From positions 152,615-216,614 of the forward strand of contig PGYV01000007.1 of assembly GCA_002839855.1 (NCBI GenBank): 64,000 bases of DNA, in the 5' to 3' direction. The DNA is from Candidatus Goldiibacteriota bacterium HGW-Goldbacteria-1 (lineage in GTDB: Bacteria; Oederibacteriota; PGYV01). The position numbers were made by a program, and so were the translations under genes. Below, piece after piece: positions 1-64,000 of this stretch (positions within the stretch are counted from its first letter, which is position 1; each line of letters starts with the position of its first letter). The notes below the pieces were generated by a model that made no database searches, was not told the origin of the DNA, and saw only the letters and a program-made list of their open reading frames with translations.

Positions 1-330
1 CCGTTGCTGTTCCGGTAACTGTCTGTGTTGCCGTATTTGAAGGTGTCGAAGTTTTTGTTGTGGTTTGTGTTACAGTTTCTGTTGAAGTCTGCGTGGCTGT
101 CTGCGTTATTGTACCAGTAACAGTCTGTGTTGCAGTTCCCGTTGATGTCTTCGTGGCTGTGCCTGTTGCAGTTCCGGTAACTGTCTGTGTTGCCGTATTT
201 GAAGGCGTAGAAGTTTTTGTTGTTGTTTGTGTTACAGTTTCCGTTGAAGTCTGCGTGGCTGTCTGTGTTATTGTACCTGTACTAGTCTGCGTTGCAGTTC
301 CCGTTATTGTCGGCGTGGGCGACTGTACTT
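1..330 (-). repeat. 162-bp tandem repeat coding a Thr-rich linker
   Basis: The motif GTTCCGGTAACTGTCTGTG begins at 9 and again at 171, giving a 162-bp (54-codon) period with about two units visible; the array continues off the left edge. Each unit is itself made of 6-bp steps that encode Thr-X dipeptides. Differences between units are few and mostly at third codon positions. The period is divisible by three, so copy-number change would keep the frame. Confidence 0.85.
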
Positions 331-3300
331 CTCCCGTACCATATTCATCCGCCCCAATATCCCACACTCCAGCACGCGTTTTCATATCAATATCGTCATT
401 TAACGCAAACAGAATGTCGCCTGAAAGGTTTACGCCAAAATCTATGGCTTCAGTATCAAGCGCTGACAGATGCAAATCTTTTCCCGCAAGATCCACAAAA
501 GAAACAGTTCTGTTTGTTTTTGAACCTGCGCCGGGAGCTGTCGAATCAGAGGATATATTTGCGGTTGACGCTATATTAAACAGGCCATAAAAATCATCGC
601 TGTCGTTATCAACGCTTATATTATTCTTTGCAAAAGCAGGTACTGAACCCATATTATCAACACCGCTATAACAGCCCTGAACCGTATTATTATATAAAAC
701 ATAAGTTCCTGCTTCAACGCCTCCGGCCAGTCCTGAAGATGACGGGTTTCCATTTACACCATAAATAATATTATTCCAAACCATAACATTTCCGCCAAAA
801 GTAGAATAACAATAAAGACCCCAGTTAAATGAATATGATGACGCAGGGTCTCCCCATAGAATACAGTGAGAAACGCGTATATCTGTATTTGACGAAGGAT
901 AAATAACCAGCGCGCCCTGGAACGTGCTGCTCATCGAAGAGAAACTCACCTGCAGCCCTTCAATACGCACATGATTTACAGGCATGTAAATGGACGCCTG
1001 ACCTGTACCAGACAGCCTGTAGCCCGTGCCCCATTTTCCCAAATGGCGCTGGCTTGCGCCTACATCTGATAACAGATAAGGGGTAAAAATACGCAGATAA
1101 TTCTGCGGACCTGAATTCCAACCGGTAAAATTTGCGGACAAAGTATCAACCGCATCGTCATAACACGCAAAATGCCATTCTTCATTAAATGCAACCATAT
1201 CCCTGTTGCCCGTATCAAAAATTCTCACCGCGCTGTTTATGCCGCTATTTTCTATGCCTGTTTCCGCATTTGCAAGCGATGTGTAAGCGCGGTATATTGC
1301 CCAATCCTGATCAGGCGCTGTGGTATTTGCCGCACTGCCCCCTGAAGAATTTCTTACACTATAACTGACAGAATTTATTCTTTCTGTTATAAACGCAATA
1401 GAATCTATCATACCGTTATTATCCGCATCGTATTGAACAGCATCACCTACGCCTATATTTAGAGGAAGTGAAGCCGTAAAATTGGCGATAGAACCCATTA
1501 TGGTCATATTATTTCCGCTGCCCGTGGCAAGCGGTGTTGTATTGCCCGGCCCCACAGAACGGTAAATAACAGAAGCTTCAACAGCCGTACTGGTGATGGT
1601 TGCTGTTGCTGTTGCTGTTAAAGTTTGTGTAACAGTAAATGATGGTTTCATTGTGGGTGTATCCGTCGGAGTATCTACACCACCAGCCGCACAGCTGTCA
1701 ATGTATTTCCACAGTGTCATGTCATTATTTAAAGATACGTTTCTGCTTTCACCCGCAACCAAAATGCTTCCATCAGCGCCTACAACCAGATTCATGCCAT
1801 GGTCATTTCCGCTGCCGCCCGCCGCGTTGCCGCTTATTAAAATACCGTCATCGTCAAAATCAGTATCAAGAACCCCTGCAGTTGTAAGCCGCCATAATAT
1901 CATATCGTTATCAGTCCCGTTTGTGCCGTAACCTGATACAACAACTCTGCCTGATGCGTCAAGTTTGATGCCCGCGCCGTAGTCATTGCCAATGCCTCCG
2001 GCTGCGCTGCCATGTGTAAATACTCCCGGAACCGGCGATGCCGGGTTGAATGAATTATCCAGGCTTCCATTATTAAGATATTTACATACAATCATGTCAT
2101 AGTTTATGGAGGCATCAGGGAGCACATCTGTCATACCCGTCACATAAATATTGCCGACACCGTCAGTTACAATACTATATCCATAGTCAGTTCCAATGCC
2201 CGGCCCGTCAAGCGTAACGATGCCCGGTATTACGCCTCCCGGATTAAAGGAAGTATCAAGCGTACCGTTTGTGTTGTAACGCCATATTGCCAAATCAGCA
2301 TTTCCGTCAGGGTTATAACTGTAACCTGTCACCACTATTTTATTATTTATATCAATTGTGACCGCGAAAGCCTGATCTGATGAATTTCCGCCTGCCGCAT
2401 TATGATGCACAACAATCCCCGGTATGGCGCCGCCGCTGTTAAAAGAAGTATCAAGGGTTCCGTCAAGGTTATACCGCCAGATAACCATGTCGGAATTCCA
2501 CGAACTATTAAAACTGTTTCCCACCACAATAATCTTTCCGGAATTATCCACGACAACTCCATAGGCTGAATCCGCGCTGTTGCCGCCGGCAGCATTATGG
2601 TGTGTGACAATCCCCGGTATTGCGCCGCTGTTATTAAATGTGGTATCTAAAATTCCACCCGGCGTGTAACACCAAAGCGCCATATCATTTCCTGCAGCAG
2701 CCATACTATAACCTGCCACAAATACCCTTCCGCCTGAATCAAGCGCCACTGCCCTGCCGTAATCCGCGTCAGAACCGCCGGCCGCATTATCATGAGTTGA
2801 ATATCCAAACCCGGGATTAAAAGAGGTGTCAATAAGGCCGTTTGAATTATATTTCCATACCGCCATGTCAACGTTCGTTCCGTTGTATGACACACCTGCC
2901 GCGTAAATACTGTCAGATTTAATTTCTATTCCATACGCAGTATCGCTTCCAAAACCGCCCGCAGCATTGTCATGCGTAACTATTCCCGGTGTTGCACCCG
3001 CATTGTTAAATGCCGTATCAAGTCCGACTATACACCCGCCGCTTTCTGTTGTTCCAAGTGGCCCTTCATACTGAAGCAATGACACATCTTCCGGCGAACC
3101 CTGCTGTGCCCATACCGTAACAGGCCGCATATCAGCGCGCAGTGCAAGCGAAGGCGAGTAAGAATGCGGAGCATTCTGCGATATATTGCGGGATTCAAGC
3201 CCGCTGCCGTCAGCGTCCACCCATCCCATATTAAACCGTTTAATATAATTAACTTCAAAGTTGCCGGTGTCATTGCACACGAACGAGATGTGCGGCCTGC

Positions 3301-6300
3301 CGGACGGCTCTACAGCAAGCGACGGAGTGATGCACTCGCCGGTGTAAGATGCTGCGGCAATGGATTCAACCCCGTTGCCATCCACGTCAACCCAAGCCGA
3401 GCCGTTAAACCACAGGTAATTGATCTGATAAAAAGTCCCGTTATCCTCCTGCCATGCCGCATGCGGCCTGCCAAAACTGTCTACAGCAATAGACGGCTTC
3501 ATAGAATCATAAGGCGGCGTGTTTGAAACATTAATCGGGGTGCTCCATACAGAACCGTTATAAAAGGCATAATGCACTTCCATGAACCCGCCTGCATTAC
3601 TCTCATAAACCACATGTATGTTTCCTGTATTTTTGTCAAAAGCTGCGGAAGGGTACTGCGACAGCACTGTGTCGTTTGATATATTAACAGCCGTCCCCCA
3701 GGAAGTGCCGTTCCAGCGTTTCATATAAATATCATAGTCTCCGTCATTATCGTCTGTCCAGAAAATGACGGGGTATCCGCTGTTATCTATTACTATTGAA
3801 GGATAACCGGAATTACCCGCGTTGTTAGAAACATTTCCGCCGCCTAAACCCTGCCAGGCCGAACCATTCCAGTAATAACAGTAAATTTCCGAAGGCAAAG
3901 CGCCTTCCTGCCAGGCAATATAAGGAGTGCCCGTACCGTCAACCGCAAGCGCCGGAATGTTGCTTGGGTCAACCGTATTTGAAACATTTATATTCCCCCG
4001 TATGTTCCATGCCGTTCCATTCCAGTATTTATAAAATATATCTGTGTTACCGGGAGTGTCGTCGCGCCATGCGGCATGGTAATATCCGTTGTTATCAATA
4101 GCAAGCGAACGCGGCATGGTATATGACACGCCCGCGTTTATTTCTATCTTTTCCGATTCCCTTGCTGTCCCGTCCGCGTCCACCCATCCGGTATCAACAG
4201 TATTTATAGGGGTAACCGTAACTGTAATAGTTATTGTATTTGTAAGAGTCGTCGTCGGTGTCGGTGTAAATGTAAAAGTGGGCGCAGCTGCAGGCCCGAT
4301 ATATCTTAACCTTACAAGCGCGTCGTAATTAAGATAATTAGTGTAGGAAATGTTATTGTTTGTGGAAAATCCGGCATAGCCCGCTTCTCCCTGAAAGGTT
4401 GCTTTTTGCATGTCTGCTGAACCTGACAAAGTCTGCCCCGCAATCACATGCCAGCGGTTTGTGGACGGGCTGTTATGCGAGCAGAATAATACTTTATATA
4501 TCTTCCCTTCTTCAAGAATATACTGAGCTGCAAGATCCGCTTCAACCCATGTACCGCTTATCGCAACAGGCGCATTGCTTGTCCCGGCAAGAACACCGCT
4601 TGTTATTGTAACCTTTGCGGCTTCATCATAAATATAATAGTCAAGCGTCCCGCCGGGCGCCGCGGTTGACGCGTACACAAACGCCCCAATTTTATCAACT
4701 TTCCATCCGTTTGGCCCCGGTACAAATACCTGCATGGCAAAACGGTCATCGCTTACATCACCTGCCGTACTGTTATTATGGACAGCAAGCGCTACGTTCG
4801 CGTGATAAGGGTTTCCACGCACGGTTCCGTCTGAATATTTCAGCGCCATAATCGGATGTGTTGAATCGGGATTCCATCCAAGCCCAAGATTTGAAAAAGC
4901 AAGAAATTTAGAGTCATAGAAATTATCCGTGGGCCATATCCGCCAGCCCGGTGTATTTCCTTCTTCCCATTCGGAATATTTAGAGCCGTTTGGATTTCCA
5001 CTTGGTTCTATCACAACAAAATAATCTCCCGGATTAAGCGTGTAATTTGTAACAGGGCATGCAATCCACCCTGCCGCTGCCGGGGTAATAAAGCCCGATG
5101 TAAGATATATTCCCGAAGGCAAATCGCCTGCTGCCGCCTGTATGCCCACTTTGTACTGCGGCGATGCACTTACAGCATTAACATATGTGTAAACAGAAGT
5201 TATTATTTTTGATTCCGGCTGCGTAAAGCGCATTGCAATACGCTTACCTGTTGCATCAAGGCGGGAAAGCCTTGAACTTTCCGCGGCTGACCTGTGCCCC
5301 ACCCATTTATGCTGCGGGCAGTACGATGCTTTTACTGTGTATCCGTTGGTATTTGATGTACCTGCAGGAAACACGGCAGGAAATGGCCCTTCACTGAAAG
5401 CCGAAATATATCCCGGTACATTCATAGTAGTGTCATAATTAAGCATTGAATCGCCCGCGTCGGATAATTGTACCGCTATCCAGTAATAACCTTTTTGAAG
5501 ACTGTACTGCGTATTAAGCGGTGTACTGTTCCAGCCTGCAGCGCATGCCTGCGGTGCACCCTGAAATAAAAGGCTTCCCGGCGCTCCGGCAGAATCCGAA
5601 TAAAGCGCCAGCCTTATTGTTCCGCCTGATGACGAATAAATATAAGCGGATAATTCATTTATAAAACCATCTTCATGCAGCTGATAACGGCTTGCTGCAA
5701 TATATGCTCCGTTTAAATCCACATCAATCAAGCCGGTGGAACACGCGCCAAAAAATTGCATGTCAGAACAGGCATAAACAGTCGGAGTATAAGTCGGTGT
5801 GAATGTAAAAGTGGGCAAGTTTGTGGCCGTTGGCTGAACTATCGGGCCGGAATACCATACGTCATTCGGATATGTGCCGGTGTTACCTGATATTGCCCAC
5901 ATGCTGTCATTAAAAACGCACGCGGCAGGGGCAAACCTTCCCGAAAAATTGGCGGCAGCGGTTTTTTGCGTCCAGACAGAACCATTTTCTGAATACCAGA
6001 CATCATTAAAAAACGAAGCGCCAAGACCCGCGTAAACCCACATTTTCATCCCTGTGCCGTCATCAAAAGCAACGGCGCACAATCCCCTGCGTTCTTCAAA
6101 AGGCGCGGCAGCGGTTTCCTGCGTCCATACAATTCCGTCAGGGCTGCTCCACACGTCATTAAGTGTCGCCGCGTTATTTCCGCCTATTACATACATTTTT
6201 CCATTATACACAACCGCTTCATGCTGCCATCTTCCCGAAAACTGGGCGTTTCTTGTAGCAGCTGTCCAGTCAACTCCGTTTGTTGAATACCACGCATCAT

Positions 6301-9300
6301 TAAGAAACGCGCTGGAATTATCGCGGCCGCCTATTATCCACATCTTATTGTCAAAGACCAGCGCTTTTGCAGAGCCCCTTGCCGGAAAACCCGCCGCTGC
6401 AGTTTCCTGAACCCAAGAGGAACCGTTAACAGAACTCCACACGTCATCATCATAAGGCCCTGTCACTCCGGTCATAACCCACATTTTTCCATTATATACA
6501 ACACCTGTATGATATGCCCTTGGAAAAGTAAACGCGGCGTTTGTTTCCTGTGTCCAGTTTATTCCGTTTGAACTGCTCCACACATCATTTTTAGCCGCGG
6601 CATCAGTTCCGGCAATCAGATACATTTTTCCGTTATGAGGAAGAAGCACCGCTCCCGCCCTTCCGCTGAACTGCGCGTTACCGGTTGCAAGTATCCAGTC
6701 CGCACCCGCGTTAGGCGTTGATACAGGATTGTATTGAAGTTTAAAAAGAATATCCGCTTCATTATATATGGACCATGTTCCGCCGCCGTTTCCGGAAAAA
6801 ACCGCTTTTTGATTCAGGCCCTGATAATTTATACCATCATGAATAGGATCTGCAACAAGACTGTAATTTTCCGGCATATTTATTTCATAATAATCCGCGC
6901 TTCCTGTCCCTGTGTTCTGAGAATGAAAAGTCAGCCTGTATGTTTTTCCCGCAATAAGCGTAACCGCAGGAAAGCCCGCGGTCTTCCACTGATAAGCTGC
7001 AGTTACATCCCCGGGGTTTGCAAGTACGCCTGACGCTTCATCAAAACCGTCAGTTATATTTTTAATGGTATAAGACACCGGATCTGTTGGATTTCCCGCC
7101 TTTCTTAAATAACACACAACTTCATTTATTACGGTATCAGCGGTAAGGTTTGATATGTCCTCGCCATATATTTTATCATCCGAAGTTGAAGCGGAATTAT
7201 TTCCGTGAATGTATGCAGTAAAAATATTAAAGTCGTATGGATTTCCAAAATGTTTTCCGCCTGTGTCTTCAATTTCAAAAAGAGGCATTCCATTATATGA
7301 CGCCCATGATGTACCATTAAAAAACAGCACATCCGCATCCGCGTCATAGTACTGATTAAGGGGAAAAACTTTGTGGTTTGGCGTTGTATATGAAAACTGG
7401 TATCCCCCAACCTGCAGGACAGATGCTTCAACCACAATATGATAGATGTTTCCGGCATTTAAAGTATACGCGGGAACTTCAAAAGTATTCCAGTAATTCG
7501 CGGCTGCAGTAGGTGTGCTGCTTGTAAGATACCCTGCCAGCGGTTTTCCAAAACCGTCATCCGCTTTAATACCAACCACAAAAGTGGATGTTGCTCCGCC
7601 CTTATAACCTGTAAGCCTGATACTCTGCGCCTGAATGTCATAAGGCGCCTTAAATTTATAGCTTAATTTATATGATGCATTTGTAAAAAATACTTTTTCC
7701 AGAGTTTCTACAGAACTGACGTTAGACAAAATAACGGGCGGTGTCGGTGTAGGCGTCGGCGCTTCGCCTTCGCAGTACTGCGCGTAAATAGACCACTGCG
7801 TGTCATCGTAATTTGTCGCGGCAAATACGGCCGGAAAGCTTCCAAAAACATAACCCGTCCTGTATCCTTCACTGACTGAACCTATAGAATAATTATTGTC
7901 AATTTGCACTCCGGTTTCCGCCTGAAACGCAAGCCAGTAATCTCCGGGCGTAATATTAATTTCAGGCACAGGAACCGCATTCCATCCTAAAGCCGCATTA
8001 TATAAAGCTGATTGTGTTAAAAGATTTTCCGGCCCGCCTATACCGCCGTTTAAAGACTGGTTGTTGGAATACAGCGCCGCACGTAAACCTGTATTTACCG
8101 ACATGGCGGCAACGTTAATATTAATTGTATTTACAGTTCCGGTTACACCCATTTTATATTTTGTGGAATTTAAAGACGCGCCGTCGGACGCCCACGGATT
8201 TGAATACCCTTTGGTGGTCTTTCCAAAAGTCCCCTGAACACATCCCGCGTCCCCCTGCACAAGGCTGTAAACAAGGTCAGTGTCATCATAGAAAGTAAAC
8301 GAAGCCCCGCCGTTGGAATCAATAATAAAATTATTCTGCGTGCCGCCAAAAGTCTGCGACAAAAATAAAGTTTCCGTCCTTGGATAACAGCTGTTTGTCA
8401 GCACTTCATATTCATTTAAACTTGAAGAAATCCCGTCAGCGTAAAGATAAATTCTGTATGTCTTTCCGGTTTCAAAAGTAACAGGTGTAAACAGCGCCCT
8501 TTTCCAGGCGTAAGAGGTTGAAACATCAGTCTGATCAGCAAGAATACCATCGGCTAAAACAATGCTGTTTGTAACATTTATAATTCTATACTTTAATGGT
8601 TCCCCAGGATTTCCATATCTTCTTACATAAAATTCAACACCGGTTATCTGTGTGGCGGGCGGCGCCCATACTATTTCTTCGCCCGCAACGCTGTCATCGG
8701 TTGTAACACCGCTTGTGCCCGAAGCGTGTACGGAGTAATAGTACGGATACATATATGGATTGCCAAATTCCGTGGTGCCGGATTCATCTATCAAAAATAT
8801 CGGCATACCTCCTTCGCCAAAGTTTGCAGGCTGCCATGTGCCGTTGTATTCCAGCACCTGGGCATTGCCGTCATATTCCTGATTTTTAGGAAATAGTTTT
8901 TGATTAGGATATGAATACGCAAGATTATTATATACCGAAGCTGTTGCATCGCTGCTTCTGATGACAATGTGATATATCTGCCCTTTTGTCAGCGCAACCG
9001 TTGTAATGTTCACCTGCGTCCAGTCATTCGCATTAAGGGAAGTTATTGTGCTTCCGTTTAAATAAGTGCCGCTTGGCACGCCGTTAGAATCTGTCTGAAT
9101 TCCAATTTCGTAGCTGGCATTGCCGGATTTTGTTCCGCAGTAAACCCACAAAGAACTTGTGGTCATATTGAGAGATGCCGTGAAACGGCAGCTTAATCTT
9201 TTAGTTGATGAATTCAATGAAACATATCTGTTGCTATCTTCGGAAATATACCTGTTTCCAAGAAGCACGGGTTCTGCTTTTATGGAAACCGGCACAGTAA

Positions 9301-9355
9301 TAGACACAAGTATTAATAGTATAATTTGTGTTATTTTTACCGCTGCCCTCTTCAA
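1..9355 (-). CDS. Giant exported multi-domain surface protein (3' end beyond window)
   Basis: I read one frame of 3118 codons from a TTG at 9355 to the left edge without a stop. The N-terminus is basic (LKRAA) followed by a hydrophobic stretch and a likely signal-peptidase site after SIKA, so it is exported. Order of parts, by position: repeated beta-sandwich modules (9270-6720); six Kelch-like blades with NGKMY/W and NDVW motifs (about 6720-5830); more beta-sandwich modules (5770-4300); a propeller-like region with WNG-x-AW repeats (4200-3030); seven blades of about 60 residues of the delta-60 type with the LDTSFN motif (3030-1690); a right-handed beta-helix-like region (1590-340); and a Thr-rich tandem repeat (330-1). 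Thr/Pro linkers separate the parts. It is probably a secreted or cell-surface adhesin or binding protein. No catalytic motif was recognised and the C-terminal anchor is not visible. A strong Shine-Dalgarno and ATG upstream lie in another frame (see the 9352-9387 entry). Confidence 0.85.
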   Translation of the reverse strand, partial: MKRAAVKITQIILLILVSITVPVSIKAEPVLLGNRYISEDSNRYVSLNSSTKRLSCRFTASLNMTTSSLWVYCGTKSGNASYEIGIQTDSNGVPSGTYLNGSTITSLNANDWTQVNITTVALTKGQIYHIVIRSSDATASVYNNLAYSYPNQKLFPKNQEYDGNAQVLEYNGTWQPANFGEGGMPIFLIDESGTTEFGNPYMYPYYYSVHASGTSGVTTDDSVAGEEIVWAPPATQITGVEFYVRRYGNPGEPLKYRIINVTNSIVLADGILADQTDVSTSYAWKRALFTPVTFETGKTYRIYLYADGISSSLNEYEVLTNSCYPRTETLFLSQTFGGTQNNFIIDSNGGASFTFYDDTDLVYSLVQGDAGCVQGTFGKTTKGYSNPWASDGASLNSTKYKMGVTGTVNTININVAAMSVNTGLRAALYSNNQSLNGGIGGPENLLTQSALYNAALGWNAVPVPEINITPGDYWLAFQAETGVQIDNNYSIGSVSEGYRTGYVFGSFPAVFAATNYDDTQWSIYAQYCEGEAPTPTPTPPVILSNVSSVETLEKVFFTNASYKLSYKFKAPYDIQAQSIRLTGYKGGATSTFVVGIKADDGFGKPLAGYLTSSTPTAAANYWNTFEVPAYTLNAGNIYHIVVEASVLQVGGYQFSYTTPNHKVFPLNQYYDADADVLFFNGTSWASYNGMPLFEIEDTGGKHFGNPYDFNIFTAYIHGNNSASTSDDKIYGEDISNLTADTVINEVVCYLRKAGNPTDPVSYTIKNITDGFDEASGVLANPGDVTAAYQWKTAGFPAVTLIAGKTYRLTFHSQNTGTGSADYYEINMPENYSLVADPIHDGINYQGLNQKAVFSGNGGGTWSIYNEADILFKLQYNPVSTPNAGADWILATGNAQFSGRAGAVLLPHNGKMYLIAGTDAAAKNDVWSSSNGINWTQETNAAFTFPRAYHTGVVYNGKMWVMTGVTGPYDDDVWSSVNGSSWVQETAAAGFPARGSAKALVFDNKMWIIGGRDNSSAFLNDAWYSTNGVDWTAATRNAQFSGRWQHEAVVYNGKMYVIGGNNAATLNDVWSSPDGIVWTQETAAAPFEERRGLCAVAFDDGTGMKMWVYAGLGASFFNDVWYSENGSVWTQKTAAANFSGRFAPAACVFNDSMWAISGNTGTYPNDVWYSGPIVQPTATNLPTFTFTPTYTPTVYACSDMQFFGACSTGLIDVDLNGAYIAASRYQLHEDGFINELSAYIYSSSGGTIRLALYSDSAGAPGSLLFQGAPQACAAGWNSTPLNTQYSLQKGYYWIAVQLSDAGDSMLNYDTTMNVPGYISAFSEGPFPAVFPAGTSNTNGYTVKASYCPQHKWVGHRSAAESSRLSRLDATGKRIAMRFTQPESKIITSVYTYVNAVSASPQYKVGIQAAAGDLPSGIYLTSGFITPAAAGWIACPVTNYTLNPGDYFVVIEPSGNPNGSKYSEWEEGNTPGWRIWPTDNFYDSKFLAFSNLGLGWNPDSTHPIMALKYSDGTVRGNPYHANVALAVHNNSTAGDVSDDRFAMQVFVPGPNGWKVDKIGAFVYASTAAPGGTLDYYIYDEAAKVTITSGVLAGTSNAPVAISGTWVEADLAAQYILEEGKIYKVLFCSHNSPSTNRWHVIAGQTLSGSADMQKATFQGEAGYAGFSTNNNISYTNYLNYDALVRLRYIGPAAAPTFTFTPTPTTTLTNTITITVTVTPINTVDTGWVDADGTARESEKIEINAGVSYTMPRSLAIDNNGYYHAAWRDDTPGNTDIFYKYWNGTAWNIRGNINVSNTVDPSNIPALAVDGTGTPYIAWQEGALPSEIYCYYWNGSAWQGLGGGNVSNNAGNSGYPSIVIDNSGYPVIFWTDDNDGDYDIYMKRWNGTSWGTAVNISNDTVLSQYPSAAFDKNTGNIHVVYESNAGGFMEVHYAFYNGSVWSTPINVSNTPPYDSMKPSIAVDSFGRPHAAWQEDNGTFYQINYLWFNGSAWVDVDGNGVESIAAASYTGECITPSLAVEPSGRPHISFVCNDTGNFEVNYIKRFNMGWVDADGSGLESRNISQNAPHSYSPSLALRADMRPVTVWAQQGSPEDVSLLQYEGPLGTTESGGCIVGLDTAFNNAGATPGIVTHDNAAGGFGSDTAYGIEIKSDSIYAAGVSYNGTNVDMAVWKYNSNGLIDTSFNPGFGYSTHDNAAGGSDADYGRAVALDSGGRVFVAGYSMAAAGNDMALWCYTPGGILDTTFNNSGAIPGIVTHHNAAGGNSADSAYGVVVDNSGKIIVVGNSFNSSWNSDMVIWRYNLDGTLDTSFNSGGAIPGIVVHHNAAGGNSSDQAFAVTIDINNKIVVTGYSYNPDGNADLAIWRYNTNGTLDTSFNPGGVIPGIVTLDGPGIGTDYGYSIVTDGVGNIYVTGMTDVLPDASINYDMIVCKYLNNGSLDNSFNPASPVPGVFTHGSAAGGIGNDYGAGIKLDASGRVVVSGYGTNGTDNDMILWRLTTAGVLDTDFDDDGILISGNAAGGSGNDHGMNLVVGADGSILVAGESRNVSLNNDMTLWKYIDSCAAGGVDTPTDTPTMKPSFTVTQTLTATATATITSTAVEASVIYRSVGPGNTTPLATGSGNNMTIMGSIANFTASLPLNIGVGDAVQYDADNNGMIDSIAFITERINSVSYSVRNSSGGSAANTTAPDQDWAIYRAYTSLANAETGIENSGINSAVRIFDTGNRDMVAFNEEWHFACYDDAVDTLSANFTGWNSGPQNYLRIFTPYLLSDVGASQRHLGKWGTGYRLSGTGQASIYMPVNHVRIEGLQVSFSSMSSTFQGALVIYPSSNTDIRVSHCILWGDPASSYSFNWGLYCYSTFGGNVMVWNNIIYGVNGNPSSSGLAGGVEAGTYVLYNNTVQGCYSGVDNMGSVPAFAKNNISVDNDSDDFYGLFNIASTANISSDSTAPGAGSKTNRTVSFVDLAGKDLHLSALDTEAIDFGVNLSGDILFALNDDIDMKTRAGVWDIGADEYGTGEVQSPTPTITGTATQTSTGTITQTATQTSTETVTQTTTKTSTPSNTATQTVTGTATGTATKTSTGTATQTVTGTITQTATQTSTETVTQTTTKTSTPSNTATQTVTGTAT

Positions 9356-9387
9356 ACTCTTTTTCCCCGCAACAAATCTGAAATCAT
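9352..9387 (-). CDS. Possible 11-residue leader peptide coupled to the giant gene
   Basis: An AGGGG Shine-Dalgarno at 9397-9393 lies five A residues before an ATG at 9387. This frame reads MISDLLRGKRV and stops at a TGA (9354-9352) that overlaps the TTG start of the giant gene by two bases. Either it is a coupling leader, or the TTG is not the true start and the ATG reaches the giant frame by a -1 shift at GGGGAAAAA. A single-base assembly error in that homopolymer would look the same. The sequence alone cannot separate these options. Confidence 0.4.
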   Translation of the reverse strand: MISDLLRGKRV

Positions 9388-9428
9388 TTTTTCCCCTGTT
9401 TTAAAATATTCTCATCCGTTATAAATTT

Positions 9429-10136
9429 TTAAACTTCCGCTTTTTTAATTGCAGCTTCCACCACTTTATTTCTTACAGTTACAGAAACTGCTTTCGGATA
9501 CCCCGCCTCTATTATCATAAGTTTCTTGTTTATCGCAGCCGCTGCTTTCTTATAATTTTCCACGCCCGTGCCTGTCTTTATCGCTTTAAGCCTCATCGCC
9601 AGAAGTTCCATCATTGCGCTGAATGCTTTTTCAATGTTTTCATTGCCAAACTGCTGAATATTTTTAATGAATCTCTCAAAATCGACAGAACCGTCTTCTT
9701 TTAATCTGCCGTCGCTGTCCCAGTTGGTGTTTTTCATTACAGGGTGCATAAGCGCTATTTTTTCCAGGGAACGCAGCATCATATTATTTACCGCTTTTTC
9801 ACTTATAGATGACATTAATATATTTCTAAGTTCCGCCGATATTTCTTCATACATTTTTATCATAGCGGCTTTTTCTGTTTCACCGTAAAAACCAAAGCCG
9901 GAAACAGGCTGCGCGGCTTCTGTCTGCTTCGCAAACTCTTTTTCAAGTTCCTTTGCCCGCTTCATAAAATCATCAGTGTTGTTTTCCTGCACATACGGCT
10001 GTTCTAAAATTGCTGCAGGTTTTTCTTTTTCTGCCGGCATAACTGCTGCCGCAGGCTTTGCAGGTTCAATTACCTGCATGACAGACCCAAAAATTTCCTG
10101 TATATCTTCCAGGCTTAAATGATTATCTGTTTCCAC
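9429..10136 (-). CDS. Unknown 235-aa helical protein, last regulator-module gene before the giant surface gene
   Basis: I do not recognise this family. It starts with GTG two bases after the stop of the sigma-like gene, with no clear Shine-Dalgarno of its own, so translation is probably coupled. There is no signal peptide or membrane segment. The first 70 residues are acidic and Pro/Ala-rich (KPAAAV, EKPAAIL) and look flexible. Residues about 75-235 look mainly helical, with charged Lys/Glu stretches. It lies between the sigma-region-2-like gene and the giant surface gene, 41 bases before the leader ATG, so it may be part of a dedicated control or export module. That role is inferred only from position. 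Confidence 0.75.
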   Translation of the reverse strand: METDNHLSLEDIQEIFGSVMQVIEPAKPAAAVMPAEKEKPAAILEQPYVQENNTDDFMKRAKELEKEFAKQTEAAQPVSGFGFYGETEKAAMIKMYEEISAELRNILMSSISEKAVNNMMLRSLEKIALMHPVMKNTNWDSDGRLKEDGSVDFERFIKNIQQFGNENIEKAFSAMMELLAMRLKAIKTGTGVENYKKAAAAINKKLMIIEAGYPKAVSVTVRNKVVEAAIKKAEV

Positions 10137-10138
10137 TT

Positions 10139-10534
10139 TTATACCCGCCCGTTTTTATCAATTACCTTTTTTGCGTTTACAATACTGTCTATTACTCCGC
10201 CTTCTATGCACCATGCGATATATGCTGAAATATTCTCGGTTTCATCAGGTGTTAAATTTATCACGCAGTCAATAAGCGCCTTATTTCCCGCGCCTATGAG
10301 GGATGCAAAAGTAAGCCCTGCGCCGCGGTACCCCGCGGCAATGGAAATAACCTGTTTTAAATTCTGTTCAATTATTTCGGGCCTCATTTTCTCCCTTTTC
10401 TTTTCATCGGCACAGGCTGCATACTTTACGCAAAGTTCTTCCAGCTTATACACCGGTATTTTTTTTACTGCGTTTATAGCCAGCAGGTAGTCCTTTAACT
10501 TTGTATCTTGCGGGCAAAAAATTCTATTTTTCAT
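10139..10534 (-). CDS. Sigma-70 region 2-only protein, degenerate
   Basis: This 131-aa protein aligns without gaps to sigma-70 regions 1.2-2.4: EIIEQNLKQVISIAAGYRG matches the IEANLRLVVSIAKKY block, SLIGAGN (residues 78-84) matches DLIQEGN, and NISAYIAWCI (101-110) matches KFSTYATWWI. Regions 3 and 4 are absent. Against E. coli numbering, core-contact residues D403, Q406 and E407 are S, G and A; W434 is C; and the -10-reading residues Q437 and T440 are G and I. It is therefore unlikely to act as a normal sigma factor. It may be a structural derivative, a decoy or an anti-sigma target mimic. Its ATG overlaps the stop of the HTH gene (ATGA), so the two are translationally coupled. Confidence 0.75.
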   Translation of the reverse strand: MKNRIFCPQDTKLKDYLLAINAVKKIPVYKLEELCVKYAACADEKKREKMRPEIIEQNLKQVISIAAGYRGAGLTFASLIGAGNKALIDCVINLTPDETENISAYIAWCIEGGVIDSIVNAKKVIDKNGRV

Positions 10535-10707
10535 AAAACACTCCCCCTTTTTTTACCGCTTTCTTTTTCTATTATTTTCATAAGGATGTTCATATTAACC
10601 TTTTTATCTTCCATTATTCCGGGATGCTCTTTTAAAAATTTACCAAATGTCGGTAATGATACCTTCATGTAAGCCGCACCTTCTTTTTTGCTTCTTAAGG
10701 TATTCAT
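10531..10707 (-). CDS. Small helix-turn-helix protein
   Basis: A 58-aa basic protein. I chose the ATG at 10707 because AAGGAAGGTG sits just upstream; a longer frame to 10752 lacks such a site. Residues AAYMKVSLPTFGKFLKEHPG resemble the HTH of excisionase/MerR-like DNA-binding domains (helix, turn at VS, recognition helix LPTFGKFL), followed by a helical tail. It heads a coupled array with the sigma-region-2-like gene and is preceded by a perfect inverted repeat at 10799-10819, a plausible self-operator. The family call rests only on the HTH pattern. Confidence 0.7.
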   Translation of the reverse strand: MNTLRSKKEGAAYMKVSLPTFGKFLKEHPGIMEDKKVNMNILMKIIEKESGKKRGSVL

Positions 10708-10798
10708 TAAAGCACCTTCCTTATTATACAATCCGCCCATTATCTGTAGCAATTACCATGCCCTTTTTTACCCTATAATTTAAAGGCAATAATAACTG

Positions 10799-10819
10799 TA
10801 TTTTCACAATGTGAAAATA
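10799..10819. promoter_or_regulatory. Perfect 9-bp inverted repeat, candidate operator
   Basis: TATTTTCAC and its exact complement GTGAAAATA are separated by AAT. It lies 91 bp upstream of the small HTH gene in the 205-bp gap after the kinase gene. Its size and symmetry suit a dimeric HTH regulator. Binding by the adjacent HTH protein is an inference. Confidence 0.55.
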
Positions 10820-10826
10820 TTTAGCC

Positions 10827-10856
10827 TGTTTTTTGACTGTTTGTTTGTTTTTTGAC
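10827..10856. repeat. Two 11-bp direct repeats, 19 bp apart
   Basis: TGTTTTTTGAC occurs at 10827-10837 and 10846-10856. With the palindrome just downstream on the minus strand, these could be regulator sites spaced about two helical turns apart. Confidence 0.45.
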
Positions 10857-10912
10857 AGGTTCTTAATAGTCTGGAATTGTACTTCTAATGGCAGGTAATA
10901 TATATGCAGCAT

Positions 10913-11920
10913 CTATCCATAAATATTCTTTTCCATTTCTATCAGTTTTACCACCTGTTCTTTTACTATGTCTATGTCTATGCGGTCCTGTTCCTCTTCA
11001 TTTGTTTCAGACAGCACCCGCAGGGAACATGACGCAAGCACATTTAACGAATAAAATCCCGCAAAGTATTCCATTACTTCCGGCCTTAGTTTATGCTCTT
11101 TAAAATTCTTTCTATACTCCGCGTAAAACTTTTCGAAATCAGGCAGCCGCGTCATAAACCATAAATCACCTTCCGGCGGTCCAAAAAAAGAAAATTCCCA
11201 GTCAAAAAAATGCAAATGATTATTTTTATCGGCAAGTATGTTCCAGCCGTGCAGGTCGCCGTGGCAGAATACTACCGGCCCTTTTAAATTTTTCATCATA
11301 GGCGCAAGTTTTTTTATCCTGTCCATATACCCGCCGCACCTGTTTTCAAAACCATCCAGCACTATCTTTAACACCCCGCACGACGTGGTGTCCCCGCTGT
11401 GGCGCGATATTTTAATGACAGACTTTAATCTGCTTTCAAGCCCCGGAATATCCGAATATATTTTTTCAAAATCCGGTTTTTCATTCCACTCAGCGCTGGC
11501 AGCATGATAACGCCCCATATCCTGCGCAAGGTTCATTGACATCTTTAAATCAAGTTTACGCAGGTCACCTATAGGCACGCCGCTTATAAAGTCATAAATC
11601 ATAACAGTCATGGAATTAAAGGTCATTTTCATCGCACCGCTTTTGGTAATGTATGGGACATTAATGTCGGTGATATTTCCTTCATTTTTAAGCTTATAGA
11701 TAAGGGGCAGGTATCTTTTCGATAGGGCGGATGCTTTTTTTCCTTCTTTTGAATTATCATATATTTTTATGAAATATGTCTTTTTATCGCTTCCCGCCGC
11801 TTTATAATTATGGCTTACAGCGCCTTCAGGAATCAGTTCAGGAGGTTTAATTTGAATGCCGTATTCTTTAAACACGGCTTCCGCAAACTGTTTTTTGTTA
11901 AATTTAAGTTCTGCCTGCAT
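10913..11920 (-). CDS. APH-family small-molecule kinase
   Basis: A cytoplasmic protein of 335 aa, normal for the aminoglycoside/choline/homoserine kinase (APH, CotS) superfamily. The catalytic loop VVFCHGDLHGWNIL has the HGDxxxxN pattern, and FFDWEFSFFGPPEGDLW carries the metal-binding Asp and the following DLW of the family. A KTYFIKIY stretch near residue 50 provides the nucleotide-binding Lys. The substrate cannot be deduced; choline, a homoserine-like metabolite or a spore-coat CotS-like role are all possible. The ATG follows the upstream stop by two bases and uses a Shine-Dalgarno lying inside the upstream gene, so it is co-translated with the exported coiled-coil gene. Confidence 0.85.
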   Translation of the reverse strand: MQAELKFNKKQFAEAVFKEYGIQIKPPELIPEGAVSHNYKAAGSDKKTYFIKIYDNSKEGKKASALSKRYLPLIYKLKNEGNITDINVPYITKSGAMKMTFNSMTVMIYDFISGVPIGDLRKLDLKMSMNLAQDMGRYHAASAEWNEKPDFEKIYSDIPGLESRLKSVIKISRHSGDTTSCGVLKIVLDGFENRCGGYMDRIKKLAPMMKNLKGPVVFCHGDLHGWNILADKNNHLHFFDWEFSFFGPPEGDLWFMTRLPDFEKFYAEYRKNFKEHKLRPEVMEYFAGFYSLNVLASCSLRVLSETNEEEQDRIDIDIVKEQVVKLIEMEKNIYG

Positions 11921-11922
11921 CG

Positions 11923-12633
11923 TTACCTTCCGCCCGCAGAAGCCGGCAGTGCTTCCAGCTTCTTTTTTATCTGTGTCATTTCTTTTATTTTTTCATTTAC
12001 GGTGTCTGTATTTGCCGTATTAGACACTATGCCCGCTTTTTTTGCTTCAACTATAATATTTTTTTCGTCATTAAGAATAATAAGCCGTTGTTCCGCCTGC
12101 ATCATTTTTTTCGCGTAATATTCCCTGACATCATCTTTAGAATCCCTGCTATCACCCGCAGCAAGGCCATAATTTACATCAAGTTCAAACACATCCTTAA
12201 AATTAATAACTTTATCAGACCAAACACGCCTTTGCACAAAAATAGCCGCAGCGTCAGGGCATTTCTCTTTAAGGCAGTCCCTGAACCTGCGGTTATGCTC
12301 TTCCAGAACAAGTGCATTGTAGGTAAAATAATCGTCTTTTGTTTCCCTTATTTTTTGTTCCGCCTCTTCAATTTTAAACGCGGTTTTATTTCCTCTTACC
12401 AGAAAATACCACAGGAAAAAGTCCCTGATAACCCCTTTTTTTTGCCCTTTAAGGTGGTTAATTGTTTCTGTGATGGAGGTGTTCTTTATTTCAAGTTTGG
12501 ATAGCTTTTTTTCAATACTTTCAACTTTCTTTCCGCATTCATCCGCTTTAACCGCAAAATTGTCATCCGCCACGGCAATAACCGCAACTGCCGAGAACAT
12601 CAGCGCCATAATCCACATCATAATTACTTTCAT
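11923..12633 (-). CDS. Exported coiled-coil protein, unknown
   Basis: A 236-aa protein with a signal peptide (MKVIMMWIMALMFSAVAVIAVA). Two Lys/Glu-rich helical stretches follow (about 25-65 and 185-230), with heptad-like spacing that suggests coiled coils. Two cysteines in the RDCLKEKCPD segment (about residue 120) could form a disulfide. A good GGAGA site precedes the ATG. It lies two bases before the APH-type kinase gene and is probably in the same transcript. I recognise no family. Confidence 0.75.
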   Translation of the reverse strand: MKVIMMWIMALMFSAVAVIAVADDNFAVKADECGKKVESIEKKLSKLEIKNTSITETINHLKGQKKGVIRDFFLWYFLVRGNKTAFKIEEAEQKIRETKDDYFTYNALVLEEHNRRFRDCLKEKCPDAAAIFVQRRVWSDKVINFKDVFELDVNYGLAAGDSRDSKDDVREYYAKKMMQAEQRLIILNDEKNIIVEAKKAGIVSNTANTDTVNEKIKEMTQIKKKLEALPASAGGR

Positions 12634-12679
12634 GTTATTCTCCGTTTTTCAGCATTCATTATCATGATTTTTTTGTCTT

Positions 12680-12761
12680 GGTCGCCGCGGGCTTCAGCCC
12701 GAGGCAGTTAAATACAAAACATACATCTAAACAACGCGCCCTAAAGGGACGCGGCTACCAA
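12680..12761. repeat. Pair of oppositely oriented GC-rich palindromic repeats
   Basis: GCGGGCTTCAGCCCG (in an element from 12680 to 12712) and GCGCCCTAAAGGGACGC (12731-12761) are short hairpins flanked by GGTCGCC/GCAGTT and ACAAC/GGCTACC. Related elements occur at 30840, 37245, 41110 and 41256. They form a dispersed REP-like family in intergenic DNA. The rest of the 12634-12821 gap shows no gene. Confidence 0.65.
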
Positions 12762-12821
12762 ACATATAATACAAACCCCGAGACATAATATATTGTATCT
12801 CTACATTAAAACCATTAATTC

Positions 12822-14150
12822 CTACTCAATCCCTAATTTTTTTATCTTCGCCAGAAGCGTGGTCCTGTTCATTCCCAGAATCTCCGCGGCTTTTGCCTTA
12901 TTCCCGCCGCTCTTTGTCAAAGCCCCGTTTATCTTCTGCCTTTCAAAAGCTTCAACTTCATTTTCAAGCCCGGCGCGGATTTCTTTTGCCGTATTGGACC
13001 TTATTTCGTACGGAAGGTCTTCCGGGGCAATCACTTCGTTATTACAGGTCACAAGAATCCTTTGAATAAGGTTTTCCAGTTCCCTGACATTTCCCGGGAA
13101 ATCATATTTCATTAAAATATCAAGCGCGGCTTTTGAAATTGCTTTAACTCTATATCCGCCGAATTCGGCGTATTTTTTTATAAAATATGAAACCAGTTCC
13201 GGGATGTCCTCTTTTCTGTCGCGCAGCGCGGGCACGTGTATTTCCATCACATTAAGCCTGTAATAAAGGTCTTCCCTGAAAACCCCGTCCGCTACCGCCT
13301 GTTTTAAATCCCTGTTTGTGGCGGCAATTACCCTGGCATCTGACCTTATGGTTTTTTCGCTGCCCACCCTTTCAAATTCCATGTTCTGCAGAACGCGCAG
13401 CAGTTTTACCTGCATTTCAGGGGCAAGCTCCGCAATCTCATCCAGAAATATTGTCCCCTTATCCGCAAGTTCAAACCGCCCTTTTTTCATGTACATAGCG
13501 TCTGTAAACGCCCCTTTTTCGTGTCCAAATAATTCAGACTCCAGCACTCCCGGCGCCAGCGCCGCGCAGTTTACCTTTACAAGCGCGCCTTCTGTCCCGC
13601 GCCTGCTTCTTTTGTGTATCTCTTCCGCTATCAGTTCCTTGCCGGTGCCGGATTCGCCTGTTAATAATATTATTACTTCTTTGTCCGCTACTTTTGCCGC
13701 AAGGTCAACTGCCTCTTTTATCTTCGCGGAATTTCCCACAATAACCCTTGAAGTGATTTTTTTAAAATTCCTGTTTTCTTCTTTAAGCGCGCGCTGGCTC
13801 ATTATCTTGGCGGTAAGCACCCTCATCTGTTCTATGGAAAACGGCTTGGTGATAAAATCAGATGCCCCTTTTTTCATCGCCTTTACCGCGGTATCCACAG
13901 TGCCGTACGCGGTCATAATAATCACTTCAGTATCAGGGCTGGTATTTTTTACGGCTTCAAGGACGGCCATACCGTCCGCTTCAGGAAGTTTTAAGTCTGT
14001 TATCACAAGGTCAAATGATTTTTCTTTTATTATGGAGAACGCCTCTTCAGCGGAAGCTGCCGCAATTATTTCATTGCCCCTGTCGGATATGGCCTCTGCC
14101 ACTATTTCCCGCAGGCCGTCATTATCTTCAACTATAAGGATTGAATTCAT
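12822..14150 (-). CDS. NtrC-family sigma-54-dependent response regulator
   Basis: A 442-aa transcription activator. The receiver domain (1-115) has the acidic pair E8/D9, phospho-acceptor D52 and K102. The AAA+ domain has Walker A GESGTGKE (166-173), the sigma-54 contact loop GAFTDA (213-218), Walker B FLDE (235-238) and the arginine-finger region with FREDLYYRLN. A Fis-type HTH ends the protein (about 400-440, AAEILGMNRTTLLAKIKKLG). The histidine kinase gene lies 38 bases upstream on the same strand and is clearly its partner. It should remodel RNA polymerase-sigma-54 at -24/-12 promoters. No target promoter was identified in this window. Confidence 0.95.
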   Translation of the reverse strand: MNSILIVEDNDGLREIVAEAISDRGNEIIAAASAEEAFSIIKEKSFDLVITDLKLPEADGMAVLEAVKNTSPDTEVIIMTAYGTVDTAVKAMKKGASDFITKPFSIEQMRVLTAKIMSQRALKEENRNFKKITSRVIVGNSAKIKEAVDLAAKVADKEVIILLTGESGTGKELIAEEIHKRSRRGTEGALVKVNCAALAPGVLESELFGHEKGAFTDAMYMKKGRFELADKGTIFLDEIAELAPEMQVKLLRVLQNMEFERVGSEKTIRSDARVIAATNRDLKQAVADGVFREDLYYRLNVMEIHVPALRDRKEDIPELVSYFIKKYAEFGGYRVKAISKAALDILMKYDFPGNVRELENLIQRILVTCNNEVIAPEDLPYEIRSNTAKEIRAGLENEVEAFERQKINGALTKSGGNKAKAAEILGMNRTTLLAKIKKLGIE

Positions 14151-14188
14151 CTGCTTTTCTTTCCTCCGCTTTAATTTAACTTATTGTA

Positions 14189-15604
14189 TCACGCAGTGCT
14201 TTTCTTACCAACGAATAACCTGAACTCTGTGCCTTTACCTTCTTCAGAATATACTTTAATATCCCCGCCGTGCGCTTCGTGTATTATTTTATAGGCAATG
14301 GGAAGCCCAAGCCCGTGCCCTTCTTTTCTGCCGGTAAAAAACGGCTGAAAAATCTTTCTTATAATTTCCTCTTTTATCCCTGCGCCGTTATCTTTTACCG
14401 AGATAAACACCTGCCCATTTTCTTCTCCGGCGGATATTAATATTTCTTTTTTATCCTTATCAAGCGCCTGATAAGCGTTAAGCACAATATTATAGAGCGC
14501 TTTTTTAATAAGATAGGTATCCACATTAGCGCGCAGCCCTGCGCCGGCGCCTGTTATTTTAACCGCCGCCTGTACCTGCATTGGCATTTCAAAAACTGCT
14601 TCTTCCAGAAGTTTATCCATGTCAGCGTCCTGTTTATCCGCTGTAAAATCCTTAGTATAGGACAGAAAGTTATTTATAAATTCGCTCATCTTTAATGTGT
14701 TTTTTACAATGTCGGCAGAGTATTTTTTAATTTTTTCATCCTGCGCTTTTTCGTTTATCAGCTCCGCGTACCCCAAAAGCACGCCAAGCGAATTGCGTAT
14801 CTCATGCGCAACGCCGGCTGAAAATTCACCCACATCCGCCATCTTATCCCTTTTTTCCATGTACTGTTTTACTTCCACCCTCATATTTTCCATGGCATCC
14901 GCAAGCACCTTAATTTCCGCCCCGCCTTTGGTCTCTATCTTTTCGGAAAAATCCCTTTTTGAAAGTTTTTCCGCTTTTTCTTTCAGCCTGCGCAGCGGCA
15001 CGGTAATTCCCGAAGAGATAATAAACGCAAGTATAAAAGCCGCGGCAATGGCAAGCGCCCCGATTACGATAAGAAAAATTCTGTATCTGGAAACATACTG
15101 CAGGTATTCAACGCTGGCTTCCACGCCCACCACGCCTGCAATTTTGTTTTCATTTTTTACCGGAACATATCCGGTTTTAAAGTATTCTCCGCCCTTTCCC
15201 GCGTAAAGGCGGGAAGACGCTGCAGCTCCCGACAGCGCTTTATCAATTTCATATTTATCCATTTTTACAAAGAACTTGCCGTCATTTTCAATTGTGGAAA
15301 TGGTAATTTTACCGGCTGCCGGTTCAATTATGAAAATATCTTTAACTTTAAGAATTTCCCTGAGGTTTATAAGTTTTGCAAGATAACCGGCATAAACTTT
15401 TCCTTTAAGCCCAATATGCACAATGTCTTCAGGGTGTATATCCGCCGCTATCACCCTTCCCGCGGATAAAAGCCTGTTTTCCATCTCGCTTTCAATATTC
15501 CCCAGGATAAAATTATATGTAATGATGCCGAACACGCTTATAATAAGCGCCGCGGAAAGCAGAAAATACATAAATACTTTTACCCTGATCGTCCTGGCCA
15601 TCAT
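14189..15604 (-). CDS. Membrane sensor histidine kinase
   Basis: A 471-aa protein that phosphorylates the adjacent NtrC-type regulator. TM1 (about 8-32), a periplasmic sensor of about 140 residues (Cache/sCache-like by size and its GVVGVEASVEYL end), TM2 (about 175-198), HAMP (200-250), HisKA with GEFSAGVAHEIRN (phospho-His H267), and HATPase_c with an N box (NIVLNAYQAL), DNGAGIKEE and GHGLGLPIAYKI. The C-terminus has no receiver domain. The ligand is unknown. It is transcribed before the regulator. Confidence 0.95.
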   Translation of the reverse strand: MMARTIRVKVFMYFLLSAALIISVFGIITYNFILGNIESEMENRLLSAGRVIAADIHPEDIVHIGLKGKVYAGYLAKLINLREILKVKDIFIIEPAAGKITISTIENDGKFFVKMDKYEIDKALSGAAASSRLYAGKGGEYFKTGYVPVKNENKIAGVVGVEASVEYLQYVSRYRIFLIVIGALAIAAAFILAFIISSGITVPLRRLKEKAEKLSKRDFSEKIETKGGAEIKVLADAMENMRVEVKQYMEKRDKMADVGEFSAGVAHEIRNSLGVLLGYAELINEKAQDEKIKKYSADIVKNTLKMSEFINNFLSYTKDFTADKQDADMDKLLEEAVFEMPMQVQAAVKITGAGAGLRANVDTYLIKKALYNIVLNAYQALDKDKKEILISAGEENGQVFISVKDNGAGIKEEIIRKIFQPFFTGRKEGHGLGLPIAYKIIHEAHGGDIKVYSEEGKGTEFRLFVGKKSTA

Positions 15605-15650
15605 CCATCCCCGATTTTTGTGCCTTATTACATTCTGCCCTTTTTAAGCC

Positions 15651-16454
15651 CTATGCCGCCGGATGCTTTATCCTTTTATAAAACAGAATAAACATTTCGC
15701 ATCCAAGAAAAACCACAAGGCATCCGATAACAGTTGTCACAATATCCGGATATTTGCCGGAAAAACCCGTTTGTGACAGGTGCTTTAAAAGTATGCCGCA
15801 GTAAGCCCACATTAACACAAACCCGTAAGCCATATCCATGCGCTTTATCATAGTAACAGCGCCTATCAGCATTCCCGTTGCCAATACAGCCATGGTCCAA
15901 ACTGATTCCGGATATCCAAAACCATCCCATTTAAGGCTTACAAGAAGCACGGTCATGTTGGCAATTGTGGCAACAGTTATCCACCCGAAATACACGCTGA
16001 AAGGCAGCCTGATAAAAACTTTTTCCCTTTTTGTAAGGCTTTCTTTATGGATGATACCGTTTATTTTAATAAGGCATACAAGAATTACAGCCATAAGAAT
16101 CATTGAAAGTATTATGTACTTATAGTGCCAGGAAAAAATCCAGGCCGCATTTGCCAGGCAAGATGTCGCAAAAAGGCCGCCCACTTTTCCAAACAGGGCG
16201 CTTCTGTCGGTATCCTTAGGCTGAAAAACCCCAAACTGATATACGGTATAAAGCAAAAGCAGCAGATATATCAAACCCCATATGGCAAATGTAATGCCGG
16301 CAGGTGCGAAAAGGTTTTTATAGGAATCAGACACTGCACCTGTATTAAGCCCGTTTATCGGAAGCGCGTTTGCAAGGTAATTTACCCCCACCATAATTAT
16401 AAAAGTTAAAGCCACCCATATTTTTCCTTTAATGCCCCATTTTACTGTCTCCAT
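15651..16454 (-). CDS. TspO/MBR-related integral membrane protein
   Basis: A 267-aa protein with about eight hydrophobic segments. The blocks FAPAGITFAIWGLIYLLLL (about 50-68) and LPFSVYFGWITVATIANMT (about 149-167) are typical of proteins annotated as tryptophan-rich sensory / TspO-MBR related. It is longer than the five-helix TspO (about 160 aa) and matches the extended bacterial family. In true TspO the role is tetrapyrrole binding and transport; for this longer family the function is not established. It lies 46 bases upstream of the histidine kinase gene on the same strand, so it may belong to the same transcript and its sensing context. Confidence 0.75.
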   Translation of the reverse strand: METVKWGIKGKIWVALTFIIMVGVNYLANALPINGLNTGAVSDSYKNLFAPAGITFAIWGLIYLLLLLYTVYQFGVFQPKDTDRSALFGKVGGLFATSCLANAAWIFSWHYKYIILSMILMAVILVCLIKINGIIHKESLTKREKVFIRLPFSVYFGWITVATIANMTVLLVSLKWDGFGYPESVWTMAVLATGMLIGAVTMIKRMDMAYGFVLMWAYCGILLKHLSQTGFSGKYPDIVTTVIGCLVVFLGCEMFILFYKRIKHPAA

Positions 16455-16583
16455 TTGTTCTCCTTTACTTTTTGCACAAAATTTAAAACCGCCCTAATAC
16501 CCTATTTTATTACTTAAACGCGGAATTATCCACAAAAACTTGTATTAAATACGTGTATTAAAAGAAACATAATTCTGGCTTCC

Positions 16584-16612
16584 TTGACAATGGTTGTTTT
16601 TTCATATAACAT
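16584..16612 (+). promoter_or_regulatory. Sigma-70-type promoter for the DUF3597 gene
   Basis: TTGACA (16584-16589) and TAACAT (16607-16612) are separated by 17 bp. A GGGAGG Shine-Dalgarno follows before the ATG at 16659. Confidence 0.6.
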
Positions 16613-16658
16613 TATCTTCATAAGGGATGTTAATTTTCAGCATGGGAGGTCTTAATAA

Positions 16659-16994
16659 ATGGGATTATTTGGAAACATCTTATCAAAGCTTGGACTTGGC
16701 AAGAAACCTGCGGCTGCAGCAGCAGCGGTATCACAGGTTGATGTGGTTGCAAAACTGGAAGCCCTGGCAAAAGCAAGCAAGGAAAAACTTGACTGGAAGG
16801 TTTCTATAGTTGACCTTCTTAAACTTCTTGGCCTTGACAGCAGCATTGGGGCAAGAAAAGACATGGCAACCGAACTTGGCTGCCCGGCAGAAAAAATGGC
16901 GGATTCAGCACAGATGAATATGTGGCTGCATAAAACCGTCCTTCAGAAAATAGCAGAAAACGGCGGAAACATACCTTCCAAATTCACAAAATAA
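16659..16994 (+). CDS. DUF3597 family protein
   Basis: A 111-aa protein matching DUF3597 over its length: MGLFGNILSKLG start, an Ala/Pro-rich linker (18-24), then EKLDWKVSIVDLLKLLGLD (42-60), an ELGCPAE block and MNMWLHKTVLQKIAENGG (87-104). The family is cytoplasmic; its biochemical function is unknown, and the helical core has been compared to a small DNA- or peptidoglycan-associated module without proof. It is a single-gene unit with its own promoter and a strong terminator 18 bases after the stop. Confidence 0.9.
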   Translation: MGLFGNILSKLGLGKKPAAAAAAVSQVDVVAKLEALAKASKEKLDWKVSIVDLLKLLGLDSSIGARKDMATELGCPAEKMADSAQMNMWLHKTVLQKIAENGGNIPSKFTK

Positions 16995-17011
16995 GCCTTA
17001 TCAATATAAAG

Positions 17012-17050
17012 AGCCCGTATCTGCCTCAGGCGGATACGGGCTTTTTTTTT
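17012..17050. terminator. Strong intrinsic terminator between convergent genes
   Basis: AGCCCGTATC (17012-17021) pairs with GATACGGGCT (17033-17042), extended through the TGCCTCAGGC centre, and a run of T follows on the plus strand. It ends the DUF3597 transcript. The A-rich other side may also serve uvrC, whose stop lies at 17049. Confidence 0.9.
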
Positions 17051-18824
17051 ATTTTAAATTCTTAATAATTTCTGCCTTCTGCTTCTTGTTTAAAAACTTT
17101 GCTTTTTCGTCATTTGATTCCACCGCTTTTAGCAGTTCTTCCTTTGTACCGAACACCGTATATATCTCCCTTTTAGTTTTCTCGCCAATGCCGGGGATAT
17201 CGTCAAAAACAGATTTGATTAATTTTTTATCTGACAGCGTCATCTGATATGTTATGGCAAACCTGTGCGCTTCATCACGCACGCGCATTAACACAAACCG
17301 CGCCGCGTCCGACAGGGCAATACCTTCGTTTTTCCCGGGGAAAAAAACAAGTTCTTCCCTTTTGGCAAGGCCTATAACAGACACATCTTCCGCGCCCACC
17401 ATTAACAGCGCCTCTTTTGCCGCGTTCACCTGGCCAATTCCGCCGTCTATCAGTATTAAATCCGGAAAATTAATGTTCTCCTGAATCATTTTTCCGTACC
17501 TGCGCATGACCACTTCACGCATGGAATCAAAATCATCTATCTTATGAACCGTTTTTATTTTATACCTTCTGTAATTTTTTTTGTCCGGCACGCCGTTGCT
17601 GAATACCACACAGGACGCCACCGTGTTTTCGCCGTGCAGGTGGGAAATATCAAGACCGTCAATCACCTGCGGCATTTTTTCAAGTTTTAATTCGGTCTTT
17701 AAAGCTTCAAGCTGTTTTAAGAACTCGCCGCTTGATTTATGTCTGCTCTCTTTTGTTTTTTCATCCTGCTTTATCTTTTCGTGTATGTTCTCTGCGGCCA
17801 TGGATAAAAGGGAATCCCGCACCCTTTCGGAGAGTTTTATTTTTTTACCGGAAAATACCCCGTTAATAAGCACTTCAGTATCCGCCGCCCCTTTTCTTAT
17901 GACAATTTCTTCCGGCAGCATCCTGCCCGCGGAATAATACTGCGCCAGATATGTTTCAAAAGCATTGTCAGATTTGGCGGCATTTTCAAACACATCGGTT
18001 TTTTTATTAATCAGCCTCCCGCGCCTTATGTTAAGCACGCAGAACCAGTAAGTTCCGTTCTGATATGCAAAATCAAAGACATCACATTCAGTTTTTTCAA
18101 GCCCCACCACTTTCTGCTGAATGGATATTTCGTCTATTGCCTTAATGGCGTCGCGCGCCTCTGCCGCCTGTTCATACTTCTGAGCGGCGGAATATTGCGA
18201 CATTAATACGCTTAATTTTTCCTTAACCGCATCATAATCACCGTTTAAAAAATCAATAACCTCTTTTATCATGCCGGCATATTCGGCATCAGTTACGTGC
18301 CTAATGCACGGCGCAAGGCAGACGCCTGAATCGTAAAATACGCACGGTCTTTTAAGCGGTTTTTCATCAAACGAATATGTGCACTGCCTTGCCTTAAAAA
18401 TACTGTATATGGCGCGCACCACCCTTTTGGTTTCAAGGGCGTAATACGGTCCAAAATACAGGGCGTTTTTATCATCCGTCATCCTTGTGACATAAACACC
18501 CGGATATTTTTCTTTTGTGACTTTAATATAAGGATATGATTTGTCATCCTTTAACAGGATGTTATATTTGGGTTTGTATTCTTTAATAAGGGAGTTTTCA
18601 AGAAGAAAAGCTTCCAGTTCGTTTTTTGTAACCACATAGTCCATATCTATAACAAGAGACGCCATTATCTGTGTCTTTAAATCTTTCTTGGAGCCTCCAA
18701 AATATGACCCCACCCTGTCACGCAGGACTTTTGCTTTTCCTATATAAATAGTATCCCCGGCTGCGTTTTTAAAAATATAAACACCGGGTTTTTGTGGTAA
18801 TGCCTTTAATTTGTCTTTATCCAT
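17049..18824 (-). CDS. uvrC: Excinuclease ABC subunit C
   Basis: A 591-aa nuclease of nucleotide excision repair that makes both incisions around a lesion held by UvrB. GIY-YIG domain at the N-terminus (PGVYIF, IYIGKA, Arg/Tyr in RDRVGSYF); Cys-rich stretch (about 150-180); UVR motif (about 200-235) that binds UvrB; the RNase H-like endonuclease with GLDISHLHG and LILIDGGIGQ; RDEAHRFA; and a C-terminal helix-hairpin-helix (IPGIGEKTKREI). I chose ATG at 18824 (MDKDKL) because homology begins there; the longer frame to 18872 runs into intergenic repeats. No Shine-Dalgarno: a TATAAT box lies 6 bases upstream, suggesting a leaderless mRNA. uvrB lies at 24818. Confidence 0.96.
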   Translation of the reverse strand: MDKDKLKALPQKPGVYIFKNAAGDTIYIGKAKVLRDRVGSYFGGSKKDLKTQIMASLVIDMDYVVTKNELEAFLLENSLIKEYKPKYNILLKDDKSYPYIKVTKEKYPGVYVTRMTDDKNALYFGPYYALETKRVVRAIYSIFKARQCTYSFDEKPLKRPCVFYDSGVCLAPCIRHVTDAEYAGMIKEVIDFLNGDYDAVKEKLSVLMSQYSAAQKYEQAAEARDAIKAIDEISIQQKVVGLEKTECDVFDFAYQNGTYWFCVLNIRRGRLINKKTDVFENAAKSDNAFETYLAQYYSAGRMLPEEIVIRKGAADTEVLINGVFSGKKIKLSERVRDSLLSMAAENIHEKIKQDEKTKESRHKSSGEFLKQLEALKTELKLEKMPQVIDGLDISHLHGENTVASCVVFSNGVPDKKNYRRYKIKTVHKIDDFDSMREVVMRRYGKMIQENINFPDLILIDGGIGQVNAAKEALLMVGAEDVSVIGLAKREELVFFPGKNEGIALSDAARFVLMRVRDEAHRFAITYQMTLSDKKLIKSVFDDIPGIGEKTKREIYTVFGTKEELLKAVESNDEKAKFLNKKQKAEIIKNLK

Positions 18825-18830
18825 GTGGAT

Positions 18831-18836
18831 ATTATA
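18831..18836 (-). promoter_or_regulatory. -10 box immediately upstream of uvrC (leaderless)
   Basis: TATAAT on the minus strand ends 6 bases before the uvrC ATG, so transcription should start at or next to the A of the start codon. A recognisable -35 is weak and would fall inside the octamer repeat. Confidence 0.5.
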
Positions 18837-18850
18837 ACATATAAGAAATG

Positions 18851-19002
18851 AGGGACGGAAGGTCGGATGCACAGAGGGACAGTAAAATATAAACCCGATG
18901 TTCGGAAGGTCGGATGCACAGAGGGACAGTAACTACTAAATAAACCTTCTGACCCTCTGTCCTTTTAACCTTCCGTCCCTCTGTGCATCCGTCCCTCTGT
19001 TT
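18851..19002. repeat. Octamer-phased inverted repeat array
   Basis: On the plus strand GGACGGAAGGTCGGATGCAC-type sequence occurs twice (from about 18853 and 18902), and its complement (TCCGTCCC, TCTGTGCA, TCCGTCCC octamers) follows at about 18966-19000. The repeat has an 8-bp period and forms a long imperfect hairpin. Confidence 0.75.
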
Positions 19003-19048
19003 TATAGTGTATACTTACTATGGAAGATGAAATAAGGAGGTGAGGGTT

Positions 19049-19222
19049 ATGGCAACGGCAAAGAATCCAAAAGTGAAAGCAATTCCTTTTTATCCGCACA
19101 CCAGATATGAAGCAAAAAAAATGCACCCGTGGGAAAAGTTTACCCCGGAACACGCACGTGACATGCATGTAATTCATAACACCGACAAACACCACAACAA
19201 GAGCGGGTGGAGGAATTATTAG
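19049..19222 (+). CDS. Small basic protein with a HPWEKF motif
   Basis: A 57-aa protein from ATG 19049, with AAGGAGG eight bases upstream. It is rich in Lys, His and aromatic residues (KVKAIPFYPHTRYEAKKMHPWEKFTPEHA) with no membrane segment or cysteine. The block PWEKF recalls PWEHF in the 60-aa protein at 22410-22592, and both end in short Gly/Asn/Arg-rich tails. They may be paralogous nucleic-acid-binding or ribosome-associated proteins; function is unknown. The strong Shine-Dalgarno and codon use support a real gene. Confidence 0.7.
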   Translation: MATAKNPKVKAIPFYPHTRYEAKKMHPWEKFTPEHARDMHVIHNTDKHHNKSGWRNY

Positions 19223-19232
19223 AACAGCAGAT

Positions 19233-19396
19233 GATTGGATGCTTGGAAGGTTAGAGGCTTGGTAAAAATAATAAAAGATTAATACATAAACATTTTATAA
19301 AACAAAGGTTTGATTATAGAATTTGGGTTATTTTTGCAGGTTTTTAACTAAGTTGCCAAGCATCTAAACATCTAAGCATCTATGCGTCCCTCTGTT
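19233..19396. repeat. Octamer-phased arms flanking an AT-rich centre
   Basis: GGATGCTTGGAAGG-type sequence (19233-19262) is answered by CCAAGCATCTAAACATC (19357-19380) and a TCCCTCTG remnant. The second arm touches the deaD stop codon at 19398. It is the CATCYAAG form of the 8-bp repeat. Confidence 0.7.
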
Positions 19397-19397
19397 C

Positions 19398-20987
19398 TTA
19401 CTGCACTTTCTCCATCTGAACTTTTTTCCCTTTAACCGTGCTTTCTTTTATTTTTCGGATTACCGTATCAACTATTTCATGTTCAAGCTCTATATATGTA
19501 TGTGAAGCGCGTATCTCCACCTTGCCTATCTTATCAGCCGAAACACCGGCCAGGTCTTCTATTGCGTCAATTATGTCATGAACTTCAACACTGTCATCAC
19601 TGCCAACATTTATAAAAACAGTATCTGTCGCAATGCCTGTTTTTTCCGGCAGTCTTGCCATTTCCGTCCTGTTATGATTAAGGTCATCTTCCCTCTTGTC
19701 AGTCAAAGACGCAATTTTTAAAAGCGCGGCTGCAACTTCTTTAAGGCTGTAATTTTTCTGCAGCAGTTTTTCTATTTCAGCAGTCTGCCTTTCAAGATTG
19801 CCCGCGGCAAGTTCTTCACGCAGCCTGTCCATTACCCTGACGGTTTTGACATCCGTAGATTCATCAAACGTGGGAACTTTATCACAGCGCACCTGTACAT
19901 TGGCATACTGCTCTATTTCATAAATTTTATTTCTTTCAGCGGCGTAAATAAAAGTCAGGGCTTTGCCCTTTTTGCCCGCCCTTCCTGTCCTGCCTATCCT
20001 GTGCACATAATATTCAATATCCTGCGGAATATGATAATTAATAACCGCGTCCAGCCCTTTTATATCAAGCCCGCGCGCCGCCACATCTGTTGCCACAAGA
20101 ATTTCTGTTTTTCCTTTTTTAAAACGCTCCATTACTTTTTCACGCTGCTGCTGCGTCTTGTCGCCGTGCAGCCCTTCGGTGGTATAACCCATAAGCTTTA
20201 AACGCTCCGTCACGCTGTCCACTTTATGCTTTGTATTGCAGAACATTAGCACGTTATTAAATTCAAAAGAGTCCAGCACCCGGCCTATAGCGTCAAGCTT
20301 GGCGCCGCGTTTTACTTCATAATAGCACTGGTCTATTCCGTCGGCGGTAAGCACTTCTTTTACCACCGTGATATATTTGGGGTCGTTCTGATACCGTTTT
20401 GTAAGTTTTAATATCGGTTCCGGCATTGTGGCTGAAAACAGGGCAGTCTGCCTGTCTCTTGGAATCTTTTCAAGGATAAGGGATATGTCTTCAATGAAAC
20501 CCATGTTAAGCATTTCATCCGCTTCATCAAGCACAACAATTTTCACGGTGCTTAAATCAATGTTACCTCTGTTTATATGGTCAATAAGCCTTCCGGGCGT
20601 GCACACAATCACCTGCGCGCCGTATTTTAACTGCCTTATCTGTCGGTCTATGGGCTGTCCGCCATAAATAGGAATGACTTTAATGCCTTTGACGTATTTG
20701 GAAAATTTTATTATCTGTTCAGCCACCTGCACGCAAAGTTCCCTTGTCGGGCACATGACCAGCGCCTGCGTAAGGTTGGAATTAAGGTCTATTTTTTCAA
20801 TGATTGGAATTCCAAAAGCCGCGGTTTTTCCGGTGCCTGTCTGCGCCTGCCCGATAACATCAAGGCCTTTCATCATGTCAGGAATAGCAAGCGACTGTAT
20901 CTGGGTGGCCTCTTCAAAACCCATTTCCTGGGCTGCTTTTTTTACCTCTTTGGAAATTTCCAGGTCGCTGAATCTGATTGTCTTCAA
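19398..20987 (-). CDS. deaD: DEAD-box RNA helicase (DeaD/CsdA type)
   Basis: A 529-aa ATP-dependent RNA helicase, likely for ribosome assembly and RNA turnover. Q motif (GFEEATQIQSLAIP), Walker A AQTGTGKT (48-55), PTRELCVQ, the DEAD box in VLDEADEM (about 153), SAT in LFSATMP, and HRIGRTGRAGKKG. The C-terminus (about 455-529) is a DbpA-like RNA-binding fold (DTVFINVGSDDSVEVHDIID, KIGKVEIRASHTYIEL), as in DeaD/CsdA. It starts with TTG at 20987 behind AAGGAGA and has a good promoter at 21017-21045. Its stop abuts an octamer repeat. Confidence 0.96.
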   Translation of the reverse strand: MKTIRFSDLEISKEVKKAAQEMGFEEATQIQSLAIPDMMKGLDVIGQAQTGTGKTAAFGIPIIEKIDLNSNLTQALVMCPTRELCVQVAEQIIKFSKYVKGIKVIPIYGGQPIDRQIRQLKYGAQVIVCTPGRLIDHINRGNIDLSTVKIVVLDEADEMLNMGFIEDISLILEKIPRDRQTALFSATMPEPILKLTKRYQNDPKYITVVKEVLTADGIDQCYYEVKRGAKLDAIGRVLDSFEFNNVLMFCNTKHKVDSVTERLKLMGYTTEGLHGDKTQQQREKVMERFKKGKTEILVATDVAARGLDIKGLDAVINYHIPQDIEYYVHRIGRTGRAGKKGKALTFIYAAERNKIYEIEQYANVQVRCDKVPTFDESTDVKTVRVMDRLREELAAGNLERQTAEIEKLLQKNYSLKEVAAALLKIASLTDKREDDLNHNRTEMARLPEKTGIATDTVFINVGSDDSVEVHDIIDAIEDLAGVSADKIGKVEIRASHTYIELEHEIVDTVIRKIKESTVKGKKVQMEKVQ

Positions 20988-21016
20988 AATGTCTCCTTTT
21001 TGAATCTTATCCCTTT

Positions 21017-21045
21017 ATTATAAGCCTAAAAAGAAGGACATTCAA
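21017..21045 (-). promoter_or_regulatory. Sigma-70-type promoter of deaD
   Basis: Minus strand TTGAAT (21045-21040), a 17-bp spacer, then TATAAT (21022-21017). The start codon is about 30 bases downstream with an AAGGAGA site between. Confidence 0.7.
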
Positions 21046-21072
21046 CAGATTAAATAATAGGGCATAAAGAAT

Positions 21073-21148
21073 CCGAGGGACAGATGCACAGATGGTCAGA
21101 TGTCAGATTTTAACCATGCATCCAAACATCTAAGCGTCCAAGCATCCT
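21073..21148. repeat. Octamer-phased repeat after the methyltransferase fusion gene
   Basis: GAGGGACAGATGCACAGATG (from about 21073) is followed by CATCCAAACATCTAAGCGTC octamers that reach the stop codon of the gene at 21151. It combines the two octamer forms seen elsewhere. Confidence 0.7.
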
Positions 21149-21150
21149 GA

Positions 21151-22128
21151 TTATTGATTTTTCTTCTTGGTAGGTATTAAAATTATAATAATTGTGGCTG
21201 CCAGAACGCCCGCGGCAAAAGCAACTTTCATCCAGGTTTCATGTATTAAAAAATGTGATGATATTGCCATACCCACCCATGCGCTTCCTGTTCCCATTAT
21301 TTTCGCGCGTACAGAAATTCCCCTGCCTTCCATAAAATCCCTGACAAAACGCCCAAGAATTTTATGGTGAATAAGCCACTTGTAAAACGCGTTGGAACCC
21401 CTTAGATACATGGCAGCCGCCACTATAAGAAAAGGCGCCGCCGGTATTATAGGCATTATAAATCCTATTATTCCCAGAACCGTAAACGCGTGGCCGACGG
21501 CAATATACGCGTCTCTTTTATTATTACTTATTTTTTCCGCACAAATTAAAAATATGGGATATTGCCTGTTGTTCCTGTCAATTTTATAAACTGTTTTCAG
21601 CCTTATTCCGGTAAAACCCGCGTCTGCCATAAGGTCAAAAATTTCATCACTGTCAAAGCCATAGTGAAAAATTCCATTATTATCACCGTGAAAAGTGCCG
21701 TCTTCTTTTTCCAAATCTGCTATCGCAATACGGCCGTTTTCTTTAAGCGCGTTAAAAAGTTTTTTAAGCGCTCCGGCTGTGTCTTTTATGTGGTGAATTG
21801 ACATGGAAGATAAAATCACATCATACTTTTCATTAAAATTGTCAACAGTTTCAATATCCGCCTGCATGGTAATTATATTGCCTGTTTTGGACTCTTCTAT
21901 TTTTTGTTTAAGGTTTTCAAGCATGGCAGCCGAAGAATCAACCGCTGTGACAGAATTTACAAACTGTGCGGTTTTAAAAGATATAAGGCCGGTTCCCGCG
22001 CCAAAATCCATGACTTTATGTGTTTTTTTCAATTTTACGCGTTTCATCATGGCGTCAGCTATAGCGGATGCCATTTCAACCCGCGCGGGGGTATCCCAAT
22101 TTTTGGCTTTCTCTTCAAAATTATCCAT
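21151..22128 (-). CDS. SAM methyltransferase fused to a DUF454 (YbaN-like) membrane domain
   Basis: A 325-aa two-part protein. Residues 1-198 are a class I SAM-dependent methyltransferase: motif I VMDFGAGTG (39-47), acidic residue after beta-2 in AVDSS, motif with SSMSIHHI and the RIAIADLEKED strand. Residues 205-325 match DUF454/YbaN: AYIAVGHAFTVLGIIGF, IPAAPFLIVAAAMYLRGS, and FMEGRGISVRAKI, with about four membrane segments. The two families are normally separate proteins. The frame is continuous, so this is a genuine fusion in this sequence, placing a methyltransferase at the inner membrane. The substrate is unknown, possibly a lipid or quinone-like molecule by location. Confidence 0.88.
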   Translation of the reverse strand: MDNFEEKAKNWDTPARVEMASAIADAMMKRVKLKKTHKVMDFGAGTGLISFKTAQFVNSVTAVDSSAAMLENLKQKIEESKTGNIITMQADIETVDNFNEKYDVILSSMSIHHIKDTAGALKKLFNALKENGRIAIADLEKEDGTFHGDNNGIFHYGFDSDEIFDLMADAGFTGIRLKTVYKIDRNNRQYPIFLICAEKISNNKRDAYIAVGHAFTVLGIIGFIMPIIPAAPFLIVAAAMYLRGSNAFYKWLIHHKILGRFVRDFMEGRGISVRAKIMGTGSAWVGMAISSHFLIHETWMKVAFAAGVLAATIIIILIPTKKKNQ

Positions 22129-22209
22129 TTATTCTCCCGGCTTGTTTATTTATCCGCATATGAATTATAAATATTAAAATTCAATAAAGCAATGGTATTT
22201 GCCGGTAAT

Positions 22210-22390
22210 AGAAATAACTGGATGTTTGGATGCTTGGAAGTTTAGATGCTTGGTTTAAACCATATATCCGGCCATACATGTATCCATCCTTTAGAATCAG
22301 CAGATAAAATAGAGATGCTTGGATATTTAGATACTTGGTTGTTTAGTTTTAACCGAACATCCAACCATCTATGCATCCAACCTTCAGGTT
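22210..22390. repeat. Octamer-phased inverted arms
   Basis: GGATGTTTGGATGCTTGG (22213-22230) and GAGATGCTTGGATATTTAG (from 22311) are answered by CATCCAACCATCTATGCATC (22360-22379). The 281-bp gap 22129-22409 holds these repeats and nothing else that I can support. Confidence 0.7.
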
Positions 22391-22409
22391 ATTTATGGGC
22401 TATGGCTTA

Positions 22410-22592
22410 TTAACCGCCCTTTGGGCCGGCCCTTCTGTTCATGTGCTGTCCCGCGAAACCCTTCATATTTTTGAAGGAATTAGTCTGTTTAAAATGTTCC
22501 CACGGTTTTTCTTTCTGCATTTTTTTTACAGGTTCTGCAGTTCCGTCAGCCTTCACTTCCACAGGCTCCTGTTTCTTCTTATTTTCCGCCAT
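22410..22592 (-). CDS. Small basic protein with a KPWEHF motif
   Basis: A 60-aa soluble protein, Lys/Glu-rich at the start (MAENKKKQEPVEVK), with KEKPWEHFKQTNSFKNMKG in the middle and an Arg/Gly-rich end (NRRAGPKGG). An AGAGGTG site precedes the ATG. PWEHF and the overall make-up resemble the 57-aa protein at 19049-19222. There is no recognised domain; RNA or DNA binding is a guess from charge. Octamer repeats lie downstream of its stop. Confidence 0.65.
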   Translation of the reverse strand: MAENKKKQEPVEVKADGTAEPVKKMQKEKPWEHFKQTNSFKNMKGFAGQHMNRRAGPKGG

Positions 22593-22762
22593 ATAGCACC
22601 TCTTTTAATAGTTTTAATTATTATACTACATATTTATTACTTTTTTACTTTAAAATTATAATACGGCTTAAACGCGCAGCATAGCTGCGGCACACACTCA
22701 TATTATAAAATAAAAAAGGCGCAGAATACCAAAAGCACCCGCGCCCATGTTTATCTTTAATA

Positions 22763-22978
22763 TTAATACCTTATTATTTCCTCAACAACAGTTTCTATTT
22801 CCTCAACAACTGTACCGCTTCCTATGGTGCCGGGCGTGGGAGTGGGTTCTATCGTGCCGTTCTTTATAAGCCCCTGCCCCTGACCGTTAGGGATATTCTT
22901 TTTTTCCTTTCCTTCCTGTGAAGCCATTACTGATACTGCAAGTACCAAAACAAGTGCGATTATGACAAGTCTCTTCAT
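22763..22978 (-). CDS. Small exported protein, unknown
   Basis: A 71-aa protein with a signal peptide (MKRLVIIALVLVLAVSVMA), then a Lys- and Gly-rich segment, a short EPTPTPG linker and an acidic end (VVEEIETVVEEIIRY) containing an imperfect repeat of VVEEI. It follows the 143-aa exported protein by 12 bases, so the two are probably one transcript. It has no recognisable family and may be a periplasmic partner of that protein. Confidence 0.65.
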   Translation of the reverse strand: MKRLVIIALVLVLAVSVMASQEGKEKKNIPNGQGQGLIKNGTIEPTPTPGTIGSGTVVEEIETVVEEIIRY

Positions 22979-22990
22979 CTTTTTTTCCCC

Positions 22991-23422
22991 TTAGTATTTG
23001 ATATTTACCGCCATGCTGTAAGCTTTATTTTTTGCGTCGTATCCTGTCTTTACGCTTACATCACCCTTAAAGGCATTATGCAGCCAGAAATAATCAATAG
23101 CCGTATAGCAAAGCGCCGCACCGGCTGTGATTGTTGATATTAATACCAAGTCTTCAGCTGCGGTGACTTTTTCTTTCTCATATTTAAGCCTCCAGTACTC
23201 CGCTTCATCAAGCTCCCCAAGGTTTGTCTTAAGTGTGTCATAGTCAGTTGCCAGCGTATTCTGCTGAACAATTGCCATAACAGATGCCGTTACCAAAAGC
23301 GCGTCAGAAGCAAGAAGCACCACCGGCGCCCACTGAAATTCCGCAGCCGGGCTTTCTTCAGCAAAAATACTAAACGGCACTACAAAACACATAACAATTA
23401 AAGTAATAACAAATTTTTTCAT
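22991..23422 (-). CDS. Exported or membrane-anchored protein, unknown
   Basis: A 143-aa protein with a signal peptide ending FAEE. WAPVVLLASDALLVTASVMAI (about 31-51) and the segment LVLISTITAGAALCYTAIDYFW (about 92-113) are hydrophobic, with a charged YDTLKTNLGELDEAEYWRLKYEKEKV helix between them. The last part (GYDAKNKAYSMAVNIKY) ends like a beta-strand with a terminal aromatic residue, as in outer-membrane proteins. Similar short proteins occur near lipoproteins in Bacteroidetes-like genomes, but I cannot name the family. Confidence 0.65.
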   Translation of the reverse strand: MKKFVITLIVMCFVVPFSIFAEESPAAEFQWAPVVLLASDALLVTASVMAIVQQNTLATDYDTLKTNLGELDEAEYWRLKYEKEKVTAAEDLVLISTITAGAALCYTAIDYFWLHNAFKGDVSVKTGYDAKNKAYSMAVNIKY

Positions 23423-23507
23423 CTGCTTTTTCCTTTTTTAAATTATTATATTACTGTTTTTACATTATAATACAAAACAAATATAAAGATTATCACTTTA
23501 ATAAAAG

Positions 23508-23536
23508 AGCCCCGCAAAAATCACGGGGCTTTTTTA
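23508..23536. terminator. Bidirectional intrinsic terminator
   Basis: AGCCCCG (23508-23514) and CGGGGCT (23524-23530) form a stem with T runs on both sides. It follows the lipoprotein gene on the minus strand. Confidence 0.85.
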
Positions 23537-23550
23537 TTATTTAAGAATTT

Positions 23551-24753
23551 TTATTCCGGCCCCGGAAAAGTATCACATGTTATATCTTTGTTTGATCCCG
23601 GAAGATATGTATTTGGGCTTGCCGGGAAAGGATTATCCCAGTCAGTTATAGGCGGCGTCACACCGCATATTCCCGCATAATCTCCCGGTGTAGGGCCGTC
23701 ATCCAATCCATTACCGTCAACATCAACAACTGCCGTAACATAATACGTTCCCGGATAAAACATAAAAAAACTGTAATTAAATGAATTACCTGATGCGGGA
23801 GTCGTACCCTGAACGCCGGTAAAAGGATCATACCCGTCTGACATAGGCCCTGTTGAAACATATATGATATACGCATCGCTGGTGACCTGACCCGGCGTTG
23901 TTACAGTTCCTTCGACATTGTCCGCAACGTTGACCATTGTAAGGTTTACCGTCATATTGCCGTTTACGGTAAGATTCGGCGCAGAAGGGATATTCTGAAG
24001 ATTTGTTGTATTATAAACACCTACATAATCGCCGTAAGACGGGTCTATATTATCTGAATCATCCGCGTCCGCAAATCCGCCCAGTATGTATGTTCCGGAT
24101 TCAACCCCGTATAAAGTGACGCTGAAATTATTGCCGGCAGGCAAAACCTCTGTTCCATATTCAGGCTCTACTCCGGGTTTTAAACTTTCTGAAAATAAAC
24201 CTATATGCGCGTCACCCGAAGAAAGTCCGGGCATTGTCACATTAACAGTGACGTTATACCAGTACCGTTCCAGCTCAATTGACAGCCCTGTATTTGGAAG
24301 ATATGTTGACGCGGAAGAAGGCGGTTCAAAAGGCGAAGATGCATTTGCATACCCCAGAAAATCACCTGACGTGAATGTCCCTGAATTGTCCATATCAACA
24401 ATGGCATACACGTAATAATTTGTTCCCAGTCCAAAATCAGGTTCAAAAGAGAAATCAGTAAAAGTACCTGCCGTACACAGATTATTGTACATGAATAAGT
24501 AACCGTCTGTTTCATCCCCATTATTGTCAATAACCACAAAATACTGTTTACCTTCCAGGGAAACATCGTAGTTTAAGGTTCCTCCCACGCTTCCAGGAGT
24601 TGGATTAACAGTTGGCGTGTGAATCAAAGTAAAAACAGGCGTTGGCGTCGCAGCCGGCTGTGACGGAGAAGAACCGCTGTCTTTTGAACACCCCGAAAAA
24701 ACAAAAACAAGCGCGAAAACAAAAAAACCAAACAAAGCCACAACTTTTTTCAT
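23551..24753 (-). CDS. Secreted lipoprotein with Ca-binding-like loops
   Basis: A 400-aa lipoprotein. I use ATG at 24753 (MKKVVALF) because the signal peptide and lipobox FSGC start there; the frame also has an upstream ATG at 24771. After the lipidated Cys come a Ser/Gly/Pro tether, a TPTP linker and three or four beta-sandwich-like units. Each contains an Asp-rich loop, such as VDMDNSGTFTSGDFLGY, ADADDSDNIDP and VDVDGNGLDDGPTPGDYAG, with the DxDxDG spacing of EF-hand/dockerin calcium loops. It probably sits on the outer membrane. The terminator downstream makes it a separate unit. Confidence 0.8.
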   Translation of the reverse strand: MKKVVALFGFFVFALVFVFSGCSKDSGSSPSQPAATPTPVFTLIHTPTVNPTPGSVGGTLNYDVSLEGKQYFVVIDNNGDETDGYLFMYNNLCTAGTFTDFSFEPDFGLGTNYYVYAIVDMDNSGTFTSGDFLGYANASSPFEPPSSASTYLPNTGLSIELERYWYNVTVNVTMPGLSSGDAHIGLFSESLKPGVEPEYGTEVLPAGNNFSVTLYGVESGTYILGGFADADDSDNIDPSYGDYVGVYNTTNLQNIPSAPNLTVNGNMTVNLTMVNVADNVEGTVTTPGQVTSDAYIIYVSTGPMSDGYDPFTGVQGTTPASGNSFNYSFFMFYPGTYYVTAVVDVDGNGLDDGPTPGDYAGICGVTPPITDWDNPFPASPNTYLPGSNKDITCDTFPGPE

Positions 24754-24817
24754 TTCCCATACCTCCCGCATTTATTTGTATATAAATTATACCTGTATTT
24801 AGAACTTTTTCAATTTT

Positions 24818-26830
24818 TTATATCTTAAAACCGAATTTTTTCTTTTTGCCTTTTTTTATATTTATTCCGCCCCTTATATCTTCTATTTTATCGCGCAGTA
24901 TTGCGGCGCGTTCAAAATTAAGCGCGGCTGCCTCTTTTGCCATCTCTTCTTCCATTTTTTTCATCAGGTCCGCCCTGTCGGTATATTCTATGTTTATTTC
25001 TTCTTCTGCCACAGGAACCGTAAAATAATCCATTTCATAAACGCTTCCCTGAATGGATTTAATCTCTTTAATGATGCTCGTGGGGGTTATGTTGTGTTCT
25101 TTATTGTAAGTTTTCTGTTTTACACGCCTTCTGTCTGTCTCGTTTATCGCGCGCCTCATGGAATCGGTCATATTATCAGCGTACATTATCACCCTGCCGT
25201 TCACGTTTCTTGAAGCGCGGCCCGTGGTCTGTATAAGCGATTTATCCGAACGCAGAAAGCCTTCCTTATCAGCGTCAAGAATGGCAACCAGCGACACTTC
25301 GGGAATATCCAGACCTTCGCGGAGAAGATTAATGCCTATTAACGCGTCAAACTTTTTCTCGCGAAGCTCCCTTATTATCTGAATACGCTCCAGCGTGTCA
25401 ATATCGCTGTGCAGATAGCGGCACTTTACCCCTTTATCCTTCAGATAGGAAGTAAGGCTTTCCGCCATTTTTTTTGTAAGCACGGTAACCAGCACCCGCT
25501 CCCCTTTTTCAGCGCGTATTTTTATTTCTGCCATCAGGTCATCCACCTGTCCGTCTGTCTTTCTTATCTCTATTTCCGGATCAATAAGCCCTGTGGGCCT
25601 TACTATCTGCTCTGCTATATTATCCGTGCCGGATTTTTCAAGTTCATAATCGCCCGGGGTGGCGGATACAAAAACCACCTGATTCATCTTTTTTTCAAAC
25701 TCTTCAAAGTTAAGCGGCCTGTTGTCAAAAGCGCACGGCAGGCGGAACCCGTAATCTATAAGATTCTTCTTGCGCGAGCGGTCGCCGGCATTCATGCCGT
25801 GAAACTGCGGCAGAGTAACGTGCGATTCATCCACAAACATCATGTAGTCTTCCGGGAAATAATCAAGAAGCGTGTACGGCGCGTCGCCGGGTTTTCTGCC
25901 GTCCATAAGGCGCGAATAATTCTCTATTCCTTTACAGTATCCCATTTCTTCAAGCATCTCTATGTCATAACTGACGCGCGATTTTAACCTTTCAAATTCC
26001 ACCGGCCTTTCCTTATAAAACTTAAGCCGGCTTTCCAGTTCCGCTTTTATCTGCTTAACCACGCCTTTCATTTTTTCAGGTTCCATTACATAGTGAGAGG
26101 CGGAAAACACAGCTGTCCTGCGTATGCGGTTAATCACATTCTTAGACACGGGTTCTATCTCTGATATTTTTTCAATTTCGTCGCCGAACAATTCCACCCT
26201 TATGGCTGTGGTGGAATAAGCAGGCCAGATTTCAACTATATCTCCCTTTACGCGGAATATGCCCTGCGTAAATTCAAATTCATTTCTCTGATACTGCATG
26301 CGGACAAGGCTTTCCGCTATGTCATTTACGGACATTCTTCCGCCCTCTTCCATAAAAAGGCGGATATTTTTATAATTTTCCGGCGAACCCAAACCGTATA
26401 TGCATGACACAGATGCCACTATGATAACGTCCCTGCGGGTTAAAAGTTTCTGAGTGGAAGCCAGCCTTAACCTTTCAAGTTCATCATTTATCGCGGAATC
26501 TTTTTCTATGAACATATCTCTATGGGGAATATAAGCTTCCGGCTGGTAGTAGTCGTAATAGGATACAAAATATTCCACGGCATTATCGGGAAAAAATTCC
26601 TTGAATTCCATATAAAGCTGCGCCGCAAGGGTTTTATTGTGTGAGACTATGATAGCTGGCCTGTTAAGCTGTTCTATTACCTTTGCCATGGTAAAAGTCT
26701 TGCCGGAACCGGTAACGCCCAGAAGGGTCTGAAACTTTTCCCCCGCCGCGATGGACGAGACAAGTTTTTTAATTGCCGCGGGCTGGTCCCCCTGCGGTAT
26801 AAAATCTGATTTTATTTTAAATTTATCCAA
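24818..26830 (-). CDS. uvrB: Excinuclease ABC subunit B
   Basis: A 670-aa helicase-like damage-verification protein. Walker A GVTGSGKT (39-46), the beta-hairpin region YYDYYQPEAYIP, helicase motifs VDESHVTLPQ (DESH box), FVSATPGDYE, INLLREGLDIPEVSL and QTTGRASRN, and a C-terminal UVR domain (ELMKKMEEEMAKEAAALNFE-like region) that binds UvrC. Length is normal. It starts with TTG at 26830 behind AAGGAG. It is separate from uvrC. Confidence 0.97.
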   Translation of the reverse strand: MDKFKIKSDFIPQGDQPAAIKKLVSSIAAGEKFQTLLGVTGSGKTFTMAKVIEQLNRPAIIVSHNKTLAAQLYMEFKEFFPDNAVEYFVSYYDYYQPEAYIPHRDMFIEKDSAINDELERLRLASTQKLLTRRDVIIVASVSCIYGLGSPENYKNIRLFMEEGGRMSVNDIAESLVRMQYQRNEFEFTQGIFRVKGDIVEIWPAYSTTAIRVELFGDEIEKISEIEPVSKNVINRIRRTAVFSASHYVMEPEKMKGVVKQIKAELESRLKFYKERPVEFERLKSRVSYDIEMLEEMGYCKGIENYSRLMDGRKPGDAPYTLLDYFPEDYMMFVDESHVTLPQFHGMNAGDRSRKKNLIDYGFRLPCAFDNRPLNFEEFEKKMNQVVFVSATPGDYELEKSGTDNIAEQIVRPTGLIDPEIEIRKTDGQVDDLMAEIKIRAEKGERVLVTVLTKKMAESLTSYLKDKGVKCRYLHSDIDTLERIQIIRELREKKFDALIGINLLREGLDIPEVSLVAILDADKEGFLRSDKSLIQTTGRASRNVNGRVIMYADNMTDSMRRAINETDRRRVKQKTYNKEHNITPTSIIKEIKSIQGSVYEMDYFTVPVAEEEINIEYTDRADLMKKMEEEMAKEAAALNFERAAILRDKIEDIRGGINIKKGKKKKFGFKI

Positions 26831-26850
26831 AAAAATAGCTCCTTAGCGGA

Positions 26851-27008
26851 TTAAGCATTTAAGCTATAGCATTAAACATAACCCTTTAACAAATTAAGCA
26901 ATTAAGCTATAGCATTAAACATAGCACTTTAACGAATTATGCAATTAAGCTATAGCAGAAAACCTGATGTTTCGCTTATGCTTATCTGCTTAATTGCCTA
27001 ATGTGCTA
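26851..27008. repeat. 43-bp tandem repeat plus inverted arm
   Basis: Three units begin at 26851, 26894 and 26937 (TTAAGCATTTAAGCTATAGC, TTAAGCAATTAAGCTATAGC, TTATGCAATTAAGCTATAGC). A complementary arm (CGCTTATGCTTATCTGCTTA) follows at about 26974 and reaches the pgi stop. Similar GCTTATCTGCTTATAGC sequence occurs at 39900, 41190, 44480 and 47500. Units are contiguous, so this is not a CRISPR. Confidence 0.75.
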
Positions 27009-28622
27009 TTATTTCATCTTCCTGTATTTCGCAATCAGCGCGTTGGTGGAAGCGTCATGATTAAGTTTTGTTTCTGATTCTAAATCAGGCGCTATTTTTC
27101 CCGCAAGCACCTTTCCAAGCTGAACTCCCCACTGGTCAAAAGCATTTATACCCCAGATTACAGACTGCGTAAATACACAGTGTTCATATAGCGCGATTAA
27201 CTTGCCCAGCGCTTCAGGGGTAAGTTTTTCCATTAATATTGTGGTGGACGGTTTATTGCCTTCAAACACCTTATGATTCACAAGATTTTCAGGGGTTTTT
27301 TCAGCCCTTACTTCTTCCGCTGTTTTTCCAAACGCAAGGGCCGCTGACTGCGCGAACACGTTTGCCATTAACAGGTCGTGATGTTTACCGGTCGCGTTAA
27401 GTGATTTCCCGAACGCGATAAATTCGCACGGTATAAGTTTTGTCCCCTGATGTATAAGCTGGTAAAAAGAGTGCTGCCCGTTGGTTCCCGGCTCTCCCCA
27501 GTATATGGAACCTGTCTGATAAGTTACACGCTCGCCTTCATTGGTAACTGTTTTGCCGTTACTTTCCATTGTCATCTGCTGAAGGTAAGCGGGAAAACGT
27601 TTTAAATACTGTTCATACGGAAGCACGGCTATTGTTTCCGCGCCAAAGAAATCCGCGTACCAGACGCCAAGCAGAGCCATAATTACCGGCATGTTTTTTT
27701 CCAAGGGAGCCGTACGGAAATGTTCATCCATTTTATTAAAACCGCTCAGCATAGCACGGTAATTATCCGCCCCAAGCGCTATCATATTAGAAAGCCCGAT
27801 GGCCGATGTCATGGAATACCTGCCGCCCACCCAGTCCCAAAATTCAAACATATTAACGGTGTCAATTCCAAATTTTGAAACTTCTTCCGCGTTTGTGGAC
27901 AGCGCCACAAAATGCTTTGCTATAGCGTCATCATCTTTAAGCGCGTTTAAAACCCACGCGCGCGCGGTAAGGGCGTTTGTCATTGTTTCAAGTGTGGTAA
28001 ATGTCTTGGATGCCACAATAAAAAGCGTCTCTTCCGGGTTCAGATCCTGCGTGCATTCGGCAAAATCCGTATCATCTATGTTTGAAACAAAACGGAATAC
28101 AAGGTTTCTCTGCGTGTATTTTTTTAAAGCTTCGTACGCCATCACCGGCCCCAAATCAGACCCGCCGATACCTATGTTAACTATATTTTTAATTGTCTTT
28201 CCCGTGTACCCTTTCCATTCTCCCTTTCTTACCTTCTCCGAAAAAGCTGCCATTTTATCAAGCGTGGCGTGTACGCCCGGCATTACATCCCTGCCGTCCA
28301 CAATTATCTTACTGCCTTTTGGGGCGCGCAGCGCTATGTGCAGCACAGACCTGTCTTCTGTGTTATTTATTTTTTCGCCTTTAAACATTGCCTCTGTCTT
28401 TTCTTTAAGGCCGGCTTCTTTTGCCAGTTTAATAAGCAGGTTTATGGTTTCTTCGTTAACCCTGTGTTTGGAATAATCAAAATAAATACCTTCATCTTCT
28501 ATTAACATTTTTTCCGCGCGCTTGGGGTCAAGTTCAAAAATCTCCCTTAAATGCAGATTTTTTACCTTCTCATAATTTTCTTTTAATTCTTTCCAGGCCG
28601 GAAGTTTCACTGTCTGTGCCAT
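27009..28622 (-). CDS. pgi: Glucose-6-phosphate isomerase
   Basis: A 537-aa cytoplasmic enzyme interconverting glucose-6-phosphate and fructose-6-phosphate in glycolysis and gluconeogenesis. It contains [21 protein letters not shown] (around residue 150), [13 protein letters not shown], the [17 protein letters not shown] block and the signature [19 protein letters not shown] with catalytic His, followed by the C-terminal QWGVQLGK motif with the active-site Lys. Length is typical of the bacterial long form. A plain single gene with its own Shine-Dalgarno. Confidence 0.97.
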
Positions 28623-28714
28623 TTTATTTCTCCTTTATATGTAAAATAATTTTTTAGCCGGCTTACATTGGCTTCAATAGGTATTATATGCGGCGTGGCT
28701 GCATATCAGCTGCT

Positions 28715-30448
28715 TTATTTCCCCTGTCTTTTTGCCACTTCAGCGGCTATCTGCTGAACTTCAGGATTGCCGCTGTATTTTTCAGATACTTTATTATAAA
28801 TATGAAGAGCTTCTTTTAAAAGATTCTGGTTTATGTATATAAATGCGGTTGTGATAAGCGAATCAAGAGTGTCATCATTTACTTCAAGGTCATCCCTTGA
28901 TTCCATTTCATTATCTTCTATCAGTTCATCAAACTTTGACGAACTCCTTACCGGCACTTCCACTATGGGCTGCGCGGAAGCGGTAACAACAGAAGGGGCA
29001 GAAACAGGCGCCTCTTCTTTCGCGTTTTTTATTTCCCTTGCTGTTTCCAGCGCGGACTTGGCAAGCGTTGGAAGCGCGTAAGCCCCTTTTAAAGCGTCAG
29101 ATAAACTTTTCTTCTTTTCTTCTCCATTTACAGGCTGTTTTCTAAGGTCATCTATTTTGAAAGGCTGCTGAACAGGTTCATTTTTTATTTTTATCATCTT
29201 TGGTTCTTCAGGCACGGACGCAAAAGAGGGCGCTGCCGAAGGAACGGGCTCCGGCTGTTTTGCAATAAGCGGCTTAGATGCTGCCTGTATTTCCGGCTCC
29301 GGCATTCCTTCCCTTGCTTTTTTCATAATATCATCTTTTTGTTTATTCCATTTATCTATAGCTTCACGTTTTAGTTTTTCAAGAAGCGCTTTTTTCTTTT
29401 CTTCCTGCTCTTTCATTATTTTCTGAACTTCTTCAGCTTTTAATTTTTCATTCTTCTGCGCTTCGTCCAGTTTTGTTTTAAGCTCCACAGCGGCTTTCTG
29501 AATAATTTCAAGCTCCAGTTTTTCATATTCGCCCTGCATTTTTGCTTCTTCTTCCAGCAGCAGGCGCGCGCGGTCTTCTTCTTCCTGCATTATTATTTTA
29601 TTGCGTTCTTCCACCGCTTTTCTTTTTGCTTCTTCAAGCTTATCTTTAGGTGAACCGTCAAGTTTCTCCCATATTTTTTCCCCTGTGGATTTTGAGGCAA
29701 CAATGGAATACACCCTGTGCAATTTATCCCTTAAACCCTTATCATTAGGCGCAAGTTTAAGCGCGGTAATATATGTTTCCACAGCGCCGTCATAATCCCC
29801 GTTATCCAGATAGTTCTGCGCCATTATTTCAAATTTATCCACAAGCTCGTTTCCGGTTCCGGACGTCTTCGCCTTCATTTCATTTTCCATCTGTTTCATT
29901 TTGATGGATTTGTGCCTGGCTTCGGCATCATTTAATTCCTTCATTTTTATATTTATAGGGTATTCTTCACTGTTAAAATCAATTATGGATTCATAGATGT
30001 TCCTGGCTTCTTCAAATTCCCCGTCCATCACTTTCTTTTCCGCGTCGCGTATCATAGTCCTTAAAGCGGATTTAAGCTTATTTTTTACCCTGGGTTCTTC
30101 CGGATAGGTTTTCATAACTTTCTTTATTATCCTTACGACTTTTTCATACTGAAGTTTTTTTTCATAAATGGAAAGCGCCGCGACATAGCCGTCAAGCGCT
30201 TTTAAGGAATTGCCTGTTTTGGAATATGAATCCGCAAGCATATTAAGTATGTTAACATCTTCAGCATCGGCACTGTACAGTTTTTCATACAGTTCAATGG
30301 CTTTTTTGTACTCTTTATTCTGGTAGTAGCCGTTGGCAAGTTTTACATAAAGCTTCTTTTCGTCCGCGTCCACTATCGCCGTCTCCCTTGATGCCGTCTC
30401 CCGCAATGAAAAAGTAATAAACGCTGAAATACGGGGCTTTTTCAACAT
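28715..30448 (-). CDS. TPR protein with long coiled coil
   Basis: A 577-aa soluble protein. The N-terminus has tandem TPRs (ADEKKLYVKLANGYYQNKEYKKAIELYEKLY and following), residues about 190-240 another TPR (LDNGDYDGAVETYITALKLAP), then a long Lys/Glu helix (about 260-370, EERNKIIMQEEEDRARLLLEE and on), a Pro-rich segment, and a final TPR (ALHIYNKVSEKYSG). I chose ATG at 30448 because a 17-bp spaced promoter lies just before it; the upstream ATG at 30490 would overlap the -35 box. It is probably a scaffold; function is unknown. Confidence 0.75.
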   Translation of the reverse strand: MLKKPRISAFITFSLRETASRETAIVDADEKKLYVKLANGYYQNKEYKKAIELYEKLYSADAEDVNILNMLADSYSKTGNSLKALDGYVAALSIYEKKLQYEKVVRIIKKVMKTYPEEPRVKNKLKSALRTMIRDAEKKVMDGEFEEARNIYESIIDFNSEEYPINIKMKELNDAEARHKSIKMKQMENEMKAKTSGTGNELVDKFEIMAQNYLDNGDYDGAVETYITALKLAPNDKGLRDKLHRVYSIVASKSTGEKIWEKLDGSPKDKLEEAKRKAVEERNKIIMQEEEDRARLLLEEEAKMQGEYEKLELEIIQKAAVELKTKLDEAQKNEKLKAEEVQKIMKEQEEKKKALLEKLKREAIDKWNKQKDDIMKKAREGMPEPEIQAASKPLIAKQPEPVPSAAPSFASVPEEPKMIKIKNEPVQQPFKIDDLRKQPVNGEEKKKSLSDALKGAYALPTLAKSALETAREIKNAKEEAPVSAPSVVTASAQPIVEVPVRSSSKFDELIEDNEMESRDDLEVNDDTLDSLITTAFIYINQNLLKEALHIYNKVSEKYSGNPEVQQIAAEVAKRQGK

Positions 30449-30461
30449 TAATACATAAAAT

Positions 30462-30490
30462 ATTATAATACAATCAGGGTATAAACTCAA
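30462..30490 (-). promoter_or_regulatory. Promoter of the TPR gene, near-leaderless
   Basis: Minus strand TTGAGT (30490-30485), a 17-bp spacer and TATAAT (30467-30462). The chosen ATG begins 13 bases after the -10 box, so any leader is only a few bases long. No Shine-Dalgarno is seen. Confidence 0.6.
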
Positions 30491-30502
30491 TTGTTAAAAA
30501 CC

Positions 30503-30538
30503 GGAGGGACGGATGGACAGATGCACGGATGGCCGGAA
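30503..30538. repeat. Octamer-phased repeat
   Basis: GGACGGATGGACAGATGCAC with 8-bp periodicity, beside the 203-bp TIR element. Confidence 0.6.
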
Positions 30539-30588
30539 GTATAAACAAATATTGAAAATTCGAAAATTAGATGAATAGAAAAATCAAA

Positions 30589-30791
30589 CAGGGATTGGGT
30601 GTGTTTTTTCAGTGCGCGCCGCCCTAACCTGCTGTATATGCGGCAGGGGCGGTTTAATGCAGCGCCGGCATACATGTATGTTACGCGGGCTTACGATTGC
30701 CAATGAATTAACATACCTGCTGATTTCAAATTTGTTTGGATACAAGATTACCAATTTGCGGCGCGTGCTGAAAAAATACACCCAAACCCTG
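30589..30791. mobile_element. 203-bp element with about 34-bp terminal inverted repeats (copy 1)
   Basis: The left end starts CAGGGATTGGGTGTG and the right end is its near-complement, ending CACCCAAACCCTG; 30 of 34 TIR positions match. A second copy of exactly 203 bp lies at 37300-37502. Both hold a 60-codon plus-strand frame with a GTG start (30612-30794 and 37323-37505) with no interruption; the second half of the frame is well conserved (ANELTYLLIS, FGY-ITNLRRVLKKYT). No obvious target-site duplication. It is MITE-like or a small repeat gene. The surrounding 30449-30920 gap holds only this element and repeats. Confidence 0.7.
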
Positions 30792-30794
30792 TAA
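30612..30794 (+). CDS. Possible 60-aa protein inside the 203-bp element, copy 1
   Basis: The frame begins with GTG inside the left TIR and stops at the right TIR edge. The C-terminal half (RGLTIANELTYLLISNLFGY and then KITNLRRVLKKYTQ) is basic and amphipathic. Comparing codons 25-58 with copy 2 I count nine changed codons, six of them synonymous, which hints at coding constraint. Codons 7-24 have diverged and are mostly nonsynonymous. There is no Shine-Dalgarno. It may be a chance frame kept by TIR structure. Confidence 0.35.
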   Translation: MRAALTCCICGRGGLMQRRHTCMLRGLTIANELTYLLISNLFGYKITNLRRVLKKYTQTL

Positions 30795-30801
30795 AACTGA
30801 T

Positions 30802-30873
30802 GCATAGAGGGTCAGAGGGACGTAAGCAAATAATAAATTAACTATTGCGCCCTTCTGGGCGCGTTGTTTTAAT
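30802..30873. repeat. Octamer remnant and GC-rich palindrome
   Basis: TGCATAGAGGGTCAGAGGG is followed by a palindrome around GCGCCCTTCTGGGCGC (30847-30862), a member of the dispersed hairpin family of 12680 and 41110. It ends shortly before the OmpA-like gene stop. Confidence 0.6.
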
Positions 30874-30920
30874 TTATGGGATATTAGTTTATGGGTTAGG
30901 TAATCTTTCGTCCCTCTAAA

Positions 30921-33215
30921 TTACTCCGTCAGCAGTTCAACTTCCACCCTGTTTCCCTTTGCGGGGGCTGATTCTTTGATGGAAACATCCGCGTATTCTC
31001 CGTCGCCATAACCAACAATATATATATTTTCGGCCGGAATACCTTTGCCTTCAGACAGATAATCCGCAACCTGCCTTGCCCTGTCAATGGACATTTTAAG
31101 GTTCCTGTCCGGATCATTGGAATCAGTGGAGAAGCCTTTTATGAATATATTATATCCCTGCGCGTACTGTTTTACCGCTTCAGCTGCCTGATTTAAAACG
31201 CTGTATTCTTCAATTGGTATCGTTGCATCATTTGCCGGAAACTTTACCGCGGCAAGAATTAATTTTATGCCTGTGGCCTTAAATTCCGGAAGGTCTGCCT
31301 GCAGCAGGCTCTTTTGTTCCGACAACACGCCGGATTTCTGTATAACTTTCACGTTCAGCCTGTAACCCCTGCCGCCTGTGACAAACTGATTTTTACTGTT
31401 GGTGCCGTCCCATACAACGCTTTTAATGCCCGGGGGTTTATTGTTAAATTCCGCCATTACATTGCCCGCGCCGTCGGTTATTTCTGCTGACCAGTTTAAA
31501 ACCTGCAATTCAGGAAACTTTACATTAACCGTGACGCTGTCCCTGCCCGGTTTAAATATTACATTTTGGGTATTAACGCTGAATTTTATTTTTTCTGTGT
31601 TTATTATAAACTTTTCTGAAGCGTCATATTTATTTCCCGCAAGGTCCTCAAGAAAAAGCTGAGCCCTGTAGCCGCCGTCTTTGGCGTAATTTGAAAGCGC
31701 GTCTTTTCCGTTCCACATAAGCCTGGAAGTAAACCCTTCTCCTGTTATCTTTTTTATTGTATGGCCGGCATCATCTTTTATAAAAAACTGCCACGCTTTT
31801 ATGTCCGTGTATTTTGACTCTATGCTTATTGACATTTCTTTTATTACTGTCATTGGCCCCGGAGCAAACACTTTAGGTTCCAGATATAAATCAAATACCG
31901 GCGGCGTTTTATCCACCGTTACCACCCTTGTCTTCTGCCAAAGCAGCGATTCACCTGACATAATGGTCACACGCGCGGTATAATCGCCGTCATTTAATTC
32001 AATTGCCTCTTCATTAAGGCCGTTCCATTCCATTGAAAGAGGCACGTTTCCCGTGTACTTTATTTTCCGCACAATTTCATTAAGGGAATTAAATATTTCA
32101 AGCGTGGTCACCGTATTACCCGGATCATAAGGCGCGTCTTTTATCACAAACTTTATAGTATCATTCACACCGTTCTTATCGGGAGAAACGTATTTTGAGG
32201 AGATTGAAAGAGAAGCCTGCGTGTACGCGTCTTCCGGAACCGCGGCTGCTTTTTCTTCCGTCTTTTTTTCAGCCGTTATAACAGACGGTTTTTCTTCTTT
32301 TTCTTTTTTAATCAAATCACCAAAAAACCATGCCGCATCTATTTTATGGGTTTCCCCGAATCCTCTCATGTCCGGCAGGAAAACATAATCAACTTTAAAT
32401 TCTTTCCTTGCGTATGAAGCGCCAAAAGCAAGCGTAATTCCGGATTCATAAAGAGATTCCCACGCAAACCCCGCCCTGAAACCAAAATTTCCGGCAACCT
32501 CATTATCGAACGTCTTTTCGCCGCCAAAGTGCACGCCAAAACCTTCATTGCCGGCAAGGCCTGAAATATATTTAAGGTCAAGCGAGGCAAAAGCCGAATC
32601 ATCAAAAAAATAGACACTTCCAAATCTTGCAAAATACGGAACCGTTTCCTTTACGCCGTTATTCCATTCAGCATTGGTATCCAGGTCATTTATGACAAAA
32701 GCAAAACGCATTTTTTTCTCAAGGTATAACGGTATGTACATTATTCCGGCATTCAAACTTGGAACAAAAGCGCTTAAATCATAATCGGCCGCAGATATGC
32801 TTGTCCCTTTAAAATTTATCCCAAGATAGAACTCTTTGGCTTTGTCAACAATGGCGGATGCCGAAAGGTAAAGCACACCTTTTGAAAAAATTGAAGAAGA
32901 ATATGAAGTACTTATGTAGGCTGCAGAAAGCCCTATGTCCTGCGGCCCCGGATAAAATACTGAAAAACCAAAATCAGACTGAGTCCCTTTAAAAATTGAA
33001 TGATAAAAAATATTAGCGCTTGCGGTATCAAGAAGGGATAACCCGGCAGGGTTCCAGTAAAACGCCGAATAATCATCAGCCACCGCGGAAAAAGCGCCTG
33101 CCAGGCCTGACGCGCGCACTCCCGGTGATTTAAGCATGTCGTCGCTGAATTCCGAGGCGTAAACAAAACATGCCGCCGCAGATATTAAAACTGAAATTAA
33201 AAGAATTTTTTTCAA
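30921..33215 (-). CDS. PorV-like / FlgD-like / OmpA-domain outer-membrane protein
   Basis: A 764-aa exported protein. TTG at 33215 follows AGGGGAAAAA and gives a clean signal peptide (LKKILLISVLISAAACFVYA). Residues about 25-290 match the PorV/UPF0164 barrel family (SPGVRASGLAGAFSAVADDYSAFYWNPAGL). Middle residues about 340-600 are FlgD-like Ig modules (PLSMEWNGLNE, SRLMWNGKD, KSVVWDGTNSKNQ). The last about 110 residues are an OmpA-family peptidoglycan-binding domain with RARQVADYL and IVGYGDGE. It would link outer membrane and cell wall. It may also act in surface protein export, since PorV serves the type IX system, but no other T9SS gene is present here. Confidence 0.88.
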   Translation of the reverse strand: MKKILLISVLISAAACFVYASEFSDDMLKSPGVRASGLAGAFSAVADDYSAFYWNPAGLSLLDTASANIFYHSIFKGTQSDFGFSVFYPGPQDIGLSAAYISTSYSSSIFSKGVLYLSASAIVDKAKEFYLGINFKGTSISAADYDLSAFVPSLNAGIMYIPLYLEKKMRFAFVINDLDTNAEWNNGVKETVPYFARFGSVYFFDDSAFASLDLKYISGLAGNEGFGVHFGGEKTFDNEVAGNFGFRAGFAWESLYESGITLAFGASYARKEFKVDYVFLPDMRGFGETHKIDAAWFFGDLIKKEKEEKPSVITAEKKTEEKAAAVPEDAYTQASLSISSKYVSPDKNGVNDTIKFVIKDAPYDPGNTVTTLEIFNSLNEIVRKIKYTGNVPLSMEWNGLNEEAIELNDGDYTARVTIMSGESLLWQKTRVVTVDKTPPVFDLYLEPKVFAPGPMTVIKEMSISIESKYTDIKAWQFFIKDDAGHTIKKITGEGFTSRLMWNGKDALSNYAKDGGYRAQLFLEDLAGNKYDASEKFIINTEKIKFSVNTQNVIFKPGRDSVTVNVKFPELQVLNWSAEITDGAGNVMAEFNNKPPGIKSVVWDGTNSKNQFVTGGRGYRLNVKVIQKSGVLSEQKSLLQADLPEFKATGIKLILAAVKFPANDATIPIEEYSVLNQAAEAVKQYAQGYNIFIKGFSTDSNDPDRNLKMSIDRARQVADYLSEGKGIPAENIYIVGYGDGEYADVSIKESAPAKGNRVEVELLTE

Positions 33216-33370
33216 TTTTTCCCCTGTAATTAATTCAAACACAAATACAGCCGTAAAATCAGGTTTTATTACAACCGGCAGGCTTAATTTTATGCCGTAC
33301 GGTCAACTTATTTACTCCATCTAAATATACTATAAATATATCATAAATAATACCCTGCAGCATAAATAAA

Positions 33371-33403
33371 AAAAAATCCCGGCGCCCTTGCGGGAACCGG
33401 GAT
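33371..33403 (-). terminator. Intrinsic terminator after the HU gene
   Basis: ATCCCGG (33376-33382) pairs with CCGGGAT (33397-33403); on the minus strand a T run follows. It ends the HU transcript. Confidence 0.85.
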
Positions 33404-33446
33404 TCTTATCTTATTACTTGATTGCCTTTTTACAGGCAATTAACTA

Positions 33447-33719
33447 TTAAAGTACTTTATCTTTAAGATCTTTTGCTACCCTGAATTTTACAACTCTCTT
33501 TGCAGGTATCTTGATTTCCGCGCCTGTGGCGGGGTTTCTTCCCATTCTTGCTTTCCTGTTCTTTACGGCTAAAATTCCAAGTCCCTGAAGCTTAACCTTT
33601 TTTTCTTTCTTAAGGGTCTTGATAACCACTTCGTTAAACGCGTCAAGAACCGCGTTAACTTCTTTCTTGCTCATCTTTGATTCTTCTGCAATTGCTGCGA
33701 TCATCTGGCTTTTCGTCAT
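33447..33719 (-). CDS. HU/IHF-family DNA-binding protein
   Basis: A 90-aa nucleoid protein. TKSQMIAAIAEESKMSKKEV at the N-terminus, VKLQGLGILAVKNRKARMGRNPATGAEIKIPAKRVV (the beta-arm signature with the conserved RNPATG and Pro), and the C-terminal helix all match HU. Length is canonical. It is a single gene with its own Shine-Dalgarno (GGAGG) and a strong terminator. Whether it is HU or IHF-like cannot be told. Confidence 0.95.
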   Translation of the reverse strand: MTKSQMIAAIAEESKMSKKEVNAVLDAFNEVVIKTLKKEKKVKLQGLGILAVKNRKARMGRNPATGAEIKIPAKRVVKFRVAKDLKDKVL

Positions 33720-33780
33720 GCTGCACTACCTCCTGATAATTTTGTGGTTCTTTTTATTGAATAGTATCGTTTATTTTTAA

Positions 33781-34326
33781 TTAAAAAGCCCACCCAAGTT
33801 CAAAATCAAATGAAGGAAGAATTACGCCGCTGAAAGGAGCGTCCACATCAAAATTGGCATCCGGCGATGTAACTGATGCGGCAAAATTTTTCATTCCGCC
33901 GAGAGATATACCCATTTCAAAACCGCCTTCAAACACCCATCTGTAGCCTGCCTGAAGCCCAAGAAAATAAAGCGCCCCTGTTGCTGTCTGGTTATCTTGC
34001 GAGTATGAAGCCACCCATGAATCAAACCTTGGCCCTAAAAACCATCCAACCAGACCAATGTTCTGCGGGTGAAAGAAAACATCCGCGCCATATCCCATAA
34101 GCCCCCAGCCTGCCTGGTTCATTCCCCAGTAAAAACCCCTTACTCTTACGCTTAAGTTATCAATTATTTTTCTTTCATACCCAAGATTAAAAAACGCGCC
34201 AAGATAAGGCCATACATTAACGCTTATTGCGTTGTCATAAATCTGTTCTTCTGTCTTTTCGGCCATACATACAGTGGAAAATACCAAAAGTAAAACCAGA
34301 ACAATTGCTGCTGCTTTTTTTCCCAT
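33781..34326 (-). CDS. Small outer-membrane beta-barrel-like protein
   Basis: A 181-aa protein with a signal peptide (MGKKAAAIVLVLLLVFSTVCMA). The mature part alternates polar and aromatic residues (NLGYERKIIDNLSVRVRGFYWG, GALYFLGLQAGYRWVFEG) and ends in FELGWAF; a terminal Phe is the usual C-terminal signal of outer-membrane barrels. The pattern resembles DUF3575-like/OmpW-type eight-strand barrels, but I cannot assign the family. It sits alone between HU and metW. Confidence 0.7.
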   Translation of the reverse strand: MGKKAAAIVLVLLLVFSTVCMAEKTEEQIYDNAISVNVWPYLGAFFNLGYERKIIDNLSVRVRGFYWGMNQAGWGLMGYGADVFFHPQNIGLVGWFLGPRFDSWVASYSQDNQTATGALYFLGLQAGYRWVFEGGFEMGISLGGMKNFAASVTSPDANFDVDAPFSGVILPSFDFELGWAF

Positions 34327-34463
34327 ATTGCCCTCCTTATTTTAATTGTTTATTTTATAACACACTATAACAGACAGGTCAACAAAAAAATCAATGTTTA
34401 CGGGCTTTATATCAGACACTGTTTATTATTTCTTAGGAAATAACGCATTTTTTATTTCTAATT

Positions 34464-35147
34464 TCAGATGTACTGCTTTTTCTGTATTATAAACAGCGCG
34501 TCTTCCGCGAAAAAATTGGCAAAAAGAGATTTTCTGCGCATTCTGTTGCCGTTTTTTACAAGATAAATTTCCTTTAATATTTTTATGCCGTTCTTCGCGC
34601 AGAATTCTTTAAAGTCCTTAACTGTAAGGTGCCTGATATTGGGCGTGTTATACCATTCATAAGGAAGCTTTGACGTTTTTGGCATCACTCCCCTGAAAAA
34701 CAATCCGAACCTTATGGAATGATGCGCAAAGTTTGGAAAAGAAACAATTGCTTTTGAACCTATGCGCACAATGTGCTGCAAAACGCTGTCCGGCCTTTGC
34801 ACCGCCTGCATTGTCTCTGTCATTATTACATAATCATATGATTTATCTTTATACTGGGAAAGCCCTTCGTCTATGTCTTCCTGAATTACGGATACGCCTT
34901 TTTTTACGCAGTTCAATACGGCTTCCGTACTTATATCTATACCAAGGCCATAAATGTCTTTTCTGTCCATTAATAGTTTTAGAAGGTCGCCGTTTCCGCA
35001 CCCAAGGTCAAGCACCCTTGCCTTGTCTTCTATAACGGCGGAGATTTCCTCGTTTATCCTGTTTTCGTATGCCTGTCTGTCCGTTGTCAATTTTTTCAGC
35101 CTTTCCGTATCATATGTTTTTACTTCCACCCTTATCTTTTCATTCAC
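34464..35147 (-). CDS. metW: MetW-type methyltransferase-like protein
   Basis: A 227-aa protein with a class I SAM-binding fold: VLDLGCGNGDLLKLL (motif I), GLGIDIS (motif II), and the MetW blocks YDYVIMTETMQAVQRPDSVL, ALLSFPNF-like AIVSFPNFAHHSIRFGLFFRG and LPYEWYNTPNIRHLTVKDF. It begins two bases after metX. In other bacteria MetW partners MetX in the acylhomoserine branch of methionine synthesis, perhaps by activating or stabilising it. Some 25-30 residues precede motif I, longer than the shortest MetW proteins. Confidence 0.92.
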   Translation of the reverse strand: MNEKIRVEVKTYDTERLKKLTTDRQAYENRINEEISAVIEDKARVLDLGCGNGDLLKLLMDRKDIYGLGIDISTEAVLNCVKKGVSVIQEDIDEGLSQYKDKSYDYVIMTETMQAVQRPDSVLQHIVRIGSKAIVSFPNFAHHSIRFGLFFRGVMPKTSKLPYEWYNTPNIRHLTVKDFKEFCAKNGIKILKEIYLVKNGNRMRRKSLFANFFAEDALFIIQKKQYI

Positions 35148-35149
35148 TG

Positions 35150-36370
35150 CTATGTCCTTGAATGTAATAGGAAATTCTTTATTGCCTGTGACAGAATTTT
35201 ATTTTCATTCATCGTCTTTTTTTCAAGAAGAAAAGCGTCGTGGCCGTGCTTGCTGTCAATTTCTATATAGGATACGTCTTTGTTATTCACCCTTAGCGCT
35301 TCCACTATTGCTTTTGACTGGTCAGGGGAAAAAAGCATGTCAGAAGTAAAAGAGATAAGAAGATACTCCGCTTTAGTGCGTTTCATCGCCTGTTTTAAAG
35401 AGCCGCCGCCCCACTTGGCCGCGGCGTCATAATAATCCATTGCCTTTGTTATATAAAGGTAGCTGTTCGCGTCAAACCTCTTTACAAATTTTTCCCCCTG
35501 ATACGCAAGGTAGCTTTCCACGGCAAACTCCCTTTCAAAATCCTTGTCAAACACAGTGGACCCGGTAGTACACGGTACCTCTTTTTCATACCTTATTTTA
35601 TAGCTTAAATTTTTATCGCCGCTCTGCAGCCTGCGTTTGAATTTTTCAGCCATTCCTTCTTCGCTTAAATATGTGATGTGCCCTATCATCCTTGCGATGG
35701 CAAGCCCTTTTAATTTTTTATCTTTGCCGTAATACTCCCCGTTTTCCCATTCTGTGTCAGACTTTATGGCATTTCTGCCTACTGTGTCAAACGCAATTTC
35801 CTGGTCAGATAAAGCGGCGCACGAAGCGATTACAATGGCGCTTTTGGGGACGTCCGGAAACTGCAGCGTCCATTCAATTGCCTGCATTCCGCCCATAGAC
35901 CCGCCTATTACCGTCACAAGCTGGCTGATACCAAGCGAATCTAAAAGCGCCTTCTGCGCTTTTACCATGTCGGATATTGTGACAATTGGAAATGAAAGCC
36001 CGTATGGCTTTCCTGTCTTGGGGTTTAAGGAAGACGGACCTGTGGAACCGTAGCAGCTTCCTATTACATTGGAACACAAAATAAAATACTTGTTGGTGTC
36101 CATTGCCTTGCCGGGGCCCACCATAAGGTCCCACCAGCCTGGCTTGTTCTGCCCTTCAAGATAACCTGCCACATGCGCGTCGCCGGACAGGGCGTGCAGG
36201 ATTAAAATAGCATTGGTTTTATCTTTATTCAGTTCGCCGTATGCTTCATAAGAAAGGGTTACAGGGCCAAGTTTCTGCCCGCTTTCAAGGATAAGTTCAT
36301 TGGGAGATTCGCCGAATGTGAAAAACTGCGGTTTAACAACAGGTTGTGCATTACCGGGGGGTTTTTCCAT
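35150..36370 (-). CDS. metX: Homoserine O-acetyltransferase/succinyltransferase MetX
   Basis: A 406-aa alpha/beta hydrolase that acylates homoserine in methionine synthesis. LSGDAHVAG, GSCYGSTGPSSLNPKTGKPYG (oxyanion region), the nucleophile in VIGGSMGGMQAIEW, and the catalytic Asp and His in SFTSDMLFSP and DSKHGHDAFLLE. Length is normal for the family. Acetyl versus succinyl specificity cannot be set by eye. A good AAAGGAGAG precedes the ATG. It forms a coupled pair with metW. I found no SAM riboswitch upstream. Confidence 0.95.
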   Translation of the reverse strand: MEKPPGNAQPVVKPQFFTFGESPNELILESGQKLGPVTLSYEAYGELNKDKTNAILILHALSGDAHVAGYLEGQNKPGWWDLMVGPGKAMDTNKYFILCSNVIGSCYGSTGPSSLNPKTGKPYGLSFPIVTISDMVKAQKALLDSLGISQLVTVIGGSMGGMQAIEWTLQFPDVPKSAIVIASCAALSDQEIAFDTVGRNAIKSDTEWENGEYYGKDKKLKGLAIARMIGHITYLSEEGMAEKFKRRLQSGDKNLSYKIRYEKEVPCTTGSTVFDKDFEREFAVESYLAYQGEKFVKRFDANSYLYITKAMDYYDAAAKWGGGSLKQAMKRTKAEYLLISFTSDMLFSPDQSKAIVEALRVNNKDVSYIEIDSKHGHDAFLLEKKTMNENKILSQAIKNFLLHSRT

Positions 36371-36537
36371 TTACCGCGCGACACTCTCCTTTACCGGAAT
36401 TTTTTTATTCTGTAATGATAATTTAACATATTCACGCAGGAATACAAGAAAAAATTAAACTGTTGTTAAGGCAGAACATAAATATCCGGTCTGATGCAGG
36501 TATACTTTAAAAACGAGCTTTTTCCTGCCTGACTTTT

Positions 36538-36600
36538 TTGTACATGTACAATTTTGTCGGTTGTATTTTATCTTATACCCGCTGTTATTTTGTGATAACA
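36538..36600 (+). promoter_or_regulatory. Palindromes upstream of queH
   Basis: TTGTACATGTACAA (36538-36551) is a perfect palindrome; TGTTAT (36583-36588) and ATAACA (36595-36600) form a second inverted repeat with a 6-bp gap. Both lie between the divergent metX and queH genes, so either could be an operator for one or both. Confidence 0.5.
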
Positions 36601-36632
36601 TGACAATATTATATTATAAGGAGATGTAAAGG

Positions 36633-37166
36633 ATGAAAATACTGCTGCTTGTCTGCTGTGCACCGGACGCTACTTACAGCACTTTGGCGCTGCGCGAAGC
36701 GGGATACGAAGTTATAACGTATTTCTATAATCCCTGCATCCATCCTCAAGAAGAGTATGATAAACGCCGCGGCGCCATGACGCAGCTTGCGGAAAAAATG
36801 TCAATTGAGGACATAAAAGAAGTGCCGTATGATCCGGAACGTTTTTTTGAAGCGGTTAAAGGTTTTGAAAATGAACCTGAAGGCGGCAAACGCTGCGACA
36901 TCTGTTTTAAACTACGCCTTCTGGAAGCCGCACGCAAATGCAAAGAACTTGGGCTGGAAATTTTTGCGTCCACGCTTACCATTTCCCCACACAAGAACGC
37001 CGTTCTTGTAAACAAGCTTGGAAATGAAGCCGCCGCACAATACGGGGTAAAATATTACGAATCTGATTTTAAAAAGAAAGACGGATTTAAAAAATCAATT
37101 ACAATGTCTAAAGATTTCGGCCTTTACAGGCAGAATTACTGCGGATGCTTATTTTCAATGAAGTAA
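36633..37166 (+). CDS. queH: Epoxyqueuosine reductase QueH
   Basis: A 177-aa iron-sulfur enzyme for the last step of queuosine tRNA modification. It carries the conserved cysteine pattern of QueH (DUF208): C8C9 near the start (LLLVCCAPD), C88 and C91 in KRCDICFKLRL, and C170/C172 in NYCGCLFS. FYNPCIHP and TLTISPHKN are also family blocks. The residue after CAP is Asp instead of the usual Cys (CCAPC), a variation worth noting. An AAGGAG site precedes the ATG. It is transcribed alone, divergent from metX. Confidence 0.92.
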   Translation: MKILLLVCCAPDATYSTLALREAGYEVITYFYNPCIHPQEEYDKRRGAMTQLAEKMSIEDIKEVPYDPERFFEAVKGFENEPEGGKRCDICFKLRLLEAARKCKELGLEIFASTLTISPHKNAVLVNKLGNEAAAQYGVKYYESDFKKKDGFKKSITMSKDFGLYRQNYCGCLFSMK

Positions 37167-37188
37167 ATATTTATCCCATAGACTGAAG

Positions 37189-37276
37189 CCGAGGTACGGA
37201 TGCACAGATGGTCGGAGGGACGGAAGTAAAGACAAACAACAAATCAACTGCCGCGCCTTAAAAGGCGCGCCTACCA
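37189..37276. repeat. Octamer-phased repeat and GC palindrome
   Basis: TACGGATGCACAGATGGTCG and GACGGAAG octamers (37195-37225), then a palindrome with GCGCCTT and AAGGCGC (37245-37276). They lie between queH and the second 203-bp element. Confidence 0.65.
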
Positions 37277-37299
37277 GTACATATACCAAAAAGACAATA

Positions 37300-37502
37300 C
37301 CGGGATTGGGTGTGTTTTTTCAGTGCGCGCCGCCCTAACATACTATGTATACGACAAGAACCATTTAATGCAGCGCCGGCATATTCGGATGTGCCGCGGG
37401 CTCAGGATTGCCAATGAATTAACATACCTATTGATTTCAAGTTTATTTGGATACAATATTACCAATTTGCGGCGCGTACTGAAAAAATATACCCAACCCC
37501 GG
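37300..37502. mobile_element. 203-bp element with terminal inverted repeats (copy 2)
   Basis: It starts CCGGGATTGGGTGTG and ends with the near-complement ACCCAACCCCGG; 30 of 34 TIR positions match. Length is identical to copy 1. Internal sequence has several clustered G/A differences in the first half. The frame 37323-37505 gives a 60-aa product parallel to copy 1. The 37167-37623 gap contains nothing else but repeats and a TIR-like fragment at 37584-37610. Confidence 0.7.
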
Positions 37503-37505
37503 TGA
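37323..37505 (+). CDS. Possible 60-aa protein inside the 203-bp element, copy 2
   Basis: Same GTG start, length and frame as the copy at 30612. The shared C-terminal half (RGL-IANELTYLLIS-LFGY and ITNLRRVLKKYTQ) is nearly unchanged while codons 6-14 differ in nearly every position. The stop is TGA in the right TIR where copy 1 has TAA. There is no Shine-Dalgarno, so translation is doubtful. Confidence 0.35.
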   Translation: MRAALTYYVYDKNHLMQRRHIRMCRGLRIANELTYLLISSLFGYNITNLRRVLKKYTQPR

Positions 37506-37610
37506 AGCCGAGGGACGGATGCACGGATGGTCGGAGGGACGAAAGTAAAGATAAAACAAACATTAAAAATTAAGAGAAAAAAACAGGAATTGTGTGTGTT
37601 TTTAAACAGG
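37505..37610. repeat. Octamer repeat and degenerate TIR fragment
   Basis: GGGACGGATGCACGGATGG octamers (37510-37545) are followed at 37584-37610 by CAGGAATTGTGTGTG plus a T run, a poor match to the left TIR of the 203-bp element. It may be a decayed third copy. Confidence 0.5.
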
Positions 37611-37623
37611 AATAATAGAAAAT

Positions 37624-38919
37624 TTATATTTTAAATTTTTCCATCTGCGAAGAAAGGATTGAAATGGTCTCTGACATTTTTGAAGCGGTTTCTGCCACCT
37701 GCTGGGCGTGGCCAACCTGTTCTTCCGCGGATGATGACACCTGTTCTGAAGATGCAGAAGCTTCTTCAGTTGCTGCTGCCACCTGTTCCATCTGCATGAA
37801 AACATCTTCAATTGACTTTGTAATGTCGCCAAACATTTTATCCACGTTTTCCATAAGTTCCATACCTTCATTGGCTGTCTTGTTTGTCTCTTCCGTTATG
37901 CTGGCAGCGTGTTCCGAATACTGCAGGATTTCTTTTAATATTTTTGTTACTTCTTTTGTAGACTTGGCGGAATCATCCGCAAGTTTTCCAACTTCTGTGG
38001 CCACCACGGCAAACCCGCGGCCTGCCTGCCCGGCGCGCGCGGCTTCAATGGCCGCGTTTAATGAAAGCAGGTTGGTCTGTGACGTAATTTCCTGAATAAC
38101 CTTGACTATGTCGCCTATTTTGGAAGCACGCTCCCCAAGCTGCCGTATTATATTGGAATCTTTTTCAACTGATTCTTTCATGGACTTCATTTTATCAGAA
38201 AGCCCTGTTACCATTTCATTTCCGCTCTTTGACATTTCACTGGTATTCTTGGCCGATTCCGCCACGGCCTGCGCGGTTTCCGCTATTACCTGATTGGCGC
38301 CGGAAATCTGGTTCATTGTTTCAGTGACCTGTTCCGTGGCATTTCTTGAATCTTCTGAAACCCTTGCAAGTTCCTGTGAAGATTCACTTAAAAAATTAGA
38401 CGTTGATTTGATATCATTAAGCAGGTTTTCTATACTTTCCACCATTTTTTTAAAGGAAATACCAAGCTGGTCTTCTTTTGAACGCATAAAGACATCCGTA
38501 TTAAGGTTGCCTTCCGCAATCTGTTTTGCGCAGTAGGTCATCTTTTTTTCTGCCTGAATAAGAATATTTGTTTTCTTGCCAAGTTCATTCATCATCTCAT
38601 CGCCGGTCTTTTCATTCGCGGCAACGCTTAAATTTCCTTTTGACAAAGCGTCAATCACCTGAAAATAATCGCTTAAACCAATTGACTGATTAAGGATTGT
38701 ATTATGAAGTTTTTTATTTTCAGTAAACAGTTTGCGCAGTTCCAGCCCTATAAAGCCGGCAAGGATAAATATTGCAAACGCAAGCAGTATAAAAACGGCG
38801 GGGCCCGAGCTTATTTTTTCAAGCCACTGCATTAATCCTATAATGGCGGCTATAAAAAGCAAAACTGCCGCAGCGCCAAAAAAAACCGTGATTTTCTGTT
38901 CTCTGTTCAGTTTGACCAC
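37624..38919 (-). CDS. Methyl-accepting chemotaxis protein without a periplasmic domain
   Basis: A 431-aa chemoreceptor. Two close membrane segments (about 12-30 and 38-58) leave almost no periplasmic loop, so it must sense a membrane or cytoplasmic cue or the energy state. Two HAMP-like parts with [10 protein letters not shown] and [10 protein letters not shown] motifs (about 95-150) follow, then the long coiled-coil signalling domain with the hairpin tip [20 protein letters not shown] and [18 protein letters not shown]. No CheR-docking pentapeptide is seen at the end. No other chemotaxis gene is in the window. Confidence 0.93.
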
Positions 38920-39014
38920 TTATTTACGCCTTTCATGACTTTTTTATTTAAGGTAATTATGGCCTTTGTTATTTCTTATAATAACATATAATATTTGAAT
39001 TATCTGCCTGTTTT

Positions 39015-39815
39015 TTATACAGGCGACCCTATCACAATTATACCTATAATAATGAAGACAGCAGCGCCTAATACCGGAAGTATATCTTCTATAATATGGC
39101 CTGCTTTTTTAAACTTTTCGCCCACTGCTTTTTCCCTGACAAACCATACCGCCATCGACACCGCCGTAGTGGCAAGCGCCATTCCCGACATAAAAATAAG
39201 CATAAACCATACAGCCTGCTTTACAAGCCCCAGCGCAATAGCTGTAACAATTATTCCGCTTGTAACCGGACAGGGAATAATTCCCGCGTTAAAAGCTATA
39301 ATAAAAGGATTCCCGTCGTTTTTAAGGTCGTGGTCGTGGCAGTGCGCGCAGACATGTTTTATCTTGGCAATAATAAAGGTATAAAGCATATAAGCGCCGA
39401 TGCTTATTGTAATACCGCCGGCTACAAATTTCATAATTTCATTTAACCTGTCAACGGAAACTGTGGATTTTAAAAGAAACCATGTGCCAAAGACCACCAC
39501 GGATGCTGATAAGGCGTGAAAAACCGCGGTCATTGACGAAGCAATAAGGACATTTTTAAATTTTCTTTTGGACGCAACAACCCAAGCCTGTACTATAATT
39601 CCGCCGTGCGCCATTCCAACGCCATGAAGAAGCCCATAAACAAAAAGTATAAACGCCACTCCCCAGAATGCGCCAGGACTTCCTTCTTTAAGCGCCTCTA
39701 TCGCTTCATGAATTGCGCCAAGTTTACCGCCATGGTCATGCCCGTCTTCGGCATAAACCGGAACGGAGGCGATAAATACAAACAGTTGAAATAACAGAAT
39801 TTTTATTTTTTTCAT
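39015..39815 (-). CDS. NicO/RcnA-like nickel/cobalt exporter
   Basis: A 266-aa inner-membrane transporter. A signal-like start (MKKIKILLFQLFVFIASVPVYA) is followed by a His-rich DGHDHGGK segment, a first helix block with FVYGLLHGVGMAHGGIIVQAW (compare GLxHALGPGHGK of NicO), a cytoplasmic His/Cys loop CAHCHDHD (metal-binding), and NAGIIPCPVTSGIIV with the family PCP motif. About six membrane segments. The expected role is efflux of Ni, Co or another soft metal. No metal-responsive operator was found. Confidence 0.85.
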   Translation of the reverse strand: MKKIKILLFQLFVFIASVPVYAEDGHDHGGKLGAIHEAIEALKEGSPGAFWGVAFILFVYGLLHGVGMAHGGIIVQAWVVASKRKFKNVLIASSMTAVFHALSASVVVFGTWFLLKSTVSVDRLNEIMKFVAGGITISIGAYMLYTFIIAKIKHVCAHCHDHDLKNDGNPFIIAFNAGIIPCPVTSGIIVTAIALGLVKQAVWFMLIFMSGMALATTAVSMAVWFVREKAVGEKFKKAGHIIEDILPVLGAAVFIIIGIIVIGSPV

Positions 39816-39858
39816 ATTCCTATTTTCCCCTAATTTTTGTAAAAAATCAAATATAAAG

Positions 39859-39946
39859 ACGGATGCTTGGACGCCTGGATGCTTAGTAAAACATTTTGTT
39901 TTCCGCTTATGCTTATCTGCTTATAGTTTAATTTGCTGTTATTTTT
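39859..39946. repeat. Octamer repeats of both sequence types
   Basis: GGATGCTTGGACGCCTGGAT (39861-39880) is followed by CCGCTTATGCTTATCTGCTT (39903-39922) and a TTTGCTGTT tail. It fills the gap after the NicO gene. Confidence 0.65.
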
Positions 39947-39957
39947 CCCGCCGCAAT

Positions 39958-40365
39958 TCATCCTGTACATTTTTTTACCATTTCAAGCACACATTCAGAG
40001 TCTTTAATCATTTTTTCAGCTTCTTTTGGTTTCATAATTCTTTCTTCATATTCCGCCATATTTTTTAGCCTGATAACTTTCATAGCTCTTTACCCAATAA
40101 GTTCCAGTTCATCTTTTTTCACGGTATTGATGCCATATATGAACCTTACGCCGTCTTCGTGATTAAACCCGGCATGCCTTTTGCGCATATGATTCACGCA
40201 CAATGCGTCCAGCGCGGATATGCAGCAATGAACAGCGCTTATAGGAGCGGACATTATTTCATTATTCTCAAGAGCCCTTTTTGCGCTTTTAAGGCATTCT
40301 TCAGAACGCCTTAAAAAATTTACATATAAATGTTTATCAACCGCCCTAAATTTGTATTTTTCCAT
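39958..40365 (-). pseudogene. HEPN-domain toxin gene interrupted by an in-frame TAA
   Basis: The first 91 codons encode a typical MNT-linked HEPN start (LRRSEECLKSAKRALENNE, AVHCCISALDALCVN, HAGFNHED) and stop at TAA (40092-40090). The same frame then reads on without another stop for 44 codons, giving RAMKVIRLKNMAEYEERI, MKPKEAEKMIKDSECVLEMV and KKC, which is the usual HEPN C-terminal part (LKNxAEYEERxxxxxEA). The joined length of 135 aa fits the family. One base change (AAA or CAA to TAA) or a sequencing error would explain it. A weak AAAGAG and an ATG at 40083 could also restart translation, giving a two-part protein. It follows the MNT gene by 24 bases, with its own AGAGGGG site. Confidence 0.8.
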
Positions 40366-40389
40366 CTCTACCCCTCTATTTTTACAAAT

Positions 40390-40977
40390 CTATATTATTT
40401 TTATTCCCTTTTCGGCCTCTTTTATTACGCCCAAATTTTTCTTCATTTTATACTCATCAGGCGTAATCATGTATGTTACCAGTGTGTTTCCAAAAGAACG
40501 CGAGATATATGTTTCAAGATCATTTAAAACGTTTTCAAGTTTTTGCAAATCTTTTTTTGAGTTTGCCACTACAAAAAGATCTATATCACTTTCCGGCTTG
40601 GATTTTTCTGAAGCAACAGAACCATAAACATAGGCCTTTTCAATAAGTTTTGCGGGAAGTTTTTCTTTAAATATATCCTTCATATATTCAACAGGGTTTT
40701 TAATATTTTCGAATGCCGAATATACACGCATAAGCATTTTAATCGCATAACTGTCTTTGTTTATACGAAAAAAATTTACATTTCCAGCCCTGCGGTGATG
40801 CATAGCATTCATAGCACAGTAATTGTTTAATATTCTGCTGACTGTCATAACCGGCAGTTCTGCCTGGCGGGCAAGTTCCCCCGCTGTTATTTCTGTTTTT
40901 TGCCCCATTATCAAACTAAAAAGCTTAAGTTTAACCCTGGAATTTATCAATTCATAAGGCATGGTATTTAAATCCAT
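40390..40977 (-). CDS. wHTH plus MNT nucleotidyltransferase antitoxin
   Basis: A 195-aa protein. Residues 1-75 form a winged HTH (TAGELARQAELPVMTVSRILNNYC), and 105-195 a minimal nucleotidyltransferase with the GSxxxxxxxxxxDxD pattern (GS 119-120, D131, D133 in ESDIDLFVV). MNT proteins neutralise the partner HEPN RNase, in studied cases by adding nucleotides to a Tyr. Here the added HTH suggests that the antitoxin also autoregulates: promoter and a nested palindrome lie directly upstream. It precedes the broken HEPN gene. Confidence 0.9.
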   Translation of the reverse strand: MDLNTMPYELINSRVKLKLFSLIMGQKTEITAGELARQAELPVMTVSRILNNYCAMNAMHHRRAGNVNFFRINKDSYAIKMLMRVYSAFENIKNPVEYMKDIFKEKLPAKLIEKAYVYGSVASEKSKPESDIDLFVVANSKKDLQKLENVLNDLETYISRSFGNTLVTYMITPDEYKMKKNLGVIKEAEKGIKII

Positions 40978-40986
40978 AACCGCTCC

Positions 40987-41032
40987 TTTAACATTTATGT
41001 TATAAGTATAACAAAAATGTTAAATATGTCAA
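40987..41032 (-). promoter_or_regulatory. Promoter overlapped by a nested palindrome (MNT-HEPN operon)
   Basis: Minus strand TTGACA (41032-41027), 16-bp spacer, TATACT (41010-41005). Outer arms TTTAACATTT (40987-40996) and AAATGTTAAA (41015-41024) match exactly; an inner repeat TGTTAT (40998-41003) and ATAACA (41008-41013) sits between. The overlap with the -10 suits autorepression by the wHTH-MNT protein. Confidence 0.7.
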
Positions 41033-41105
41033 TTATTTTCAGATTGTTTTTATGCTAAAGGTGTTCCGGCAGCCTATCAATCCATATCCCATAAATAAAG
41101 AATTT

Positions 41106-41385
41106 ACATCAACTGCCGCGGGCTAAAGACCCGCGTCTACCATTACCAAACCGACCTTCCGTACAGCCGTCCCTCTGGCTTTCTGTTTTCCGCTTATGCT
41201 TATCTGCTTATAGCTTAATTTGCTGTTATTTTATAACCTAGCCGCTTTCTTTATTCAACTGCCGCACTCTTAAGGGATGCGCCTACCAAATCTAAACCGT
41301 TCTGCTGAGCCACCGGGCTGCTTTCCTTCCGTCCCTCCGTGCATCCGTCCCTCTGTACCTCAGCCTTTTCGTCCCTCCGCCCATT
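41106..41385. repeat. Mixed repeat cluster before and inside the RND gene end
   Basis: Two GC-rich palindromes (41110-41142 and 41256-41287), a CCGCTTATGCTTATCTGC array (41190-41232) and TCCGTCCC/TCCGTGCA octamers (41153-41180, 41332-41385). The last octamers run into the RND reading frame and encode its end (EGRKG). The gap 40978-41359 contains only these. Confidence 0.7.
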
Positions 41386-44300
41386 CGTACACAACCGGTA
41401 TTACAACAAGGGTTAAGAAAGTGGAAGTGATAAGCCCGCCGATTACCGCGATAGGCATAGACTGTGTTCTAAGCGCGCTTTCGCCGAAGCCCAGCGCCAG
41501 CGGCAGCATTCCGAATATCATGGCAAACGTGGTCATTAAAATAGGGCGCAGCCTTATCGGGCCGGCGTGTAATAAAGCCGCGCGCGCGGACATTCCCTCT
41601 TCCCTCATTTTATTCGTGAAATCTATAAGCAGTATCCCGTTCTTTGCCACAAGCCCAAGCACCATTAAGAAACCTATCATTGCCATTATGTCCAGCTGCT
41701 GCCCGGTGATAAGCAGCGCCAGGAAAGAACCAATTATGGCAAGCGGCACAGAAAGCATAAGTATCAGCGGCTGCGTAAGCGAATTATAAAGCGAAGCCAG
41801 AATCATATACATAAACAGAAGTGCAAGCAGCATGGCTTTTCCCATCTGTACAACAGTATCTGTCATCTGCGTGGCCTGTCCGCCGAAGGAGTATTCGTAC
41901 CCTTCGGGTATATGCACTTCTTTTTTTATTCTTTCATTTAAATCCCTTACCACATCGCCAAGGGCAAACCCTTCCGCGATTCCGGCTGTCACTTTAATTA
42001 TCCTTTTTTTATCTTCCCTTTTTATTTCCACAGGGCCGGACCCGGATTCAAAACGCGCCACTGCGGATAAAGGAATTTTATCCCCTTTAGCGTTGGTCAG
42101 CATTATGTCTTTTAACGAATTTAAATCTGTCTTGTCTTCCTGCGCCATCTGCAGAATTATTCCGTATTCTTTATCGCCTTTTCTGTAGCGCGACACTTCC
42201 TTGCCGTTTATCAGGATGTTTAAAAGCATCCCTGTTTCATAAGTGGAAAAACCAAGTTTTGCCGCCTTCACCCTGTCAATCATAATACTTATTTCCGGCA
42301 TGCCCGGCCTGGAAGAAGTATTCGGGCCGGACGCGCCCGGCGTTTCCAGCGCGGCTTTTTTTATGTCCATGGCAATTTTTTCCAGCACTTTTGTATTTTC
42401 TCCGGTAATGTTAATAGTTATAGGGTCTGTATCCCCTCCCCCGGAAACCACAGTGCCTGCGCCGCTGTCCTGCTTGGTAAGCAAAATTCCTGGCCCAAAA
42501 TTATTTTGTATATGATTCATAACTTCATCACTTACTATTGTGGTGGCCCTTGCTTTTTTATGTATAGCGCAGTAAATTCTGCCTATGTTATTTTCGCCGT
42601 AACCCGCGACCGTATAGTAAGTCTCTATATCTTTTACTGTTTGTAAATACCGCTCTATCTGAAGCAGTTTTTTGTCCATCACATCAATTGTGGCCCCCGG
42701 CTGCATTTCCATTGTCATTTCAATTTCCCTGTAATCGGAATTTGGAAGAAAGCTCATGCCTATAAACATCGCGGCGCCTATGCTTGCGCCTATAAGCCCC
42801 GTCACGGAAACAATTACGGTTTTTTTGTGGTCAAGGCACCATTCCAATACGTCTTCATACACTTCTTTAAAACTGTCATAGTACACATTAAATTTCTGAT
42901 GCATTTTATCAAAAATATTTTTCTTTTTATCCGGGTCCTCTTTTTTCCACCAGTACGCTGAAAGCATGGGAGCCGTGGTAAAAGCATCCACCAGCGATAT
43001 TGCAAGCGCGAAAGTTATGGTAAGCCCAAATTGCTTGAAAAACTGCCCTACAATACCTTCAAGAAAAGATATGGGGATAAAGACGGCAAGAATTGAAGCG
43101 GTTGTGGCTATGACAGCCAGCGCCACTTCATTGGTACCTTTAACAGCGGCTTCTTTCGGAGAAAATCCTTTTTCCAGATACCTGAAAATATTTTCACGCA
43201 CAACTATTGAATCGTCTATCAAAAGCCCAATGGAAAGGGACAAAGCCAGCAGCACCATCATATTTATCGTAAAGCCGGACGCGTTTATAAAAAAGAAAGC
43301 GCCCAAAAGGGAGTTTGGCAGGGCAACAGCTGTAATCATTGTGGAACGGAAACTTCCCAGAAAAAGCCAGACTATTATAATGGCACACAGCGCGCCAAGC
43401 CCTATGTCTTCCTGAAGCCCTTTGATACTTTCTTCAATATGTAAAGTCGGATCCCTGAAAACACTTATAGTCACACCCTGCGGAAGTTTTTTCTGTAATG
43501 AATTTATTTTTTTCTTCACGGCTTTTGATATGGCCACGGTATTTTCACCGCTCTGTTTATATACGCCGAAGATTATGGCATTTTCGCCGTCCACGCGCGA
43601 CCTGGCGGTTTCTTTTTTCAGTCCAAAATCAACTTTTGCCACGTCTTTTAACCTGATAGTCTCGCCTGAAAAAGTTTTTATAGGCACATTTTCAATATCG
43701 CTTATGGATTCAAACCTTCCTTTAACCCTAACAGCGGTTATCCTTCCGGGTTTTTCTATATTGCCTGCCGGATAATTAAGGTTTTCTTTTCCTATGGCTT
43801 CCATTACATCCGCGAATGACACCATGCGCGCGGCCAGCGCGCTTTTATTTACCGTGACATTTACCGCTTTATCACGCCCGCCCCACAGGTCAATTTTTCC
43901 CACACCTTTTACTTTTTCAATATCAGGCTTAATTTCTTCATCAATAATTTCTTTTAATGCGGCAAGGTCTTTTTTTCCTTTTACCTTCATCATTAATACC
44001 GGTATCCATTCAGCGGACGAAAATCTTACCACGGACGGTTCGTCCGCGTCATCCGGAAGCTCCCATTTTGCCTTATTAACGGCGTCGCGGACTTTTGTCT
44101 CCGCGTATTTGATGTCTGTGCCAAGCGAAAAACGCGCGGTGACACGTGACATATTTTCACTGGAACCGGAAGAAAGTGATTCCATCCCTTCCACCACGGC
44201 AAGTGCGTCTTCTATAGGCTTGGTTACAAGGTTTTCTATTTCTTCAGCTGACGCGCCTTCATAAACCGTTACAACAGACAGCGTTGGGTATTCCACATCC

Positions 44301-44413
44301 GGCAGCATGTCCACTCCCATGGAAGAATATCCCAGCGCGCCAAGCACAAGTATAGACATAACTATCATTACTACAAATATAGGCCTCTTTATTGCAAGTT
44401 CCGCTATGTTCAT
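41360..44413 (-). CDS. RND multidrug/solute efflux pump (HAE1/AcrB type)
   Basis: A 1017-aa inner-membrane pump of 12 membrane segments with two large periplasmic loops. MNIAELAIKRPIFVVMIVMSI start; TM4 proton-relay LSIGLLIDDSIVVREN with the Asp pair; TM10 GLVAKNGILLIDF with the relay Lys; LGTDIKYAETKVRDAVNKA porter motif; QPLILMLSVPLAIIG and ARLRPILMT-like LRPILMTTFAMIFGMLPLALG. It follows its membrane fusion protein and a MarR regulator. No outer-membrane factor gene is adjacent. It ends in repeat-encoded residues. Confidence 0.96.
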   Translation of the reverse strand: MNIAELAIKRPIFVVMIVMSILVLGALGYSSMGVDMLPDVEYPTLSVVTVYEGASAEEIENLVTKPIEDALAVVEGMESLSSGSSENMSRVTARFSLGTDIKYAETKVRDAVNKAKWELPDDADEPSVVRFSSAEWIPVLMMKVKGKKDLAALKEIIDEEIKPDIEKVKGVGKIDLWGGRDKAVNVTVNKSALAARMVSFADVMEAIGKENLNYPAGNIEKPGRITAVRVKGRFESISDIENVPIKTFSGETIRLKDVAKVDFGLKKETARSRVDGENAIIFGVYKQSGENTVAISKAVKKKINSLQKKLPQGVTISVFRDPTLHIEESIKGLQEDIGLGALCAIIIVWLFLGSFRSTMITAVALPNSLLGAFFFINASGFTINMMVLLALSLSIGLLIDDSIVVRENIFRYLEKGFSPKEAAVKGTNEVALAVIATTASILAVFIPISFLEGIVGQFFKQFGLTITFALAISLVDAFTTAPMLSAYWWKKEDPDKKKNIFDKMHQKFNVYYDSFKEVYEDVLEWCLDHKKTVIVSVTGLIGASIGAAMFIGMSFLPNSDYREIEMTMEMQPGATIDVMDKKLLQIERYLQTVKDIETYYTVAGYGENNIGRIYCAIHKKARATTIVSDEVMNHIQNNFGPGILLTKQDSGAGTVVSGGGDTDPITINITGENTKVLEKIAMDIKKAALETPGASGPNTSSRPGMPEISIMIDRVKAAKLGFSTYETGMLLNILINGKEVSRYRKGDKEYGIILQMAQEDKTDLNSLKDIMLTNAKGDKIPLSAVARFESGSGPVEIKREDKKRIIKVTAGIAEGFALGDVVRDLNERIKKEVHIPEGYEYSFGGQATQMTDTVVQMGKAMLLALLFMYMILASLYNSLTQPLILMLSVPLAIIGSFLALLITGQQLDIMAMIGFLMVLGLVAKNGILLIDFTNKMREEGMSARAALLHAGPIRLRPILMTTFAMIFGMLPLALGFGESALRTQSMPIAVIGGLITSTFLTLVVIPVVYEWAEGRKG

Positions 44414-44429
44414 TTATTCTCCAATAAAC

Positions 44430-44550
44430 TGGAGGGACGGATGCACAGATGTTCGGATGGTCAGCAAAAACATTTATTTCGCTTCTGCTTAATTGCTTAT
44501 AGCTTAATTATCTTTCTTTCTTCCGTCCCTCCGTGCATCTGTCCCTCTGT
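44430..44550. repeat. Octamer-phased inverted arms between MFP and RND
   Basis: GGGACGGATGCACAGATG (44434-44451) and TCCGTCCCTCCGTGCATC (44522-44539) are complementary arms with an 8-bp period around a GCTTAATTGCTTATAGC segment. The right arm reaches the MFP stop (TGA at 44556-44554). Confidence 0.75.
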
Positions 44551-44553
44551 CCC

Positions 44554-45447
44554 TCATTCTTTGATTTTCAAAAGGTTTCCTTCGTTTAATTTAAAATTAC
44601 CTTCCGTCACAACAACATCTCCTATATTAATACCTTCTGTTATTTCAATATTATCCCCTTCAATATATCCTGTTTTAACATCCGTCATTTTCGCGCGGCC
44701 GTTATCATTGATATACACATATGACCGGCTTTCCCCAAGCAGCACCGCGTTTTCAGGAAGCATTATCCCCTGCCGGCGCTGCCCGTAAATTTTTACATTT
44801 ACCGACATGCCGGGTTTAATATCCCTTTTAGGATTATCAGCTTTTACAATTACCGTACCTGCCATTGTATCCTTGTCTATGAAAGGGGTGACGGATGAAA
44901 CACTGCCTTTTAATGTTATCTTATCGCCGTAAGCTGCGGAAATTTCCGCAGTCTGTCCGGCCTTTATTTTAATCATATCCTCTTCACCGGTGCTTAATAT
45001 CACCTTTATTTTATCCGGATTTGCAATTTCTGCCACGGGGTATTGCGGAGTGACAAACGCGCCTTTGTCAGTGGTGTATATTTTTGTCACTATCCCGGCT
45101 GCCGGCGCCATTACATTGGCAAGCTGATAATCCATACCGACAATATCCCTGTTTATATATAATATGGTATCGTCTTTATTTACAAAGCTGCCCTCTGATA
45201 CTGCATTGCGTTCAAACTTGCCCGGCACCTGGGAATAAACTTTTATCTGTGGATTCCCTTCCGCAATGCCGCGGATAAAAATAGCTTCCTGAATATCTGT
45301 TTTGCCTGCCTGAACCGCTTTTACGTCATAAGCCGTTTCTGAAAGTTTTTCTCCCGCGCGGGTCACTTTTTTTATTATCTGAAAAAGTATAACCGCGCTT
45401 AAAACGGCTATTATTATCAACGCCCATCTTTTTGCTTTTGAATGCAT
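44554..45447 (-). CDS. HlyD-type membrane fusion protein of the RND pump
   Basis: A 297-aa adaptor. An N-terminal membrane anchor (RWALIIIAVLSAVILFQII), short lipoyl-type halves (IFIRGIAEGNPQIKVYSQVPGKFERN, APAAGIVTKIYTTDKGAFVTPQYPVAEI) and a beta-barrel domain (ILPENAVL region, LPENAVLLGESRSYVYIND). The alpha-hairpin between lipoyl halves is very short, so it may not span to a long TolC channel. It lies 140 bp upstream of the RND gene and 11 bases after marR, giving one operon. Confidence 0.9.
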   Translation of the reverse strand: MHSKAKRWALIIIAVLSAVILFQIIKKVTRAGEKLSETAYDVKAVQAGKTDIQEAIFIRGIAEGNPQIKVYSQVPGKFERNAVSEGSFVNKDDTILYINRDIVGMDYQLANVMAPAAGIVTKIYTTDKGAFVTPQYPVAEIANPDKIKVILSTGEEDMIKIKAGQTAEISAAYGDKITLKGSVSSVTPFIDKDTMAGTVIVKADNPKRDIKPGMSVNVKIYGQRRQGIMLPENAVLLGESRSYVYINDNGRAKMTDVKTGYIEGDNIEITEGINIGDVVVTEGNFKLNEGNLLKIKE

Positions 45448-45458
45448 CTTTCCTCCGC

Positions 45459-45896
45459 TTATAATTTTTTCAGAAGTCCCTGAATTTTTTCAAGCAGGCC
45501 AATGGCATTTTTTCTTTCCTGCCGGCTTATCATTGAAAAAAACATCCCAAGATATCCAAGGTTTACATCCCTGGTGTGTTTCATTACTTTTTTTCCGCGT
45601 GCTGATAATCCCACAAAAACTTTTCTTTTATCCTTATTATCCCTGTTTTTTTCAACATAACCCAGTTTTTCCAGGCGCGTAATGCTTTCTGTCATACTTG
45701 GCAGTTTAACACCCGCGGCTGACGCAAGTTCCCCCATTGTTTTACTGCCGGAATCAAGCAGAAGCTGAAGCACAAAAGTCTGCCCAAGGTTTAATTCCTT
45801 TATTTTTCCCTTGAAAATCTGTATTTTCCGGCTTTTCCTTATCCGGTCGCTTATATCCACAAGCATGTCAAAAGCTTTTTGCGCGTCTTTGTTCAC
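45459..45896 (-). CDS. MarR-family repressor of the efflux operon
   Basis: A 145-aa winged-HTH regulator. SKTMGELASAAGVKLPSMTESITRLEKLGYVEKNRDNKDKRKVFVGLSARGKKV contains the recognition helix (PSMTESITRL) and the wing with the conserved Asp-Lys-Arg. It should dimerise and repress its own promoter. Two TTAGG-N4-CCTAA sites just upstream overlap the promoter. It has an AAGGAG site. The inducing ligand is unknown. Confidence 0.93.
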   Translation of the reverse strand: MNKDAQKAFDMLVDISDRIRKSRKIQIFKGKIKELNLGQTFVLQLLLDSGSKTMGELASAAGVKLPSMTESITRLEKLGYVEKNRDNKDKRKVFVGLSARGKKVMKHTRDVNLGYLGMFFSMISRQERKNAIGLLEKIQGLLKKL

Positions 45897-45914
45897 ATTT
45901 ACTCCTTAAACTGT

Positions 45915-45973
45915 TTAGGCATACCTAATATTTAGGCAGACCTAAGTATATATATTTACGGGATTAATGTCAA
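45915..45973 (-). promoter_or_regulatory. Promoter with two MarR-type operators
   Basis: TTGACA (minus strand, 45973-45968), 17-bp spacer, TATACT (45950-45945). Operators TTAGGCATACCTAA (45915-45928) and TTAGGCAGACCTAA (45932-45945) are palindromes 17 bp apart; the second overlaps the end of the -10. Autorepression of marR-MFP-RND is the natural reading. Confidence 0.8.
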
Positions 45974-45987
45974 GTTTAAATGATTTT

Positions 45988-47049
45988 TTAAAACGCTTCG
46001 AACGCGTAAAAGATAAACGCCAGGCCGTCGCGGCCGTACCCAAGGTCTATCCTTAAGTTGGCGCGTTCTTCGGGCACAAGCCCTATCCTTAACCCCACGC
46101 CGCCCGCGAACTTCACGTTCATATCCGCCGGGGATGATTCGTACACATCACCCGCTCCGGCAAACACGGTAAACCCCACACGCTCCCATGGTATTATCCT
46201 GTATTCCGCCTGTACAAAACTCATGCATTTATCCCGGTACCTTCCATAAAAATACCCGCGCATTTTGTGGTCGCCGCCAAACTGTTCCATTAATTGGATT
46301 GGAGGGCTTCCGGCAATAACTCCGGTAAACACTTCCGCAGCTATAGACTGGTTGTCAGCCAATTTAAAATACTTTCTAAAATCAAACTCTGTTTTCACAA
46401 ATGAATCCCGCACGTTAAGCCCAAGCCCGTAGTAATCGCAGTATAAAGTGGTATAAATTCCGTCCATGGCAAGAAGCGAATTATCGCGTGTATCCATTGA
46501 AAAAACCAGCCCCTGCCCAAAATAAGACCCGCCCCTGCTGCCCTTAAACACTTCACTGCTTATAAGCCCGTTTGGTTTGGCTTCTAAAAGTACAAAGTTT
46601 TCATATGACAGCCTTACACCCGCATACAAAAGGCCGGCAATTTTTTTATGAAATTCAGCCCTGAACTTTAACATCTGAAAAGTAACTTTTTCCGCGGCGT
46701 CATCTTTATTATCGTTGCCCACCCCAAAAAATGTGTCAGGATATTTTTTATAATATGAATTATGATACAGCTTATATTCGTTATTTTCCCAGTAATGCCA
46801 CCCTTCTTCTTCAACTGACACCTGGTTTTTTAAACTGTAAGAAAGGTACAGCTGGATGTTGGAAGAAAAAGTATCAGGCTTTTTATTGTAAAAATACGCG
46901 CCTGTTATTATGCCTTTTAAACCTGTTTCTTCGGAGTATAAAGGAAGCGGAAGAATAAGCCAGGAATCTTCGTATTTTTTGGCATCATCCGCGGCAAAAA
47001 CAAAAGACGCTGTTATAATCATAACCGCAATAATAAGAATTTTTTTCAT
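45988..47049 (-). CDS. D15/BamA-type surface-antigen barrel
   Basis: A 353-aa outer-membrane protein with a signal peptide (MKKILIIAVMIITASFVFA). The C-terminal half matches the bacterial surface antigen (Omp85) barrel: GQGLVFSMDTRDNSLLAMDGIY, GGDHKMRGYFYGRYRDKCMSFVQAEYR (the VRGF-like loop), and a final FEAF with terminal Phe. No POTRA domains are visible, so it is a barrel-only member, perhaps a small porin or assembly factor. It follows the NYN RNase by 21 bases. Its stop lies just before the promoter of marR. Confidence 0.85.
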   Translation of the reverse strand: MKKILIIAVMIITASFVFAADDAKKYEDSWLILPLPLYSEETGLKGIITGAYFYNKKPDTFSSNIQLYLSYSLKNQVSVEEEGWHYWENNEYKLYHNSYYKKYPDTFFGVGNDNKDDAAEKVTFQMLKFRAEFHKKIAGLLYAGVRLSYENFVLLEAKPNGLISSEVFKGSRGGSYFGQGLVFSMDTRDNSLLAMDGIYTTLYCDYYGLGLNVRDSFVKTEFDFRKYFKLADNQSIAAEVFTGVIAGSPPIQLMEQFGGDHKMRGYFYGRYRDKCMSFVQAEYRIIPWERVGFTVFAGAGDVYESSPADMNVKFAGGVGLRIGLVPEERANLRIDLGYGRDGLAFIFYAFEAF

Positions 47050-47070
47050 AACACCCTCCTGCTTATTGTT

Positions 47071-47454
47071 TTAATCCTGCTCAAGGTATTCCGCAAATTC
47101 GTCCGATGTCATTGATTTAAAGTGATTGTCTATGGCGTACTTAATAAGCCTGTTGTCGCTGGAAATAACCATATGGTCTTTTGCCTTGCCTGTCCTGTTT
47201 CTTATCATCTCTTCTATTATATCGTCAGCAGATTCGCCCGGCCCGGAAAAAACAGCCTTTATATCGCCGAACCTCTGATGCCCGCGGTGGTTGGAAATGG
47301 AACGGGAAGCGTCAAATATGACTGTTACTTCGTTTGGATTAAGCGCAAGAAATTCCTTTATCATATCCATCATCTCTTCGCGCTTCTGTTCAAGGGTAAC
47401 CCCCTTAAACCGCACCCTGTACATTAAATTGTACCCGTCAATAATAATTTTCAT
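47071..47454 (-). CDS. NYN-domain (YacP/Rae1-like) ribonuclease
   Basis: A 127-aa PIN-fold nuclease. The first strand IIIDGYNLMYR carries the first catalytic Asp; VIFDAS, the SADDIIEEMIRN and VISSDNRLIKYA blocks supply other acidic residues. It is shorter than B. subtilis Rae1 (YacP, 170 aa), but the core is complete. Rae1 cleaves mRNA on the ribosome; whether this protein does is inference. It is translated before the D15 barrel gene. Confidence 0.85.
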   Translation of the reverse strand: MKIIIDGYNLMYRVRFKGVTLEQKREEMMDMIKEFLALNPNEVTVIFDASRSISNHRGHQRFGDIKAVFSGPGESADDIIEEMIRNRTGKAKDHMVISSDNRLIKYAIDNHFKSMTSDEFAEYLEQD

Positions 47455-47485
47455 CTATCCTCTACCCTTTATCCCTTTTGTATGA

Positions 47486-47580
47486 AACCGAGATTTGTTT
47501 CGCTTCTGCTTATCTGCTTATAGCTTAATTCGCTCTTATTTAAACCGTCCCTCCGTGCATCCATCCCTCTGTCCCTCTAT
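47486..47580. repeat. Octamer repeats at the end of the thiolase gene
   Basis: CGCTTCTGCTTATCTGCTTA (47501-47520) and TCCGTGCATCCATCCC/TCTGTCCC octamers (47549-47577). The last CCCTCTA includes the stop codon of the gene at 47577. Confidence 0.7.
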
Positions 47581-48581
47581 ACTTTATATTTCTCCGCTTC
47601 TTCCCTGCTTATTGGTTTTACATTTATAACCCTTTCATTATTATCCTTAATAATTTTGACAGCTACTTCTTCTTTATCCATTAACTTTGTATAGCCGGCG
47701 GAAAACGCGGCTATATCTCTTATCGTCTCTTCATCAGGGCTGTCAAAAGTAAGGACAAGCGGGCCGGGAATATCCATAACTTCAAATACTATTGCCCCAT
47801 CTTTTACCTGCTCCAGTTTTTCATTATCGCCGTTGTGCCTTCCTATTATAAACTTTATGCCGTTTTTTCTGAAATGCCTTCCGGCCGATAATAAAAACAT
47901 ATCCTGTTCCGTTATCTCTTTTTCTTTATTGTGCTGTATAAGGTCATTTAACCTTGCCGCATAGTGTTTATCCGTTAAAAGGCATCCGCCGCCCGGGGTT
48001 TCCATCACATCGGTAATTTCAAATTCCACCGCAAGCTTAAGCTGCTGCTGCCTGTTTCTTCCTTCTATGCCTAAAAGCTGTTCCCTGTCCACCCAGCCAA
48101 GTTTTTCCGGTTCTGTGGGTTCCATTAATTTTGCGGACAGCGGCCGCAGCAAATACCCTTCAAGGCCCGATTCATTTTTTATCATTTTAATTGAATTTGA
48201 ATTCTGAGTCATAGGCCGCTGACCCAGCACTTCACCTGTTATGACAAAACCCGCGCCAAGTTCTTCCATCATCTCTTTTGCTTTACGCATCATAAGTATT
48301 TTGCAGTCAATGCACGGGTTCATGTTCTTGCCGTATCCGTGCGCCGGATTTTTCAGCATATGCAGAAAATCTTTTGTTATATCCACAACTTTTACTTCTA
48401 TGCCTTTTGGAAGCGGTTTATTGTATTTAAGCTCACCGCCCTCCCGGATATATTTTTTAAAAAATACGCCTATGTTAAAATTTACCGGTATGACATTTAT
48501 TCCCTGTTTCTGCAGCAGTTTTACCGCTATCATGCTGTCCAGTCCGCCCGAAAAAAGAGCGATACATGTTTTTTCTTTCAT
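47577..48581 (-). CDS. PP-loop tRNA thiolase-like (ThiI/MnmA-related)
   Basis: A 334-aa cytoplasmic enzyme of the ATP-pyrophosphatase type. PP-loop LFSGGLDSM near the start; NMNPCIDCKILM with a CxxC pair; GFVITGEVLGQRPMTQ; LLRPLSAKLMEPT; and GGGCLLTDKHYAARLNDL with a conserved Cys. The C-terminal part resembles the extra domain of archaeal/bacterial proteins annotated as tRNA 2-thiouridine or 4-thiouridine synthase-like. I use ATG 48581 behind AAGGA; a GTG at 48602 is possible. The exact tRNA position is not deducible. Confidence 0.85.
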   Translation of the reverse strand: MKEKTCIALFSGGLDSMIAVKLLQKQGINVIPVNFNIGVFFKKYIREGGELKYNKPLPKGIEVKVVDITKDFLHMLKNPAHGYGKNMNPCIDCKILMMRKAKEMMEELGAGFVITGEVLGQRPMTQNSNSIKMIKNESGLEGYLLRPLSAKLMEPTEPEKLGWVDREQLLGIEGRNRQQQLKLAVEFEITDVMETPGGGCLLTDKHYAARLNDLIQHNKEKEITEQDMFLLSAGRHFRKNGIKFIIGRHNGDNEKLEQVKDGAIVFEVMDIPGPLVLTFDSPDEETIRDIAAFSAGYTKLMDKEEVAVKIIKDNNERVINVKPISREEAEKYKV

Positions 48582-48670
48582 CAGATTTTCCTTTTTTGAC
48601 ACAAATGGTTTTTTACGATTTTATTTTTGATTATGCCTTATCTTTTAATCTTTATTTATGGGCTTTCTTT

Positions 48671-51316
48671 TTACTTCATAACCGCCATTTTTCCAAAGAC
48701 GTATTTTTTCTCATCCCCGTTAACGGCATCTATTTTATAAATATAAACTCCGGATGACACGCGTTCACCCGCGTCATTCAAGCCGTCCCACAATGTTTTA
48801 TTTACTCCCTTAACCCCGTTTATGCCGTCTATCTTTCTTATCGTTTCACCGGATATTGTAAAGATTTTAATTGTGACATCCGCGCGTACAGACAGATGAA
48901 AAACAATTATTGCCTCTCCATCGGTCGGATTTGGATATGTGACGTCTTTTTTAAGTTCAAGGTCGGGCACAATTGCCGCAAGCGTTGTCTGGTTTGAAAC
49001 AAAAGCGTAAGCCGCCACATCGCAGTTGGAAAGCGCTGTGTTATAAAATTTTTCGTTTTTATTAATTGAATCATCAAGCATCGCGGTAAACGAATAATCA
49101 ATATAACTGCCCACAGGTATGGTTCCCGTGCTGAAAGACACAACCCTGTTTACCGCGTCATAAGTACCGCCCGCTATATAAGTGTGTTTTGGCGGCAGAG
49201 TATCCCAGATAATTACATTATCAGCTGCAATAAGCCCCGCGGCATTGGAAGCCCTTATTGTATAGGTTATTGTATCGCCTGTGGCCGCGCTTGACGGCGC
49301 AACTGATTTGGACATTACAAGAACCGGAAGAATAGGCGTAGGGGTCATTGTTAAAGTAACTGTCATTGTCATGGTGCTTGTAACTGTAATTGTGGGCGTA
49401 ACTGTAATTGTAATAGTGTCAGTGGGGGTTATTGTCGGCGTTATTGAAGGCGTGCCGCAAGGTATGTCATACATAACGCTGTTTGAATTTATTATCGGAT
49501 TAAAATCATTTGCTTTAATCGCGCCTGTGTTTGTTATCTGGCCGCAGGAATTAATCACGCCGCTCCACATTAAAATATCTGCGCGGTCTGTCTGCAAACC
49601 GGGATAAAGCCAGCTTACAACACTTGAAACACCATCATAAACCGCCGCATCGTGAACGCCTGCAAGCGCGCCTGTTCCGTCAAGATATGTTATTTCAGCA
49701 GGCACGGTGTCAAATATAACAGCGCCGGACGCTATCGGGTTGCCGCTTATAACTTTCAAATTATCATAATAATTGAAATTATCGGGGTGCCCCTGAAAAC
49801 CCACATATCCGCATCCGGGCATCTGCGTATAAGTTGCATTTGCAGTGTCTGTGACAGCTAACATCCACGCTGCAGGTTCAGCGGTTCCTTTAATCCACGT
49901 TTTAGCCCAAAGGCCTACAGAATTTCCTGAAAGGCTCATTACCTGAACTTTTACCGTATACCACTGGCTGTCACTTACTGATATTGCATTGCTGTGCCAG
50001 GAAGCCGGAGAGTAAGGCCCTGCAACTCCCGGATTTGTTTTCTGAAGATAAAGGTCGCCCGGCGTATGGTCTCCGGAAATACCCACACCATACGAAAGAG
50101 CCGGAGCTGTATTGCTGTGCCTGAAAGATATTAATCCGTCTTCATATCCGCCTGCTCCTACATAAATATCAGCCTGAACTATACCGTCGCAAAAATCCGT
50201 TGGAGTGTCCCTTAAATATTGAGGATATGACCCTGCTCCCTGTGAAGGCGAATAAAGATAACCGCTTCCGGCGCCGTCGCTCATCCAGCTCCATGACCCG
50301 CCGCTTACCGGATGAAAACCGGTTATGGGATTTGAATCAAATGTATCATAAGATTTAAGGCTGTACCCTGTCAGCGAAACACTTAACGTGTATGTAACCG
50401 TATCGCCAATCTGTGCTGTCGCGGGCTGCTGGCTTTTATTAAAAGCAAAAGGCCTTATAACCGTCACCGTTGTATCATTGCTTGTGCCGCTTGTTGACGC
50501 GCTGAAAGTATCAACCAGTGTCCAGTCAGCCGAGTTATTTATAATTGTCCCCGGCACTGCTGCCGCATCCACGCTTACAAGAAACCATACTTTTTCACTT
50601 TTTCTTTTTGTTACTGCAGGCAGTGTCCAGGTAAGGGCTGAACCTGCAGCTGTTCCGGAACTTGTTCCTCCCGGACTTATCTGCTGAAGAGTACAGTTTG
50701 GCGGCACCATATCTGTGATTGTAAGGCTGTTTGAATTTACATAACTGTAATTTAAAGTGTAAAGGACAAGCCCTCCGGGTATTACTGTTGAAGCTTCCGC
50801 GGTTTTTGTCAAAGATGCTGATGCAGGCGGAAGAGGTACTGTAAAAGGATAATTAGCCTGCGAAACCGGCAGAGCGGATCCTGAATCAACAAAATCCCTT
50901 TTGCCGCCAATTAAAATAAAATATGGGCCGCCTTCAAGTGTGTCAGGTATATGAAATGTATATGACGCGGGGCTTGCAATAAGAGAAGCTCCGTTTCCAT
51001 CACCCATTCCGTTACCGCTTGAAGCGCTTATAGCTCCGTCACCTGTACCGCCAATATCTACAATTCCATTTGCCACTTTAAAGGTCTGGCCTAAGGTGCT
51101 TCCGCTTTGAAAAGTTCCAACCGTTGATACTGCTGCCAGAAAGAAACTCTGATTCCACACATCGCTTGTCCTGTCATATGTAAAATTCACTGTTACCAAA
51201 TCGCCGGCATTAGGGCTTGGAGGAACCACACTTACAATTGTAACATTACTGACTTCTGCCATTACAGGCGCGTACAGTGTTATTAACAGAGCCAAAAGGC
51301 ACAGTATTTTTTTCAT
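48671..51316 (-). CDS. Large DUF11-repeat surface protein with FlgD-like C-terminus
   Basis: An 881-aa exported protein. ATG 51316 (MKKILCLLALLITLYAPVMA) follows GGGAGAT; a longer frame to 51385 is unlikely. Three DUF11-type units (TLNYSYVNSNSLTITDMVPPNCTL; DTVTYTLSVSLTGYSLKSYDTF; DTITYTIRASNAAGLIAADNVIIWDTLPP) are present. The second unit is split by a concanavalin/LamG-like insert (CDGIVQADIYVGAGGYEDGL to NFNYYDNLKVIS). A Thr-rich linker (TPTITPTDTITITVT) and a FlgD/T9SS-like end with the VKIFTISGETIRKI block and LWDGLNDAGERVSSGVYIYK follow. A cell-surface or secreted structural/binding role is likely. Confidence 0.85.
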   Translation of the reverse strand: MKKILCLLALLITLYAPVMAEVSNVTIVSVVPPSPNAGDLVTVNFTYDRTSDVWNQSFFLAAVSTVGTFQSGSTLGQTFKVANGIVDIGGTGDGAISASSGNGMGDGNGASLIASPASYTFHIPDTLEGGPYFILIGGKRDFVDSGSALPVSQANYPFTVPLPPASASLTKTAEASTVIPGGLVLYTLNYSYVNSNSLTITDMVPPNCTLQQISPGGTSSGTAAGSALTWTLPAVTKRKSEKVWFLVSVDAAAVPGTIINNSADWTLVDTFSASTSGTSNDTTVTVIRPFAFNKSQQPATAQIGDTVTYTLSVSLTGYSLKSYDTFDSNPITGFHPVSGGSWSWMSDGAGSGYLYSPSQGAGSYPQYLRDTPTDFCDGIVQADIYVGAGGYEDGLISFRHSNTAPALSYGVGISGDHTPGDLYLQKTNPGVAGPYSPASWHSNAISVSDSQWYTVKVQVMSLSGNSVGLWAKTWIKGTAEPAAWMLAVTDTANATYTQMPGCGYVGFQGHPDNFNYYDNLKVISGNPIASGAVIFDTVPAEITYLDGTGALAGVHDAAVYDGVSSVVSWLYPGLQTDRADILMWSGVINSCGQITNTGAIKANDFNPIINSNSVMYDIPCGTPSITPTITPTDTITITVTPTITVTSTMTMTVTLTMTPTPILPVLVMSKSVAPSSAATGDTITYTIRASNAAGLIAADNVIIWDTLPPKHTYIAGGTYDAVNRVVSFSTGTIPVGSYIDYSFTAMLDDSINKNEKFYNTALSNCDVAAYAFVSNQTTLAAIVPDLELKKDVTYPNPTDGEAIIVFHLSVRADVTIKIFTISGETIRKIDGINGVKGVNKTLWDGLNDAGERVSSGVYIYKIDAVNGDEKKYVFGKMAVMK

Positions 51317-51378
51317 ACTTATCTCCCTTAAATGCAGGTTTATTGATATATTTTTAATTATATGCCATGTAATCGCTA

Positions 51379-51407
51379 TTTTCAATACATATTATTTCTG
51401 TTATACT
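51379..51407 (+). promoter_or_regulatory. Leaderless promoter of the Lgt-like gene
   Basis: TTTTCA (51379-51384), 17-bp spacer, TATACT (51402-51407), then only 6 bases to the ATG at 51414. There is no Shine-Dalgarno. Same geometry as the uvrC start. Confidence 0.6.
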
Positions 51408-51413
51408 TTATTC

Positions 51414-52124
51414 ATGATACCCACAATAACCATAGGAAACTTGCAGCTTGATTCATATCTGTTGTTTATTATAATTGCGGCTGTGTCCGGTTTTGCCTTT
51501 TACCTTTCCGGGCTGTCCGGAACAAAAAAAGAAAAAACCATAACACACGCTTACGTGCTTTTTTTTGCAGCTGCTTTTATAACAGGCGCGGTTTTTATTC
51601 CAAAAATATTTGGCATACAGGGAGCTTCTTTTTCTGCCGGTATTTTTCTGGCCGTGCTTGTTTCAATACCTGCGGTTAAAAAATACAGTACGGGTTTATT
51701 TCACGCTTCTGACAGTTCAGTGGCGGCAGCCGCGCTTGGGCTTTCCATAGCAAAATTGGGCTGCCTTTTTAAGGGGTGCTGTTACGGCATTCCGGCTGAC
51801 CCGCAGAAAACCTTCACAGTTTTCTATCCCGAAACATCCGCGGCTTTTGAAAAATTTTCAGGTGTCCCCCTTTTACCCTCTCAAATATACCAGTCGCTGG
51901 CATTTTTTATCATATTTATTGTCCTTATTAAGCTTACTAAAACAATACCATTTTATAAAACTGCAGTTTTTCTGATATTGTCATGCGCTGTAAACTCCCT
52001 TATTTTATTCACCAGGCCTGTCAGTTCATCCGAATTATGGCTTTTTCTTATACTTAACTGCCTAATCTGCCTTGCAGCTTCTATTATGCTTATAATAGGA
52101 AAGCACACTAAAACAAATACCTGA
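51414..52124 (+). CDS. Lgt-like prolipoprotein diacylglyceryl transferase family protein
   Basis: A 236-aa membrane protein with about seven hydrophobic segments. SIAKLGCLFKGCCYGIPADP matches the Lgt signature block GCxxxGCCYG-like, and FSGVPLLPSQIYQSLAFFIIF matches the PxQ/YE region of Lgt. The Arg and His residues central to E. coli Lgt (H103, R143) are not evident at the expected place, so it may be a divergent Lgt-like member of another function. It stands ahead of the pilin operon but has its own promoter. Confidence 0.7.
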   Translation: MIPTITIGNLQLDSYLLFIIIAAVSGFAFYLSGLSGTKKEKTITHAYVLFFAAAFITGAVFIPKIFGIQGASFSAGIFLAVLVSIPAVKKYSTGLFHASDSSVAAAALGLSIAKLGCLFKGCCYGIPADPQKTFTVFYPETSAAFEKFSGVPLLPSQIYQSLAFFIIFIVLIKLTKTIPFYKTAVFLILSCAVNSLILFTRPVSSSELWLFLILNCLICLAASIMLIIGKHTKTNT

Positions 52125-52132
52125 CGAAATAC

Positions 52133-52161
52133 TTGACATAAGTTATATTTGTGTATATAAT
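52133..52161 (+). promoter_or_regulatory. Consensus sigma-70 promoter of the pilin operon
   Basis: TTGACA (52133-52138), a 17-bp spacer and TATAAT (52156-52161), both perfect. AAGGA lies before the ATG at 52197. Confidence 0.85.
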
Positions 52162-52196
52162 TACTATGGATTTAACTCCGTAAAGGAAGTGGTTGT

Positions 52197-54275
52197 ATGA
52201 AGCTTTTTAGAGAATCTAAAGGCCTCACTTTCATAGAAGTAATTATAGCTTCTTTTGTAATAATATTTTTAGTAATGGGTTCTTTAAATCTTATCACAAG
52301 GGTATATAACGATATTTTTGCATCCCGCGTAAAAACATATGCTTTTAACATTGCCGCTGAAAATCTTGAAAACCTTAAAAGCTATAATTTTGGCGCTTTA
52401 AAAATTACCCCGGATGATTTATTGCCTTACCCTCTTACAAAACTGGAAAGTGATTCCAATCCCTGGGGAAACCCGGACGACCCTTCAAATATTCTTCCTG
52501 TAGGCGGGATTAAAATGAAAGTTTATAAAATAGTCCAGAACGCGGAAGAAGATGGCGAAAGCAATATTGTGGGGCGCACGCAGTCAGACCTTCCAATATC
52601 AAACCTTAAAAAAATAAAAGTTGTTATTGCTTATCAGATAAAAAGTGCTTCCGGCGGTTTTATGGACAGGACTACAGAACTTGAAAGTTTTGTATCAAAC
52701 CCGGAAAGCCAGATGTCAGGCGCCACCATACGCGGCAGGGTTTTAAGAAAAGAACGCAGCAACCCTAATGCTAATCCGGCACCGCCCGGACATGCTACTA
52801 AAAGTTTTGTACATGTTGAAGGGCACCCTGAATACACGGTTAAAGTTGGAACAGAAGCCACAACGCCGCAGGAACGCGGCTACTATACAATTTATAATGT
52901 ATTGCCCGGAACATATAATTTATATACACAGGGTGACGGTTATGAAAAATCTGATTACAAAGATAACCCTGTAGTAATAGAAATTACAACAAATAACGTC
53001 AACGGTATTAATTTTACAGCGCCTGATATTCAAGAAGCTTCAATATCCGGAACAATATTAGATTCTTCCGGAAATCCTGTTAATGTCAACGACTATAAAA
53101 AAGAATCGCGCGAAATACGCGCCGATGACGGAACATCTTTTACCACAACCGCAGACACTCATGGAGATTACCTTATTTCCGGCATAAATCCGGATGCAGG
53201 TTCAGTTTCGGTAACTGCTATTTTTACACATAAAGATACAGGCGTGACATATTACGGCGCTTATCCCGGAAGGGTGAATGTGGGCAATAATTCTAATATT
53301 ACAAATGTTAATATCACCCTTCAGCCGGTAACAGGCAATACTGCGGTACTTATGGTGCAGGCGCTTGATGCCAGGGACAAATCCACCCCTATCGGCAATA
53401 TAAATATTGTGTTAAAAAATGTTGTCACTGACGCGGTTATGTATACAGCCACAACCGCGCCGGTTTCGGGAATTGCCACAATTCTTGTCGATGTGGGCAA
53501 TTATAAACTTACAGGTGCCGGTAATTATTACGTGCCTGAAGAACCCACAAAATTTATTTCCGTGGCAGCAGCCCCCCCGTTAATTAAACTTTATTTTTAC
53601 CCAAGCGGAAGCATAAGCGGGCAGCTAATTGATTATGATACCAATCTTCCTCCGGCAGGCCCTATTAACCTGCAGGCTTACAGCGAATACAGCAGGCTTG
53701 TAGGCAGCGCGTCTTCTGACACAATTACAGGACAGTACCAGTTTGACGGCGTGTGGGCGGGTACTAACAACGTGGTGCGCATTTACCCGGACGCTTCTTC
53801 TTACGCGGGATATCCGGATGAAGGCGCGGAAGCCATATATTCAATTTTAGTCACACAAGGCAACGTGACGCCAAATCAAAACTTTACCGTACAGGTTAAC
53901 GCTAAAGAAGTTTCCGGCAAGCTTCAAATAAGCGCGCCGGGCGTGGGAAACGATATAATGGACGGCGCGATGATAATAGCGCAGCCTTCAAGCATAACAA
54001 CACCTCCGCATACTTACACGCTTGACAGTGTAAACCCGGATGAAAAAATTCAGACATCCTTAAAAAGAAAAAGAATGCAGTTTTACGGATTGGTTTCCGA
54101 GAGGACAGGCGCTTATAAAATAATGCTACCGGCAAACACAGACTATGACATCTATGCTTACTATTCCTATGTATCATATCCGGCATCAACTATTTTAAAA
54201 TACTATAAAAAATTGTCCGGAGTGACCCCTCCTTCTGAAGACCAGGATTTTAGCGGAGCATGGATCACTTATTAA
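52197..54275 (+). CDS. Very large prepilin with carboxypeptidase-regulatory-like domains
   Basis: A 692-aa type IV pilin-like protein. The leader KG|LTFIEV gives a class III prepilin peptidase site after G9 with E at mature +5 and a hydrophobic helix to about residue 35. The body holds beta-sandwich CarboxypepD_reg-like repeats (IRGRVLRK, YYTIYNVLPGTYNLYTQGDGY; ASISGTILDSSGNPVN, DYLISGINPDAGSVSV; GSISGQLIDYDTN, GQYQFDGVWAG; EVSGKLQISAPG). Pilins are usually 120-200 aa, so it would be a tip or decorating minor pilin exposing a long beta-rod. It is first of four same-strand genes. Confidence 0.88.
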   Translation: MKLFRESKGLTFIEVIIASFVIIFLVMGSLNLITRVYNDIFASRVKTYAFNIAAENLENLKSYNFGALKITPDDLLPYPLTKLESDSNPWGNPDDPSNILPVGGIKMKVYKIVQNAEEDGESNIVGRTQSDLPISNLKKIKVVIAYQIKSASGGFMDRTTELESFVSNPESQMSGATIRGRVLRKERSNPNANPAPPGHATKSFVHVEGHPEYTVKVGTEATTPQERGYYTIYNVLPGTYNLYTQGDGYEKSDYKDNPVVIEITTNNVNGINFTAPDIQEASISGTILDSSGNPVNVNDYKKESREIRADDGTSFTTTADTHGDYLISGINPDAGSVSVTAIFTHKDTGVTYYGAYPGRVNVGNNSNITNVNITLQPVTGNTAVLMVQALDARDKSTPIGNINIVLKNVVTDAVMYTATTAPVSGIATILVDVGNYKLTGAGNYYVPEEPTKFISVAAAPPLIKLYFYPSGSISGQLIDYDTNLPPAGPINLQAYSEYSRLVGSASSDTITGQYQFDGVWAGTNNVVRIYPDASSYAGYPDEGAEAIYSILVTQGNVTPNQNFTVQVNAKEVSGKLQISAPGVGNDIMDGAMIIAQPSSITTPPHTYTLDSVNPDEKIQTSLKRKRMQFYGLVSERTGAYKIMLPANTDYDIYAYYSYVSYPASTILKYYKKLSGVTPPSEDQDFSGAWITY

Positions 54276-54296
54276 ATAAAAGAAGGGCTGATAAAA

Positions 54297-54953
54297 ATGA
54301 AAAGATTTAAAAAACACACAGGCGGCTTTACCCTGATAGAAGCTTTAATAGTAATTGCCATAATGGGCATAGTAACATCGGGCCTGGGCCAAATGCTTAA
54401 TACGGCAATATACGCGTGGAACTTTGGTTCCGCAAATATTGCCGTCAATATGGAAGGCCGCAACGCCGTCACCGCGCTTACAAAATTCATGCAGTACGCT
54501 CAAGCGCCCACTATAAAAATTTCAAGAATAAATACCAACCAGCCTGCAAACAGTTATGTGTCCGGAAAACTGGCGGAAACTGTTTACGTCACCACATCAA
54601 GCCCGGGCAGCTGCGGATTTACCACATCTGCTTCCGACATGGTGGGCGGCGCCGGAGCTGAAGTGGAAATGTTTCAATACGGCAGAAAACTTTACGCGCG
54701 CGTACCAAAACTTGCAGCGGGGTCTTCCATATCCAACCCGTCCACAATCAACTATACCTATACTTATATGACAGTGACTTCAAACCTGGATTCATTTATG
54801 GTTACATTCAACGATTCAAAAAAAGAAAAATCTGTCTCCGTGGCAGTCAGGCTTTCAAAAATGGTTTATAAAAACAGGCCGCCTATACGGGTACTTTTAA
54901 AACAGCAGATTGTGTTAAAACACAGCACTTCTGCGGGATTTTACGGAAATTAA
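54297..54953 (+). CDS. Minor prepilin (PilW/GspJ-like)
   Basis: A 218-aa protein with leader GG|FTLIEALIVIAIMG: cleavage after G10, E at +5, followed by a hydrophobic helix. The rest is a beta-rich domain with an NMEGRNAVTALTKFMQYAQ helix and SVAVRLSKMVYKNRPP near the end, in the style of GspJ/PilW. It lies 21 bases after the large prepilin and 15 before the next gene. Confidence 0.85.
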   Translation: MKRFKKHTGGFTLIEALIVIAIMGIVTSGLGQMLNTAIYAWNFGSANIAVNMEGRNAVTALTKFMQYAQAPTIKISRINTNQPANSYVSGKLAETVYVTTSSPGSCGFTTSASDMVGGAGAEVEMFQYGRKLYARVPKLAAGSSISNPSTINYTYTYMTVTSNLDSFMVTFNDSKKEKSVSVAVRLSKMVYKNRPPIRVLLKQQIVLKHSTSAGFYGN

Positions 54954-54968
54954 ACAGGAGGACTTATA

Positions 54969-56840
54969 ATGAAAATAAAAAATTCAGACGGGCAGATACT
55001 TGCGACAGCCCTTATCGTGGGCGCTGTCATTGCTATCCTTGCATATGCGCTGCTTTTTCTTTTTCAGCAGGAATCAAAAATGCTTGTAAAAACAATGGAT
55101 ATAACCCGCAAGCAGGAGCTTGCTTCTATAGGAATGGAACACGCGCGGTACAAAATGCAGCTTCAGAACAACTGGTATAATGTTCCAATGACCGGATTTA
55201 AATATGATGAAGAATATGAAATACCGGGGCTTGGTTCCTACGCAGTAACAATTGAAAAAGGAAATTTATTTATGATAGATAACGTACGTCAGGGCAACGA
55301 AGAATACAGGACTATAGGAGTTAAAGTTAAAGTTTACCCTTCCGGCGAACTTCACCAGTTTTATGGCGTAATTAAAAAACTTGGCTACGGCGGGCCGCTT
55401 ATTTCCAAAGGTAAAATCAACCTGCCCTGCACAAATGATTCAATAGACGCCAACGGCATTCCTATGTATGGTTTTTTCTGGGGTGATGTCTACCACGCAA
55501 ACAGAACAGACGATACTTTTCACTTCCCATACATACCCGTGGCAATGGGAAGCACCACTCCCAAAGCCTGGGGTCCTGCCGTATATTCAGCTTCAAATAT
55601 TTACACTGCTTACGGTAAAAATGGCGGCAATTACCAGTTTGGTTACGTGGGCGAAGATATGAGCCCTACTGCAAAATCACACCCTTATTCCCCTATGGCT
55701 ATAGCGCCGCAGCTTTCCCTTCAGGCATACAAACAGCTTGCATATGAAAAAGGCAATTATTACGGGCCGGCAACAGTCGGCGGGTCAGGCACAGCCAATC
55801 CTTTTTACATTAACGACGGCCTGCACGACCTTGCGGATTTAAACAGCGTGGCAATTCATAACGCGCTTAAAACCACTTCCGACGTCCTTTTTGTTGACAC
55901 CACAGACGCGCTGCCATTAAGGGTTCCTGAATCGCCTTTAACGCCCACCAATACCTATTGCGGCACAACTTATGTTTCCGCGAACACAGTGGCTGTCTAT
56001 TACAACGCTTATTCCCAGCTTTACACTGTAGGGTCAATGATAATACAGGGGCCTTTGGTTTTAAAAGGCGCTGACCCCGGACCGGAACCTGCTAATAATG
56101 AAAAAGACCCTTTATTGCCTTTCTGGCCCACTTTATTGGGTATTGATATTCCTTCAAATTATTATTACCCGCAGGAAGATACAACAAACCATCTGGAATT
56201 TGACACCAAGGGATTTCTTGGCTCTGCCCTTAACAATATTAAACACGCCGGCTTTATGTACATAGACGGAGAATTGAAAATTGGCGGCGTGCGGTGCAAA
56301 ACAAGCACCTGTGATAATACTACCGCAGAAAAAACAAATGCCATTGCATCTGCAAAACCTTCGCTTTTTACAAAAATTAAAGCAGCCGCTTCTAAACTTA
56401 TGGAACCACCAGCTGTTTACGCAAACTGGAAAGATGATGCCACGGCAACCGCTGTGGCCGGAACATTAACGGCAGTTGCCACTTTAACACCGCAGATAAC
56501 AAATACCCCCGTTGCTACAAATACACCCGGCGGGCCTACTGAAACACCAACGGTGCCTGTTCCACCCACTGCAACAGTAGGGGTTGTACTTGGCACACCC
56601 ACACCGCCTGCTGACTGCGACGGAAAGACAACAGTTTCAGATATTGTAATATTCGGTACTTTATATATTGGCGAACACGGCTCCCTTTCCATAGATACAG
56701 TTAATGACACTCCAAGGCTTGCGGTATATTTTAATATGAACGCCAATGCCTTCTCTTACCTTCAGAACAGCGTATCTCTGCTTTCTTTCAGAGAGCTTAC
56801 ATACCTTATTCCGACGCCGGTTCCGGAATACCCGTTCTGA
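54969..56840 (+). CDS. Pilus-associated PilX/GspK-like protein
   Basis: A 623-aa membrane-anchored protein. DGQILATALIVGAVIAILAYALLFLF is a pilin-like N-terminal helix but lacks the +5 Glu, as in GspK and some PilX tip proteins. A large beta-rich body follows, with a cysteine-containing region (GGVRCKTSTCDNTT, about 440) and a Thr/Pro linker near 505-545 (TPQITNTPVATNTPGGPTE). It fits the end of a minor-pilin set that primes or caps the pilus; no GspK calcium site is obvious. AGGAGG precedes the ATG. Confidence 0.75.
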   Translation: MKIKNSDGQILATALIVGAVIAILAYALLFLFQQESKMLVKTMDITRKQELASIGMEHARYKMQLQNNWYNVPMTGFKYDEEYEIPGLGSYAVTIEKGNLFMIDNVRQGNEEYRTIGVKVKVYPSGELHQFYGVIKKLGYGGPLISKGKINLPCTNDSIDANGIPMYGFFWGDVYHANRTDDTFHFPYIPVAMGSTTPKAWGPAVYSASNIYTAYGKNGGNYQFGYVGEDMSPTAKSHPYSPMAIAPQLSLQAYKQLAYEKGNYYGPATVGGSGTANPFYINDGLHDLADLNSVAIHNALKTTSDVLFVDTTDALPLRVPESPLTPTNTYCGTTYVSANTVAVYYNAYSQLYTVGSMIIQGPLVLKGADPGPEPANNEKDPLLPFWPTLLGIDIPSNYYYPQEDTTNHLEFDTKGFLGSALNNIKHAGFMYIDGELKIGGVRCKTSTCDNTTAEKTNAIASAKPSLFTKIKAAASKLMEPPAVYANWKDDATATAVAGTLTAVATLTPQITNTPVATNTPGGPTETPTVPVPPTATVGVVLGTPTPPADCDGKTTVSDIVIFGTLYIGEHGSLSIDTVNDTPRLAVYFNMNANAFSYLQNSVSLLSFRELTYLIPTPVPEYPF

Positions 56841-56842
56841 TA

Positions 56843-58606
56843 ATGGTCGATAAACGCAATATTTCTCTTCAAAATTATCTGTTTTACGGAATTTTTCTGT
56901 GCATCCTTACTTTTACACCCTTATTTTATGATATGTATCAGCTGCCGAAAGCATTATTTCTTACAGCAGGATGCGCTTTATATATCGCTGTTTTTTCTTT
57001 TTTTCATAAAAAAATAAATTTTGGTTTCACTGCTATTGCCGCGGCTGCATTTATGCTTTATATATCACTGCGCACCCTTTTTTCATTTGATAATTTTCCG
57101 CCTGTTTATTATCTTCTGACTCTGCTTGCACCGGCGGCTTTTTTTATGCCTTTGATAACAAAAATAAAAGCCGGTAATTTTCTTTTTTTCATAAATATTA
57201 TTTCTTTTGTATCTTCTATCTACGCAGTTTTCCAGTATGTAAATACAGGTGAGCGCCCCATATCCTTTTTTGGCAACCCCGTGTTTCTTGCGGAATTCAC
57301 TGCATGCCTTTTTCCTCTTATTCTTGTATCCCTGCTGGCATATAAAAAATACAAGCTTTTTACCGCAATCAACCTGTGTTTGTCATTGCTTGTACTTGCT
57401 TTAGCTTCTTCCAGGGGCGCCATATTATCGCTTGGCGTTTCACTTTTTATTTTTTTATATCTGTCAGTCTCAAATAAAGCTTTTGCGGTAATTGACAAAA
57501 AGAAGACTGCCATAATTTTACTTATTACTTTTGCCATATTTACAGCCATAACTTTTTTTCCCCGTTTTAAGCCGGCAGTTACCTACAATATAAACAGGGC
57601 TCTTGAAGTTACCCATGGCGGCGGCGCTTCCCTTTCTAACAGGGCTGTCATATTAAAAACAGGGCTTAAAATGTCAGCGGAAAAACCTGTTTTCGGGTTT
57701 GGAACGGGCGGATTCAGATATTATTTTCAGAAATATCAGGTATCTGTGATAACCGCTGAAAATCCCTCTTTTATAAACACTTCTTACGCCCATAACGATT
57801 ATCTTCAGCTGCTTGTGGAAACAGGCGCTGCCGGGCTTTTGCTTTTCCTGTTATTTGTATCCTCTCTGCTTATTTCTTTTGACAGGACTAAAACTTTAAT
57901 TATCAATCAGGATAAACCGCCGGCTTACGCGCTTTTGGCATCCGTAATATTTTTTCTATGTGAATCAATGTATAATTTTCCGCTTTTCATAATGCCGTCT
58001 GCGTTTATCTTCTGGCTTTTCTGCGGCATTCTATATTCACTGCCAAAAAAAGAAAATAAACAAATACAACTGCCTTCTCCTTTTCTTACATTATTAATAG
58101 TGCCGGTATTTATTTATCTTTTTATTTCCATTATGCCTGTTGCGGCAAACCTTCATATTAAAAAAGGCTTTACCGCTCTTCAGAAAAAGACAAATATGGA
58201 AATGAAGCATTTTGACACAGCCCTGTTGCTTGAGCCCAATAACTTTTATACACGCTATTACAGGGGATATTCCCTGCTTAATAATAACAGACATAAAGCC
58301 TACACAGAATATGAAGAAGCATTAAAAATATACCCCTATTCGGCAGATATGCTTTATAACCTTGGCGCCATGCATCTCTCGGATAACCAAAATGAAAAAG
58401 CTGAATTTTATCTAAAAAAATCGCTTGAACTTAACCCTTATTTTGGAATGGGGCATACAGCAATGGCAATGCTTTATATGAAAACAAAAAGAGAAAATTT
58501 GGCATCTGCGGAACTTTATCTTGCCGCCAAATATGACCCAAATTCCCTTGGCAGGGGCACCGACCAGATAATAATGATGATGGAAGAGACAAAACTTAAA
58601 CCATAA
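56843..58606 (+). CDS. O-antigen ligase/Wzy-type membrane protein with C-terminal TPRs
   Basis: A 587-aa protein with about 11 membrane segments. The Wzy_C/O-antigen ligase blocks are visible: SSRGAILSLGVSLFIF (cytoplasmic-side helix), NRAVILKTGLKMSAEKPVFGFGTGGFRYYF and AHNDYLQLLVETGAAGLLLFLL. After residue about 440, TPR repeats follow (NFYTRYYRGYSLLNNNRHKAYTEYEEALKIYPY; SADMLYNLGAMHLSDNQNEKAEFYLKKSLELNPY). Starting two bases after the PilX-like gene, it is coupled. In other bacteria such proteins (PglL/TfpO) O-glycosylate pilins; that role here is inference from position. Confidence 0.85.
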   Translation: MVDKRNISLQNYLFYGIFLCILTFTPLFYDMYQLPKALFLTAGCALYIAVFSFFHKKINFGFTAIAAAAFMLYISLRTLFSFDNFPPVYYLLTLLAPAAFFMPLITKIKAGNFLFFINIISFVSSIYAVFQYVNTGERPISFFGNPVFLAEFTACLFPLILVSLLAYKKYKLFTAINLCLSLLVLALASSRGAILSLGVSLFIFLYLSVSNKAFAVIDKKKTAIILLITFAIFTAITFFPRFKPAVTYNINRALEVTHGGGASLSNRAVILKTGLKMSAEKPVFGFGTGGFRYYFQKYQVSVITAENPSFINTSYAHNDYLQLLVETGAAGLLLFLLFVSSLLISFDRTKTLIINQDKPPAYALLASVIFFLCESMYNFPLFIMPSAFIFWLFCGILYSLPKKENKQIQLPSPFLTLLIVPVFIYLFISIMPVAANLHIKKGFTALQKKTNMEMKHFDTALLLEPNNFYTRYYRGYSLLNNNRHKAYTEYEEALKIYPYSADMLYNLGAMHLSDNQNEKAEFYLKKSLELNPYFGMGHTAMAMLYMKTKRENLASAELYLAAKYDPNSLGRGTDQIIMMMEETKLKP

Positions 58607-58630
58607 TTTTTTTTAAATTTAAAAAACAAA

Positions 58631-58660
58631 AAGCCACAGGTTTTAACCTGTGGCTTTTTT
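58631..58660 (+). terminator. Intrinsic terminator of the pilin operon
   Basis: AAGCCACAGG (58631-58640) pairs with CCTGTGGCTT (58647-58656), followed by a T run. It ends the plus-strand operon between convergent genes. Confidence 0.9.
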
Positions 58661-58738
58661 AATTTATTTATCCAACTGCATCATTTAGAAAGCGTTTATT
58701 TTAACACGCTCGAAGGTGCAGTAAAAATATTTTGCATT

Positions 58739-60523
58739 TTAAACAAAAATCTTAGCTATTACCATTTCCGGGTTGTTGCCAAGTATTCTCTGTACCATTG
58801 CGTCTTCTTTTACGCACGCCCTTACCATTTCTTTGGACTGTTCATAATTTCTGTTTGTATATTTAAGGATAGTGTCGCGTACTTCCGTGGGCTCTGACTG
58901 CGCCACATAGGTTAAAAGCAATTTAACATTATTTTCCATGCTCTTTACCGTAGCATACCTTAAAAGCACGTTAATTTTACGTTTTGACATTTTAGGCGGA
59001 GGCCCAAGCCCGTTTAACGCGTTAAACATAAAGTCCATGTAATCCTGGACCGCGTCATCGCGCGACGCGGCGTCCACAAGCTCCGCGCTCATTACCATGT
59101 TCATTTTCTTATCCGCTCCGGTCCATTTTACCTGGGCTGTTTTTTCTATTTTTCCTGTGTAGTCTCCCATAAACGTACCTTCGTTTATTTCACCGCGGTA
59201 GTCATAAACCGGGTCTTTTGCAAGGTACATTCCTATGGCTTTCATAACCTGAAAATCAATGGGTGAAAAAGTAACATAAGCGCCTTTTTTTCCTGATTCG
59301 CCGCTTACAAAACCCATAACAAACCTGTCTTCAAGAAAATCCACATAGTTTCTTAACGGTTCAATAAGGATAGGCGGAATTTTATAATTGCCGTCTTCAT
59401 CAATAGGGAAAGCGTTTGTGTGAATGGAAAGGATTTTCTTCAGCGATTCTATCACATTATGCGGCGTGCACAGATAGTTTGTCATTGCAGTCGGCATATC
59501 TATAATCTGGCTGTTTAAAAGTATCCTGGCGCCGGAATATGGCACTCTGTTGCCGGCTTTTTCCGCCGCAGTTACAATAAAACTGTTAAGTATGCTTATG
59601 TCTTTTTTTATTATTTCAACATGTTCCGGCCTGAAAGAATCAAATACCCTTGAAGACTGATCCGCAACCACATCTGATACTTTTGACAGGTCATTTTCAA
59701 GTTCCTTAATTACATCAACTTTTTCTTTAATGGCATCAACGCTTTCAGCAGACCTTGTAAAAGTTTCGGCGTACATTTTTGTAAAATCCGCAAGCACTTT
59801 TGCCATGCCGTCGCTTCTCATTGCAAGGGCGGACTTAAGCTTTTTTTCTTCGGGGGTGACCCTTTCGCCCTTCGCAAGAATTCCCATATATTTATCCAGC
59901 GCGTCAAAATTAAGTTTTAAAGTTTTAAGTTTTGTAGCATCAAGCTGCAGCATTTTATCTATATTTGTGCCAAGCGTTCTTACAAGGTTGGCTCCCGCTT
60001 TTAACGCGTCATTCTTTTTCCATTCAAGTTCGGCTTTTACTTTTTTCGGGTCGCGTATGTCATCTTTTTTTCTTTTCTTTTTTCCGGATGTGTCTATCAG
60101 TTCAATGTTACCTTCGGCAAGCGCCCTCATTTTATCCGGAACGCTGAAAACCACCTGAGACAAAGCGCTTAAAGAATCCTTTGTTTCAAAAGCTTCAAGC
60201 AGCTGTTTGTAAATTTCCGGGTCAAGCAGGTTAATTCTATTTTCGCCGATTTCTACAAAATCACCGATAGCGCCGGTGGCAAGAAAAAGCCTTTGCTGTT
60301 TGTTCAGATCATTCAACCTTGTATTAACCAAAGCGGTAATAAGGGTATTGTAAGCCGTCCTAAGCTTATTTACTTTTATGACATCTTCTATTTTATTGCC
60401 GTTATCTGATTTCTCTTTTCCAAAAAATTCAAGGGCTGTCATTACCCCGTCTTTAACTGTCTGATCAATACCTTCAAGAACGTAATTTATTGCTTCACCT
60501 TCTTTGATTGCTGTTTCAGACAT
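58739..60523 (-). CDS. Unknown 594-aa cytoplasmic protein
   Basis: I do not recognise this family. It is a soluble, mainly helical protein with no signal peptide or membrane segment. Charged coiled-coil stretches occur around 150-280 (KKRKKDDIRDPKKVKAELEW; KVDVIKELENDLSKVSDVV), and the C-terminal part has repeating helices (VLLRYATVKSMENNVKLLLTYVAQSEPTEVRDTILKYTNRNY) that recall HEAT-like repeats. A strong GGAGG lies before the ATG. It is the last gene of the cyclase/cNMP run, after a terminator-like hairpin, and may be the target or output of that pathway. That is inference from position. Confidence 0.75.
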   Translation of the reverse strand: MSETAIKEGEAINYVLEGIDQTVKDGVMTALEFFGKEKSDNGNKIEDVIKVNKLRTAYNTLITALVNTRLNDLNKQQRLFLATGAIGDFVEIGENRINLLDPEIYKQLLEAFETKDSLSALSQVVFSVPDKMRALAEGNIELIDTSGKKKRKKDDIRDPKKVKAELEWKKNDALKAGANLVRTLGTNIDKMLQLDATKLKTLKLNFDALDKYMGILAKGERVTPEEKKLKSALAMRSDGMAKVLADFTKMYAETFTRSAESVDAIKEKVDVIKELENDLSKVSDVVADQSSRVFDSFRPEHVEIIKKDISILNSFIVTAAEKAGNRVPYSGARILLNSQIIDMPTAMTNYLCTPHNVIESLKKILSIHTNAFPIDEDGNYKIPPILIEPLRNYVDFLEDRFVMGFVSGESGKKGAYVTFSPIDFQVMKAIGMYLAKDPVYDYRGEINEGTFMGDYTGKIEKTAQVKWTGADKKMNMVMSAELVDAASRDDAVQDYMDFMFNALNGLGPPPKMSKRKINVLLRYATVKSMENNVKLLLTYVAQSEPTEVRDTILKYTNRNYEQSKEMVRACVKEDAMVQRILGNNPEMVIAKIFV

Positions 60524-60545
60524 ACCTGACTTCCTCCTTCAAAAA

Positions 60546-60583
60546 AATAAATTAAAGCCGTTTCTGCCATATGAAACAGCTTT
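60546..60583 (-). terminator. Hairpin with T run ahead of the 594-aa gene
   Basis: On the minus strand AAAGCTGTTTC pairs with GAAACGGCTTT (one U-G pair) around an 8-base loop, followed by AATTTATTTTTTTG. It lies between the cNMP-binding gene and the 594-aa gene, with the Shine-Dalgarno directly after, so it may act as a partial terminator or attenuator. Confidence 0.6.
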
Positions 60584-60634
60584 CTATTATGTAAACAGCG
60601 AAAAATGCTCTCTGTTTAATCGCTTAATACGGTA

Positions 60635-61063
60635 TTATAATGCGTTTTTAGACTTTCTTTTGGCCAGTTCTTCTTTGATTATAGCAGATATCTTGGGGTT
60701 GGCAAGAAGTATTTTCTTAAAAGAGTTCTTATGCAGTACAAACAGTTCTGTAGGGGCCTCTGCAATAACAGTGGCATTTCTTGGGGCATCTGTAACAAGT
60801 GCTGTTTCGCCAAAAAAATCACCTTCAGCCAGGCCTGCCACTTTTTTTTCTGACATTCCTTTCTTTATATGTATGGATACCGACCCTACCGATATCATAT
60901 AGAAAGCATCGCCGGTTTCACCCTGTTGAATTACCACTTCGCCTTTTCTGAATTTCTGCTTTTTCATGGCTTTAATCAGTTCATCAAGCTGCGCGAAATT
61001 TAAGGAATAAAAAAAATCAACTTTCTTAAGTGTTTCCCTTAACTTTGTAATGTCATCTGCCAT
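60635..61063 (-). CDS. Stand-alone cyclic-nucleotide-binding protein
   Basis: A 142-aa single-domain protein of the CAP_ED/cNMP-binding fold. GEVVIQQGETGDAFYMISVGSVSIHI is the beta-roll start, and GDFFGETALVTDAPRNATVIAE is the phosphate-binding cassette with the ribose-binding Glu and the phosphate-binding Arg present, so cAMP or cGMP binding is plausible. No HTH or enzyme domain follows, only a short Lys-rich helix. It lies in the same direction as the class III cyclase gene upstream, a likely source of its ligand. Confidence 0.9.
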   Translation of the reverse strand: MADDITKLRETLKKVDFFYSLNFAQLDELIKAMKKQKFRKGEVVIQQGETGDAFYMISVGSVSIHIKKGMSEKKVAGLAEGDFFGETALVTDAPRNATVIAEAPTELFVLHKNSFKKILLANPKISAIIKEELAKRKSKNAL

Positions 61064-61138
61064 CTTTTGCCCCCGGTATTTTTTTTAAATTCATTAACAT
61101 TATATATTTTGTCAGTTATTTTGTCAATATTACTTTTA

Positions 61139-61600
61139 TTACTTTTTCTTTTTATTAAATACCGACGTCTTAACAGCCACAAATATCATAGCTATGCCTC
61201 CTGCTATCATAAAAAAATGAAACCAGGGGCTTACCTTTTCTTTTACAAATATAAGCAGAATTGCCAGTCCAAAAATAACACAGGTAACAGTCCATACAAT
61301 CATCGCCACAGGAGATTTTAAAGTATTGGCAACATAACCCATCCTTTTGGCTCCGGGAGCCATATTTACATCTTTTTCCATTTCCCCGCTTATCTGCTGC
61401 GCTTTTTCCGCAAGGCGCGATGACACACGCCCGCCTTCCAGGCCATGCTGCCTGTCATTTACATCCTGCCACATGGCAAGCTCCCGCATGCACAGTTCGC
61501 ACTTTTTAATGTGCGCCTCTATTTCAGTTTCTTCCGTTTTATTTGTTATAAAACCTTTTGAATAATCATTAAGCTTTTTTCTTACATCAGAATGTTCCAT
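61139..61600 (-). CDS. Zinc-finger anti-sigma-like membrane protein
   Basis: A 153-aa protein. HIKKCELC (H30, C34, C37) gives the Hx3Cx2C zinc site of zf-HC2/ZAS anti-sigma factors, with DYSKGFITNKTEETEIEAHI before it. Two membrane segments follow (about 95-117 and 125-145) and the end is Lys-rich. No ECF sigma gene is adjacent in the window; the nearest sigma-like protein is the region-2 relic at 10139. It overlaps in order with the Cys-rich 116-aa gene (4 bases apart). Confidence 0.82.
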   Translation of the reverse strand: MEHSDVRKKLNDYSKGFITNKTEETEIEAHIKKCELCMRELAMWQDVNDRQHGLEGGRVSSRLAEKAQQISGEMEKDVNMAPGAKRMGYVANTLKSPVAMIVWTVTCVIFGLAILLIFVKEKVSPWFHFFMIAGGIAMIFVAVKTSVFNKKKK

Positions 61601-61603
61601 TTT

Positions 61604-61954
61604 TTACTCCAGCCCTTCAAGCCTTATAATCAGCTTTTTTACTTCATTTTTATCCGCGTTGTGCCGCCTTATATAACTGCGCCCTTTTTCAATACGGTCC
61701 ACAAATTTTTTAAGTTCTTTTTTATCATGTTTTAACCTTGAAATGTATTTTATAAACTCCGGCATTTTTGCAAAGACATACATAAGTTCAAGCGAGCGGT
61801 TAAAAAAACCTTCTTTTGAATCACAACATACGGTATTGGGGTGGACTGTCTGAAAAGTATCCGCGGATTTTTTTTCTCTGTCATAATGCCACCTGACAAC
61901 CGCCTGATTATCTTTTATCTTTAAACCGCATGTTTCACAGTCAAACGGCTTCAT
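61604..61954 (-). CDS. Unknown Cys-rich 116-aa protein
   Basis: The start MKPFDCETCGLKI has a CxxC pair and HPNTVCCDS supplies two more cysteines, so a zinc-ribbon-like site is likely. The rest is a charged helix (FIKYISRLKHDKKELKKFVDRIEK). It lies 4 bases upstream of the zf-HC2 gene and 3 bases after the TPR gene. No family recognised. Cytoplasmic. Confidence 0.7.
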   Translation of the reverse strand: MKPFDCETCGLKIKDNQAVVRWHYDREKKSADTFQTVHPNTVCCDSKEGFFNRSLELMYVFAKMPEFIKYISRLKHDKKELKKFVDRIEKGRSYIRRHNADKNEVKKLIIRLEGLE

Positions 61955-61957
61955 ACG

Positions 61958-63208
61958 TTAAAGCATTTTAAGCTTATTAAGCATATTTTTTGCGCTCATA
62001 CTGTCCTGCGTCCTGTGCGCGGCGTCATAAAGCGACGCCAGCTTTGTAAGCGAGTCTATAAGCTTGTTTTTCATCTGTTTTTTCGTGTAAATGTCAGTTA
62101 AAATTTCATGCACTTCTATGTTATCGCCGTCCACATTTAGCACTTTGTTTGCCGCAAGCATGGTGTGGTCAAGGTCGCCCTGGCTTTTAAGCATACGTAC
62201 CACTTTCATATAATATTCGGAAGATGTCTTTAACTCTCTTAACTTAAGAAATACATCGCCTATCTGGTCAAGCAGTTCTTCGCTTTCATTTATTATTGCC
62301 GGGTCCATTGAAAGAAAAACAGATTTTGCTTTTTCAAAATCGTTCATCTTGTAGCATATTTTTCCAAGAAGCAGTTTTTCTTCAAGCGTAAGGGAATATT
62401 TCTTTTCCAGAATTTTTCTGGCATCTTCATATTTCCCGTCTTTAAAAAGAAAGTATGAAAAAAACTGTTCGCCGTATGTTATCCCAAGTTCCATCGCCCT
62501 TTTTGACACGCCTTTGCCTTCTGCCACAAGGTTTTTTTCCGCTAAATTTATAAGCACATCCTTAAACATCTCTTCAGCTTCCTCTTTTTTGCCGTTTTTT
62601 ACCATGTCTTCCGCTATCATTGCAAGCGCGTCGGTATTTTCTTTCTGCAGGTTTATTATCTTTTTGGCCAGTTCCAGACCCTTGCTGCTGTTGTTTTTTT
62701 CAACATATATCCTTAACGCCTTAACATAAGACTCTATTGCGTTGCCAATATCCGTCTGTTTTTCATATACCTCGCCTAACATCATAAATAATTCAGGGTT
62801 CATTTTATCGTTTGTAAGCGCCTCTTTAAGCGCCGGCAGTGCGGAAGCATCTCCGCCATCCTGTTTTTCAAACATATCCTTTGCCTTAACCGATTTGGAA
62901 ATGGTTTCGTGCAGCGCCTTGCCGTCAAGGTCAAACTTTTTGGGGTCAAGTTTTGATATTTTTTTATTCAAAAACGACATTTTTGTCGGGTTTGCCTTTA
63001 TCTGCGGGTCATTTAACACGCGCAGATAATGTTCAAACGCTTTTCTATCTTCGCCCATTTTGGAAAAGGCGTCGCCTATTGAATTGTGAACATTAATGTC
63101 ATCAGGATCGGTTTTAAGCAGTTTTTCATACTCTGCTATAACCTTTACCCATTCGCCTGCCTGGGCATATCTGGTGACTGTTTTTAATATATCTTTTTTA
63201 AGCTCCAT
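61958..63208 (-). CDS. TPR-repeat protein
   Basis: A 416-aa soluble protein of tandem TPRs across its length: AGEWVKVIAEYEKLLKTDPDDINVHNSIGDAFSKMG (about 15-50), LFMMLGEVYEKQTDIGNAIESYVKALRIY (about 155-185), KYEDARKILEKKYSLTLEEKLLLGKICYKMNDFEKAKSVF. It is probably a protein-interaction scaffold. Its ATG overlaps the end of the cyclase gene by 11 bases, so the two are translationally coupled and may act together. Confidence 0.9.
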   Translation of the reverse strand: MELKKDILKTVTRYAQAGEWVKVIAEYEKLLKTDPDDINVHNSIGDAFSKMGEDRKAFEHYLRVLNDPQIKANPTKMSFLNKKISKLDPKKFDLDGKALHETISKSVKAKDMFEKQDGGDASALPALKEALTNDKMNPELFMMLGEVYEKQTDIGNAIESYVKALRIYVEKNNSSKGLELAKKIINLQKENTDALAMIAEDMVKNGKKEEAEEMFKDVLINLAEKNLVAEGKGVSKRAMELGITYGEQFFSYFLFKDGKYEDARKILEKKYSLTLEEKLLLGKICYKMNDFEKAKSVFLSMDPAIINESEELLDQIGDVFLKLRELKTSSEYYMKVVRMLKSQGDLDHTMLAANKVLNVDGDNIEVHEILTDIYTKKQMKNKLIDSLTKLASLYDAAHRTQDSMSAKNMLNKLKML

Positions 63209-64000
63209 TAGTTTCCTTTTCCAGCAGTTCTTTCGGGTATTCCATTATAACAGTTTTGGGGCTGTAAACTTTTACCGGTTCTTTTTTGCCCTTTACCATT
63301 ATAGGCGTAAGTTCTTCATATTCAATATAATCTTTTGTCTCCAAATATGTGCTTTCGCTTACCCATACCTGACCGCCCGGAGCATTTGCTTCAAGCCTTG
63401 CCGCAAGGTTTACATTATCGCCAATAACAGTATAATCCATTTTCTGGGGTGAACCCATGTTTCCGGAAACCACATCCCCGGTATTTACCCCTATGCCTAT
63501 CTGCACCACTATCATATTTCTTCTTTTTCTTATCACATTTAATTTTTCCACGCCTTCCCTTATTGCCATTGCCGTCCTTACTGCGCGGTATGAATCATCC
63601 GCTTTGGGAAAAGGCACGCCATATACCGCCATTACGCAGTCACCCACAAACTTATCAAGAAGCCCTTCAAATTTAAACACCTTGTCGGTCTGAAGTGTTA
63701 AGTATTCATTTATAACACTTACAACCTCTTCCGGCTGAAGATTTTCAGACATCGCGGTAAAACCCCTGATATCTGTAAACATCATTGTGGCTTTTACTTT
63801 TGTCCCGTGAAGCTGAAGTTTATTGGGGTCTTTTAAAACCTGCTGCATTACTTTATCTGACACATAAGTGGAAAACGCGCCTTTTAATACTTCTTTTTCT
63901 TTTAAACTTTTAGCCGTTGAATTAAAAGCTTTTGTCAAATCGCCTATTTCATCGTGCGATTTGGTGGGAATAACCACATCATAATTTCCTTCCCCGATTT
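63198..64000 (-). CDS. HAMP-class III adenylate cyclase (5' end beyond window)
   Basis: The frame is open to the right edge; the visible N-terminal end IGEGNYDVVIPTKSHDEIGDLTKAFN is HAMP. The catalytic domain has MMFTDIRGFTAMSE (first metal Asp), KFVGDCVMAVYG (second Asp, with the adenine-reading Lys), and DYTVIGDNVNLAARLE (Thr at the second substrate position, then the transition-state Asn and Arg). Lys/Thr points to ATP, hence cAMP. The upstream part outside the window should hold a membrane sensor. The visible 3' gene order (TPR, Cys-rich, zf-HC2, cNMP receptor) suggests a local cAMP pathway. Confidence 0.93.
   Translation of the reverse strand, partial: IGEGNYDVVIPTKSHDEIGDLTKAFNSTAKSLKEKEVLKGAFSTYVSDKVMQQVLKDPNKLQLHGTKVKATMMFTDIRGFTAMSENLQPEEVVSVINEYLTLQTDKVFKFEGLLDKFVGDCVMAVYGVPFPKADDSYRAVRTAMAIREGVEKLNVIRKRRNMIVVQIGIGVNTGDVVSGNMGSPQKMDYTVIGDNVNLAARLEANAPGGQVWVSESTYLETKDYIEYEELTPIMVKGKKEPVKVYSPKTVIMEYPKELLEKETNGA

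Follow-up and report, generated by a model that had tools for sequence, protein, structure and literature searches.

Several described systems resemble parts of the locus reported here. Modular pilins form a published class that includes architectures with the carboxypeptidase-regulatory domain PF13620 (CarboxypepD_reg) (PMC8179133). ComZ of Thermus is a DNA-binding pilin of the tip (PMC6561018), built in the manner modelled below for our third gene product. Capping K subunits normally lack glutamate at position 5 of the mature protein (Glu5) (PMC10191384, PMC9934059). The Wzy_C family comprises O-antigen ligases, polymerases and protein transferases alike; the roles of two arginines and a histidine have been described for the WaaL/PglL family, and PglL-type transferases adjoin pilin genes in 21 of 31 cases (PMC3643930). 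We found no pilin-linked glycosylation of a tip complex in the open-licence literature, and a literature search for Goldbacteria and type IV pili returned nothing. One member of the phylum was isolated through cellulose binding, in a paper that leaves pili unmentioned (PMC7031533).

Results

The locus lies in a 64,000-nucleotide stretch of the Candidatus Goldiibacteriota bacterium HGW-Goldbacteria-1 genome, hereafter the window (Table 1). Its four genes share the plus strand and are separated by gaps of 21, 15 and 2 bases, so that the consecutive, coupled arrangement proposed in a first-pass annotation of this DNA holds, as does the perfect consensus promoter that it placed upstream. Exact TTGACA/TATAAT pairs with spacers of 16 to 18 bases occur twice in the whole window against 0.04 expected. 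In addition, a promoter-like site with at least 11 of 12 consensus bases is found within 150 bases 5′ of gene 1 in 9 of the 12 readable genomes of the order, where 0.19 would be expected in resampled sequence. According to these sequence features, positions 52197-58606 are predicted to form a single transcription unit with its promoter, four genes and terminator. The hairpin that closes it is symmetrical and may serve a convergent gene too. Rfam gave no match over positions 51000-59000.

Table 1. Features of the tip-pilin locus and its borders (positions in the window)
Feature	Position	Strand	Basis or remark
Lgt-family membrane protein, 236 aa, invariant GCC.G motif	51414..52124	+	adjoins operon upstream
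Sigma-70-type promoter TTGACA-17-TATAAT	52133..52161	+	12/12 consensus bases
Gene 1: predicted 692-aa modular prepilin, I-like	52197..54275	+	ORF, domains, predicted model
Gene 2: 218-aa minor prepilin, J-like	54297..54953	+	domain match, profile comparison
Gene 3: 623-aa K-like minor pilin without Glu5	54969..56840	+	alignment, predicted model
Gene 4: 587-aa membrane protein, Wzy_C and C-terminal TPRs	56843..58606	+	domain matches, invariant residues
Intrinsic-terminator-like hairpin, 14 pairs, strong	58628..58659	+	closes four-gene unit

The gene 1 product carries the prepilin motif G/LTFIEV, Glu5 included, as read by eye. Its N_methyl score (10.8 bits) lies under the 21.2 cut-off, which is exceeded by two relatives, L077 (26.6 bits) and L080 (23.1 bits), and CarboxypepD_reg passes at 39.1 bits (cut-off 32.3). 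The sole NCBIfam matches were ComGE and PilV, both weak, PHROGs gave no match for gene 1 or gene 3, and comparison with E. coli pilin profiles placed GspG at the top (90.4) and GspI second (79.3). In the predicted model, a helix (residues 12-61) and a pilin sheet (approximately 99-167) are followed by transthyretin/Cna-like beta-sandwiches through the C terminus, with a resemblance to transthyretin-like domains such as 1qmu (Z 11.5, rmsd 1.9 over 83). The product therefore shows two of the features that define a modular type IV pilin: a hydrophobic helix behind a class III signal peptide, Glu5 included, and an extra domain that is not specific to pili (CarboxypepD_reg; transthyretin/Cna-like folds). 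The best reading of gene 1 is a predicted modular pilin with carboxypeptidase-regulatory/Cna-like sandwiches, in agreement with the large prepilin with beta-sandwich repeats of the first-pass annotation. Gene 2, which had been called a normal minor prepilin, is one by its size and by an N_methyl match over cut-off; GspG ranked first among its profile matches (92.0), followed by GspJ and PpdB (88.8 each). For genes 1 to 3, most N-terminal matches correspond to the generic pilin helix.

Gene 3 had been described as PilX/GspK-like and without glutamate at +5. The second half of this description stands, since the residue is missing from all 13 aligned homologues, as it is from E. coli GspK and YgdB; the family likeness is not borne out, given that neither Pfam nor NCBIfam gave a PilX or GspK sequence-family match. 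Among the E. coli pilin profiles, hhalign ranked GspK first with a probability of only 11.0; no Pfam or NCBIfam family appeared at E up to 1, a PDB sequence search returned 0 matches, and a search of plasmids for the gene found none. We describe its product as working like K and do not file it as GspK or PilX. An anomaly was rejected as an explanation for the missing Glu5, which is expected at the K position (13/13 homologues; PMC10191384, PMC9934059) and fits a tip-capping subunit. The model (mean pLDDT 56, pTM 0.53) shows a pilin fold broken by an insert of approximately 420 residues (approximately 138-557). Plain Foldseek found no match for it at E < 0.1. In a second-look alignment of this low-confidence model, the best 7 of 50 listed entries were all pilins, including Streptococcus sanguinis PilA, with Z 9.3 and rmsd 3.3 over 108 aligned residues (model 37-610), and ComZ, with Z 9.0 and rmsd 10.1 over 290. 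GspK alone was missing among the listed rows of that alignment. Gene 3 is thus modelled as a pilin with an inserted domain, as in Thermus ComZ. The rank of ComZ among these matches and its DNA binding (PMC6561018), along with a ComEC gene in the genome, would also suit a tip that acts as a DNA receptor for natural transformation, like Thermus ComZ/PilA2, and not as an adhesin. We regard this as improbable because ComEC is widespread (10 of 14 control genomes), the gene 1 modules are of carbohydrate-binding-like/Cna type, and the phylum member mentioned above was captured through cellulose binding, although the paper does not mention pili (PMC7031533).

The first-pass annotation proposed looking for the pil gene set elsewhere in the genome and took the lack of any assembly machinery as the result that would speak against it. 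Such a lack is rejected: PilA, B, C, D, M, N, O, Q and T were all found, with PilT, PilC, PilA, PilD, PilM, PilN, PilO and PilQ in one cluster and PilB present twice. The genome holds the set that defines a type IVa pilus (PilB, PilC, PilD, PilM-Q, PilT and a major pilin), in which the place of PilP is taken by a 149-aa ORF that matches no family. PilY1 was detected in none of 45 phylum genomes by a search that likewise gave no match in control genomes. The idea of a giant minor pilin within a pilus operon is supported, with the assembly machine located elsewhere in the genome. Genes 1 to 3 could instead encode minor pseudopilins of a type II secretion system, as their GspI/J/K-like order and matches would allow, but the clustering of PilT, PilM/N/O and a PilQ-type secretin with the major pilin makes this very unlikely. 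We infer that the operon is likely to encode a type IVa pilus tip, in the form of an I-J-K-like minor-pilin complex.

Gene 4 matches Wzy_C at 76.8 bits, and both Wzy_C and TPR are over cut-off, as the first reading of this membrane protein had it. Residues Arg191, Arg267 and His317 are invariant in 10 of 10 sequences and were likened to WaaL R215/R288/H338 only through their order and placement within the Wzy_C stretch. The protein thereby has the Wzy_C domain and Arg/Arg/His residues of PglL-type O-oligosaccharyltransferases; PglL_A (PF15864) and Wzy_C_2 were not among its matches at E up to 1, and we consequently did not file it as PglL. The pilin-linked proteins form a clade apart from 9 paralogues and 10 other homologues (support 100/100), and on this ground a loose Wzy_C paralogue present there by chance was rejected. 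It is possible, though on the unlikely side, that the three pilins form the tip while the gene 4 product, as a Wzy polymerase or O-antigen ligase, serves a surface polysaccharide; co-transcription would then reflect joint regulation of pilus binding and the polysaccharide coat. This would be in line with the breadth of the Wzy_C family (PMC3643930), the missing PglL-specific domain, the 11 Wzy_C places in the genome, most of them distant from pilins, and the 17 best homologues retrieved from outside the order (L055-L071), for none of which a neighbouring prepilin gene was detected in the approximately 1.5 kb of flank on hand. On the other hand, gene 4 is tightly coupled to the same three pilins across the order within its private clade, and a second Wzy_C gene of the genome also lies directly downstream of a prepilin gene. 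Glycosylation of the tip by the gene 4 product is plausible and has in our view a little under an even chance. S/T/P-rich linkers are found in gene 3 of the window genome and in several long gene 1 forms, and are absent from gene 1 of the window genome and G044 and from gene 3 of G033 and G044. A surface protein encoded elsewhere in the window (48671-51385) and unrelated to these has such linkers as well.

The order comprises 14 genomes, and order-mates of the source genome are named Goldbacteria. All 13 genomes that hold gene 1 keep the order of genes 1 to 4. An Lgt-family gene lies upstream and co-directional in 9 of these 13 (a contig end intervenes in three of the other four) and probably belongs to the exchanged block. 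The operon occurs in two forms, distinguished by an extra gene 1 module of approximately 165 residues that one form has and the other lacks; this module gave no Pfam match and one weak PDB match (E 0.56). Single-copy operons in two genera share 30-42% identity, against mostly 86-92% for the one adjoining flank that was tested, and this disparity points to whole-cassette replacement of the operon. Ordinary divergence as the source of the G043/G044 and G040/G000 differences is contradicted by the flanks and was rejected. We tentatively suggest, at clearly less than even likelihood, an exchangeable pilus-tip cassette in which the three tip pilins, giant in two cases, are accompanied by a glycan transferase of their own. 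Two architectures would be swapped beside constant flanks, and the tip ligand and glycan would change together.

In relatives, the operon region also has lipid enzymes of UbiA-like and Lgt-like type, along with a hitherto undescribed membrane protein. UbiA is linked to arabinan in the TfpW systems of Pseudomonas aeruginosa. The relatives' UbiA-like gene was considered as a polyprenyl-phosphoribose synthase feeding an arabinan glycan of this type, and this was rejected: its NCBIfam matches were chlorophyll-synthase-like and archaeal-lipid prenyltransferases, far under their cut-offs. Another UbiA, on contig C7, is no close relative of the operon-linked gene.

Discussion

Taken as a whole, the locus is best explained, with moderate confidence, as a type IVa tip operon with two bulky modules and glycan transfer by gene 4. 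The products of genes 1 to 3 would be processed by PilD and form an I-J-K-like initiating cap, beneath which a PilA shaft would be built by PilB/C/M/N/O/Q. In the I-like subunit several beta-sandwiches would form a C-terminal arm, and in the K-like subunit a large domain would interrupt the pilin fold, so that the tip would display two bulky modules. These probably bind some surface ligand, with a polysaccharide as the likeliest. The product of gene 4 may be a WaaL/PglL-superfamily transferase that is dedicated to this tip, acts on the periplasmic face and most likely places a lipid-linked glycan on the tip pilins, and the operon would be inherited whole and replaced whole between lineages. 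Such a tip is a candidate means of substrate attachment for an uncultured phylum and offers a natural series of variants in which the tip operon was apparently replaced and neighbouring genes were kept. If gene 4 modifies tip pilins, pilin-linked glycosylation would be widened from the shaft to the tip complex.

The first-pass annotation had called this an unstudied design. This does not hold, given that modular pilins, ComZ and pilin-linked PglL-type enzymes have been published (PMC8179133, PMC6561018, PMC3643930); with modular pilins and pilin-linked WaaL-type enzymes already described (PMC8179133, PMC3643930), the operon is a known design, varied. The second giant pilin (gene 3), the order-wide conservation and the indicated cassette replacement go beyond that annotation.

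The operon shares with the GspHIJK and FimU-PilVWX tip complexes the I-J-K order, a K without Glu5 and co-transcription; it differs in having no H gene, in its greatly enlarged I and K, and in a gene 3 without a sequence-family match. Gene 3 resembles ComZ/PilA2 of Thermus thermophilus in its lack of Glu5 and an adjoining partner pilin (PMC6561018), and its low-confidence model would add a large domain within the pilin beta-sheet; it differs in having no sequence match to a solved structure. Similarly, gene 4 has in common with PglL and TfpO/PilO the Wzy_C domain, the Arg/Arg/His residues and a place immediately 3′ of pilin genes (PMC3643930, PMC11841053), but it is linked to minor pilins instead of the major pilin and has C-terminal TPRs in place of PglL-specific domains. 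Finally, S. sanguinis PilB/PilC and the PF13620 modular pilins are like gene 1 in joining a prepilin N terminus to bulky non-pilus domains, with a likely tip position and PF13620 among the common modules (PMC8179133). Unlike them, gene 1 has several consecutive sandwiches, is accompanied by another giant pilin and by a Wzy_C enzyme from a private clade, and exists in long and short forms within one order.

Operon organization and pilus machinery

Gaps of 21, 15 and 2 bases separate the four genes of the operon, which follow a perfect sigma-70-type promoter; the first-pass annotation had described them as consecutive and coupled under such a promoter, and this holds. Exact promoter matches with spacers of 16 to 18 occur twice in the entire window, against 0.04 expected. 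Of 12 genomes of the order, 9 have a promoter-like site scoring at least 11/12 in the 150 bases preceding gene 1 (resampled-sequence mean, 0.19); G033 was left out, with just 49 bases to read. Given the short gaps, the promoter, the downstream hairpin and these upstream sites, the operon is very likely a single transcript. The promoter very probably persists through heavy divergence of the operon genes. A second perfect promoter (TTGACA/TATAAT; 61099-61127, minus strand) adjoins, on its upstream side, the gene at 60635-61063, whose product resembles a cyclic-nucleotide-binding protein when judged by eye.

Features of the pilus operon (window coordinates)
Feature	Position	Strand	Size or score
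Promoter, sigma-70 type	52133-52161		consensus score 12/12
Gene 1	first ORF of 52197-58606	+	692 aa
Gene 2	second ORF of 52197-58606	+	218 aa
Gene 3	third ORF of 52197-58606	+	623 aa
Gene 4	fourth ORF of 52197-58606	+	587 aa
Strong hairpin with T-rich tail	58628-58659		

The genome carrying the operon (G000) is assembled as 2.86 Mb in 18 contigs; FCPU426 is counted within Goldbacteria in PMC7031533. The first-pass annotation had made its reading depend on pilus genes elsewhere in this genome, and they are present: one cluster on contig C3 encodes PilT, PilC, a PilA-like prepilin, prepilin peptidase, PilM, PilN, PilO and a PilQ-type secretin, and PilB-like ATPases are encoded on C4 (two) and C15 (one). 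PilY1 gave no match in 14 genomes of the order or in 45 of the phylum, but the control genomes gave none either, so PilY1 may still be present. Two ATPase fusions were seen among the fetched loci: in a Tad-like cluster, a T2SSE ATPase bears a CbiA/ParA-type domain at its N terminus, as if CpaE and CpaF had been joined (L039:7075-9018), and a PilT-like ATPase carries fused TPRs (L040:7086-9353).

Three prepilin-like proteins

In gene 1, CarboxypepD_reg scores over the Pfam cut-off. Its model (mean pLDDT 76, pTM 0.42) runs from a 50-residue helix through a pilin-like sheet, up to residue ~167, into a row of beta-sandwiches. Within the model, residues 383-470 resemble carboxypeptidase D in its transthyretin-like domain (1qmu; Z 11.5, rmsd 1.9, 83 aligned), and residues 470-568 resemble SdrD in its B-type domains (8vdk; Z 11.0, rmsd 2.4, 93 aligned). 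More than 1,200 modular pilins are listed in PMC8179133, with PF13620, of predicted carbohydrate-binding-like fold, among the common modules. The best NCBIfam match of gene 1, a weak one, was ComGE in all three homologues tested, together with PilV for the window's copy. We take ComGE to be an I-type subunit, and these weak matches point to the I position of a GspHIJK-type tip complex for gene 1.

Gene 2 is, as first annotated, a normal minor prepilin, with N_methyl over the Pfam cut-off. Its profile is consistent with the J position (GspJ and PpdB, both 88.8), though the match is mostly to the common helix and GspG scores higher, at 92.0.

Gene 3 had been called PilX/GspK-like without glutamate at position 5 after the cleavage site, and this residue is indeed absent in 13/13 homologues. 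No family match was found in Pfam or NCBIfam, nor a sequence match in the PDB. Its model is weak (pLDDT 56, pTM 0.53): plain Foldseek gave no match under E 0.1, with ComZ top-ranked, and in a second-look alignment pilins filled ranks 1-7 of the best 50 listed (S. sanguinis PilA, Z 9.3; ComZ, 9.0; Thermus PilA2, 7.5; EpsI/J, 7.3; XcpV/W, 7.1; Xcp pseudopilus, 6.5; XcpVWX, 6.2), the best non-pilin among the listed entries reaching 4.8. Since the modelled pilin match spans residues 37 to ~610 with only ~100 residues aligned, roughly 420 residues appear to be inserted within the pilin fold. ComZ is built likewise, its final two strands being separated by the solenoid; in GspK the insert is a helical domain (PMC6561018). 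Subunits without Glu5 are described as capping the tip complex in a review (PMC10191384) and in S. sanguinis work (PMC9934059). Gene 3 would so behave as a K-like cap, by its missing Glu5, its modelled insert and the analogy with these subunits; the sequence test classes it as neither GspK nor PilX.

Gene 4 and its Wzy_C relatives

Both domains announced for the fourth gene were found, Wzy_C followed by C-terminal TPRs. Arg191, Arg267 and His317 are invariant in 10/10 aligned homologues; in WaaL three such residues are reported to be important, and PglL keeps them (PMC3643930). PglL-specific Pfam models did not match gene 4, and the same source reports this for P. aeruginosa PilO and places PglL genes beside pilin genes in 21/31 cases. 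In a Wzy_C tree of 30 rows (11 operon copies, 9 other G000 proteins and 10 proteins of other families in the phylum), the operon copies formed one clade with 100/100 support. The tenth other G000 place, C1:187052, was not a separate row; its 1093-aa frame has the same length as C1:188252. Of the 11 Wzy_C places in G000, two directly follow a prepilin gene, gene 4 and C3:90493. The stretch C3:88379-94446 (L035:8380-14446) holds two PilA-like prepilin genes, followed by genes for two Wzy_C/TPR proteins, the first of 762 aa and the second of 606 aa, with an ORF between them that looks NrdR-like by eye; G000 thus has a further neighbourhood of pilin and Wzy_C genes.

Conservation and probable replacement of the cassette

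Gene 1 is present in 13/14 genomes of the order, the sole genome where it was not found, G036, being 61% complete; it was weakly matched in 2/31 other phylum genomes. Gene order is kept in all 13 genomes; a contig end truncates gene 4 in G033 and in G042, and in G041 both gene 1 and gene 4 are spread over two frames. Upstream, 9/13 have an Lgt-like gene; of the other four, G033, G037 and G038 reach a contig end there, and G043 showed no such gene. In the window its product (51414-52124) carries an invariant GCC.G motif. A UbiA-like gene lies within the block in 6/13, and in relatives an Lgt-like gene and a chlorophyll-synthase-like UbiA gene adjoin each other ahead of the pilin genes (L085:3789-5542). 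In at least 7/13 the operon is followed by a polytopic membrane protein (415-512 aa; L080:6439-7977, L074:3627-5126 and others) that has no match in Pfam or NCBIfam and in which the motif FIRNFLEG, close to the N terminus, is well conserved. Neither it nor the UbiA-like gene was found at the operon in G000 and G039. The 594-aa protein at 58739-60523 (minus strand) matches no Pfam family significantly; families of the order share 63-76% identity in it, and it is far better conserved than the adjoining operon. Public records titled Candidatus Methylomirabilis (L090) and Spirochaetia (L098) also carry the operon; they match genomes of this order, so their titles look wrong.

Gene 1 falls into two length classes, ~700 aa in 6 genomes and ~880 aa in 7 (split G041 included), the long form having an extra module of ~165 residues flanked by S/T/P-rich linkers. 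A tree built from genes 2 and 3 divides the 13 genomes exactly by this form (support 98/98), and the division cuts through genera. G040, which has the long form, shares 66, 87, 89 and 88% identity with G000, of the same genus, in the neighbours on one side, and 33-42% in the operon genes; a tree grouping it with G000 and G039 was rejected (log-likelihood lower by 99, p-AU 2e-70). G043 and G044, of another genus, are 86 and 92% identical in the neighbours and 30-42% in the operon genes. Each genome has one operon copy. Replacement of the whole cassette would be the simplest reading of divergent operons beside a conserved flank. Ancestral duplication with loss may instead account for them, as just one flank is comparable in each pair, the other side differing or lying beyond a contig end.

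Proposed mechanism and known systems

We propose that genes 1-3 would form an initiating complex at the pilus tip, displaying the gene 1 arm and the gene 3 insert, and that these tip pilins would receive a lipid-linked glycan from gene 4 on the periplasmic side of the inner membrane. Possible acceptor sites are flexible S/T/P-rich stretches (in gene 3 of G000, S, T and P make up as much as 60% of 30 residues); gene 1 of G000 lacks them, as do both gene 1 and gene 3 of G044. An unrelated 904-aa surface protein (48671-51385, minus strand), with DUF11 repeats and a C-terminal FlgD_ig/type IX sorting-like domain, has a similar linker. Given the module family of gene 1 and the capture of one phylum member bound to cellulose (PMC7031533), a polysaccharide is favoured as the putative tip ligand; DNA may be the ligand instead, ComEC being encoded in G000.

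Our searches of open-licence papers found no system that combines two giant tip pilins, a private Wzy_C enzyme and replacement as a cassette. The design had been presented as unstudied, which does not stand for its parts: the elements are singly known, and each has a published precedent.
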